A stretch of 35,995 nt of DNA. Source: a virus. The notes under the pieces are model-generated. The model did no database searches. It was not told the DNA's origin and worked only from the letters and a program-made list of their open reading frames with translations. The translations under genes and the position numbers were made by a program. Location of the stretch: the IMG/VR virus record IMGVR_UViG_3300050821_004539, positions 1 through 35,995 of that record; one strand, given 5' to 3'. Positions 1 through 35,995 of the stretch are shown in pieces; position 1 is the first letter of the stretch, and the number at the start of each line of letters is the position of its first letter.

Positions 1-546
1 ACGAAAGAGTTAGTGCAAGCGGGCATAGAGCACGAGTGGGCAATCCATCAGGGTTGCAGCATAATAAGCATTGCAAGAAACTTATTGGTGCAAAAATTTC
101 TTGATGGGAAATGCAATTATCTGTTCTGGATAGACTCCGACATTCGTTTTGAGCCGGACGATTTTGCCAAAATATACCGTCTCGATGCTGACATAGGCGT
201 CGGTGCCGCTCCCACGCGAGCGGAAAAGCGGCTCATCAATATGTGGAAGGGTGGCAAGCGGCTGGCAAGTTTGGAGGCGCTATCCGGTCCCATCGAGGTT
301 GACTATGCGGGAACGGGGTTTATGGCAGTCAAACGCGAGGTGATCGAGGTTTTGTCGCAGTCATGCGGCGCGTTCATGGCGAATGACGATAGGGTTCCCG
401 CTCTGTACATGACGCCGATTCACGATGGGGAATTTGAGGGCGAAGATCATTTCTTTTGTCGGATTGCGCGCGAAGCCGGGTTCAAGATAGTGCTCGATCC
501 ATCGGTACGAGTTGGCCATGTTGGACAGTGTGAATATAAACTCTAG
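1..546 (+). CDS. Glycosyltransferase, GT-A/Anp1-like, 5' truncated by window edge
   Basis: The reading frame is open to base 1, and its first residues already align with residue ~29 of the paralogue at 7792, so the true start lies upstream and the GTG at 13 is not the start. It has a DxD-type metal/nucleotide-sugar motif (FWIDSDIRFE) followed by conserved strings shared with the 7792 gene: GPIEV-YAGTGFM--KREVIE, RVPALYMTPI and CRIAREAGFKI. GT-A enzymes with DxD transfer a sugar from a nucleotide-sugar; donor and acceptor cannot be read here. It lies upstream of the virion-like genes, which suggests modification of a virion or host-surface glycan. The family call is firm; the substrate is unknown. 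Confidence 0.8.
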   Translation, partial: TKELVQAGIEHEWAIHQGCSIISIARNLLVQKFLDGKCNYLFWIDSDIRFEPDDFAKIYRLDADIGVGAAPTRAEKRLINMWKGGKRLASLEALSGPIEVDYAGTGFMAVKREVIEVLSQSCGAFMANDDRVPALYMTPIHDGEFEGEDHFFCRIAREAGFKIVLDPSVRVGHVGQCEYKL

Positions 547-555
547 GGGTTGGGA

Positions 556-906
556 ATGACAATCTACCACCCGAAAGTCGGCTTTGACATTCAATCTGTT
601 ACGTCGGCCGGAACGGATGCGGCGAGCGCAACAGTTATTACTATCAATGTCGGGAAAACGCTGATCTTTGTTACCGGCTCTGGCGGACCCGATGGAGTTT
701 TGATGCCGGACATGGACATCGGTAATGAGGTCGAGCTGAGGCCAGTCAGCAATCAGTGCCGCCTCTACCTTCCTGGGGGAGCCACTCTTAAGGGGCTCGA
801 CGGAAGCACTATTACGGTCGCTATTTATGTTCAGGCTCAGAGTGCTGGCGGCGTAGGAACTCAGCTTATCAAGACCAATACGTCAGAGTGGCGAATTAAC
901 ATCTAA
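556..906 (+). CDS. Small beta-rich virion-associated-type hypothetical protein
   Basis: 116 residues from ATG 556, preceded by AGGGG six bases upstream. A TTG at 550 is in frame, but the Shine-Dalgarno spacing favours the ATG. The sequence is rich in Gly, Thr, Val and Ala with short alternating hydrophobic stretches (IFVTGSGGPDGVLMPD, LYLPGGATLKGL), the texture of small phage decoration or fibre-base proteins, but I recognise no named family. It follows the glycosyltransferase by 9 bases and appears co-transcribed with the next genes. A structural role is inferred from context only. Confidence 0.7.
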   Translation: MTIYHPKVGFDIQSVTSAGTDAASATVITINVGKTLIFVTGSGGPDGVLMPDMDIGNEVELRPVSNQCRLYLPGGATLKGLDGSTITVAIYVQAQSAGGVGTQLIKTNTSEWRINI

Positions 907-933
907 AGGGCAAACACATAGGAGGTTTAGGCC

Positions 934-1422
934 ATGGCCTACACGGAGCAGGACGTTGATCGGCTGATCATGGAAGTTGGGATGATGAAGGCGAAGCGGA
1001 AGGCGGATTTGATGCATCCGCCGGTCGTGGTGGTTCCGTACATCGGAACAGACAAGGACAAAGCGCCTGCCGTACCGGATGCTGACGTGGCGGCGGAAAT
1101 GGAGATGGCCGAGCTGGAACGTGATAGCCCGTCAGTGGCGTTTGAGAAGGACACGTTCGGCTTGCGGTTGCGGATGCGCGACCCGCTCACTGGCAAAATT
1201 CATGTGATTTGCCAGCCAGAGGAGGAGGGCAAGACAGAAAAGTTCATGACCGCGAAGGCTGTCAATGACCTGCTGGTGGCGGGGCGGAAGCCGGTGCTGG
1301 AGAAGCGCAAGGCGGATGCGGTGGCGGCGAAGGCTGCGGCTGACAAGGCGTTTGCGGAGGCGAACAAGCCGGGGCCGGTTACGGCTCATGGCGGGTCGGT
1401 GATGGCTGCGGTCGGACACTAG
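934..1422 (+). CDS. Hypothetical protein, charged with Ala/Lys-rich C-terminal helix
   Basis: 162 residues, with a strong GGAGGT ribosome-binding site 10 bases before the ATG. The N-terminus (YTEQDVDRLIMEVGMMKAKR) looks helical. A short beta-like centre (FGLRLRMRDPLTGKIHVIC) follows, then a Lys/Ala/Glu-rich region likely to form a long helix or coiled coil (about residues 115-150). No signal peptide or membrane segment is seen and I do not recognise the family. Its place among small genes ahead of a fibre suggests a virion or assembly role, without direct support. Confidence 0.7.
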   Translation: MAYTEQDVDRLIMEVGMMKAKRKADLMHPPVVVVPYIGTDKDKAPAVPDADVAAEMEMAELERDSPSVAFEKDTFGLRLRMRDPLTGKIHVICQPEEEGKTEKFMTAKAVNDLLVAGRKPVLEKRKADAVAAKAAADKAFAEANKPGPVTAHGGSVMAAVGH

Positions 1423-1431
1423 GAGGCAATC

Positions 1432-1686
1432 ATGGCAGAGAAATATGCGGGCAGCGTGCCGCATCATGCGGGGCGGGTGTGGAAGATGGCGCCGTGCGAC
1501 CAGTATGAGGGGATAAAGCCCACGGTTTCATACAACGACCCGCTGTCAACGCCGACTTCTGTGGTGGCGGCAAGGTCAACGCAGCGGACGGCGGGGAAGC
1601 CGGTTCTGGACTGGAACCCTGGGCAGTTCCCGCAGAGCGGCAGCCCGGCGACGCGCAGGGCCGGCGGTGGTGGGAGGCACAAGTAA
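1432..1686 (+). CDS. Small basic hypothetical protein
   Basis: 84 residues, starting nine bases after the preceding stop with AGGAGG spaced five to six bases before the ATG. The protein is Pro-, Gly- and Arg-rich towards its C-terminus (SPATRRAGGGGRHK), with Trp and Cys in the middle (VWKMAPCDQYEG), and looks largely disordered. No domain is recognised. The stop TAA shares its last A with the next ATG, so translation is probably coupled. Confidence 0.65.
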   Translation: MAEKYAGSVPHHAGRVWKMAPCDQYEGIKPTVSYNDPLSTPTSVVAARSTQRTAGKPVLDWNPGQFPQSGSPATRRAGGGGRHK

Positions 1687-1964
1687 TGCTGTACGATCCG
1701 AAGTGGGGAAGACCGTCTGTCGCCGGCTTTCGGGTGTGGCTCGAGCGGCAGGATCCGGACGCGACGTTCTGCTATTCCCACTGCGACGGCTGCGCGGTGG
1801 GGCAGTATCTCACCTCGATCGGCATGCGCTGGCGGACGATGGACGATCCGGTCATGTTGAACAACCTCAACATGTTTGCCTGCCGGGCGGTCAACGGCAA
1901 GGACAAGACGACCTTCGGGGCGGTGCTGCGGGAGATCGAGCATGCCGAGGCGGGGCCGGCATGA
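1686..1964 (+). CDS. Small Cys-containing hypothetical protein
   Basis: 92 residues; the ATG overlaps the previous stop (TAATG). The centre carries CYSHCDGCAVGQY, a compact C-x3-C-x2-C pattern with a His, which could bind a metal or simply be a local feature. The C-terminal third is helical (FGAVLREIEHAEA). I recognise no family. Coupled overlaps on both sides place it in one transcription unit with its neighbours. Confidence 0.7.
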   Translation: MLYDPKWGRPSVAGFRVWLERQDPDATFCYSHCDGCAVGQYLTSIGMRWRTMDDPVMLNNLNMFACRAVNGKDKTTFGAVLREIEHAEAGPA

Positions 1965-2098
1965 AAGCCTCCCGCAAGGTCATACGGTCAATGGCCAAGA
2001 CCTATGAGCCGCGCAAGGGCTGGGGCGGTGGTTCCAAGCCCGGTGCGGTTGCCAAGACCGTGCTGAAGAAGAGCATGCGGGGGAAGAAGAAGCCATGA
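1961..2098 (+). CDS. 45-residue highly basic peptide
   Basis: The ATG overlaps the preceding stop in the ATGA configuration, and the stop overlaps the next start in the same way. About a third of the residues are Lys or Arg (for example KKSMRGKKKP at the end), with a GWGGGSKPG turn in the middle. Such peptides may bind DNA or be internal virion components, but nothing specific is visible. The two tight overlaps are the main evidence that it is a gene. Confidence 0.6.
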   Translation: MKASRKVIRSMAKTYEPRKGWGGGSKPGAVAKTVLKKSMRGKKKP

Positions 2099-2274
2099 TC
2101 TATGCCAAGGAGATGGGCAAGTCATTGGAGAAGATAGACGCTCTGGTCAAGTTCATATCGGCAGAGCCGGATGAACTGCTCAGAAAGCATATGTGGATGC
2201 AAATGCTGGTTTGTGCCCCGGAGGGGATTGTGCACTCGTATTCGGATTATTTGAAACGGAAGGCCGCTCCATGA
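2095..2274 (+). CDS. 59-residue hypothetical helical protein
   Basis: ATG at 2095 overlaps the stop of the preceding basic peptide, and its TGA overlaps the ATG of the next gene. The translation starts MIYAKEMGKSLEKIDALVKF and continues as an amphipathic, probably all-helical protein ending YLKRKAAP. No domain is recognised. It is supported by continuous frame and overlap coupling rather than by similarity. Confidence 0.6.
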   Translation: MIYAKEMGKSLEKIDALVKFISAEPDELLRKHMWMQMLVCAPEGIVHSYSDYLKRKAAP

Positions 2275-2729
2275 AGCGCATTCTCTCTATCGCGGCTGCC
2301 GTAGGGCTGGTTCTAGGCTGCTGTGGGTTAGCCGCTCTGCCAGCCCGCGCGCAATACTTCATGGAAGTGGCTCCCGGAAGCGTGGAAAATGCAATCAATC
2401 CCACGATCCTGCTGCGGGATCGCCAAGTATCGGCGCTCAATACGGCGGTGACCCTCACTTACGACATGCGCGGGATTGTCAATGCACTGGCGATTGTCTC
2501 GGTGTGCTCGGCGGGGACGGCGGCGCTGACGGTGAGCGGCAGCTCGGACAACATCAACTTCATCGCCATAGACACGATTACCGCGGCGGCGACGCAGGTG
2601 AAAAACTACAACAGCAGCACGGTTGGGGCGACGACGGCGGTATCGCCGCTGGCGTTTCGCTGGGTCAGGATTTTGGTTGCCACTTGTGGCGTAGGCAATA
2701 CGTCAACGCTCACAGTGGCCGGCAAGTAG
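2271..2729 (+). CDS. Secreted or periplasmic protein with cleavable signal peptide
   Basis: 152 residues from ATG 2271, chosen because it yields a classical signal peptide: basic MKR, a hydrophobic core (ILSIAAAVGLVLGCCGLAAL) and a PARA-Q cleavage site near residue 27. The mature part is small, Thr/Ser/Val/Ala-rich and beta-like, with SGSSDNINFIAIDTITAAA and two cysteines. A Sec signal is odd for a virion protein made in the cytoplasm, so the product may alter the host envelope. No family is recognised. Confidence 0.75.
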   Translation: MKRILSIAAAVGLVLGCCGLAALPARAQYFMEVAPGSVENAINPTILLRDRQVSALNTAVTLTYDMRGIVNALAIVSVCSAGTAALTVSGSSDNINFIAIDTITAAATQVKNYNSSTVGATTAVSPLAFRWVRILVATCGVGNTSTLTVAGK

Positions 2730-2747
2730 CAGTGGGCGTTGCGTCGT

Positions 2748-2837
2748 TTGCCGGGGTTCTGCCTCAAGCAGACACCCTCCCCCGGCAATAGGGCAGCAGG
2801 GCTGCCACAGCCCCCGCTCACCACGGCCCTGCTGCCC
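2748..2837 (+). other. Paired stem-loops in intergenic region
   Basis: The 266-base gap 2730-2995 holds no convincing gene. The first structure has perfect 9-bp arms (2748-2756 and 2780-2788) enclosing a nested 5-bp hairpin at 2758-2772 (TCTGC / GCAGA). The second has perfect 12-bp arms (2791-2802 GGGCAGCAGGGC and 2826-2837) around a 23-base loop. Neither is followed by a T-run, so they look like structured RNA or a processing/attenuation element rather than terminators. Confidence 0.55.
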
Positions 2838-2885
2838 ACTCCTTCTCGCGCCGTAGTCCAATCCTCCCTGTGACACGGCCGATCT

Positions 2886-2946
2886 GGCGGCAACTCCGAC
2901 TGCCGCCCCACTTGGCCGGCTGCGATTGATAATAGCCGGCTCTTTT
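2886..2946 (+). terminator. Candidate intrinsic terminator preceded by extra hairpin
   Basis: Arms GCCGGCT (2915-2921) and AGCCGGC (2934-2940) form a perfect 7-bp stem followed at once by TCTTTT (2941-2946). Just upstream, GGCGGCA (2886-2892) and TGCCGCC (2901-2907) form a second perfect stem with an 8-base loop. The T-run is short and interrupted, so termination may be partial. The position, before a gene with its own strong ribosome-binding site at 2996, fits an operon boundary. Confidence 0.55.
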
Positions 2947-2995
2947 CTCCAAGGCGCCATGAGGCGCACAACGCAGCGCAACATAGGAGCTCAAC

Positions 2996-3484
2996 ATGGC
3001 GCGCTATGCAGTGTCCAACCAGAATGCGGCTTCTCCGATCAGCTTGACCACGACCTACAAGACGGAGGTGGTGGCGACCGCCGCCACCGGCGCGACCACG
3101 CTGCGCCGCGGCTGGATTGATGAGGTCGTTGTCGGCGCTGACGGTGTTGCCAACGCCACCGATTGCCAGATCGTCTGGGACTGGTCGGTGCAGACCGCGG
3201 CCGGAACGGTCGTTGCCGTCGTTCCGCAGCCCACACCGGACGGCTCCGATGCCGCGGCGCTGCTGGTCTATGGTGTCAATGCCACCGCCGAGGGGACAAT
3301 CACGGCAAATTCGTCTCTTCTGGCCTTCGCCACCAACCAGCGGCAGTCGCAGCGCATCCAGTACGCCGATTTCCGGCTGACGCCGCTGATCATCCCCGCG
3401 GTGAACCTCAAGGGCATTGCCGCGCGGGCCAAGTCCACGACGTATGCGGCGACCGCAGTGGTACAGGAATACGTGGTTGAATGA
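2996..3484 (+). CDS. Virion-type structural hypothetical protein
   Basis: 162 residues, with AGGAG ahead of ATG 2996. The composition is typical of small phage structural proteins: Ala/Thr/Val-rich with beta-like segments (GWIDEVVVGADGVANATDC, TAAGTVVAVVPQPTPDG) and few charged residues. The end AATAVVQEYVVE is also beta-like. There is no signal peptide. It starts just after the hairpin region and overlaps the next gene (ATGA), so it probably heads a new translational unit. Exact role unknown; head decoration or fibre-associated protein is possible. Confidence 0.7.
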   Translation: MARYAVSNQNAASPISLTTTYKTEVVATAATGATTLRRGWIDEVVVGADGVANATDCQIVWDWSVQTAAGTVVAVVPQPTPDGSDAAALLVYGVNATAEGTITANSSLLAFATNQRQSQRIQYADFRLTPLIIPAVNLKGIAARAKSTTYAATAVVQEYVVE

Positions 3485-3771
3485 TCGCCGGCTGGACGAT
3501 CTGCAGCAATAACGGCTCCGATCGGCCGGCCTACGAAGCCGACCTGCTGGTCTGCCGTCATTGCGGAAAGACCGTGTTCATGTGCCACAGCGTTACCAAA
3601 AAACCCCTTCCGGCCTCTGCGGTGGCGGAGCGGTGCGGCTGCTGCGATCAGGCGATCTGCGGGCGCTGCAAGGAGAAGATGCGCAACGGCGCCATCTGCT
3701 CCTACTTCCGCGACCGTATTGATGCCGAGGAAGCCGCACATGCCCAATACAGGAAACTAGGCGCATGGTGA
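3481..3771 (+). CDS. Zinc-ribbon-like Cys-rich protein
   Basis: 96 residues overlapping the previous stop by ATGA. It contains two or three metal-type knuckles: CRHCGKTVFMCH near residues 25-36 and CGCCDQAICGRC near 52-63, with another Cys near 73. Paired CxxC motifs usually hold zinc, giving small DNA- or protein-binding folds. The C-terminus is helical (EEAAHAQYRKLG). No precise family is recognised. A second small CxxC protein follows directly. Confidence 0.7.
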   Translation: MIAGWTICSNNGSDRPAYEADLLVCRHCGKTVFMCHSVTKKPLPASAVAERCGCCDQAICGRCKEKMRNGAICSYFRDRIDAEEAAHAQYRKLGAW

Positions 3772-4052
3772 CGAAGTGCCAGCACGATCCGGTCGAGCAG
3801 ACCCGCGGCAAGATGGGTGAGCACGACTATTTCGACGTGATGGAGAACGACACCCAGGAAGCCTTCCTGCACCGGGTGCCAAAGCCGTACCACGAGAACG
3901 TGGAGATCGACGCTGGCAACGCCGCCGACGTGCGCATCATCTGCAAGAAATGCCACATGACCACGGGCTGGTCCAAGGCGGACGCGCCCGGCATGCCCGG
4001 CGCTGGCCTGCTCTGGCTGCGGCAGCGGTGGGCCGGGATGACGAAGGAATAG
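3765..4052 (+). CDS. Hypothetical protein with CxxCH motif
   Basis: 95 residues, ATG 3765 overlapping the previous gene by 7 bases. An N-terminal KCQHDP and a later IICKKCHMTTGW could together bind one metal. The middle is acidic and hydrophilic, and the end is Trp-containing (GLLWLRQRWAGM). It is coupled to the zinc-ribbon-like gene before it, suggesting linked function. I cannot assign a role. Confidence 0.65.
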   Translation: MVTKCQHDPVEQTRGKMGEHDYFDVMENDTQEAFLHRVPKPYHENVEIDAGNAADVRIICKKCHMTTGWSKADAPGMPGAGLLWLRQRWAGMTKE

Positions 4053-4056
4053 GCCC

Positions 4057-4503
4057 GTGGCATATTATACGGCGTTCATAGCCGCCTGGAATTCGGCCAC
4101 GCAGCCGCCGGTTGGAGTGACGGGTACAGCATTGGCGGGGACGACCGCGCAGAAGCTCGCGCTGTTCAATGCGTGGACGGTTACGGGAGTGGTTCCGACA
4201 ACCTTATACGTTACCGGCGCGCAACTGCTCAACTGCATCAACTGGACTGAATTCGCGGCTTTGACCTCGGCGCAGCAATCAAATTTGTTGTTGCTCTGCT
4301 CCAATGACGGCCTGCACCTGGGCGGCAGCGCCAATACCGGATTTGTAACGGATGGCATGTTCCTGGCTTATTTCAATGTTGCCGGCCCGACGATAGCGGC
4401 GCTGACGGCGATGGTGGCTGGTTTGGTGCAGCCGTGGTGGCAGGCTAACGGTTATCAGCGGCCGTTTGATCTTGGTGACTGCACCGCGGCCGGAGTTGTC
4501 TGA
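4057..4503 (+). CDS. Phage structural-type hypothetical protein
   Basis: 148 residues with a GTG start at 4057 and AAGGA about nine bases before it. The sequence is hydrophobic, Ala/Thr-rich and low in charge (TTAQKLALFNAW, YVTGAQLLNCINWTEF), with GLVQPWWQANGY near the end. This resembles conserved small proteins that accompany phage fibre genes, but I recognise no named family. Its stop overlaps the next ATG (TGATG), so the two are likely translated together. Confidence 0.7.
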   Translation: MAYYTAFIAAWNSATQPPVGVTGTALAGTTAQKLALFNAWTVTGVVPTTLYVTGAQLLNCINWTEFAALTSAQQSNLLLLCSNDGLHLGGSANTGFVTDGMFLAYFNVAGPTIAALTAMVAGLVQPWWQANGYQRPFDLGDCTAAGVV

Positions 4504-4970
4504 TGGCGACAGAGAAGTGGATTGCCGGTGCTGGCGTCGGGTTTACTTGGACCGACGCTTTCGCGACTGCGACTCTCAACTCGATTGCCAGCGGCAATGC
4601 CATCGCCAGCGCCGTGGTTGTCACCAACCAGACCGCTCTCGATATATTCTCAGACTTGTCGATTCATCTGGCGAGTGCCGCGTTCGTAGCTCCCAATTTT
4701 GTCGGCGTCTATCTGTATCCGCTCACGCATGGCGGTACGGTCTACGGCGATGGACGCTTTGCCGCTTCTGCTGCCGGACCGCCACCTGCAAATTATGGGG
4801 TTGGGAACATCGGCATCGTCGCCGCAACACAGGCGCAGGACGGAATTTTAACCGGCATTATCCTCCCGCCGGGAAGCTTCAAATTTGTTTTATACAATCA
4901 GACCGGCATCGCCTGGGCCGCCTCGGCGAACACCTGCCAGTACCGGACTTATAACAGGAGTATCGCGTAG
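4503..4970 (+). CDS. Probable fibre- or tail-associated structural protein
   Basis: 155 residues. The protein is nearly uncharged and rich in Ala, Gly, Thr and Asn with beta-like runs (VVVTNQTALDIFSDL, FVGVYLYPLTHGGTVYGDG, FKFVLYNQTGIAW), a jelly-roll-like texture common in phage appendage proteins. It sits directly before the large fibre gene and overlaps the preceding gene by one base. No catalytic motif or signal peptide is seen. A fibre-base or adaptor role is inferred from position. Confidence 0.7.
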   Translation: MATEKWIAGAGVGFTWTDAFATATLNSIASGNAIASAVVVTNQTALDIFSDLSIHLASAAFVAPNFVGVYLYPLTHGGTVYGDGRFAASAAGPPPANYGVGNIGIVAATQAQDGILTGIILPPGSFKFVLYNQTGIAWAASANTCQYRTYNRSIA

Positions 4971-4982
4971 GGGAGCGCGTGA

Positions 4983-7799
4983 ATGGCCGCTATCCTACGT
5001 GTCGGTCCTACCCGGCTCTGGACACCCAACCAAACAAAACCTGTCGGTGTTCCAAAAATAAATTGGCAGCACCCGCTGGCGTTCGGGTTGATTTCGTATT
5101 GGTTCAGCGTGGGGACCGGGCGCCCGGTCGATCTTGTCCTTAATCGGCAGTCTATTAATGACGCAAGCGCGCTCAGCGCGGTTGGTGCGGCCACGCCTTA
5201 TGGGCAGGCAGGCGCATATACTGGGGCCAACCAATCAAGTCACGATCCTGCTAATTTCCCGGTTCAATCGTGGGCGCATCCTTATAGCTGTGCGGCCGGT
5301 TTCTATCAGATAGGTTCCGCGACCGTTACTAGCACGCCCGGCTATTTCGGCGTTGTTGACGCGACTGGCAACGACGCTTTTATGCTTTACAATCCGAGCG
5401 CGACGACGTTCGGCCTAAGCATCGCTAACAATTCTCCCGCCAACAATTTCACTTTCGCTAACAATACATTCTACGTTGTGGTGGGTGCCACCACGGGGGC
5501 GTCGTCGTGGAACTGCTGGGTCAATGGCGTTGCTCAGACCGCTGGAGCATTGTCGACTACCTTTGCGGGCACCAATATAGGCGTTGAGTTTGGTGCCACG
5601 TCTCTGAATTTGGCCGGTCCTGGGTTTACTAATGCCGTCACTTTTTGGGGCGCTATTTGGAATCGGCAGCTTAGTCAAGCCGAAGCCATACTGCTATATA
5701 CCGATCCTTATTGTTTTTTGCTGCCGCCAGAATCGTCAATGCCGGCGCTGGCGCCCGTCGTCGTCAGCGTGGTTACGTCTGGAACATCCTTTACGGTCCC
5801 CGCCGACTACGGCTCTCTGGTATCCATCGAGTGCATCGCCGGTGGTGCCAATGGCGGGGCCGCAAATGCCAATGTCGCTGCTGGTTCCCCCGGCGGGGCC
5901 GGCGCTTACGCGAAGATCACTTCTGCCTCGCTTACTGCCAATACCGCCTACACCATTCAGATCGGGGCGATCAGCACAAACACCTCTGTAACTGCACCAT
6001 CCAGCAGCGCCATCGGTGATCCTGCAAATACAGGAATGAAGGACAACTCAGGAAACTGGGTTGTTGCCGCACAAGCAGGGGCAGCCGGTTTTGGTGTTAC
6101 AGGAGTAGGGGGACTGGCCGGAACTGCGGCCAATTCCATCGGAACAACAAAGAACAGTGGAGGTGCCGGCGGGACATCTTCAGTCGGGGCGGGAAATCAG
6201 GCGGGCGGTGGCGGCGGTGGTGCGGGTGGCCCGAATGCTGCCGGGGCCACAGGACAAAACTCGGTAACGACGACCTTCGGAAAGGGCGGCCAGGGGGACG
6301 GCACATTCGGGGGGCTCGGCGGGCAAACAACAGCAGCGGTGGGGGCAGCAGGTACAGAATTAGGCGGGAGTGGTGTCGGGGCCGGTGGTGGTGGTGCTGG
6401 TGCCAATGGGGGCGCGAACAATGGTGGCAACGCCGGGAACTACGGGGCCGGCGGTGGCGGCGGCGGGTCTTCGTCTGTAGGCGCGGGTACTCGCGGCTCT
6501 GGAGCGCCGGGCGTTCTCATCTTCACTTACACTAAGGCGGTAGCCGCTGCCGCGCTAGGCCCGGTCAACGACCTGTTTTTTGACAGAACCCGGCTGACCC
6601 AACCTCAGCATTGGAACCTGGCGCTGCCGCCTGTTATGGCGGCGGTGTCTGTTCCCGGTCTCAATAATGACCCCCTGTTCGATACGGTCAGGAAAAACCT
6701 GACCGCGGAACGCTGGGATACGCGCCCGCCACAGCCGCTGCCGCACACCCCGCAGGAAAGCAACTTCCGGCTTTGGGAGGCCAACAGAAAGACCGGGGCG
6801 CCATCCTCCTGGGAAAACGCCCTGCCTCCGGCCTTTGCCACTCCCGATGTTATTGATCGGCAGTTCGACCTCCCGCGCCGCCTGCGGTCCGCTGAGTGGA
6901 GCGCGGATTTGCCGCCGGCTCAGGCCGCGGCTGCTGTTGTTACTACGATACCGGACAACTTTGATCTGCTGTTCGAGCCGGGTCGCCGCCTCAAGCCTTC
7001 GGAGTTCAGTCCCGCTCTGCCGCCGGCCCAGGCCGTCGTCGTCACCGCCATACCGGACAATTTCGATCTTCTGTTCGAGCCCGGCCGGCGTTTCAAGCCT
7101 TCAGAGTTCAGCTCGGCGTCCCTGCCGCCATTTGTCGCTCCTGTCGTCATCGATCGGCCGTTTGATCTTCCGCGCCGTCTGCGGGGCGTGGAGTGGACCG
7201 TAGACCTGCCGCCGGCCCAAGCCGTCGTCACCACAACCGCTGTCGTTTTCGACAGATTCTTTGACAACGCGCCGCGGCCTTCCCCGTCGCGCGGCCCGAA
7301 CGAGGCACAGGGGCCGTTCCGCACTGCAATCCAGCTCTCCGGCTTTATCGGCGCCGCGTTCGACCCGCCGATACGGCTCAGGGTTGATCAGGGCAAGCCG
7401 GGCGCACAGCGGCAGGACTTCGGCACCGGCCCGTACCAGAAGCCGCCGTTCGTCGCCGTCGCCGGCTTCATCGGCCCGAACTTCGATCCGCCGATGCGGA
7501 TTCCTGGCGCTGTCACTGCGCTGGGCCGCCGCGCCCCCGACCAGGCGTTCCAGTGGAGTTTCATCGGTCCTACTATTATTGTCGGCAGAGGACAGGAGAT
7601 AACCGATACCACCATCCTGCAACTGCCGATCGATGCCATCCTCGCCGGCCAGCAGGATTATAAGGTGAGTGAGGTGGTGTGGGATATCCGCGATCCGAAC
7701 CCGAAATACAAGGTCAATGTCGAGTCCTCGCCGGTCAAGCAACTGAGCGACAAGCCTTCGACATTCACCACGACAACGACCAAGAAGGGTTATGACTGA
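4983..7799 (+). CDS. Large fibre / receptor-binding protein with LamG-like and Gly-rich domains
   Basis: 938 residues; GGGGAG precedes ATG 4983. Residues ~25-250 read as a concanavalin A/LamG-like jelly roll (FYVVVGATTG, SWNCWVNGV, FWGAIWNRQLSQAEAILLYTDPY). Residues ~258-520 begin with a beta segment (SGTSFTVPADYGSL) and become a glycine-rich sheet with many GGxGG runs, as in phage fibre tips. Residues ~525-860 carry about eight to nine imperfect repeats built on FD-LFE-GRRL-P-EFS-LPPAQA. The C-terminal ~75 residues look like a separate small domain. This architecture suits surface or sugar recognition. No enzymatic motif is seen, and it overlaps the glycosyltransferase downstream by 8 bases. 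Confidence 0.8.
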   Translation: MAAILRVGPTRLWTPNQTKPVGVPKINWQHPLAFGLISYWFSVGTGRPVDLVLNRQSINDASALSAVGAATPYGQAGAYTGANQSSHDPANFPVQSWAHPYSCAAGFYQIGSATVTSTPGYFGVVDATGNDAFMLYNPSATTFGLSIANNSPANNFTFANNTFYVVVGATTGASSWNCWVNGVAQTAGALSTTFAGTNIGVEFGATSLNLAGPGFTNAVTFWGAIWNRQLSQAEAILLYTDPYCFLLPPESSMPALAPVVVSVVTSGTSFTVPADYGSLVSIECIAGGANGGAANANVAAGSPGGAGAYAKITSASLTANTAYTIQIGAISTNTSVTAPSSSAIGDPANTGMKDNSGNWVVAAQAGAAGFGVTGVGGLAGTAANSIGTTKNSGGAGGTSSVGAGNQAGGGGGGAGGPNAAGATGQNSVTTTFGKGGQGDGTFGGLGGQTTAAVGAAGTELGGSGVGAGGGGAGANGGANNGGNAGNYGAGGGGGGSSSVGAGTRGSGAPGVLIFTYTKAVAAAALGPVNDLFFDRTRLTQPQHWNLALPPVMAAVSVPGLNNDPLFDTVRKNLTAERWDTRPPQPLPHTPQESNFRLWEANRKTGAPSSWENALPPAFATPDVIDRQFDLPRRLRSAEWSADLPPAQAAAAVVTTIPDNFDLLFEPGRRLKPSEFSPALPPAQAVVVTAIPDNFDLLFEPGRRFKPSEFSSASLPPFVAPVVIDRPFDLPRRLRGVEWTVDLPPAQAVVTTTAVVFDRFFDNAPRPSPSRGPNEAQGPFRTAIQLSGFIGAAFDPPIRLRVDQGKPGAQRQDFGTGPYQKPPFVAVAGFIGPNFDPPMRIPGAVTALGRRAPDQAFQWSFIGPTIIVGRGQEITDTTILQLPIDAILAGQQDYKVSEVVWDIRDPNPKYKVNVESSPVKQLSDKPSTFTTTTTKKGYD
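6540..7560 (+). repeat. In-gene imperfect repeat array in fibre C-terminal half
   Basis: Within the fibre gene, units of roughly 30-40 codons recur with the pattern (F)D-xx-F-xx-xRRLxxxEW/F-xxx-LPPAxA. The two closest copies begin at about 6952 and 7051 and share the DNA core GAGTTCAG and long matching stretches, indicating recent local duplication. Other copies are more diverged. The arrangement resembles tandem modules in extended fibre shafts. Confidence 0.65.
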
Positions 7800-8424
7800 A
7801 CTGAGCGTCTTGTTCTGCACGCCGGCCTACGGCGGCATGGTCACCGCGGCTTATGCCGGCTCCTGCCTGCGATTGAAGGAGGAGCTGACCAAAATCGGCC
7901 TGGCGCACGACTGGCTCATCGGAGTGAACGAAAGCCTGGTCACGCGCGCCCGTAACGAAATGACGGCTTCGTTCCTTACCACCAAGCACAGCCACATGAT
8001 GTGGATCGATGCTGACATAGAGTTCGAGATCGAGGACGTTGCCAAGCTGTGGAACATGGAAGCGGATATTGCGGTTGGCGTGTACGCGATGAAGAAGCCC
8101 GACAAGCAATGGTTTGCCGCCTGGAAGGATGGCGCGCTGGTCAAAGACCTGGATCAGTTCAAGGGACCGATCGAGGTCGAGTACGCCGGCACCGGCTTCA
8201 TGCTGATCAAGCGCGAAGTGATTGAAGCACTCGCCAGGACGGCGCCAAGCTACGAAGGACCGAATGGCCGCGTACCCGCGCTTTACATGACGCCGATCTA
8301 CAACGATGGCTTTGAATCAGAAGACTATCACTTCTGCCGCATTGCACGCGAAGCCGGCTTCAAGATCATGATGGACCCCAGCGTGCGGCTGGGCCACATC
8401 GGCCAATATCGTTACGGTGCCTGA
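7792..8424 (+). CDS. Glycosyltransferase, GT-A/Anp1-like, full-length copy
   Basis: 210 residues. The N-terminus LSVLFCTPAYGGM is the first Rossmann-type strand, and residues 71-78 WIDADIEF carry the DxD motif. Further motifs are GPIEVEYAGTGFMLIKREVI, RVPALYMTPI and FCRIAREAGFKI. It is clearly paralogous to the truncated gene at the left edge of the window. GT-A enzymes move a sugar from a nucleotide-sugar onto an acceptor. It overlaps the fibre gene (8 bases) and the next glycan-type gene (ATG shares the stop), so modification of the fibre or another virion glycan is a reasonable inference; a host-surface acceptor is the alternative. Confidence 0.85.
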   Translation: MTELSVLFCTPAYGGMVTAAYAGSCLRLKEELTKIGLAHDWLIGVNESLVTRARNEMTASFLTTKHSHMMWIDADIEFEIEDVAKLWNMEADIAVGVYAMKKPDKQWFAAWKDGALVKDLDQFKGPIEVEYAGTGFMLIKREVIEALARTAPSYEGPNGRVPALYMTPIYNDGFESEDYHFCRIAREAGFKIMMDPSVRLGHIGQYRYGA

Positions 8425-9032
8425 TGGCACTCAGGGAATTCCTGGCGTTCTACGGAACGTCTACGCTAGGCTTTCCCAAGATCGCCGGCTCTTACCGCGG
8501 CGGCGTGATCGTCTGCGGCGATGCCGCCTGCATCTGGAACGATCTGGAAAAGTTCGGCTGCCGGTCGGGAGATGGCGTTGCAAAATCAAGATGGGATTTT
8601 CTCACGGTTAATCGCGCTGTGGAAACGTTCCCCGGCACGGTCGAACACTGCTACTCGAATGTTGCAGCAGTCGTCATGCGACACGTTAAAGATAGACGTG
8701 ACGAGTACGTTAACGAGTTTGGACCTCCGCATGCCACGCACTCTCGCACCGACGGGACCGATTATCGGTGGCCATGGCACGGCGGCGGCACCTCCGGGTT
8801 CGGAGCGATCCTGACCGCCCTGGCGCTCGGCTACGACGAGATAGTCCTCGCCGGCATGCCGCTCGATAACAGCCCGCACAACGGTGAGCCGCCGTGGCGG
8901 GTGACGCGCTTTACCCAAGAGGTTGACGATAAGGACGAGCACTGGCGCCGCGCCATCGACTTTGCGTTCGAGGGTCGGGTCAAGTCTTTGTCAGGCCGTA
9001 CCCGCGACTGGCTGGGAGCACCGTCATGCTAA
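8424..9032 (+). CDS. DUF115/GT42-like Rossmann protein, putative glycosyltransferase
   Basis: 202 residues. It opens with a small-residue strand (GGVIVCGDAACIWNDLEKFG), followed by FLTVNRAVETFPG and a second conserved half, GGTSGFGAILTALALGYDEI, then VLAGMPLDNSPHNGEPPW. This layout (NR after the second strand, SG--A---A--LGYDEI-LAG near the end) recalls DUF115/MptE-like and family 42 sialyltransferase-like proteins, which act on sugars. I recognise the fold pattern, not a specific enzyme. It lies between two other glycosyltransferase-type genes, supporting a glycan role. Confidence 0.6.
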   Translation: MALREFLAFYGTSTLGFPKIAGSYRGGVIVCGDAACIWNDLEKFGCRSGDGVAKSRWDFLTVNRAVETFPGTVEHCYSNVAAVVMRHVKDRRDEYVNEFGPPHATHSRTDGTDYRWPWHGGGTSGFGAILTALALGYDEIVLAGMPLDNSPHNGEPPWRVTRFTQEVDDKDEHWRRAIDFAFEGRVKSLSGRTRDWLGAPSC

Positions 9033-9163
9033 TTAGTCTATCAAATTGGGGGATGTTCCCGATCAGCTATAACCAGATGATGTGTGACAGCGGTTTTGCA
9101 TGGACGGGAGTTAATACCGCGATCCTGTTCCCCTACGGATTTCATCTGGAGATGCCAGGATGA
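9026..9163 (+). CDS. 45-residue hypothetical protein
   Basis: ATG 9026 overlaps the end of the preceding gene by 7 bases, and its TGA overlaps the next ATG. The translation starts MLISLSNWGMFPISYNQMMC and ends LFPYGFHLEMPG; it is hydrophobic and aromatic but has no clear membrane span. No family is recognised. The overlaps on both sides are the main support. Confidence 0.5.
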   Translation: MLISLSNWGMFPISYNQMMCDSGFAWTGVNTAILFPYGFHLEMPG

Positions 9164-9381
9164 TGATCGAGGCGGTTGTCGTCATATTCAGCGCCCACAC
9201 CATCCTGGCGACCGGGCATTTCACGCCGCCGCATGAATTCCAGTCGGTCAAAGAGTGTTTGGATTGGCTGGACAGCGAGGAAGGCGACCGCGCCTGGCAT
9301 GAGCTGGGTGCCGGATTCCAGGCGATCTACGCGCACCCGGTCGAGACCATACCGGCATGCTTCCGGCGCAACGAAGCATAG
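9160..9381 (+). CDS. Small hypothetical protein
   Basis: 73 residues from ATG 9160 (a second ATG follows at once). It begins with a beta-like strand (IEAVVVIFSAHTIL) followed by an acidic helix (SVKECLDWLDSEEGDRAWHEL). It could be a small ferredoxin-like domain, but no family is recognised. It is embedded in the glycan cassette by stop/start overlap. Confidence 0.6.
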   Translation: MMIEAVVVIFSAHTILATGHFTPPHEFQSVKECLDWLDSEEGDRAWHELGAGFQAIYAHPVETIPACFRRNEA

Positions 9382-9518
9382 ACATCAGCAATGCGATTGC
9401 CATCGGCCACATCGCCATGCGGGTCGAGGCAGACAAGCGCAATGAACTGCATGCGGCAATAGAAAAGGCAAAGCAGGAAATCGCTGCATGGCAACGCTGC
9501 GCGCCTGCTACGACCTGA
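9357..9518 (+). CDS. 53-residue helical peptide
   Basis: ATG 9357 lies 25 bases inside the previous gene in another frame; the product starts MLPAQRSIDISNAIAIGHIA and continues RVEADKRNELHAAIEKAKQEIAAW as a charged helix, possibly a coiled coil. A shorter start at ATG 9417 is possible. It fills an otherwise empty stretch before the next gene, which it overlaps by 31 bases. Confidence 0.45.
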   Translation: MLPAQRSIDISNAIAIGHIAMRVEADKRNELHAAIEKAKQEIAAWQRCAPATT

Positions 9519-10315
9519 CAAGAGGCCCGCCGCAATACGAAATCGTGTGGTTTCTGGTCTATCTGGAAGCGCGCAGGATCGGTGGCAGGGACCAGTGCGA
9601 AGATATAAGCCTGGTGCTGGCACCTCTTTCCCTGGTTAAACGCACAGCTATTTTCAACGCTGTTGTCGTGCCGATGTGTTGGATGCTTCGCAGCGTGGCA
9701 AAGGTCGAGTTGCTTGACGATCTGCCCGACGAGGAAATGTTCGGCAAGGGCACGCGCTACACCGGCATGGCCGAGGTGATGAAGCCTGGATTGGAGATAG
9801 CCGGCCGCTGCCTTCGCCCGCACCTGACATTCCCGAGGAACAATAAGCTGGTAACCATCACGCTGCGCGAGGCTAGCTATGAGACGGAACGCAACAGCGA
9901 CGTGGATGAATGGCTGAAAGCTGCTGCTGCCATCGTCAATGCCGGTTATGAAGTCGTGTTCGTCCGTGACACCGCAAAGGCCGAGCAGACACTGGACCCT
10001 TTCCCCATCAACCCCGCAGCGTCGGTTGATCTTGAACACCGCGGGGCGCTCTATCGCTCTGCCTTCTGCAACTTATTCGTCAGTAACGGTCCTGCCGGGT
10101 TCGCCATGGCGATCGATGCTCCGGTGCTGATGCTGAAACCGACTTGCGACAAGCTCGGATGGTCGTTCAGCGAGGCGATGTACGTCCATTACAAGATCAA
10201 GAATCTGCCCGGCAACCCCAAGCATCAGCGCATGGTGTTCGAGGAGGATACGTCATCGAACATAATCAGGGCCTTCAACGAATGGACAACGCAGCAGAGT
10301 CTGAACCCTGGCTGA
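9488..10315 (+). CDS. GT-B-like glycosyltransferase (heptosyltransferase-like C-terminal half)
   Basis: 275 residues from ATG 9488. The second half has GT-B features: a strand KLVTITLREASYE, helix DVDEWLKAAAAIVNAG, strand YEVVFVRD, then ALYRSAFCNLFVSNGPAGFA followed by DAPVLMLKP, the arrangement seen around the donor site of GT-B enzymes such as ADP-heptose transferases (family 9). The N-terminal half is short for a full GT-B enzyme, so it may be a reduced version. As the third sugar-type gene in 2.5 kb it points to a dedicated glycan pathway. Substrate unknown. Confidence 0.6.
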   Translation: MATLRACYDLTRGPPQYEIVWFLVYLEARRIGGRDQCEDISLVLAPLSLVKRTAIFNAVVVPMCWMLRSVAKVELLDDLPDEEMFGKGTRYTGMAEVMKPGLEIAGRCLRPHLTFPRNNKLVTITLREASYETERNSDVDEWLKAAAAIVNAGYEVVFVRDTAKAEQTLDPFPINPAASVDLEHRGALYRSAFCNLFVSNGPAGFAMAIDAPVLMLKPTCDKLGWSFSEAMYVHYKIKNLPGNPKHQRMVFEEDTSSNIIRAFNEWTTQQSLNPG

Positions 10316-10413
10316 ACCCAGACGGCATTTTGGTCTGGATGCCGCCGGGATGGGAGCCGCATCCGACAGAAATCCATCTGTGGAGGCGCGGTGAATGGAC
10401 GATCTCACAATAG
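10282..10413 (+). CDS. 43-residue hypothetical protein before terminase
   Basis: ATG 10282 lies inside the end of the preceding gene, and the frame runs 19 bases into the terminase. The product MDNAAESEPWLNPDGILVWM continues PPGWEPHPTEIHLWRRGEW; it is acidic and rich in Trp and Pro. It occupies the position where a small terminase subunit is often found but is far too short and lacks a helix-turn-helix. Function unknown. Confidence 0.5.
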   Translation: MDNAAESEPWLNPDGILVWMPPGWEPHPTEIHLWRRGEWTISQ

Positions 10414-11924
10414 AGCAGGCCAAGCGTGTTGCCGAGCTGCGCGCCAAGTTCCTGCGCGATGTTGCTAGCAACAAGCTATCGCAGTGGCGGCCATATCCCT
10501 GGCAGCGCCAGTTCTATGAAGCGGGGATAGACAATACCGAGCGTATGCTGATGGCGGCAAACGGCGTCGGCAAGACGTTCGTGGCCGCGGCCGAGGTCGC
10601 CATTCACATGATCGGCGACTACGACAGCCTATCCCGATCGATGAAATATCCAGATCGGATGTCGAATGGGCAGAATCATCCCAATGCGGGTGAACTGGTC
10701 TGGCCGGACGGCTGGAAAGGGAAAAGGTTCAATACGCCGGTGCGGGTGTGGACCGGGTCGCCGACGAACGAGACATCCAAGCAGAACGTGCAGACTGTCT
10801 TGCTCGGCGGCACCGGCGAGGAGCTAGGCACCGGATGGATACCGCGCAACCGGATAATCGGCCGTCCGACCATGCGGCAGGCCGGCGTCAAGGACGTGAT
10901 CGACTCGTTCCAGGTCCGGCACATCTCGGGCGGAATATCCAATGGCTTCACAAAAACGTATGAACAAGGGTGGCAGAAGTGGCAGGGCGGTGCGCCGCAC
11001 ATTGTATGGCTGGACGAGGAGCCGGACGACAACAAGATTTACACCGAGTCGCTGACCAGAATTCTACGCACGCAAGGCATTCTCATCGCCACGCTGACGC
11101 CATTGCTTGGATGGACCGACCTGTCCCTGCATTTTCGAGACGGCGGCGACGGCATCTACATGCAGAACGCGACCTGGGACGCCGCGCCGCATCTGGACGA
11201 CAACGAAAAAGAGCGTCTGAAAAAGTCCTATCCAGCTTGGGAGCTGGACGCCCGCACCAAGGGCATCCCGATGATGGGCGAGGGCGCCGTTTATCCCGTT
11301 TCAGATGATGAAATCCGCATCGACCCGTTCAAGATACCCGGCTATTGGGCGCGCATAAAAGGCTGCGATTTCGGCATAGATCATCCGGCGGCGGGCGTAG
11401 AGATTGCCTGGGACCGAGAGCAGGACGTGATTTATGTCATTGACTGCTACCGGGCCAAGGGAGAGTCGGCGCCGTATCACGCGGCATGGTTAAACAAGAC
11501 CAACAAGTTTATTCCGGTGGCGTGGCCGCATGACGGCATGAACCGGGAGAAATCGGGCGGCAAGACGCTGGCGCAGCATTATCGCGACCTCGGCGTCAAC
11601 ATGCTGTCGAAGTCGGCGCGCTATCCTAAGTCTCGTTATGGCGAGCCGGATACTGGAGGCGGTCAGCCGGTCGAGCCGATCGTTGACGAGATACTGGAGC
11701 GCATGCACACCGGCCGGTTCAAGGTGTTCTCCAACTTGTCAATCTGGTTCGAGGAAAAGAACAGCTATCACCGCAAGGACGGTAAGATCGTGGCAAAGCG
11801 TGACGATACTCTTAGAGCGATGGACTATGCGGTAATGATGAAACGCTACGCTGTCGCCCCGGATTCGTTTGCCGTGCGCCGCAGCCATGCCCCGCAGCAG
11901 CCAATAGCGAGTGCGCGGATATGA
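10395..11924 (+). CDS. terL: Terminase large subunit
   Basis: 509 residues. This is the packaging motor ATPase and headful/end-cutting nuclease that docks on the portal. The ATPase half shows a Walker A AANGVGKT (54-61), Walker B IVWLDEEP (203-210) and the coupling motif ILIATLTPLLG (229-239). The nuclease half starts with CDFGIDHPAAG (324-334), the first acidic strand of the RNase H-like domain, followed by further acids (DPVEP-type and DEILERM near the end). Length is normal for the family. It precedes the portal by four small coupled genes. No canonical small subunit is visible in the window. Confidence 0.95.
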   Translation: MDDLTIEQAKRVAELRAKFLRDVASNKLSQWRPYPWQRQFYEAGIDNTERMLMAANGVGKTFVAAAEVAIHMIGDYDSLSRSMKYPDRMSNGQNHPNAGELVWPDGWKGKRFNTPVRVWTGSPTNETSKQNVQTVLLGGTGEELGTGWIPRNRIIGRPTMRQAGVKDVIDSFQVRHISGGISNGFTKTYEQGWQKWQGGAPHIVWLDEEPDDNKIYTESLTRILRTQGILIATLTPLLGWTDLSLHFRDGGDGIYMQNATWDAAPHLDDNEKERLKKSYPAWELDARTKGIPMMGEGAVYPVSDDEIRIDPFKIPGYWARIKGCDFGIDHPAAGVEIAWDREQDVIYVIDCYRAKGESAPYHAAWLNKTNKFIPVAWPHDGMNREKSGGKTLAQHYRDLGVNMLSKSARYPKSRYGEPDTGGGQPVEPIVDEILERMHTGRFKVFSNLSIWFEEKNSYHRKDGKIVAKRDDTLRAMDYAVMMKRYAVAPDSFAVRRSHAPQQPIASARI

Positions 11925-12025
11925 TTTTGTTTTATTTGTTTGCATGCCTTGCAGTGGAAATTGGCGTTTTAGCTGCGTGCGTATGGATATTATACGATTA
12001 CTACACGGACCCGTATCGGATATGA
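11921..12025 (+). CDS. 34-residue single-span membrane peptide
   Basis: ATG 11921 overlaps the terminase stop (ATGA) and its own TGA overlaps the next ATG in the same way. The translation MILFYLFACLAVEIGVLAAC continues into VWILYDYYTDPYRI, one hydrophobic span with a polar Tyr/Asp-rich tail. A longer reading in another frame starting at GTG 11911 is less likely because it would make the following protein carry an unrelated N-terminus. Function unknown. Confidence 0.6.
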   Translation: MILFYLFACLAVEIGVLAACVWILYDYYTDPYRI

Positions 12026-12366
12026 CCAAGGACGAGTTCGACGTGGTGCTGACGCAAAGCCCGGTGAAGCCGGTGTTCCGCACGCATGTCGGCGATCGCG
12101 AGTTGTTTGTTGCCGATGGCTATGTGCCGCCGCAGCATCTCAAATATCTGGACCGTTTCGGCATGCCGGCAACACCTGATGAGTATCCGTTCGGCTGCTT
12201 CGCGACCATCTGGTACTGCGAAAGCCGCATCGGGCTGTGCGGCATAGTGCTTTGCGACGCTTTTCACGATCCCGGCCACTCCTATGAGGCCAAGGCGGAC
12301 ATGCGGATTAAGACCGCTGTCGAGATGGCGCGCAGGGACATAAGCCGCAGGCAGAGGATGCACTGA
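12022..12366 (+). CDS. Hypothetical protein of the terminase-portal interval
   Basis: 114 residues from ATG 12022 (MTKDEFDVVLTQSP), chosen over an upstream in-frame GTG at 11911 because the ATGA overlap with the membrane peptide explains the upstream sequence better. It contains ELFVADGYVPPQHLKYLDRF, a Cys-containing core (GCFATIWYCESRIGLCGIVLC) and a basic C-terminal helix. No known family is recognised. It is part of the tightly coupled terminase-to-portal series. Confidence 0.65.
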   Translation: MTKDEFDVVLTQSPVKPVFRTHVGDRELFVADGYVPPQHLKYLDRFGMPATPDEYPFGCFATIWYCESRIGLCGIVLCDAFHDPGHSYEAKADMRIKTAVEMARRDISRRQRMH

Positions 12367-12590
12367 TGATGCAAGCAACTGACAATCATCCGCTTCATGA
12401 TTTTGGCTATCGCCGGCCACCGCATTGGCTTTGGCGCCTTTCGCGCCGCTCCTATGTGGCTGCGGCGGCAGTAGGTGATATTTTATTGATCGTCACGGGA
12501 CGGTGCTCATTGCACAGGGCGTGGCAGTCCGGACATGATCACGGCACGCAAATGGAATATCGCCGGACTGTCATGAACGGCGGACGCTAG
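12366..12590 (+). CDS. Small hypothetical protein, possible membrane segment
   Basis: 74 residues; the start overlaps the preceding stop (TGATG) and a second ATG follows immediately. A moderately hydrophobic stretch YVAAAAVGDILLIVTG lies in the middle between basic, Trp/His-rich ends. It ends directly against the portal start. No domain is recognised. Confidence 0.5.
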   Translation: MMQATDNHPLHDFGYRRPPHWLWRLSRRSYVAAAAVGDILLIVTGRCSLHRAWQSGHDHGTQMEYRRTVMNGGR

Positions 12591-14516
12591 ATGGCCAAGA
12601 GCGACAACATCCAGGAGGTTGATCGGCAGAGCGGCGACGTCAAGAAAGCGCGGCGCTTTGACGATCGCGACTGGAAGTGGATCTGCGAATACGTCATCGA
12701 GGAATATAACCGCCGCAAGCAGGCGCGGTCAGACCGCGAGCGGGCATGGAAGGAGATCGACCGGCAGATTGCCATGGAGCCCGAAGTAGACTTCAAGCGG
12801 CTACCCAACGGCCAGATTGACGACAAGAAGAAGTGGATGGCGGAAACTGAGCTGCCGTTGCAGGCGCAGGCGCTAGAAGTTCTCACTGCCGACGCGCGGC
12901 GCATGATGTTCTCCGACGCGGGGAACTGGTTCAAGGCGCATGCTGAAACGTCGGATGAGTTTTTCGAGAAGGCCAGCCATATCAAGATTCCCGGTCTTGA
13001 GATGGACATGCAGCACCACATCAACCAGGACAACGCCGACAAGCTGGTCGAAGGGTTTCTGCTCAACAGCTTTCGCCAGTACGATCATACGTCGCGGTTC
13101 GACATCATTAACGCGGAATCGTTCAAGTATGGCATGGGCGTTGGGCGGGCGCGGGTGGAACGCAAGAACATCTATATTTTCGAGGCCCGCGGCGTTCGCA
13201 GCGAAAAACAGAAAATCCCGGTCATCGTCCCGTGCTCGATCAAGAACCTGTACCTCGAAGAACCAAAGCCCAATCTGCATTCGTCTACCGTGCTTGGTCC
13301 CGCGCATATCGCTCACGAGCAGATCAGATACGAGAACCTGGCGCTGGCCGCTAACAAGGGCTCGACCGACCCGGACGATTTTGACGGCGGCTGGATGCCG
13401 CGGAACTTGAGCAAGGTTCTCCCCGGCAAGGGCGGCTATGTCGAAGTCCTGGAGATGGAAGGCGACATCGTTGTCCCGCGGCGGACGGTAAAAAGCGTTG
13501 TCATTCCCGGCGCCATCATCACCGTGGCGCTCGGCGGCGCGGACTCCGGCGGCGGCTCGACCAGGGCAGTGATCCGCTTCCGCTTCCGCAAATATCCGTT
13601 CTCCAGCTATCTGCTGTTCCCGTACATGCATGAGTCGGCGGACGACGCCTATCCGACCGGGCCGCTGATGAAGGGCCGCACCGTCCAGCAGACGGCAACC
13701 GATGCGGTCAATCGCTTTCTCGACTCGGCGATGCTCAAGTGCCTGCCGCCAGTAGGCTACGACCGCAACGACCCGACGTTTGCACAATCGGGCGGGCCTG
13801 AAATATACCCTACTGCGCAATGGGAAAGCACCGATCCAATAACGGTCTACGACAAGATTGGCGGCGATCCTTCGGCGCTTGCCAATGCCGCGCTGCAGTT
13901 CATCAACCTGTATGCGCAACTGACCGGCGTCCTCCCGGCACGAGTCGGTGCGCAGACAGTCTCGCACACCACGGCTTACGCCAAGGATGCGGAATTGCAG
14001 CGCGGCGCCGTCCGCACCACCGATTATGTCAACCAGATCGGCCACGGGCCGCTCACCGCATGGCTCGGCATGGCCTACCGGCTGGGTCTGGATGCGCTGG
14101 GACCGCGCGAAACCATTTCGTTCTACATCGAAGCTTACGGCGGCTATGTCGAGCTCGACAAGTCGATGCTGCCCGAGGCGGCGCATTTCGAGTGGTTTGG
14201 AAGCGGCGGCCCGCAGGAAAAGCAGCAGAAGGCGCAGGCCAAGCTGCAAGGGTTAGAGGTCGCGCTCAAGATGGATCAGCTCGCGATGCAGATGGGCAAC
14301 CCTCCCAGCATCGATGTTCCCGGCGCCATCCGCGAGATACTGCGCGAAGCTGGCTGGACCGATCTGGAAAAGGTAATGCATGCGCCCCATGAACCCCGTC
14401 CTGGCGGACCTGCTGGCCCACCTGCGCCAACACCCGGCGTTCCCGGACCTCCTAACGGCTCTGGAGGCCCCGCGGTTGCCGCGCTTCAAAACCTCTCAAG
14501 CCCAAGACCCGCATAA
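12591..14516 (+). CDS. Portal (head-tail connector) protein, podovirus type
   Basis: 641 residues. The portal forms the dodecameric ring at one capsid vertex through which DNA is packaged and ejected. Length, position after terminase and before scaffold/capsid, and the sequence fit: a charged N-terminus (RDWKWICEYVIEEYNRRKQA), a central beta-rich region, FRFRKYPFSSYLLFPYMHES, and a long helical stretch (TVQQTATDAVNRFLDSAMLK) typical of the stem/crown. The C-terminus is a Pro/Gly-rich tail (PRPGGPAGPPAPTPGVPGPP). The last 137 bases overlap another gene in a different frame, so this low-complexity tail is probably the more relaxed of the two. Confidence 0.85.
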   Translation: MAKSDNIQEVDRQSGDVKKARRFDDRDWKWICEYVIEEYNRRKQARSDRERAWKEIDRQIAMEPEVDFKRLPNGQIDDKKKWMAETELPLQAQALEVLTADARRMMFSDAGNWFKAHAETSDEFFEKASHIKIPGLEMDMQHHINQDNADKLVEGFLLNSFRQYDHTSRFDIINAESFKYGMGVGRARVERKNIYIFEARGVRSEKQKIPVIVPCSIKNLYLEEPKPNLHSSTVLGPAHIAHEQIRYENLALAANKGSTDPDDFDGGWMPRNLSKVLPGKGGYVEVLEMEGDIVVPRRTVKSVVIPGAIITVALGGADSGGGSTRAVIRFRFRKYPFSSYLLFPYMHESADDAYPTGPLMKGRTVQQTATDAVNRFLDSAMLKCLPPVGYDRNDPTFAQSGGPEIYPTAQWESTDPITVYDKIGGDPSALANAALQFINLYAQLTGVLPARVGAQTVSHTTAYAKDAELQRGAVRTTDYVNQIGHGPLTAWLGMAYRLGLDALGPRETISFYIEAYGGYVELDKSMLPEAAHFEWFGSGGPQEKQQKAQAKLQGLEVALKMDQLAMQMGNPPSIDVPGAIREILREAGWTDLEKVMHAPHEPRPGGPAGPPAPTPGVPGPPNGSGGPAVAALQNLSSPRPA

Positions 14517-14619
14517 GGCTTTCGGGCTTTACGCCTATCACTCCGGACGACGCGATCAGCATGACGCATGGCTGACGCTGCTGACCGGAGAAGCACCGAA
14601 GGAGACAAACAGTGAGTGA
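14380..14619 (+). CDS. 79-residue protein overlapping portal C-terminus
   Basis: ATG 14380 lies 137 bases inside the portal gene in a different frame; the frame then covers the otherwise empty 14517-14611 and ends 8 bases inside the scaffold gene. The product has a helix NPVLADLLAHLRQHPAFPDL, and the later strings KAFGLYAYHSGRRDQHDAWL and TLLTGEAP resemble small conserved proteins I have seen after podovirus portals. It probably acts in head assembly; this role is inferred from position. Confidence 0.7.
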   Translation: MRPMNPVLADLLAHLRQHPAFPDLLTALEAPRLPRFKTSQAQDPHKAFGLYAYHSGRRDQHDAWLTLLTGEAPKETNSE

Positions 14620-15220
14620 AGAAAAGCAGGCCGTGGTTGACACGACCCAAGCAGCGGCACCGCCGGCTGTGACGGACGACAGCGCACGGGTAGGCGTGGA
14701 CCCGCTCGACGAGCTCTTGACCCAATGGGATCAGAACCAGGCGAAGCAGGCCCCCGTTTCACCTCCCGAAGTACCGTCTACACAGCAACCTCATCAGGAA
14801 GTGCCGCCTTGGGCTCAGGAGCTCAAGGACCGGCTCTTTCAAGAGGACTTGAACAAGGCCGTTTCCAACATCTTTGGAGAATTGAAAATACCGATCCCGT
14901 TCGATGCGCAAATCGGCTGGATCGACCAGTTGGCCAGGAAAAACCCGGCACTCGGCCGGGCCTTCCTGAACAAGATCAATGATCCAAGGGCATGGGAACA
15001 GGCTGAGAAAGCCGTATCAAAGAAGATATGGAATGACTTCAAGTCTGCTCAGGGGGTGGATGAAATTGCCACCGCCGATCATGAGGCTATTGCGCAGTCG
15101 GTTCGGGGCGCGTCAACCAACAAGGTCGCCACGGAACCCGCCCCTAAATTCGGGCGAATGTCCAACGCCGAGTTTCGCAAGAAAGTCATTGAAGAATATG
15201 GCTACGATCCCGGCGTGTAA
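14612..15220 (+). CDS. Putative scaffolding protein
   Basis: 202 residues from GTG 14612. Scaffolds guide capsid shell assembly and leave before maturation. The assignment rests on place (directly before the major capsid gene) and composition: a disordered acidic/Pro-rich N-terminal third, a helical middle (ELKDRLFQEDLNKAVSNIFG, ARKNPALGRAFLNKI) and a small basic-helix C-terminus (MSNAEFRKKVIEEYGYDPGV) as found on capsid-binding ends of scaffolds. No protease motif is visible. Confidence 0.7.
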   Translation: MSEEKQAVVDTTQAAAPPAVTDDSARVGVDPLDELLTQWDQNQAKQAPVSPPEVPSTQQPHQEVPPWAQELKDRLFQEDLNKAVSNIFGELKIPIPFDAQIGWIDQLARKNPALGRAFLNKINDPRAWEQAEKAVSKKIWNDFKSAQGVDEIATADHEAIAQSVRGASTNKVATEPAPKFGRMSNAEFRKKVIEEYGYDPGV

Positions 15221-15250
15221 GTGGTGACCCCAAGGCCATAGGAGATAACG

Positions 15251-16330
15251 ATGGCCCTGACAGTCACCGACGACGTAACTATTCTCACTAAGCCGATTAA
15301 TGCCGTCTTTCAGCAGACCTTCCTGCGCCGTGCGCAGCAGGTTTGCCCGTACTTCACGGGGACGGTTCCCGGCCAACTGAACAGGCAGCAAGGCACGTCC
15401 ACTATCAAATGGCGGCGTATCGAGCAGCTTGCACCCTCGACGGCGGCATTGTCCGAGCTGACCGGCGCGCTTGCGTTCATGGGCGGCCGCTCCTCGGTTA
15501 CGCCGACGTTCACCGATGTGCTGGCTACAATGAGCAAATATGGCCAGTTCTACATCGTCAATGAAGAAGTGGACCTGTTCAACCCGAACGGCACCACGAA
15601 TGAGCTGATCGGGACGCTCGGCGAGTCCGCCGGCCGTTCGCTCAACCAGCTCATGCGCAACGTGTCCGAGGGAACGCTGCCACAGGTCTATGCGAACAAC
15701 GTGGCGTCGCTGCGTTCGGTCGTCGCCAAGGTGGCAACCGGCGACCTCAACTACGTCATCAACCAGTTATCGCGTAACGCGGCCCGGACCTTCACCGCGA
15801 TGTCTCCCGGCGCCGTCGAGATCGGTACAGTGCCGATCCTGCCGTCGTTCTGGGCCTTCTGTCACCCGGACGTGGCAGTGGACATTGCCGGTCTTACCGG
15901 CTTCACCTCGGTGGAGAAGTACGCACAGCAAGTGTCGATCGCCATCGGCGAGTTCGGCACCTACTCGCTGGCTGGCCGCGGCCTCCGGTTCATCCAGTCG
16001 GAGGATGCCTCGATCGGCCTGGCAGGCGGCGGTGCGGTGGGCGGCGGTATCCGCGGCATCACCAACACCGACGTGTACGCCATCGTGGTCATCGGCCAGG
16101 ATGCCTTGGGCTCGGTCGGCCTGGGCTTGCGTCACACCGATGGCACCTATAAGGCCGGCGACAATACCGGCGGATGGGAGATCATCAACCATCCGGTCGG
16201 CTCGAGCGGAGCAGCAGACCCGTTCAACGAAATCGCAACTCTGGCATATAAGCTGTTCTTTGCCGGCGCGGTTTTGAACTCGACCTGGGGCTTCTCGATC
16301 CGCAGCGGCGCCAGCCTGTTGGTCCCGTAA
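15251..16330 (+). CDS. Major capsid protein
   Basis: 359 residues, with AGGAGAT before ATG 15251. Size, single copy, position after the scaffold and before the adaptor, and the sequence (VFQQTFLRRAQQVCPYFTGT, NQLSRNAARTFT, TGFTSVEKYAQQ) fit the HK97-fold capsid proteins of podoviruses (N4 gp56-like group). The C-terminus ends in a beta strand (SIRSGASLLVP). A strong ribosome-binding site and the hairpin pair immediately downstream suggest high expression. Confidence 0.85.
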   Translation: MALTVTDDVTILTKPINAVFQQTFLRRAQQVCPYFTGTVPGQLNRQQGTSTIKWRRIEQLAPSTAALSELTGALAFMGGRSSVTPTFTDVLATMSKYGQFYIVNEEVDLFNPNGTTNELIGTLGESAGRSLNQLMRNVSEGTLPQVYANNVASLRSVVAKVATGDLNYVINQLSRNAARTFTAMSPGAVEIGTVPILPSFWAFCHPDVAVDIAGLTGFTSVEKYAQQVSIAIGEFGTYSLAGRGLRFIQSEDASIGLAGGGAVGGGIRGITNTDVYAIVVIGQDALGSVGLGLRHTDGTYKAGDNTGGWEIINHPVGSSGAADPFNEIATLAYKLFFAGAVLNSTWGFSIRSGASLLVP

Positions 16331-16355
16331 TAGTCAGCTTTGCTACGCCAGGCGC

Positions 16356-16397
16356 GGAGGGCGGGGAAACTCGCCCTCCTCCACCTATGGAGTTTTT
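16356..16397 (+). promoter_or_regulatory. Two stem-loops after capsid gene; second holds next gene's ribosome-binding site
   Basis: Arms GGAGGGCG (16356-16363) and CGCCCTCC (16372-16379) form a perfect 8-bp stem with an 8-base loop. It is followed by CTCCA (16379-16383) and TGGAG (16388-16392) around a 4-base loop, then TTTTT (16393-16397) and the next ATG at 16398. The GGAG of the second stem is the only Shine-Dalgarno sequence for that gene. The element could terminate or attenuate transcription after the capsid gene and also limit translation of the next one. Confidence 0.65.
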
Positions 16398-16871
16398 ATG
16401 GGCGCTATTCTGACCAAAATTGAGGATCCCCGCGACAATCTGATGAAGATGACGCGCGATGAGCTCTATGACTACGGCATGGAGAACGGTATCGAGTTCC
16501 CGCAGGGCCGCGATACGCCGGCCTTTGATGCTACCAGTGCTCCGGTTCCCAACATGGTGGCGATCTTGCGGGCGCGGGGATTGCCCGGCCGCGACAAGTC
16601 GTATCGTCAACTCGGCGCCCCGCAGCCGCTGCTGTCCGATCCGCCGGCATCTTACAGCAACAAGATTCTTCCTAAGACGCCACCGCCCATTCCATCGCCT
16701 ACTTGGAATCGCGATCAGGAACCGCCGCCGCCCATCGAGAAGATGACAATGGGGCAGATGCGCAAGGAGTGCAAAAGCCGCGGCATCAAGATGGAGCGTC
16801 GGGACAACATGAACACGTTGCGGGACAAGCTCCGTGGATTTTCACCGTCTACGCCGTTTTTTGTCGAGTGA
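16398..16871 (+). CDS. Hypothetical protein with two SAP/HeH-like helical motifs
   Basis: 157 residues. Near residues 15-57, NLMKMTRDELYDYGMENGIE followed later by VPNMVAILRARGL resembles a helix-extended-helix. Near residues 115-148, MTMGQMRKECKSRGIKMERR then NMNTLRDKLRGF resembles a SAP/LEM-like motif, which binds DNA in other proteins. A Pro-rich linker (PKTPPPIPSPTWNRDQEPPP) separates them. Located between major capsid and adaptor, it may be a head-completion or DNA-contact protein. The SAP-like call comes from pattern alone. Its start codon follows a hairpin with the ribosome-binding site in the stem. Confidence 0.65.
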   Translation: MGAILTKIEDPRDNLMKMTRDELYDYGMENGIEFPQGRDTPAFDATSAPVPNMVAILRARGLPGRDKSYRQLGAPQPLLSDPPASYSNKILPKTPPPIPSPTWNRDQEPPPPIEKMTMGQMRKECKSRGIKMERRDNMNTLRDKLRGFSPSTPFFVE

Positions 16872-16874
16872 TAT

Positions 16875-17543
16875 ATGGCCAAAACATTTCTTGATGGTGT
16901 CAATGAGACCCTGACAAGGGTCAACATCATCGCCGGTAATGCGGGCCGTCTCACGTCGTTTGCCAATTCGGCGCTACAGCACAATATTGACGTTGCCAAG
17001 CAGTGCATCAACGAGAGCATCGGTCGCCTTTATCAGTACTCCAACAAGTCGCTGCCGATTGAGCAGGCGGAAGGCAGTATTACGCTCGCCACTGGCGTTC
17101 GAGAATATGCGCTGGCAAATGACTTCGTTATGATGATGTGGCCGTTCCGGGACCGGGTGAATACGCAATACATCTATGAATACACGCAAGGCTACAACGC
17201 GCTTCTCGACCTAGATCCGCAACAGAACCAGAGCTCGCAGCCGCTGTGGGGCGTCATCAGCCCGATTACCGGCAAGCTGCGCGTTGAATTTGCGCCCGAC
17301 ATTACCGTAAACGGCCGGCAATATTTCTACGAGTACGAAAAACTTCTGGTTATGACCGCTGAAACGGACACCATGCCGTTTCTCGACTCGGTGTTCTGGC
17401 AGATGATCCCGGTCTGGGCCGAGCTTTATAGTCGTGGCATGCGTAACGCCTTCGACCAGGGCATTTATGGGGAGGCATTGGGCATCGCCTCCAAGCTGCT
17501 GACGCAAGAGAAGCAGAGAACCAACTATTCCCCGAGGGGCTGA
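16875..17543 (+). CDS. Head-tail adaptor (tail tubular A / gp4-like)
   Basis: 222 residues. Podovirus adaptors form the ring under the portal. The sequence has the expected order: a helical N-terminus (FLDGVNETLTRVNIIAGNAG), NIDVAKQCINESIGRLYQ, a beta-strand region with the typical ITLATGVREYALANDF string, and FYEYEKLLVM. The C-terminal helices include WQMIPVWAELYSRGMRNAF. Position between capsid and tail-hub genes agrees. It ends sharing its last base with the next ATG. Confidence 0.8.
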   Translation: MAKTFLDGVNETLTRVNIIAGNAGRLTSFANSALQHNIDVAKQCINESIGRLYQYSNKSLPIEQAEGSITLATGVREYALANDFVMMMWPFRDRVNTQYIYEYTQGYNALLDLDPQQNQSSQPLWGVISPITGKLRVEFAPDITVNGRQYFYEYEKLLVMTAETDTMPFLDSVFWQMIPVWAELYSRGMRNAFDQGIYGEALGIASKLLTQEKQRTNYSPRG

Positions 17544-19159
17544 TGGTCAGCAAGATCGGACCCGAGGAAAACAATGTCATCCTGAAATTCGGCGGCGGGT
17601 TGCACACCAGGGCCTCGCCGGACGAGATCGACGGCCGCGAGGCGGCGGGCGGCTTCAATTTCACCATCGACATTCAGGACCGCAACCTCAAGAACCGGCC
17701 GCCGTTCGATCTTGTCGGCACGGCGCCTAATGCCGGAGCCATCCGCGGCGCCGCCAGCCTGCTCAAGACCGATGGCACAGTCACCACGATATTCCAGGCC
17801 GGGAACACCATATACAAGTGGGACGGCCACTCGGGGTTCACCAACGTCGGCTCCTGCAGCGCAGGCTGCCAGTTGCGCGGTCACTGGAAAACCCACGTCT
17901 GGAACCTCAGCAATATCGTTCTGATCACCGACTTGACGCTGACTGACACGGTATATCAGTGGGACGGCACAACGTTCAGCCATCCCGTCTTTACCGATCA
18001 GGCAGGAGGGGCGTTCGGTAATTTCTTCGCCAAGTATTGCGCCGTTCAGGACGAGCGGGCCGTGTTTGCCAATGTTTTTGCGGGCATTGCCACACCGCAC
18101 ATGGTCGTTGGCGCCAAGCGCAGCGTCTACACGCAATTGACTGTGGTCAATCGTCCGTCATCGTCGCTCGGGGCCGCTGATCCTTTTTTCCTGCTGTCCA
18201 AGGATTTGAAGCCGATCAACGGCTATTTGACAACATATCTCGGCACGATGATCTCGACGGAAAAGGGCGAGATATTCAACCTCACCGGGACCGACTCCAC
18301 CGACTTCGCCTTTGCCACGTTCTATGCCGCCTCGTGTGCCGCGGGCGTGGAATCGATCGAGGAAATCGGCAACGACTTCATCTATGGTCGGCCAGGCCGC
18401 ATCGAGAGCGTGCGCGACACCAACACTTTCGGCAACTCGACCGCATCGGACCTCACCGAAATTGTTTCTGATCAGGTCGCCGCCTATACCGGATGGACCA
18501 TCGTATTCAACTCGCGAACGCGCAAGACATATTGTTTCCCAGCAGGGGTTTCCGAGTGCTGGGTGCTGGATGCGGCAATCCGCGACGCAAACCAGATCAG
18601 CCCATGGATGCGCTGGAAAACCAGCCATCCGATGGCGTTCCAGCCCACGATGGTGATGTCGCTGCTCGATCCGGTAGACGGTCTAGAATATGTGTTCATG
18701 GGCGACGCGACGGGCCACATCTACCGGATGGAAGGAACGGGTGCAAACGGTGATGGCGGCACCAGCACCATCGATATGCAGTTCCTGTCGAAACTCATAT
18801 CGGCCCGGCTGGACGCCAAGGCATATGATGTCGAGGGATACATAAAATACAAGCAGCAGCTTACCGCCGCGGTCACGCTGACGTTCCAGTACCAGGGCGA
18901 GAACATATTCTCCAACTCGCTGACTACCACGCTTGCCGGGGCTGGAGCCGGTAGCTACTGGAGCGGAACATCGTATTGGGGCGGGACTACCGCATCACCG
19001 GGGGCGGGATTCTGGGGCTCGTTCACCGGCCGTTTGACGCGCAACAAGTTCAGCATCCCCGGCAATGCAAATGAGTTTCAGGTGCTGACCGAGGTCACCG
19101 GCAATAATGCTGTCAGCATCAACGAAATCGGAATCCGCTTCCGCGCATCGAGCTCGTAG
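17543..19159 (+). CDS. Tail hub / nozzle protein (P22 gp10-like)
   Basis: 538 residues, directly after the adaptor. The N-terminus (LKFGGGLHTRASPDEIDGRE, AAGGFNFTID) is the pattern of podovirus tail tubular B/gp10-like nozzle proteins. The body has beta-propeller-like repeats with short strands ending in W-G/D (GNTIYKWDGHSG, TVYQWDGTTF). Further strings are FIYGRPGRIESV, GWTIVFNSRTRKTYCFPAGV and CWVLDAAIRDANQISPWMRW. It should form the exit channel of the short tail. Confidence 0.8.
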   Translation: MVSKIGPEENNVILKFGGGLHTRASPDEIDGREAAGGFNFTIDIQDRNLKNRPPFDLVGTAPNAGAIRGAASLLKTDGTVTTIFQAGNTIYKWDGHSGFTNVGSCSAGCQLRGHWKTHVWNLSNIVLITDLTLTDTVYQWDGTTFSHPVFTDQAGGAFGNFFAKYCAVQDERAVFANVFAGIATPHMVVGAKRSVYTQLTVVNRPSSSLGAADPFFLLSKDLKPINGYLTTYLGTMISTEKGEIFNLTGTDSTDFAFATFYAASCAAGVESIEEIGNDFIYGRPGRIESVRDTNTFGNSTASDLTEIVSDQVAAYTGWTIVFNSRTRKTYCFPAGVSECWVLDAAIRDANQISPWMRWKTSHPMAFQPTMVMSLLDPVDGLEYVFMGDATGHIYRMEGTGANGDGGTSTIDMQFLSKLISARLDAKAYDVEGYIKYKQQLTAAVTLTFQYQGENIFSNSLTTTLAGAGAGSYWSGTSYWGGTTASPGAGFWGSFTGRLTRNKFSIPGNANEFQVLTEVTGNNAVSINEIGIRFRASSS

Positions 19160-19661
19160 CAAATGGCGGCTTTCGCAGACGCTGCGGCGCACCGTTGACT
19201 ATCGCCCGATCGAGGCCGAGGACATCAAGTATTTGTGGGCGGCGTACAAGCAGGGCGCGTTTCCCGACATGGAGCCGGACCTCGAGCCGGAGCAGTTCAA
19301 GCAGCAGTTCCAGAGCATCGTGCTGGCGAAATTTCATGCGGTGTGGACGCTATTTGGGCCGACCCGCAAGGGCTTCATCCCGGTTGGCGTGGTGTTCGCG
19401 GCATGGGCTCCGAATGCGGCCTATCTCATTATAACGGGCATCATGTGGCTGCCGTGGGCGACCAAGCGCAACATTGTCGAGTGCACGGTTGGATTCTTCA
19501 ACGGAGCACGAAAGGAATTTTCATTCGTGGGCTACGCGCTGCCGGAGCACAAGCGGATGTATGAGGTGTGCTGCATCCACGGCATCATGCGCCGCGTGGG
19601 AACGTCGTATGTTGCCATAGCTGGCAAGCATGCCGCCGTGTTCGAGACGCGAGCACCCTGA
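19107..19661 (+). CDS. GNAT-like podovirus tail-module protein
   Basis: 184 residues if it starts at ATG 19107, overlapping the tail hub by 53 bases. No ATG closer to the conserved part is in frame, so a shorter start would need a rare codon. After DYRPIEAEDIKYLWAAYKQG, the core GVVFAAWAPNAAYLIITG, then WLPWATKRNIVECTVGFFN and YEVCCIHGIMRRVGTSY has the strand-helix order of GNAT-fold proteins encoded by many podoviruses near tail or internal virion genes. The donor-binding motif is not clear, so catalysis is not claimed. Confidence 0.65.
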   Translation: MLSASTKSESASAHRARSKWRLSQTLRRTVDYRPIEAEDIKYLWAAYKQGAFPDMEPDLEPEQFKQQFQSIVLAKFHAVWTLFGPTRKGFIPVGVVFAAWAPNAAYLIITGIMWLPWATKRNIVECTVGFFNGARKEFSFVGYALPEHKRMYEVCCIHGIMRRVGTSYVAIAGKHAAVFETRAP

Positions 19662-20353
19662 TGTCGTGGCTTAGCGGCAAAGGGCCGAATATATCGACGC
19701 CGACCGCCTTTCAGCCGGCAGGTTTTACCAGCTCCGGCTTTACCGGCAGCTATGCGGGCGGCTCCTATGGAGTGGCTCCCACTGCCGGGCTATCGTCAAC
19801 TATCGGGCAACTGCAGAGCACCTTCGGCAAAGCGGCGACGGCGTTCAAGAACTTGGGCGCAACAGTCGCACCGGGATTTTCTCAATTCCGCCAGGCCGGA
19901 TTGGCTGATCTCACCACTCAGCAGCAGGCGGCTCGCTCGAATCTGCAGGACACTTTGGCGCAGCGGCGCATTCTCGGCTCGTCGTTTGCCAATGCGCAGC
20001 AAAGCCAACAGGACGCGGAATTTGCGGCGAAACGCGATGATTTCATCGCACAGTCCTATTTACAGGAATTGCAGGCGAGCAACCAGCTCATCCAAGAGCA
20101 GTTCCAGGCGGCTACATCAAAATACCAAGTCGGCATAACCCAAATGAATTTGGAAGGAACCCTAGCTGCTGAATTGAGCGGAAAGATAACGACGACCATG
20201 GCTTCTCTTGCCGAGGAACAGGCTAAACTGGATGCGCAGGCTGCAACCGGCGTCGGCGGCTTCTTCGGGACGCTTGCGGCGGCCGGGATTGGTGCTGCTG
20301 GCAATATATTCAAGGGCGCCGGAACTCCCGCAGCGCAGCCGCAGCCCAGGTAG
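19661..20353 (+). CDS. Ejection/internal virion protein candidate 1
   Basis: 230 residues from ATG 19661, which overlaps the previous stop (TGATG); longer readings upstream are unsupported. The N-terminus is Gly/Ser/Thr-rich, the middle is a long Gln/Ala-rich helix (QQQAARSNLQDTLAQRRILG, FANAQQSQQDAEFAAKRDD), and a small glycine/alanine patch GGFFGTLAAAGIGAAGNIFK sits near the end. This mix and the location after the tail hub resemble the small member of ejection-protein sets (P22 gp7-type). Specific function inferred. Confidence 0.65.
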   Translation: MSWLSGKGPNISTPTAFQPAGFTSSGFTGSYAGGSYGVAPTAGLSSTIGQLQSTFGKAATAFKNLGATVAPGFSQFRQAGLADLTTQQQAARSNLQDTLAQRRILGSSFANAQQSQQDAEFAAKRDDFIAQSYLQELQASNQLIQEQFQAATSKYQVGITQMNLEGTLAAELSGKITTTMASLAEEQAKLDAQAATGVGGFFGTLAAAGIGAAGNIFKGAGTPAAQPQPR

Positions 20354-20362
20354 GAGAAAGAG

Positions 20363-21637
20363 ATGGCCGGAATCGGCTTTGGTCTTGGAGGTTTTGCCAG
20401 CGCGTTCCAGCAAGGAATGCGTGACAACAGCCTGGCCGACTATCGTCAAAAGGAACTACAGTTGCAGGAGCAGGGCCAGAAGAATGCCATGCTTCGCGAT
20501 CAATTTGCTCGCATTGACAGTCTTCAAGGCGACTTGTGGAAAAGCATCGGCCAGACCGTCGAGGCCGGACTGATAGCTGGTAACAAGCCAGCGGACATTG
20601 CCCAGCATTTACAGCCTCTCGTCGAGCGTTCCGACGAAATGTATAAAAAGATGGGAATGGCTCCTATGGGGGCGACCCGACTTGCAACACTGCTGTCGGC
20701 GCCGCCAAAGACGCAGACCGCAGCAGCCATGACGGCGGCCACGGCCGAGCCGAAGGTCGAGAAAATGACATCCGCGTCGGGGGATCAAAGCATTGCCATT
20801 GTGGACCCGTACAAGAAAACCGTGGACTATCCTGGCGGCCAGCCGGATACGTCGGTGCCGTCGCCGCGCGAGGGTTTACAGCCGGGTGAGATCGACACCA
20901 ATTTCCTCGACGCACTAGCCAAGCGTTCGGGAGTGACATCGGAAGAACTCGATGTCGCCGGCCGTTCCTGGGCTAGTGGGAACCCAACTGCGGTGCAGAA
21001 TCTCGGGCGCAGTCGTGGAGGAGAAGCTCAGAAGGCTGTAAGAGCATGGGGCACGCATGTCCTTATGCACGAAGAAGGACTTTCTGCGAAAACTGCTGCG
21101 GAAGTATTGGCAAACAATGTCATAGAATTTAGTGGCATGAAGGCGGGAGCGGCTTCTCTGGCGCGCAGAGAGGCGCAAGTCATTGGCGCATCCGAAACAG
21201 CCATGCAGACCGCGCCGCGCGTTACCGAAGCGTCAGATGCCGTGGACAGGACCAAATACTCTGACATCAATGCCATCATCCTGGCGGGGAAGCGAAGAAC
21301 AGGTGACGAAAATGTCATCCGCTTTGGCATCGCGGTAAACACCTTTATCAACAATTATGCGCGTGCAGTCGGAGCCGGGAGCGCGACACTAACCGATACT
21401 GCTCGCGCTGAGGCAACTGCAAATCTGCAATTGGCATGGTCTAATGGACAAATCCATGCCGCCATCGATCAGATGCTCAATAAGGAACTGCCTTCGGAAG
21501 TCACGGGCGCCAAGTTGGGCATGCGGGAATTTCTCAAGCAGCGGGGGTATGCGGTTCCGCCCGGCGGAAGCGGAGGCGACAAGAAAGAAAGCAAAACTCC
21601 CGCGCCTCCTCCCGGATTCGTCGTTCAGGGTCAGTAG
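20363..21637 (+). CDS. Ejection/internal virion protein candidate 2
   Basis: 424 residues, with AGGAGAAAGAG before ATG 20363. It starts with a Gly/Phe patch (GIGFGLGGFASAFQQG), then a long charged coiled coil (KELQLQEQGQKNAMLRDQFA). The middle is helical (NAIILAGKRRTGDENVIRF), followed by NTFINNYARAVGAGSATL and a Pro-rich end TPAPPPGFVVQGQ. The PPPGF-type ending also appears on the small minus-strand protein at 23600-23761. The gene is the second of three consecutive ejection-type genes. Confidence 0.65.
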   Translation: MAGIGFGLGGFASAFQQGMRDNSLADYRQKELQLQEQGQKNAMLRDQFARIDSLQGDLWKSIGQTVEAGLIAGNKPADIAQHLQPLVERSDEMYKKMGMAPMGATRLATLLSAPPKTQTAAAMTAATAEPKVEKMTSASGDQSIAIVDPYKKTVDYPGGQPDTSVPSPREGLQPGEIDTNFLDALAKRSGVTSEELDVAGRSWASGNPTAVQNLGRSRGGEAQKAVRAWGTHVLMHEEGLSAKTAAEVLANNVIEFSGMKAGAASLARREAQVIGASETAMQTAPRVTEASDAVDRTKYSDINAIILAGKRRTGDENVIRFGIAVNTFINNYARAVGAGSATLTDTARAEATANLQLAWSNGQIHAAIDQMLNKELPSEVTGAKLGMREFLKQRGYAVPPGGSGGDKKESKTPAPPPGFVVQGQ

Positions 21638-21640
21638 CCC

Positions 21641-23599
21641 ATGCCGATCGCAACCAATCCAGACACCGGCGACGTAGTGTTCCTCGATAACGACGGGAAA
21701 TGGTCACCGGCCAAAACCGCCGTCAATCCCAAGACCCGCGAGATGATGGCTTATGACGGCAAGGACTGGCAAAAGGTCTCCACGCACGGTCACGGCATCC
21801 TGAGCTATGTTGACGATGCGGTGCGTTCGATCGCGAGCGGCATCACCTTTGGCTATGCTGATCGGCTTGCTGCTGGGATGGAGTCACTGACCGGCGTCGG
21901 CGGCGCCAAGGGGAAATATGAGGAGAATCTGGCGCGCGAGCAGCGCAAGACGGCCGAGGTTCCCGGAGCGATCAGGATACCGGGCGAGATCGCCGGCGCC
22001 GTTGCCGGAACCGTGGCGGCCGCACCGGCTACCGCGGTGGTCGGGGCGGCTACCGGGCTTGCCCGGCTCCCCGCAGTAGCCAAGATCATTGCCGGCGGTG
22101 CCGCGGGCGGTGCGGCTTTCGGCTCCAGCGAAGGCGACACTCCCCAGGAACGGTTTGAGAGCGCCGTAAAAGGCGCTGGGCTCGGGGCGGCCACGGGCGG
22201 GCTATTCGCGGCTGGCGGACGGGCTTTGAGTGCCATCCGCTCGCCCACAGAGCGGGCTACGGCGCAGTTAACGCGGGCCATGGGCCGAGACGAGGTAACG
22301 GCGCAGGAAGCCGCCCAGCGTGCTCGCGCGCTCGATGTAGACCGCCCCGGCGTGGCGACGGTTGCCGACGTGGGCGGGGAGAACGTCAAGGGGCTGGTGG
22401 AACGGGTAGCGCAGACGCCAGGGGCGGGGCGGACGACCATGATCCCGTTCCTCGACCAGCGCCAGCAGCAACAGATGACTCGCGTCGCCGGCGACCTCAC
22501 GGAACTTACGGGTTCCCGCCGCACCGCACTACAGGCTGTTAACGAAACGATGGCGCAGCGGGCCGAGGCAGCGTCGCCGCTTTACCAGGCTGCCTACCAG
22601 GCCGGCGACCGCGCAATCTGGTCAACTGAGGGGCCGAACTCGCTCGAGCGGCTGTCCTCGAGCCCGACCATCAAATCGGCAATGCAGGGCGCAGTTCGCA
22701 TCTGGCGCGACAACGCCGTTGCGGACGGCTTCGGCGCCATGAACCCCGGCGCACTGGTCGATCGCGGCGGGCGTCTTTCGTTCTCCAGCGGCCAGCTTCC
22801 GGCGTTCCCGAACCTGCAATTCTGGGACTACACCAAGCGGCTTATGGATGACAAGGTGAGGCAGGCAATCCGTGCTGGACAGGGCCAGAAAGCCAGGACG
22901 CTGACCCGTCTGACCGAACAACTGCGCACCGAGCTCGACAGGCTGGCGCCAGAATATCGTGCCGCGCGAGACGCCTGGAGCGGCCCGACCTCGTATCTTG
23001 ATGCGGTAGAATCCGGCCGTGGCATCCTCTCGCGGACTGAATCCGCCGAGGAGATGATAGCGAACTTCCGCACGTTGTCCGCAGCCGATCGGCAGGGATA
23101 TCGCGAGGCCGCCGTGTCCTCGATCATCGGCAAGATGAGCAGCGACCCGGCCAAGCTCGGCGATATGACCAAATACCTGCGTTCGCCGGCCATGCGCGAG
23201 AAAGTTCTGGCCATGATGCCGAACAATGAGGCGCGGCAGGCATGGCAGCGGCGACTGGACTTTGAGATTCAATCATCGGAAATGGTTGGCAGGGCGCGCG
23301 GTAATTCTGCAACTGCAAGACGACTTGCTGAGATGGAAGATGCCGAAGGTATAGGTACTGATCTTGTTGTCGGCATGCTTAAAGGAAAGCCAAGCATAAG
23401 TTTGATCGAAAAATTAGCTATGGGTGCTTGGTCGAAAACACGCGATAGGCTGCGTTCCAAGACGGATGCCGAACTTGCAAGGATGTTGACCGGAACAGCT
23501 ACGGCGCCGGCAACACCGCGGCGTCGGGTTCTCGGTCAACGTGCACTGTTGCCGTCTGCGGGTGCGATTGGAACTGAATCCGGCCTGATCCAGCAATAA
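21641..23599 (+). CDS. Large ejection / DNA-transfer protein candidate
   Basis: 652 residues, four bases after the preceding gene. Residues ~1-45 form a small beta domain (NPDTGDVVFLDNDGKWSPA). Residues ~50-100 include SYVDDAVRSIASGITFGYAD, and residues ~116-178 are a long Ala/Gly amphipathic region (GEIAGAVAGTVAAAPATAVV) suited to membrane insertion. The remaining ~450 residues are helical and charged. This is the usual build of the largest podovirus ejection protein, which enters the host with the DNA. No lytic-transglycosylase motif was recognised. Confidence 0.7.
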   Translation: MPIATNPDTGDVVFLDNDGKWSPAKTAVNPKTREMMAYDGKDWQKVSTHGHGILSYVDDAVRSIASGITFGYADRLAAGMESLTGVGGAKGKYEENLAREQRKTAEVPGAIRIPGEIAGAVAGTVAAAPATAVVGAATGLARLPAVAKIIAGGAAGGAAFGSSEGDTPQERFESAVKGAGLGAATGGLFAAGGRALSAIRSPTERATAQLTRAMGRDEVTAQEAAQRARALDVDRPGVATVADVGGENVKGLVERVAQTPGAGRTTMIPFLDQRQQQQMTRVAGDLTELTGSRRTALQAVNETMAQRAEAASPLYQAAYQAGDRAIWSTEGPNSLERLSSSPTIKSAMQGAVRIWRDNAVADGFGAMNPGALVDRGGRLSFSSGQLPAFPNLQFWDYTKRLMDDKVRQAIRAGQGQKARTLTRLTEQLRTELDRLAPEYRAARDAWSGPTSYLDAVESGRGILSRTESAEEMIANFRTLSAADRQGYREAAVSSIIGKMSSDPAKLGDMTKYLRSPAMREKVLAMMPNNEARQAWQRRLDFEIQSSEMVGRARGNSATARRLAEMEDAEGIGTDLVVGMLKGKPSISLIEKLAMGAWSKTRDRLRSKTDAELARMLTGTATAPATPRRRVLGQRALLPSAGAIGTESGLIQQ

Positions 23600-23761
23600 T
23601 CATTTTGGAGACACGAGAATAAAACCGGGCGGAGGCGGGGGAATTTTGCTGTCCGCTATAGAACTTGTTGTTGAACTACTTTCATACAATTTACATTTTT
23701 GTTCACTGAACGCGAACCAGCTAACAATAGCAGTGGCAGAAATCACAACTATCCACTTCAT
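23600..23761 (-). CDS. 53-residue antisense-strand membrane or secreted peptide
   Basis: On the minus strand, ATG (23761-23759) is preceded by AGGGGG six bases upstream, and the frame ends in TGA at 23602-23600, directly against the stop of the ejection gene. The product starts MKWIVVISATAIVSWFAFSE, a basic-start hydrophobic segment, continues with a Ser/Thr-rich part with one Cys, and ends IPPPPPGFILVSPK. The ending resembles the PAPPPGF ending of the 20363 protein. It is the only minus-strand gene I support among the late genes. It may be a small regulator or envelope peptide. Confidence 0.55.
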   Translation of the reverse strand: MKWIVVISATAIVSWFAFSEQKCKLYESSSTTSSIADSKIPPPPPGFILVSPK

Positions 23762-23774
23762 GTGAGGCCCCCTC

Positions 23775-25169
23775 GTGGCTCAACTCTACCCATCAACGCC
23801 GGTCACCGGCTACAACGCCAACCCGCCGCCGGACGACGGCACGCAGGTTTCGACAAACCTTGAACGCTGGTCGGATGTCAAGACCAAGATCGGCGACCCC
23901 CTCAACGTCTTTGCCGGTGCGGTCGATGGTAACCTAACTGCGGCTTTTGGCAAGACCCTTGACGGGGCAACGGTCGTATCCACCGGCACCACTTATGTCA
24001 TGTCTGCGGCCGATCAGGGTAGGCTGATCGTGGTCACCGTAGCGGGCGTGGTTGTCACAACCCCTTCCGCCTCCGTGGTCGGGGCGCCGTTCACATTCGC
24101 GGTCAGCAACCAGTCGAACGGGACGATCACGCTGGACGGATTTGGCGCGCAGACGGTGGACGGGCTGACCGTGCAGACCCTCAAGGCCGGCTCCGGGGCG
24201 ATCGTCAAGACGGACGGCAGCAACTGGTTCACGTTCGGCCTCAAGCCGGCTCAGCTCGTGTCGGTCAATCCGCCGTTTAGCTTCGATGTGCCGATCAACT
24301 TGGGCCTGGTAGCGTCGGTCAACGCCGGCATCCTCACTGTCGCCATCAAGACTAATTCGGGCAATGATCCGACTCCCGGCGATCCGGTCCTGATTCCGTT
24401 CCGTGACGCGACGATTGCCAACGGCGATCCGGTCTGGATTGCGATCACCGCGGCGCTGAGCATCAACACCAACGCGATCGGTGCAACGCTCCAAACACAG
24501 AATTCAACCCCGTTCCGGTTCTGGATTTGCGCATTTAACAATGCTGGCACTCCGGTTCTTGCGTTGTGGCATTCCGGTGTAGCGGCGCCTGTAGCAATAA
24601 TAAGGCCGCTCGATGAATCCTCGTTGCAGTCGGCTACGGGCATTAGCGCGGCTGCGACATCGGCGGGCGTGTTCTATTGCCCGAACGGCACAACGCTCAC
24701 AAACGTTGCAGTTCGTAAGATCGGATTCCTGGATTATGTGGCTGGTCTGGCGACAGCCGGGAATTACAACGTCGCCCCGACGAAGCTGCAATTGTACGGC
24801 CCTGGAATACCAAGCCCAGGAACTGTGATACAGTCTGCGGTATCGCTTAGCTTGAATCCCGCCATCACGATCTCGAACGCCGTCAACGCTGTAAAAATCT
24901 TTTCCCACCTGACTGTTTCCCAAACCGGCACGGCAGCGGTTTTGGGGACGCTAACAACCACGCTCAAAAGAGGCGCGACTACTTTAGACACGGCAGTACA
25001 AAATATTTTTCTAAGTACAACACTTTCTTTAGGAGGTGTCGTTTCTCTTCTCGCTATTGACGCCCCTGGCACAACTGCAGCTTCTTATGCTCTTGCTACC
25101 ACATCAACAAATGGAGGGGCTATCGTTACAGGCCAGAACGCGACCATGCTTGACGAGATCATGGCATGA
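23775..25169 (+). CDS. Tail or head fibre with conserved phage N-terminus
   Basis: 464 residues from GTG 23775. The first ~60 residues carry a segment I recognise from many phage fibre-type genes (GYNANPPPDDGTQVSTNLER, WSDVKTKIGDPLNVF, LTAAFGKTLDG), likely an attachment or trimerisation part. Then come beta-rich low-charge sections (VVSTGTTYVMSAADQGRLIV, TITLDGFGAQTVDGLTVQTL) and a C-terminal beta-sandwich-like part. No catalytic pattern. It lies between ejection genes and lysis genes and overlaps the next gene by 4 bases. Confidence 0.7.
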   Translation: MAQLYPSTPVTGYNANPPPDDGTQVSTNLERWSDVKTKIGDPLNVFAGAVDGNLTAAFGKTLDGATVVSTGTTYVMSAADQGRLIVVTVAGVVVTTPSASVVGAPFTFAVSNQSNGTITLDGFGAQTVDGLTVQTLKAGSGAIVKTDGSNWFTFGLKPAQLVSVNPPFSFDVPINLGLVASVNAGILTVAIKTNSGNDPTPGDPVLIPFRDATIANGDPVWIAITAALSINTNAIGATLQTQNSTPFRFWICAFNNAGTPVLALWHSGVAAPVAIIRPLDESSLQSATGISAAATSAGVFYCPNGTTLTNVAVRKIGFLDYVAGLATAGNYNVAPTKLQLYGPGIPSPGTVIQSAVSLSLNPAITISNAVNAVKIFSHLTVSQTGTAAVLGTLTTTLKRGATTLDTAVQNIFLSTTLSLGGVVSLLAIDAPGTTAASYALATTSTNGGAIVTGQNATMLDEIMA

Positions 25170-25627
25170 ATCCAGAGGCGCCGCTTGACGGCCTGAACGA
25201 TCATTGGGAGCCACCGCCCGAGGAGCCGGTCCTGATATGGCCGATGCTGCTGACCTTGTTTGTCATCGTTGTCATAGGATTTGCTGTCTATTCCTGCTCG
25301 GCGGGAGCCCACGACTACAGGCACCCGGAAAAACAGAAGTGGTACGAGTCTCTCCATAGCAGCAAGGAAGTGTGCTGCGACGGCAAAGAGGCCACGCACA
25401 TCGCGGACTTTGAGTGGGACACCACTTGTGAGCAGAACAACTTCGGCGAGAAGCTCTGTCATTACCGGGTGTTCCTGCACAACAAGTGGCGAGACGTTCC
25501 AGCAAGCGCAGTAGTGGAAGGGCCAAACTTGGATGGGTCCGCGCTGTTATGGGAAATCCCGGACTGGCACGGCAATCAGATAACCGACACTACCATCCGG
25601 TGCTTCATGCCCGGCGCAGGAGGCTAG
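25166..25627 (+). CDS. Membrane-anchored Cys-containing conserved phage/alphaproteobacterial protein
   Basis: 153 residues. A single membrane span (about residues 23-45, LIWPMLLTLFVIVVIGFAVY) is followed by SCSAGAHDYRHPEKQKWYES, then KEVCCDGKEATHIADFEWDT, a further Cys pair and IRCFMPGAGG. The H-YRHPE--KWYE-L---K--CCDG pattern is one I associate with small proteins common in Bradyrhizobium-like genomes and their phages. The domain is probably periplasmic and disulfide-bonded. Its place next to the muralytic gene suggests an envelope or lysis role; this is inferred. Confidence 0.7.
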   Translation: MNPEAPLDGLNDHWEPPPEEPVLIWPMLLTLFVIVVIGFAVYSCSAGAHDYRHPEKQKWYESLHSSKEVCCDGKEATHIADFEWDTTCEQNNFGEKLCHYRVFLHNKWRDVPASAVVEGPNLDGSALLWEIPDWHGNQITDTTIRCFMPGAGG

Positions 25628-26230
25628 ATGCGCTACTCTGCAATCTGGCCTCTGTACGCAAAGTGGTGGGACGCGATGGTCATCAAGCCGGAGCGCGTCC
25701 GCGAGTTCGCATTAGAAGCGGAGTATTCAGTCAGCCACAAGGCGGCCTATCTGGAAATACAGGAGGCCACGCCAAACAAGGTGCCATGGCCGATGCTGGC
25801 GGTGATCCACTGGCGCGAGTCTATACAAGACAGTGCCGGTCACCCGCGCTTCGATACCTATCTCGGCAATGGCCAGGTTCTTTCTCGGCGGACAACCATA
25901 GTCCCGGTGGGTCGCGGGCCGTTCACTGGGCCGCATGCCTTCCTTGATGGTGCCCTCGACGCGCTCAAGATCGATGATCTTCTGACGGTTATCGACTGGC
26001 GGTTAGAGAAAATGCTCTTCTGGATCACGGGCTTCAATGGTTGGGGCTACGGGATGCACCCGTCGCCTTATATTTTCGGAGGAACAAACATCCAGATTCC
26101 CGGCAAATACATCCGCGATCATGTCTTTGATCCGCATGCATGGGATCCGCAGCCGGGATGCGCACCGCTGCTACAGCAGATCGCCAAGCTCGACCCGAGC
26201 GTGCAGTTCGTTCGCGAGAGCACAGCATGA
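25628..26230 (+). CDS. Phage muralytic enzyme (lysozyme-like family)
   Basis: 200 residues. VPWPMLAVIHWRES (residues ~52-65) carries a Glu (E64) in the position expected of a lysozyme-type catalytic acid. Other conserved strings are FDTYLGNGQVLSRRTTIVPV, RGPF, LFWITGFNGWGYGM and SPYIFGGTNIQIPGKYI. The set (Glu, Gly-Asn-Gly, FNGWGYGMH-SPY) matches a lysozyme-like family frequent in alphaproteobacterial prophages. It probably cleaves peptidoglycan at lysis. There is no signal peptide, so export would need a holin, several candidates of which follow. Confidence 0.75.
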   Translation: MRYSAIWPLYAKWWDAMVIKPERVREFALEAEYSVSHKAAYLEIQEATPNKVPWPMLAVIHWRESIQDSAGHPRFDTYLGNGQVLSRRTTIVPVGRGPFTGPHAFLDGALDALKIDDLLTVIDWRLEKMLFWITGFNGWGYGMHPSPYIFGGTNIQIPGKYIRDHVFDPHAWDPQPGCAPLLQQIAKLDPSVQFVRESTA

Positions 26231-26430
26231 TCAGCCGCACCATCGCCATCGTGCTGCTGCCGCTCTGGACCACCTCCGCCGATGCTGAATCAAGAATATT
26301 TCAGCATTGGCAAACGCCACACTACGGCTGCGGGCAATGGAGCAGGTGCTACGTCCGTGCGCTTTCCAGGGAGCGCATGTCGGGGATGGTGACGCGCTTC
26401 AGCGGAAGTTATTGGACGACAAGGAGATAA
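26227..26430 (+). CDS. Small exported protein of the lysis region
   Basis: 67 residues from ATG 26227, overlapping the previous stop by ATGA. The N-terminus MISRTIAIVLLPLWTTSADA looks like a signal peptide with an ADA-E cleavage site. The mature part is short and aromatic with two cysteines (YGCGQWSRCYVRAL), which may form a disulfide. There is no lipobox, so it is not an obvious Rz1-type spanin. Function unknown. Confidence 0.6.
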   Translation: MISRTIAIVLLPLWTTSADAESRIFQHWQTPHYGCGQWSRCYVRALSRERMSGMVTRFSGSYWTTRR

Positions 26431-26444
26431 GGAGAACCGGGACT

Positions 26445-26654
26445 ATGATCAATCCCACAAGCCCCGCGCCGGTAACGCCGCCAGGAACCGAATACGTCGT
26501 GGTGATGCACAAGAGATTTTTGATGATGTACGACGATTATGTCGTCGGCAGATACGCGGGTAAGGACGAGGCTGATGCCGCTTGCAGGAAACTGTCGCTG
26601 ATCGCTCCGTGGGGAGCGAGCTACAGCGTAGAGAACAGGGTAAGGGGGTCATGA
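26445..26654 (+). CDS. Small hypothetical protein
   Basis: 69 residues from ATG 26445, with GGAGA eight to nine bases upstream. The N-terminus is Pro-rich (INPTSPAPVTPPGTEYVVVM), then HKRFLMMYDDYVVGRYAGKD and a helix with one Cys. It could be a single compact beta/alpha domain, but no family is recognised. Its TGA overlaps the next ATG. Confidence 0.6.
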   Translation: MINPTSPAPVTPPGTEYVVVMHKRFLMMYDDYVVGRYAGKDEADAACRKLSLIAPWGASYSVENRVRGS

Positions 26655-27205
26655 CCGGCCCAATCCTAGGACGCGGCATGTACGGGATGTGGGGTCCGGT
26701 AACGGACCCTGGCGAGCGGGAATTCTGCGCCAAGGTGGCGGCGCTCGGCGTCGACATCGGGCGGTCCCCTTATGAGCACTATGAAGTCAATCAGATCGCC
26801 GCCGACTTCAACGCCGCGCCTAACGCCGTCCATCTGGTGTGGGGTTCTTCACTCGGGGCAAACAATTGTCCTGTCGTGGCCGTCTACGCCCCTCGCGTAG
26901 TCATACACGGCATGTGGGGTTTCCAGGCGTCGCTCGACGGAGCTCAGGTCGGGATACCGCACAATGTGTTGTTTGCGCATGAAGTGTGGAACCCGAATTG
27001 GGCTATGACTTTCGGCCTTGGTGCCTACGAGTGGGTCAGGGCGCCCGGCAATTCCCGTACCAACCTATACACGAGCAAACGGTACGACTTCCATCCCGGC
27101 GAAACTGAGGCAGCACAGGCAATGTTTCTCGCCGAGATGAAACGGGTCATTGCTGCTGCATCTGATAAGCCAACAGCACCTGTCCTAACATCCGGTGAGC
27201 CGTGA
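26651..27205 (+). CDS. Small alpha/beta-hydrolase-like protein
   Basis: 184 residues from ATG 26651 (overlap with previous stop). Residues ~59-70, AVHLVWGSSLGA, form a strand then GSSLG (residues 65-69), matching the G-x-S-x-G nucleophile elbow of alpha/beta-hydrolases, with Ser67 as the candidate nucleophile. A His in YDFHPGET (H148) is in the right order for the catalytic His. An acidic third member is not evident, and the protein is shorter than typical hydrolases, so activity is not certain. It sits among cell-wall and holin-like genes and may cleave an envelope ester or amide. Confidence 0.5.
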   Translation: MTGPILGRGMYGMWGPVTDPGEREFCAKVAALGVDIGRSPYEHYEVNQIAADFNAAPNAVHLVWGSSLGANNCPVVAVYAPRVVIHGMWGFQASLDGAQVGIPHNVLFAHEVWNPNWAMTFGLGAYEWVRAPGNSRTNLYTSKRYDFHPGETEAAQAMFLAEMKRVIAAASDKPTAPVLTSGEP

Positions 27206-27672
27206 CCGATCAAACCCAAGACGGCCCGACGCCACCGTTACCAGCGAGTGGTCGGTTCCCCGACACGCAGGCGGCTCTCGCCTTCTGCATAGTATTTGGC
27301 ACCCTTGGCCTCATTGTCCTGGTGATCTTTCATCCGCCGCCGCAGGAGGTTGCCTCGACCATCTTCACTCTGATTGGAGGCTTCGGAACACTCGCTGCGG
27401 GCGTTGGCGGGTACTTTTTCGGCAGCTCGAAAGGCTCTGTTGCCAAGGACGACGCGCGCGATGCGACGATGAATACGCTGGTCAACAAGGTTGTTGGGAG
27501 CGGTACGGGATCAGGCGGCACTCCCGCCGCCGTTACGGCCGCTGCAATTGCTGCCGCTCCTGCCGCCGCTGCACAAGCCGCTCCACCGGCCGCTGACGTT
27601 GCCGCGCCGCCCGCTGCCGAGATCGCTGTCGAGCATGCGCTGGCCGAGCGCGATGCGGAGCACAAGACATGA
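27202..27672 (+). CDS. Holin-like two-span membrane protein with Ala/Pro-rich tail
   Basis: 156 residues from GTG 27202. Two membrane spans are visible: residues ~25-46 (LAFCIVFGTLGLIVLVIF) and ~52-72 (IFTLIGGFGTLAAGVGGYFF). They are followed by SSKGSVAKDDARD and a long low-complexity Ala/Pro/Gly tail (AAAIAAAPAAAAQAAPPAAD) ending charged. Two spans beside a muralytic gene are the usual signature of a class II holin, but the Ala/Pro tail is unusual. An alternative is a signalling or scaffold membrane protein. Confidence 0.65.
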   Translation: MTDQTQDGPTPPLPASGRFPDTQAALAFCIVFGTLGLIVLVIFHPPPQEVASTIFTLIGGFGTLAAGVGGYFFGSSKGSVAKDDARDATMNTLVNKVVGSGTGSGGTPAAVTAAAIAAAPAAAAQAAPPAADVAAPPAAEIAVEHALAERDAEHKT

Positions 27673-27676
27673 GCCA

Positions 27677-27844
27677 ATGACCTACGCGACAGCTCGCACC
27701 GAGGCGGCCGAATTGGCTCTCGCTATGCTGGATGCTGGCGAAGATAAGAACGACCTCTACAGCGTTTTTCTTCAAGTCGCTACGACGCTGCTGACAGTCA
27801 ATGACAGAATGATCCGAACCGAACTACGAAAGGCACTCAGATGA
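27677..27844 (+). CDS. 55-residue helical hypothetical protein
   Basis: ATG 27677 lies four bases after the previous stop; its TGA overlaps the next ATG. The product MTYATARTEAAELALAMLDA is followed by KNDLYSVFLQVATTLLTVND and a basic end, probably all-helical and soluble. A much longer upstream reading in the same frame is Pro/Leu-rich shadow sequence and is not used. No family is recognised. Confidence 0.6.
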   Translation: MTYATARTEAAELALAMLDAGEDKNDLYSVFLQVATTLLTVNDRMIRTELRKALR

Positions 27845-28377
27845 ACTGGATAGCCCTTGTTGCTTCGTTCGTGCCGGCCCTGGTACAGCTTATACCGCAG
27901 ATCGTATCTGCCTGGACCCGCTCATCCGGGAACGGGCTTGCCAAGGTAGCGGCGGTCGTACACGGAACACCTGTTGCTGCCACGTTGGCCGATATCGGCA
28001 GCGCGATGTTTCCCAAACTGGATCCCGAGCTGCACGCTGCGGCTGCGGCCCTCATTCACGCCCACCCCGACAATACCGCCTATGTGCAAGAGACGTTGAA
28101 TTTCCTCAGCTCCACCGGCTACATCACCATCAAACCTATTCTGGTCGTGGACGGTGCGTGGGGGCCAAAGACGAGCGCCGCCGTAGCAATGCTGCAGACT
28201 AAGCTCGGCGTGCCTACGACCGGCTTCCTTGCCGATGCCGAATATGCCGGCCTCTCGGTTCTGGTATCGAAGTTTGCCGGCGCAAACATCAATACGGCCC
28301 TTGCGGCAGTCGTCCCGCTGCCTGCGCCGGCACCAGCGCCCGTTCCGGCTGCTCCGCCAGCCGCGGCTAAGCCATAG
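27841..28377 (+). CDS. Peptidoglycan-binding-domain protein with hydrophobic N-terminus
   Basis: 178 residues. A hydrophobic N-terminal helix (NWIALVASFVPALVQLIPQI) may be an uncleaved signal or anchor. Residues ~95-140 contain ILVVDGAWGPKTSAAVAMLQ then TKLGVPTTGF, the classical peptidoglycan_binding_1 pattern (DG-WGP-T--AV---Q---G---TG). The C-terminal Pro/Ala stretch (PAPAPAPVPAAPPAAAKP) is a likely wall-spanning linker. No hydrolase domain is present, so it probably positions a partner at the wall. Confidence 0.75.
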   Translation: MNWIALVASFVPALVQLIPQIVSAWTRSSGNGLAKVAAVVHGTPVAATLADIGSAMFPKLDPELHAAAAALIHAHPDNTAYVQETLNFLSSTGYITIKPILVVDGAWGPKTSAAVAMLQTKLGVPTTGFLADAEYAGLSVLVSKFAGANINTALAAVVPLPAPAPAPVPAAPPAAAKP

Positions 28378-28388
28378 GGGGAACCATC

Positions 28389-28697
28389 ATGACCAATAGC
28401 GAGATAGCCGCGGGCGCGGCAGCACTTGAGACCTATGCCGAAGGGCAGAGCTGGAAGGCCCGCTTCGCCCCCGCGAAGACATGGCACGAGGGCTCAATCG
28501 ACATCATCCGTGCCGCCGATGGCAGTCCTGACCGCACGCCGGCTGGGCAAGTTGTCGCCGGCATTAATGCTCTGCATATCGCCCTTAAGGCAATCGACCA
28601 AGAAACCGCACTCAGCGTCCAGCAGTATCATGACGCTGCAGCCGTCGTTCTGGCTGCCGTGAACAAGCTGCGGTCACATCCAGTCGCGCCAAAATAG
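28389..28697 (+). CDS. Hypothetical protein of the lysis region
   Basis: 102 residues from ATG 28389, with GGGGAA before it. The sequence is Ala-rich and helical, with AALETYAEGQSWKARFAPAK, TWHEGSIDIIRAADGSPD and a C-terminal helix (AAAVVLAAVNKLRSHP). No signal peptide or span is present. It is in line with the surrounding late genes. Function unknown. Confidence 0.6.
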   Translation: MTNSEIAAGAAALETYAEGQSWKARFAPAKTWHEGSIDIIRAADGSPDRTPAGQVVAGINALHIALKAIDQETALSVQQYHDAAAVVLAAVNKLRSHPVAPK

Positions 28698-28711
28698 CAG
28701 GAGAAACGGCC

Positions 28712-28939
28712 ATGATAGGAATGGCAATATCGGTTCTGTGGCTGCTCGTGGGAGTCGTGGTTCTGTGCGCGGTCATCTGGTTTGCGCTTTATGTCGTCCA
28801 GCAAGTGCTGGGGATAGCCATCCCCGAGCGTGTCGTGCAGGCAATATGGCTGATTGTGCTCATCCTCGTCGTCATTGCGATCCTGACCATCCTGGCCGGC
28901 GGATCTATTGGCGGGATGAGCCTCCACTCGATGCGATGA
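28712..28939 (+). CDS. Holin-like two-span membrane protein
   Basis: 75 residues, with GGAGAAACGG ahead of ATG 28712. The first span covers residues ~2-28 (AISVLWLLVGVVVLCAVIWF) and the second ~43-64 (AIWLIVLILVVIAILTILAG), joined by a short amphipathic link with PER. The tail is short. Size and topology fit a small holin. With 27202 and 28936 it makes three candidate membrane lysis proteins. Confidence 0.65.
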   Translation: MIGMAISVLWLLVGVVVLCAVIWFALYVVQQVLGIAIPERVVQAIWLIVLILVVIAILTILAGGSIGGMSLHSMR

Positions 28940-29064
28940 TGCGCCGCCACTATAGACGGCAAAAGCCGTTTGCATGGGGCACGGCAGCCACGTTCCTTAT
29001 TGCCGTGCTGATCGTCGCGTGGATACTGACGCAGACGAGCGTCAAAATTTGGCCGGGGCTGTGA
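28936..29064 (+). CDS. 42-residue single-span membrane peptide
   Basis: ATG 28936 overlaps the previous stop (ATGA); a second ATG follows. The product begins MMRRHYRRQKPFAWGTAATF and continues LIAVLIVAWILTQTSVKIW. The very basic N-terminus stays cytoplasmic and one span follows (positive-inside). It may be an antiholin or pinholin-type partner of the preceding protein; this is inferred from position. Confidence 0.6.
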   Translation: MMRRHYRRQKPFAWGTAATFLIAVLIVAWILTQTSVKIWPGL

Positions 29065-29070
29065 GTAGCT

Positions 29071-29739
29071 ATGGCTAAGGCTAGAAGTGACAAGAATGGC
29101 GTAAGCCCGTCTGCTGCCGGGACAGGAGTGGACATCTACGGTGGCCCCGTCGTTGACCCGACGAAAAATGTTCTCGATCTGGTCAAGGCTGAGTCCAAGT
29201 ATCAGGATGCAATGCGTGATGCTGTCGATTCAAAGCAGAAAGCGTTAGACAACGCGGAACAGCGCCGTATTGATGATCTAGCAGCACTTCGCTTGGCCTA
29301 TGATCAGCGCATCGCCGAAGATTTGCGCGTTAACGTCAAGACGACATCGGATCAATTGGCGGGTCAGTTGGTCAAGGAAACCGGCGCGCTATCAAGTCAA
29401 ATCGGCGTGCTCAATACGTCATTCACCAACCAACTTACGACATTAACGACCTCGTTCACTCAACAGATCGGTGCCTTAACGAGCGCACTTACTCCACGCA
29501 TTGCCGACTTGGAGCGGTTCCGTTGGGAGCAGGGCGGAAAGACCAGCGTGTCAGACCCGGCAGTCACTACGGCGATCGCCGACATGACCAAGGCTATTAA
29601 AGATTTGGAATTGAGCCGAGGAACCATCAAGGGACATACTGAGGGCAATACTATTGTTTGGAATGTGGTCTCAGTCGGGATAACCATTTTAATTTCTGCT
29701 GCGGTGCTGATCACTATGATTTTGACACGGCACTGGTAA
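29071..29739 (+). CDS. Coiled-coil protein with C-terminal membrane anchor
   Basis: 222 residues from ATG 29071. After a Gly/Pro start, VVDPTKNVLDLVKAESKYQD begins a long coiled coil that reaches about residue 155, including LNTSFTNQLTTLTTSFTQQI. The end is a single membrane span (~195-218, NVVSVGITILISAAVLITMI). The VDPT-NVLDLV start is a pattern I associate with conserved phage proteins of unknown role. A tail-anchored coiled coil might act as an envelope tether or spanin-like element. It is the last gene of the plus-strand block. Confidence 0.65.
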   Translation: MAKARSDKNGVSPSAAGTGVDIYGGPVVDPTKNVLDLVKAESKYQDAMRDAVDSKQKALDNAEQRRIDDLAALRLAYDQRIAEDLRVNVKTTSDQLAGQLVKETGALSSQIGVLNTSFTNQLTTLTTSFTQQIGALTSALTPRIADLERFRWEQGGKTSVSDPAVTTAIADMTKAIKDLELSRGTIKGHTEGNTIVWNVVSVGITILISAAVLITMILTRHW

Positions 29740-29773
29740 AATCCTGCCCGAAATAACATCCAGGCGCCAACTG

Positions 29774-29803
29774 GCCCGGCCGCAGCGATGCGCCGGGCTT
29801 TTT
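29774..29803 (+). terminator. Intrinsic terminator closing the late operon
   Basis: GCCCGGC (29774-29780) and GCCGGGC (29792-29798) form a perfect 7-bp stem with an 11-base loop, followed by TTTTT (29799-29803). It lies in the 68-base gap between convergent genes. The opposite strand shows no T-run after the stem, so it serves the plus-strand late transcript. Confidence 0.75.
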
Positions 29804-29807
29804 GTTG

Positions 29808-30371
29808 TTAATCGTTCCCGTCAACCTCATCCCAACCTTCGGGATGAAAATTTGCATCATATTTAGGGGCATCACCGAGGGCGGCGCGAGTATCGTCGTG
29901 CAGTTCGCCGCGGTATTGTCGTTTGTGAAGCAAGCGCCAACAATTATCGTGCCGTTTTAGGAGTGCCCGCAGCAGCATGATCTCGTACTGCATCAAATCG
30001 TGAGTCGCCGCTGCCTCGTTCAAGTCAGCTCGCAACTGTTCGATCTCGTCGCTCATTGGCTTTGGATCGAACCGAACCAGCTGCTGCGTTCCGGTCCCCG
30101 TTCTTGTACAGTCGCAATTGTCGTCATGCGTCAACGTCCCACAGGCTTCACAATGCCAGAGAACGCCCGCCCGCAGCCGCTCGATCTCTCCGGCCAAAAA
30201 TTGTTTATCTTCAATTTGCTGGTTAAGATCAGCGATCGCATCTCGATACAGCTGTTGCAGCCGCTCGATCTCGGCGACGAGCTGTCCCAACAATCCGACA
30301 ACCTCGTATGAGGAATAGGTGTCGCCGTGTAGCTCGACTACCTTACGCGCCTGCTCCACGATGTCGTTCAT
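29808..30371 (-). CDS. Coiled-coil early protein with Cys motif (Ea22-like)
   Basis: 187 residues. The N-terminus MNDIVEQARKVVELHGDTYS leads into a coiled coil (LVAEIERLQQLYRDAIADLN). A small Cys/His part, LWHCEACGTLTHDDNCDC, follows and a second coil (EIEQLRADLNEAAATHDLMQ) runs to an acidic end. The MxDIVE opening and EIERL coil also occur in the 30527 gene, suggesting related early proteins. The build recalls Ead/Ea22-type phage proteins. Function unknown. Confidence 0.65.
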   Translation of the reverse strand: MNDIVEQARKVVELHGDTYSSYEVVGLLGQLVAEIERLQQLYRDAIADLNQQIEDKQFLAGEIERLRAGVLWHCEACGTLTHDDNCDCTRTGTGTQQLVRFDPKPMSDEIEQLRADLNEAAATHDLMQYEIMLLRALLKRHDNCWRLLHKRQYRGELHDDTRAALGDAPKYDANFHPEGWDEVDGND

Positions 30372-30392
30372 CCTGTCCTCGCATCAACGTGG

Positions 30393-30530
30393 CTAGCGGC
30401 CGAACGCCCGCCATATGCCCCGAAAATAATCATACCAGCGTTGGCTAATTCGTAAGCGTGGGTTGCACCATTCACATGCCTCTATCGGGCCGTCATGCGG
30501 GAAGCCGTTCCATGTAGTGTGTCCGCTCAT
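30393..30530 (-). CDS. 45-residue early protein with CxxC
   Basis: Minus strand, ATG at 30530-30528 overlapping the stop of the neighbour by ATGA; a longer in-frame reading from 30581 is not used because it would run through that gene. The product MSGHTTWNGFPHDGPIEACE continues WCNPRLRISQRWYDYFRGIW. CEWC is a possible metal or redox pair. Basic/aromatic C-terminus. No family is recognised. Confidence 0.55.
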   Translation of the reverse strand: MSGHTTWNGFPHDGPIEACEWCNPRLRISQRWYDYFRGIWRAFGR

Positions 30531-30715
30531 CCTGTCCTCGCCTGATTCTTCTCCCACCAATCGACATATTTCAATAACCACGCATGCTCTGGTGTTGGTC
30601 GCGGGGCACTTTTAAGCACCGCCCGCAGCCGCTCGATCTCGGCGGCGGCTTCCCTCATTACGCTTTCGTAAAATGCCGGACGTTCTGCCCGCAGCCGCTC
30701 CACGATGTCGCTCAT
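30527..30715 (-). CDS. Small coiled-coil early protein
   Basis: 62 residues. MSDIVERLRAERPAFYESVM is followed by REAAAEIERLRAVLKSAPRP and a Trp-rich end (YVDWWEKNQARTG). The start matches the opening of the 29808 protein and the EIERL coil is shared, so the two may be a short and a long version of one early family. GGGAG precedes the start codon on this strand. Confidence 0.6.
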   Translation of the reverse strand: MSDIVERLRAERPAFYESVMREAAAEIERLRAVLKSAPRPTPEHAWLLKYVDWWEKNQARTG

Positions 30716-30931
30716 TTTTCCGCTCCCTCAATTAGCTGTCAATTAGCCAGGACCACCGCCACTGTCGCATTATGCTATAGAAAACAATATCTTGGATGGA
30801 TATAGCCAGTAAGTAGTAGTTAAAAGAACGGCCCTTGAAAACATTGGGCTAATCGCCGGAACCCATTGGGAATCCCCAATTTATTGGTTAAACCCCATTA
30901 ACACCCGTTTCAGCCAATTTCGCACGCATCA
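30716..30931. promoter_or_regulatory. AT-richer gap with tandem and inverted repeats
   Basis: No convincing gene was found on either strand in these 216 bases. TCAATTAGC occurs twice (30728-30736 and 30739-30747), an 11-base period, directly upstream of the minus-strand gene start at 30715. Near 30867-30882 ATTGGG and CCCAAT form a small palindrome. A promoter and regulator-binding site for the genes below is likely, but no clear -35/-10 pair can be fixed. Confidence 0.4.
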
Positions 30932-31108
30932 TTAGCTGGGCCTTAGCCGACCCTGTTCCTCTAGCATTTTTAGTATCTCTTCGGCGAGGCGCGTCATCGT
31001 TTCGGGATTGGGCGCGATCCCCATGCCAACCGGATAGCCAAGATTGGCAATAACTATGCCGACCAGCTCGGCAATCTCGCCTCGCACGGGGTCTATCAAA
31101 TCCGTCAT
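30932..31108 (-). CDS. 58-residue acidic early protein
   Basis: Minus strand ATG at 31108-31106, overlapping the stop of the AlpA-like gene by ATGA. The product MTDLIDPVRGEIAELVGIVI continues ANLGYPVGMGIAPNPETMTR and ends with a helix (RLAEEILKMLEEQGRLRPS). It looks like a compact helical protein. An overlapping longer frame on the same strand is Arg-rich and lacks this pattern, so it is treated as a shadow. Confidence 0.6.
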   Translation of the reverse strand: MTDLIDPVRGEIAELVGIVIANLGYPVGMGIAPNPETMTRLAEEILKMLEEQGRLRPS

Positions 31109-31314
31109 GATACGGACCTATATTCCTGTCTCGGAAGAGCATCGATCCAAGCCTGCACTTCGCCGCTGTCCCACCGTATCGGCGAGTTCTCCCACGGCCC
31201 TATGCGGCGAGGAAGCGGAAACCTACCCAGGCGCATCATGCGCCATATCGTCGGATAGCTGATCCCCACCATCCGCAAAACCTCGGGGCGCGAGAGCAGG
31301 CGCGTTTCGGTCAT
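31105..31314 (-). CDS. AlpA/excisionase-like helix-turn-helix regulator
   Basis: 69 residues. TRLLSRPEVLRMVGISYPTI followed by WRMMRLGRFPLPRRIGP is the MerR-type helix-turn-helix of the AlpA family: L-R-EV---VGIS--T-WR---G-FP-P-RIG. The end WDSGEVQAWIDALP is the usual C-terminal helix. Such proteins regulate prophage genes or act as excisionases. Its position between the methyltransferase/deaminase pair and early coiled-coil genes fits a regulatory role. No integrase is seen in the window. Confidence 0.8.
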   Translation of the reverse strand: MTETRLLSRPEVLRMVGISYPTIWRMMRLGRFPLPRRIGPWENSPIRWDSGEVQAWIDALPRQEYRSVS

Positions 31315-31353
31315 GACGTGGTAGCCTTGGGGGTCATTTTTGTTCCTGCGCCA

Positions 31354-31677
31354 TTACGCAACTGGAATCGGCTGCTCGATATGGAACGTGTGGACGTTCA
31401 CTGATCGCAGCGCGTCTTGGCACTCCTTGCATATCCACGTGTGCCCGATCAGATAAGCCTCGCCTGCGAGGTCCATGCTTTCGCGGGCCAGCTTCGCGAC
31501 GTTTGCCTCCGCGTGCGTTGATCCGCACAGCTCGTAGCCGGTGCCTGTTTGGCAGCCAGCGGTAACGCGCGGGCACACGGTCAGGCCATCGACCGCGCAT
31601 TCATTTATCGCCTCATATCGGCGACCGTCCGCACGGATGATCACGCATCGCGTCTGCTTCTTGAGGCATGGTCTCAC
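31354..31677 (-). CDS. CMP/dCMP-deaminase-like protein
   Basis: 107 residues; its ATG overlaps the methyltransferase stop. STHAEANVAKLA provides the HAE zinc/catalytic motif and HTWICKECQDALRSVNV supplies the CxxC-type zinc ligands, the two signatures of the cytidine-deaminase fold. The N-terminal strand KQTRCVIIRADGRRYEAINE fits. The spacing between the motifs is normal for a small dCMP deaminase-type protein. It may act on deoxycytidylate; coupling to a C5-cytosine methyltransferase is notable. Substrate unproven. Confidence 0.6.
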   Translation of the reverse strand: MRPCLKKQTRCVIIRADGRRYEAINECAVDGLTVCPRVTAGCQTGTGYELCGSTHAEANVAKLARESMDLAGEAYLIGHTWICKECQDALRSVNVHTFHIEQPIPVA

Positions 31678-32501
31678 GGGTTAGCACTCATGATTGCTCG
31701 GCCGATGATTTCCGCGATCTGCGGAACGATGGCGTTGCCGAGTGCTCTAAGGCGGTCCACCCGAGCGGAAACCCCATGAGCCACTCGACCCACGTCGGGT
31801 TCAGTGAGCCATTGAGTTGACCCTTGCGTTGATTGTTTGAGCCGCCCTTCCAACAATTCGCGTCTGGTGTCGGCCACATCTTCACGGCCGAGTGCAGCGT
31901 ATCTGGCTGTCCCCGATGTTTGCCGCTGTCGTATTCCGCTCGCGGCGTGGGCCACAATCCAGACCCTATCCCGTCGGTGAGGGGCACCAACGGCGGAAGC
32001 TGGTATGCAATGCCATTCCGCATCGTACCCGAGCGCGGCCAGGTCTCCGAGAACTCGGCCAAGTCCCCGTCCAAGCAAAGCTGCGACGTTCTCCACGATG
32101 ACGTAGCGGGGTCGTACTTCGCCAACAATTCGGGCGTACTCGCTCCATAGTCCCGAGCGAGAGCCTTCAATGCCCGCGCCCTTTCCTGCGACGCTGATGT
32201 CCTGGCAGGGGAAGCCGCCGCAGATGACATTAACACTCGTTCGCGTAGTTGATGCGTCCCACCTATCCCCGCTTTGACTCGCGTCATCGCCGCCATGTTC
32301 GCGTCCGATGCCCTCGGAGTTGGAAATTGTCTTTGCGGTAAGCTCTCGCACATCTCCGAAAACAGGAACGTCTGGCCAGTGCTTTCGGAGCACGGCTTGG
32401 CAATAGGGCTCGATCTCACAGAAGGCGACGGTTCGCATTCCGGCTCGCTCAAGACCGAGTGAGAAGCCGCCAATCCCTGAGAAGAGGTCCAAAACATTCA
32501 T
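31674..32501 (-). CDS. DNA C5-cytosine methyltransferase
   Basis: 275 residues from ATG 32501-32499 (AGGG four bases before it); an upstream TTG at 32504 is less likely. It transfers methyl from SAM to cytosine C5. Motif I is LDLFSGIGGFSLGLERAG (4-21), motif IV GGFPCQDIS with catalytic Cys99, motif VI ENVAAL (137-142), motif VIII RRDRVWIVA (176-184) and motif X RLRALGNAIVPQ (250-261). All are present, so it should be active; the target sequence cannot be read because the recognition region between VIII and X is short. A complete alternative frame of 269 codons lies inside this gene. Confidence 0.92.
   Translation of the reverse strand: MNVLDLFSGIGGFSLGLERAGMRTVAFCEIEPYCQAVLRKHWPDVPVFGDVRELTAKTISNSEGIGREHGGDDASQSGDRWDASTTRTSVNVICGGFPCQDISVAGKGAGIEGSRSGLWSEYARIVGEVRPRYVIVENVAALLGRGLGRVLGDLAALGYDAEWHCIPASAVGAPHRRDRVWIVAHAASGIRQRQTSGTARYAALGREDVADTRRELLEGRLKQSTQGSTQWLTEPDVGRVAHGVSARVDRLRALGNAIVPQIAEIIGRAIMSANP
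31688..32497 (-). CDS. Nested alternative-frame protein inside the cytosine methyltransferase gene
   Basis: 269 residues in another frame on the same strand, ATG at 32497, ending 14 bases before the methyltransferase stop. Recognisable strings are TSSWRTSQLCLDGDLAEFSE, TWPRSGTMRNGIAYQLPPLV, two WPTP units (LWPTPRAEYDSG, MWPTPDANCWKGG) and LNPTWVEWLMGFPLGWTALE with an SRKSS end. I recall similar strings from proteins annotated beside phage methyltransferases, but could not check this. The frame may be a real second product or an open shadow of a conserved GC-rich gene; both are possible. Confidence 0.4.
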   Translation of the reverse strand: MFWTSSQGLAASHSVLSEPECEPSPSVRSSPIAKPCSESTGQTFLFSEMCESLPQRQFPTPRASDANMAAMTRVKAGIGGTHQLRERVLMSSAAASPARTSASQERARALKALARDYGASTPELLAKYDPATSSWRTSQLCLDGDLAEFSETWPRSGTMRNGIAYQLPPLVPLTDGIGSGLWPTPRAEYDSGKHRGQPDTLHSAVKMWPTPDANCWKGGSNNQRKGQLNGSLNPTWVEWLMGFPLGWTALEHSATPSFRRSRKSSAEQS

Positions 32502-32507
32502 CAAGCC

Positions 32508-32675
32508 CTACTCATCAATCATGAGAAGGAGTAGGCCGCATTTGCGCGGCCCCTTCGTGCCTACGTTGCCCGAGTGATGGGCTGTGGTTGTGTGCCTCAC
32601 TCGACATTCGTCGCGCGTTGCTCGCGCCCGTCTGGTGCCCTCCTCTGGGTTGATGCGGCGGTATTGCCGCATCAT
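32508..32675 (-). CDS. 55-residue hypothetical early protein
   Basis: ATG at 32675-32673 overlaps the stop of the next gene upstream; a second ATG follows at once. The product MMRQYRRINPEEGTRRARAT continues DECRVRHTTTAHHSGNVGTK and ends KCGLLLLMIDE. Basic, with two Cys and three His. An inverted repeat (GGCCGC 32534-32539 / GCGGCC 32546-32551) lies inside the frame, so an untranslated leader for the methyltransferase is an alternative. Confidence 0.4.
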   Translation of the reverse strand: MMRQYRRINPEEGTRRARATRDECRVRHTTTAHHSGNVGTKGPRKCGLLLLMIDE

Positions 32676-32860
32676 ATTGGATTGTCCGGTTTGTCCATGA
32701 GGCGACTGGCAAAAACTATCTCTCCCGCCGGCCGCATCAGAACGATCGTGTACAGGTCGCGCCATGACTTTGCCGTGTGCATGAGACCGTTGCGTTCTGC
32801 TATCGCCGCACGTTCAGCAATGCTGGCGAGCTGCTGTTGCTTTTCGTCTTCGGTCACCAA
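32672..32860 (-). CDS. Small helical early protein
   Basis: 62 residues. MVTEDEKQQQLASIAERAAI then AERNGLMHTAKSWRDLYTIV form two helices, ending with a short beta-like part (RPAGEIVFASRLMDKPDNPI). Overlaps the preceding gene by 7 bases on the same strand. No known family is recognised; it belongs to the leftward early operon. Confidence 0.6.
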   Translation of the reverse strand: MVTEDEKQQQLASIAERAAIAERNGLMHTAKSWRDLYTIVLMRPAGEIVFASRLMDKPDNPI

Positions 32861-33237
32861 GGAATCTGATCATCCAGTGGCGGATCGAGTTCATCGTGCG
32901 TTTGAGGTGCCGGCTTTGGTGCAGGTGCGGTCCTTGGCAAGCGGACGCGGATTGACTCCACCATCTCGCCGCCAAAATCCACCATGGCATGAAAAAGAAC
33001 TATTTCCTTTCCTGTCCAACCGTCGGTTTCCTTGCCGTATGCTTTGGCAATGACATTTTTGTTGGTCTTGTTCAGGACTAATCCCCTGCTCTCGCCTTTG
33101 AAATATAAAACAGGTTTTTCGTCGCGCTGCCGGCCGACTTCCTCGATCTCCACTCTGTCCATGGCCATCTTGCGCGGCTGCTCGGCAACATCGACAGCAG
33201 CTAGATATTTCGTAGGATAGGCTTCATCAATGTTCAT
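32854..33237 (-). CDS. Conserved phage early protein of unknown function
   Basis: 127 residues. MNIDEAYPTKYLAAVDVAEQ, then VEIEEVGRQRDEKPVLYFKG, GLVLNKTNKNVIAKAYGKET and WTGKEIVLFHAMVDFGG give a compact beta-rich domain (~residues 1-100) I associate with early proteins of many phages and prophages, often near recombination or replication genes. The end is a Pro-rich tail (TAPAPKPAPQTHDELDPP). DNA-binding OB-like fold is a possibility, not shown. It neighbours a Gp157-like gene. Confidence 0.65.
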   Translation of the reverse strand: MNIDEAYPTKYLAAVDVAEQPRKMAMDRVEIEEVGRQRDEKPVLYFKGESRGLVLNKTNKNVIAKAYGKETDGWTGKEIVLFHAMVDFGGEMVESIRVRLPRTAPAPKPAPQTHDELDPPLDDQIPW

Positions 33238-33247
33238 CTTTGTTCCT

Positions 33248-33745
33248 CTATTTGACTAGAATGCGAAGTACAGGTTCAGCATTGGAAAGCACGTAGCCAG
33301 GTACGGTTTCCTTTGCGAGTAGGAGCGTCTTGATTTTCATCCTGTCAGGTTCTTTTTTGATCCTCACACATTCGTCCGGCAATCCATCGACTCCTTCGCC
33401 TATGACTTTTTGCTGTCCGGCGCTGATGCTAATGGTCGCCTCGGCGAGCACGACTTTGCGTAAATCGGCGATATTCATAATTTTCTGGATGAGTGAACGC
33501 AATGCGTATTCGCTCCGCTCTAACCTTGCTTTTCTTTCCTTCAATTCCTCAATTTTTTTAGCTGCTCCGGCAGCTAATGCGTCCACATAATCAATCTTGT
33601 TAAGGATGCCGGACAGAAATTCAAAGGTGCTGGTCTGACCTTCGATCATGTCCTCGCGCAACACTTCATCTTCGAGAAGTTCAGGGTAGACCAGCAGTAG
33701 CGTCGTGATTTCGTCCTGCACGGCTTTCGCATCGAGGTTTTTCAT
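33248..33745 (-). CDS. Siphovirus Gp157-like protein
   Basis: 165 residues from ATG 33745, preceded by GGAG six bases upstream; a longer reading from 33772 is less likely. ELLEDEVLREDMIEGQTSTF is followed by a long helix (AAGAAKKIEELKERKARLER, SEYALRSLIQKIM), then a beta C-terminal part (LAEATISISAGQQKVIGEG, PGYVLSNAEPVLRILVK). This order is typical of Gp157 family proteins, found in early operons and linked in some streptococcal phages to resistance or recombination. Role here unknown. Confidence 0.7.
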   Translation of the reverse strand: MKNLDAKAVQDEITTLLLVYPELLEDEVLREDMIEGQTSTFEFLSGILNKIDYVDALAAGAAKKIEELKERKARLERSEYALRSLIQKIMNIADLRKVVLAEATISISAGQQKVIGEGVDGLPDECVRIKKEPDRMKIKTLLLAKETVPGYVLSNAEPVLRILVK

Positions 33746-33942
33746 ACCGCACTCCGTCCGATATCGTGACACGCGGCCTTGATGGTCAGCATGCCCACGT
33801 CCGAATCACAGTCGATCCAGCCGCAAGCGCAGTAGGCGAATGTGAACCATCCGGCTTTCTGGAACCGCACCCGATGGTCATGTACGACCGGCTCAAGCTG
33901 CGGCTCGCTACCGGCGCCGGGGGATTTGTGCGGGGCGGTCAT
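33742..33942 (-). CDS. Small Cys-containing early protein
   Basis: 66 residues from ATG 33942 (overlaps the stop of the secreted peptide gene); its TGA overlaps the next ATG. VHDHRVRFQKAGWFTFAYCA then CGWIDCDSDVGML gives a three-Cys patch (C-x-C-x4-C), and a further Cys/His pair follows (ACHDIG). It may bind a metal. A longer reading starting at 33981 is not used. Function unknown. Confidence 0.6.
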   Translation of the reverse strand: MTAPHKSPGAGSEPQLEPVVHDHRVRFQKAGWFTFAYCACGWIDCDSDVGMLTIKAACHDIGRSAV

Positions 33943-34088
33943 GACAGCGCGCACCGCTGCCAGATGACATCGCAGGCGCAATAGAAATGATGGGTTGCCT
34001 GGGGTACTGCTGATCGTGCCGGCCGCGGGGCAGCAAGCTGGTCGACCAGGGCAACGGCGAGGAGAACGATGAGGATGCGTGCGGTCAT
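33939..34088 (-). CDS. 49-residue exported Cys peptide, first gene of leftward early operon
   Basis: Minus strand ATG 34088-34086, directly beside the OL operator. MTARILIVLLAVALVDQLAA is a signal-peptide-like segment, followed by PRPARSAVPQATHHFYCACD and VIWQRCALS with three cysteines. There is no Shine-Dalgarno sequence ahead of the ATG. As the first gene under the presumed immunity promoter it would be among the earliest products. An envelope target (superinfection exclusion or cell-surface change) is possible but unproven. Confidence 0.55.
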   Translation of the reverse strand: MTARILIVLLAVALVDQLAAPRPARSAVPQATHHFYCACDVIWQRCALS

Positions 34089-34091
34089 GAG

Positions 34092-34115
34092 ATTATGGTT
34101 ACCATAAAGGAAACC
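34092..34115. promoter_or_regulatory. Operator OL: left copy of perfect 23-bp inverted repeat
   Basis: Bases 34092-34114 are the exact reverse complement of 34568-34590. The site has dyad half-sites GGTTACC (34097-34103) and GGAAACC (34109-34115) separated by ATAAA, and contains the palindrome ATGGTTACCAT (34095-34105). It lies 4 bases upstream of the leftward early operon start codon. It is probably bound by the XRE repressor encoded at 34167-34499. Promoter boxes are not clear. Confidence 0.75.
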
Positions 34116-34166
34116 AAATGCAAGCGCAAAGTTGCCGTATCGGAAACTATTTTTGGGGATGATAGC

Positions 34167-34499
34167 CTAGACGGCTTTGCGGCCCTTGAGCGATTCGATC
34201 ACATCTGCGGCCCGCTGGCGCAAATCAGGGTCAAGATCGGCGGCCAGCGCATCGAGACTGGGGGTCTGGTGGGGCATCCAGTACATCTCGTAGACCTTGC
34301 GGTCCAATGCCTCTGCATAAGCCGCAATTACGCCCAAGGTGAGCTTACCGGGCTTGGCGCTCTCCCACCGGCTTACCGTAGCCTTGTCCACAGCGGGTTT
34401 TATGCGGTTCCCGAGCACCTCTTGGGTAATCCCGACCTTCTTGCGCCACAGCATGAGGTAGACGCGGACAGGCTTCCTGGGACCGATGCGGGGCGGCAT
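34167..34499 (-). CDS. XRE-type phage repressor (CI/C1-like)
   Basis: 110 residues from ATG 34499. The helix-turn-helix covers about residues 14-70: LMLWRKKVGITQEVLGNRI, then KATVSRWESAKPGKLTLGVI, AAYAEALD. The remaining 40 residues are a short helical tail (LDPDLRQRAADVIESLKGRK), so it lacks the LexA-like autocleavage domain of lambda CI. It lies between two inverted operators and is transcribed leftward, the arrangement of a lambda-type immunity region. A degenerate operator (OR3) overlaps its start codon, suggesting autoregulation. There is no Shine-Dalgarno sequence. Confidence 0.8.
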   Translation of the reverse strand: MPPRIGPRKPVRVYLMLWRKKVGITQEVLGNRIKPAVDKATVSRWESAKPGKLTLGVIAAYAEALDRKVYEMYWMPHQTPSLDALAADLDPDLRQRAADVIESLKGRKAV

Positions 34500-34514
34500 A
34501 CCAAAATGGTAACC
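34496..34514. promoter_or_regulatory. Candidate operator OR3 overlapping the repressor start codon
   Basis: GCATACC (34496-34502), 5-base spacer AAAAT, GGTAACC (34508-34514). The right half-site is identical to the OR1 right half; the left half is degenerate (5 of 7 bases). It covers the repressor start codon at 34499-34497, where binding would block the repressor's own expression. Confidence 0.5.
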
Positions 34515-34532
34515 CGCCGGGGATTAAAAATC

Positions 34533-34551
34533 GTCTACCACAGAGGAAACC
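34533..34551. promoter_or_regulatory. Candidate operator OR2 in the divergent control region
   Basis: GTCTACC (34533-34539), spacer ACAGA, GGAAACC (34545-34551). The right half-site is identical to that of OL, and 14 of 16 bases match OL over TACC-spacer-GGAAACC. Together with OR1 and OR3 it gives three sites with centres about 34 and 37 bases apart. Confidence 0.6.
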
Positions 34552-34566
34552 GACCCCTTGCGCTAT

Positions 34567-34590
34567 AGTTTCCTTTATGGTAACCATAAT
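34567..34590. promoter_or_regulatory. Operator OR1: right copy of perfect 23-bp inverted repeat
   Basis: AGTTTCC (34567-34573), spacer TTTAT, GGTAACC (34579-34585). The 23 bases 34568-34590 are the exact reverse complement of OL. It ends 2 bases before the Cro-like start codon at 34593. A TATAGT (34564-34569) could be a -10 box that the repressor would cover, but a matching -35 box is weak. Confidence 0.75.
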
Positions 34591-34592
34591 GA

Positions 34593-34802
34593 ATGGATAA
34601 CCCACACCCGTTGAAGATCTGGCGGCAGAACCTCGGCCTCAGCCAGGGTGCCGCTGCCGAGCTGCTCGCCCTGACCGAACCCACCCTTTCACGCTATGAA
34701 ACCGGCTCCCGCTCACCTTCGCTCGCGCAAGCAGCCAAGCTCAGCGAAAAGACCGGCATTCCCCTCGACAAGTTCGTGAAGACGGTCGAGGCCGCCGAAT
34801 GA
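34593..34802 (+). CDS. Cro-like XRE regulator
   Basis: 69 residues, essentially a single helix-turn-helix: LKIWRQNLGLSQGAAAELLA, LTEPTLSRYETGSRSPSLAQ, then AAKLSEKTGIPLDKF. As the first gene of the rightward operon, opposite the repressor and beside OR1, it is in the Cro position. There is no Shine-Dalgarno sequence, as also seen for the repressor and the first leftward gene, suggesting leaderless or very short-leader transcripts. Its stop overlaps the next ATG. Confidence 0.8.
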   Translation: MDNPHPLKIWRQNLGLSQGAAAELLALTEPTLSRYETGSRSPSLAQAAKLSEKTGIPLDKFVKTVEAAE

Positions 34803-35338
34803 TGCACGGCACAAACCGTCCGCCATTCACCGCCGACGACATCCAGGATGTCAGCGGCCCGAGCTGGCCGCGTCATACGCAATGCGCCTGCAATCCGGGT
34901 TGCATGAGCTGCGCGCCGTCATGCCGCAGCAGCGGGCCGGATAGGCCGTTTGCCCTGCCGGCGGACAGCATCGAGATCGTGCTGGACCTGCCCATGCCGC
35001 CGTCCACAAACCAGCTTTGGCGCAACGGGCGCGGCCATACCTACAAATCCAAGAAATATCAACAGTGGCTCGCGGAAACTGACGTGTCCATCATGGCCGC
35101 CAAGCAATATCCCAGGCGAAAAATTCAAGGTCCATTCGAGTTCGAACTATTGCTGAGCACCGAGCACCGCGGCGACGGCGACAACCGGATCAAGGCCGCG
35201 CTGGACTGGCTGCAATCCCGCGACGTCGTGCGCAACGACAGCGATTGCCGCCGCGGGAGCTGGTACTGGGTCGAGCCGGAGCGGGCACCGAAGGGTTGCA
35301 GGGTTGTGCTGCGCACGCTGCACGGGCCAGCAGCATGA
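34799..35338 (+). CDS. rusA: RusA-like Holliday junction resolvase with Cys-rich N-terminal extension
   Basis: 179 residues. RusA cuts Holliday junctions as a dimer. The core starts at IEIVLDLPMPPSTNQLWRNG (~59-78) with HTYKSKKYQQWL, and the acidic active-site residues are visible in GDGDNR (D126, D128) and VRNDS (D147), matching the family spacing (19 residues between the last two). The end GSWYWVEPERAPKGCRVVL is typical. The first ~50 residues carry CACNPGCMSCAPSC and are absent from ordinary RusA; a shorter start has no better support, as ATG 34799 overlaps the Cro-like stop. Confidence 0.85.
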   Translation: MMHGTNRPPFTADDIQDVSGPSWPRHTQCACNPGCMSCAPSCRSSGPDRPFALPADSIEIVLDLPMPPSTNQLWRNGRGHTYKSKKYQQWLAETDVSIMAAKQYPRRKIQGPFEFELLLSTEHRGDGDNRIKAALDWLQSRDVVRNDSDCRRGSWYWVEPERAPKGCRVVLRTLHGPAA

Positions 35339-35901
35339 GCGACCCCTTCGCAGACCTGCCGCTCTTTCACTTCGGTGTGATACTTGCCGATCCGCCGTGG
35401 CGATTCTTCAACTATTCGGCAAAGGGCGAAGTCAAGAACTCAGTTGCGCAATACGATTGCATGGACTTGCCAGCAATCAAAGCGCTGCCGGTCGCCAATC
35501 TCGCCAAGTCCGATTCTGCGCTCATCATGTGGGCTACCGCGCCGATGCTGCCACAAGCCCTGGAAGTCATGCAGGCATGGGGGTTTACGTTCAAGAGTGC
35601 TGGCGCCTGGGCCAAGGAATCAAAGTCGGGCGATAAGATAGCGTTTGGGACTGGCTACGTTTTCCGCTCGGCGGCCGAATTCTATCTGGTCGGCACGATC
35701 GGCAAGCCCGCGATCCAATCACGATCCGTGCGTAATCTGATCTGGTCGCCGATCCGCGAGCACTCGCACAAACCCGATCAGATTTATGTGGACATCGAGG
35801 TGCTGTTTGACGGCCCCTACCTCGATCTGTTTTCGCGCCAAAATCGCCCAGGATGGACAGCGTGGGGAAGTGAAACCGGGAAATTCGAGGCAGGAGCATG
35901 A
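35335..35901 (+). CDS. MT-A70-family DNA N6-adenine methyltransferase
   Basis: 188 residues from ATG 35335, overlapping the RusA stop (ATGA). FGVILADPPWRFFNYSAKG holds the DPPW catalytic motif. Other MT-A70 features are ALIMWATAPMLPQALEVM, GFTFKSAGAWAKESKSG, SAAEFYLVGTIGKP, and REHSHKPDQIYVDIEVL followed by YLDLFSRQNRPGWTAWG. It methylates adenine N6 using SAM; the site is unknown. Size is normal for phage members. With the C5 enzyme on the leftward arm the phage has two base modifications. Confidence 0.9.
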   Translation: MSDPFADLPLFHFGVILADPPWRFFNYSAKGEVKNSVAQYDCMDLPAIKALPVANLAKSDSALIMWATAPMLPQALEVMQAWGFTFKSAGAWAKESKSGDKIAFGTGYVFRSAAEFYLVGTIGKPAIQSRSVRNLIWSPIREHSHKPDQIYVDIEVLFDGPYLDLFSRQNRPGWTAWGSETGKFEAGA

Positions 35902-35995
35902 CCACCTGGACCGAGAAACGCACCGCACAATTCCGCGACCTGTACGCGCAAGGGCTGTCGCATCGCGAGATTGCGGCGGCACTCGGGGGGATCAG
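35898..35995 (+). CDS. GcrA-like cell cycle regulator, 3' truncated by window edge
   Basis: ATG 35898 overlaps the methyltransferase stop. The visible 32 residues, MTTWTEKRTAQFRDLYAQGL then SHREIAAALGGI, match the start of GcrA proteins (W-----V--L--LW-EG-S--QIA--LGG), the helix-turn-helix by which GcrA and sigma70 activate genes responsive to GANTC methylation in alphaproteobacteria. Only the N-terminus is visible, so a different small helix-turn-helix protein is possible. Confidence 0.6.
   Translation, partial: MTTWTEKRTAQFRDLYAQGLSHREIAAALGGI

Follow-up and report, generated by a model that had tools for sequence, protein, structure and literature searches.

The window analysed here, a stretch of 35,995 nucleotides of viral DNA, contains a cytosine methyltransferase (MTase) gene in which a second, same-strand frame, offset by +1, opens at an ATG 4 bases past that of the outer frame (32497 vs. 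32501). Is this nested frame a gene or a chance by-product of the sequence around it, and what would its product do? The outer frame is referred to here as alpha and the nested frame as beta; their coordinates and parts are collected in Table 1.

Two frames at the methyltransferase locus

Motifs I, IV (PCQ), VI (ENV), VIII and X were found in alpha, which identify it as a C5-cytosine MTase (PF00145), and its match to the PF00145 profile reaches profile position 195 of 324 only. A preliminary description of this DNA had credited the MTase frame with all core motifs. Motif IX, however, is absent from alpha; it is present in the nested frame, near the C-terminal end of beta (LNPTWVEWLMGFPLGW), where it had gone unrecognised. 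When the beta motif IX profile was run on alpha proteins, nothing significant was detected. The motif-like strings that had been quoted for the nested frame were all present, and the string LNPTWVEWLMGFPLGWTALE overlaps the DNA immediately before, and then into, alpha motif X. The genes examined near the MTase were excisionase-like, Gam-like or of no known kind; the one at 33251-33772 (-) encodes a protein matching Mu Gam-like end protection (phrog_253, 3e-17).

Table 1. Features of the alpha and beta frames at the MTase locus.
Feature	Position (strand)	Sequence or composition	Evidence or remark
Alpha, C5-cytosine MTase	31674..32501 (-)	275 aa; motifs I-VIII and X, in-frame motif IX absent	PF00145, E=1.1e-44
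Beta, most likely extent	31688..32230 (-)	180 aa, +1 frame, ATG 32230	Onset of conservation; putative start
Beta, maximal (ORF of the preliminary description)	31688..32497 (-)	269 codons, +1 frame	ORF listing; synonymous shuffles
Extra PTP-like unit	32231..32332 (-)	RQFPTPRASDANMAAM..., +1 frame	Within alpha insertion between motifs I and IV
Alpha motif IV with catalytic Cys	32199..32222 (-)	CGGFPCQD	Motif positions
Beta N-terminal signature	31988..32095 (-)	WRTSQLCLDGDLAEFSETWPRSGTMRNGIAYQLPPL	Overlaps alpha motifs VI-VIII; z 18.8-57.4, alpha codons 131-180
Beta WPTP unit 1	31937..31957 (-)	LWPTPRA	Alpha reads VAHA at the same DNA; z 35
Beta WPTP unit 2	31859..31879 (-)	MWPTPDA	Alpha reads VADT at the same DNA; z 27-28
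Beta motif IX	31754..31804 (-)	LNPTWVEWLMGFPLGWT	z 62-81; HHalign to actinophage MTase C-terminal part, E 1.6e-11
Alpha motif X	31719..31754 (-)	RLRALGNAIVPQ	Alpha conserved here, beta conservation faded

Selection on both reading frames

The role of chance was assessed with a null model that shuffled synonymous codons while the encoded MTase and its codon usage stayed fixed. An open +1 frame of 269 codons arose in 0.06% of these shuffles (median longest run, 109; 95th percentile, 180), and the coordinates confirm the frame as it was first reported. Relatives were gathered from viral contigs in two ways, with the MTase query alone and, separately, with the nested protein. All 119 distinct loci collected had a nested match, always at the same +1 offset, and each of the 80 loci retrieved by alpha alone also yielded a +1 beta match. 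The preliminary description had proposed locating such matches relative to the nearest MTase; they lay inside one in about 250 of 259 distinct loci, with an offset of +1 throughout.

Stops in the +1 frame were counted across an alignment of 106 viral-contig MTase genes. They were as frequent as expected from shuffles over alpha codons 1-90 (241 seen vs. 244 expected), nearly eliminated over codons 95-190 (2 seen vs. 245 expected) and absent over codons 196-240. Conservation of the +1 translation, scored by BLOSUM as a z value against shuffles in 90 sequences with a median pairwise identity of 57%, was far beyond that of the shuffles from codon ~91 to codon ~255 and near the null at both ends. 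The z values were 26-57 over alpha codons 121-160, well upstream of motif VIII, and peaked at 81 at LMGFPLGWTA. Third-base identity at fourfold sites was 0.31 in alpha codons 1-60, 0.55 in codons 96-190, 0.94 in codons 226-250 and 0.36 in codons 251-275. Conservation was higher in beta than in alpha in codons 201-220 and 231-250, and over codons 191-230, which lie in the stretch from motif VIII to motif X, the alpha protein was unconserved while the beta units were kept. The +1 stops are missing, and the synonymous sites constrained, precisely across the nested stretch, so selection acts on the protein products of both frames, and the nested frame is a real conserved gene rather than a product of chance. 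The preliminary description had left dual coding and an annotation artefact as alternatives, and the data support dual coding. Its two refuting outcomes, normal synonymous variation with frequent +1 stops and matches found only away from any MTase, were both looked for, and the opposite was seen in each case.

Start and extent of the nested gene

The 269-codon extent originally given for the nested gene holds for the open frame, but conservation is seen only from near residue 90 (ATG 32230). Since conservation among the relatives begins there, coding is shown only beyond the first third of the ORF, and stop depletion together with the conservation profile places the beta start near ATG 32230, not at 32497. 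ATG 32230 is probably the active start, with a predicted product of 180 aa. A start codon was within reach of the beta start in 71 of 90 loci compared to 38 expected from shuffles, and a start codon plus a Shine-Dalgarno (SD)-like site was detected in 22 of the 90 compared to 5.7 expected; no clear Shine-Dalgarno was detected at ATG 32230 of this locus. An extra PTP-like unit similar to the one in Table 1 also was detected in the +1 frame of L002, L003, L004, L041, L084, and L008. Most loci with such a unit have a +1 frame that is open from beside the alpha start; their beta may extend further, and the first third of the 269-codon ORF may be used in these few loci, this one included.

Probable identity of the nested product

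The preliminary description had mentioned similar strings in proteins annotated next to phage MTases, and these proved real (phrog_1008). The nested protein of this locus matched phrog_1008 with an E-value of about 2e-32 to 6.6e-31, and 85 of 85 aligned betas matched it as well. This family is annotated as 'DNA methyltransferase'; in nested loci it corresponds to the beta half, which is without the catalytic motifs. Pfam and NCBIfam searches with beta gave no match. When beta was compared with nine conventional MTases by HHalign, its best match fell on motif IX, at a P of 0.076 that is not significant, and its best PDB profile match was a plant DRM (E 1.1), over a stretch that we take to be DRM motif IX. 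Actinophage MTases have LLPTP units followed by motif IX (RLNPAFVEWMMGLPAG in L402) and motif X (ALGNGVVPQQA) in a single frame, and HHalign aligned the nested betas with the C-terminal part of these proteins (PTP units and motif IX) at a probability of 97% (E 1.6e-11). The phages Andrew and Samy have two overlapping genes, with an alpha that ends after motif VIII and a +1 beta that comprises PTP units, motif IX and motif X. The beta C-termini of the split actinophage pairs match positions 424-499 of phrog_116, and the alpha studied here matches positions 208-377, further upstream.

An AF2 model of beta alone had a pLDDT of 62.6, and a fold search with this poor model matched no fold. The model of a one-frame relative (L395; pTM 0.75) overlaid M.HhaI end to end (Z 23.0, rmsd 4.6 over 252 residues), and Foldseek and VIA supported its overall C5-MTase fold. 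Motif IX was modeled with high confidence in L395 and the PTP region with low confidence, so the evidence for a role of the latter in target recognition is indirect.

By sequence comparison, the most fitting reading of the nested product is very probably a beta subunit, one of two polypeptides that make up a C5-cytosine MTase, and we hold this split-enzyme explanation as a whole with high confidence. Alpha would form the large domain, which holds motif X and the catalytic Cys and binds AdoMet. Beta, with its putative internal start at ATG 32230, would supply motif IX and very likely target recognition, and so the small domain, whose place in one-chain enzymes is between motifs VIII and X. Both polypeptides would bind each other and join into one active enzyme, with which the phage may methylate its own DNA against host restriction. 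The target recognition domain (TRD) of one-chain C5-MTases is located between motifs VIII and X. Alpha is noise across the WPTP region while the beta units are kept, which suggests that beta brings the TRD and probably supplies target recognition through its WPTP units. The number of PTP units varies among loci, mostly from one to three.

Three other explanations were weighed. It is improbable that the second frame is translated solely as the end of a fused alpha-beta product that a programmed +1 frameshift after motif VIII would generate. The actinophage relatives point in this direction, with motifs I-VIII, PTP units, motif IX and motif X within one frame and a +1 frame that stops at a recurring TAG site ahead of the first LLPTP; however, beta is constrained well upstream of motif VIII, a region that no such fusion would include, motif X is kept in alpha's own frame, and the beta start shows an excess of start codons and SD-like sites. 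Slightly less probable still is an unrelated beta, in which case dual coding would be real and the product, for example a regulator or an anti-restriction protein, would overlap the MTase by accident. The N-terminal part of beta (FSETWPRSG-MRNG) has no known counterpart, and the Pfam and fold searches gave nothing that would contradict an unrelated origin, but motif IX is missing from alpha exactly where beta has it, HHalign relates beta to the MTase C-terminal part, the split actinophage betas hold motifs IX and X, and beta is essentially always accompanied by alpha. Scarcely credible, and ruled out by the synonymous shuffles for the alignment used, is an untranslated nested frame whose resemblances merely mirror MTase protein conservation and GC-rich codon use: overlap with conserved motifs does give faint similarity, as in the 15-bit +1-frame match of the conventional MTase L336 to the beta profile, but shuffles with the same protein and codon usage never gave the observed stop depletion or conservation, alpha is less conserved than beta in two stretches (see above), the +1 effect is absent upstream of codon ~91, and the +1 frame of conventional MTases is at the null.

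Complementarity and distribution

The PF00145 genes of ten cellular genomes were surveyed for complementarity between the two frames. Genes that matched PF00145 nearly end to end, with motif IX in frame, lacked a beta, and their +1 frame did not depart from the null; genes that matched only to about position 165-213 had a +1 beta in nearly every case; the exception, G008:C3, had a short match and no beta. No stand-alone beta without an MTase was found among the 259 loci, the exceptions to nesting being truncations, splits or one frameshifted gene (L193). This gene (2685-3423 of a Bryobacterales MAG) has the alpha N-terminus and the beta C-terminus in one frame, which fits a frameshift mutation or a sequencing error.

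Hundreds of phage and prophage loci share the nested layout. Nested pairs (L163-L168, L329-L334) were observed in phages with widely differing hosts: Mycobacterium, Paenibacillus, Vibrio, Synechococcus, Porphyromonas, and Lacticaseibacillus. Matches to beta also were detected on plasmids of Leptospira, Bacteroides, and the archaeon Methanomethylovorans.

Division of modules between frames

The modules are divided between the frames in three ways. In the nested class, which includes this locus, alpha has motifs I-VIII and X and beta has the units and motif IX; in the split class, alpha has motifs I-VIII and beta has the units and motifs IX and X. In the shifted class (L360-L402, 26 actinophage loci), alpha has motifs I-VIII followed by PTP units, motif IX and motif X, and the N-terminal part of beta is kept in the +1 frame. 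The beta N-terminal signature was detected in the +1 frame of all 26 loci compared to 0.7 expected, and there were no +1 stops compared to 19.4 expected. The +1 frame of this class usually ends at a TAG ~3 codons before the first frame-0 LLPTP, in the recurring DNA CTGTAGACCTGCTACC. In L372, the +1-frame TAG is about 77 codons past motif VIII, and in L402 the +1 frame comprises the N-terminal part and three PTP units, with motif IX in alpha instead. The PTP repeat array of the shifted class spans two frames, with the break at a unit boundary.

Because the beta N-terminal part is kept in the +1 frame, it is doubtful that L360-L402 are single-chain enzymes; the evidence from the adjacency of motifs IX and X is unaffected. 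These enzymes may work as two chains or by a -1 frameshift, for which CTGTAGACC (L360-type) is a candidate site. A broader reading, which we hold tentatively and place a little short of evenly balanced, is that beta is the entire small domain, that WPTP units are modular recognition repeats and that the frame boundary has moved repeatedly, leaving motif IX in beta and X in alpha, both in beta, or both in alpha with the PTP array divided at the TAG, the last needing a -1 frameshift or an array shared by two chains. If true, these genes would offer an extensive natural system in which overlapping genes, and DNA recognition that can be recombined, could be studied.

Annotation and significance

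Database records vary in whether they name the outer frame only, the inner frame only or both. Most name alpha only (e.g., Acinetobacter phage ABMM1, Nitzel, and Salmonella phage S9-5). In Stenotrophomonas phage SOVA965 (L163), the 'DNA-cytosine methyltransferase' annotated at 1384-1884 is beta, and the intact overlapping alpha (1161-1904) is unannotated; in Paenibacillus phage Lily, both frames are listed, and the name given to beta is 'g62 internal gene'. For many phage genes called 'DNA methyltransferase', the annotation thus covers just half an enzyme, and an alpha that is cloned simply as annotated, or whose synonymous codons are redesigned, would probably lack activity. It is rare to find long nested genes on one strand with proven selection in both frames; the products at this locus appear to be enzyme halves. 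The hundreds of diverged copies are a strong data set for overlapping-gene evolution.

Comparison with known systems

The small polypeptide of M.EcoHK31I, of about 176 aa, is encoded inside the alpha gene in another frame. M.EcoHK31I is a two-polypeptide C5-MTase whose alpha has motifs I-VIII and X and whose small polypeptide has motif IX (PMC3404938). The large subunit described here also has motifs I-VIII and X and no motif IX, which is in a second overlapping frame, a likeness of layout. The predicted TRD of M.EcoHK31I was assigned to the large subunit (PMC3404938), whereas the evidence here favors the small one, and M.EcoHK31I (YGGCCR) belongs to a restriction-modification system whereas the gene here is in a viral contig. 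The preliminary description had called the gene pair overlooked; annotations are indeed confused, but a nested arrangement whose inner gene carries motif IX was published for M.EcoHK31I, so this kind of system was already known. No paper describing wide conservation of the nested gene, or linking the M.EcoHK31I layout to these phage genes, was found in our search, which covered few subscription journals, and an earlier description is possible. New here are the breadth, the strength of the dual-coding signal, the likely TRD in beta and the relatives with a different division between frames.

M.AquI (CYCGRG) is a C5-MTase split between motifs VIII and IX, with two polypeptides forming one enzyme (PMC3404938). 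Its beta has motifs IX and X, whereas at this locus motif X is in alpha and beta is wholly nested. The M.AquI layout, with an alpha that ends after motif VIII, is found in the relatives L165 and L166, and the split actinophage pairs (e.g., Andrew gp43/gp44) resemble M.AquI. M.HhaI and M.HaeIII are single polypeptides with an in-frame motif IX and no nested gene, and the same fold is expected for alpha plus beta. Actinophage methylases can carry an out-of-frame HNH insertion (the ShiLan domain), a mobile homing endonuclease (PMC11855218). As with the ShiLan domain, a phage methylase gene hides a protein in one of its other frames, but here the hidden frame is the methylase's own missing part.
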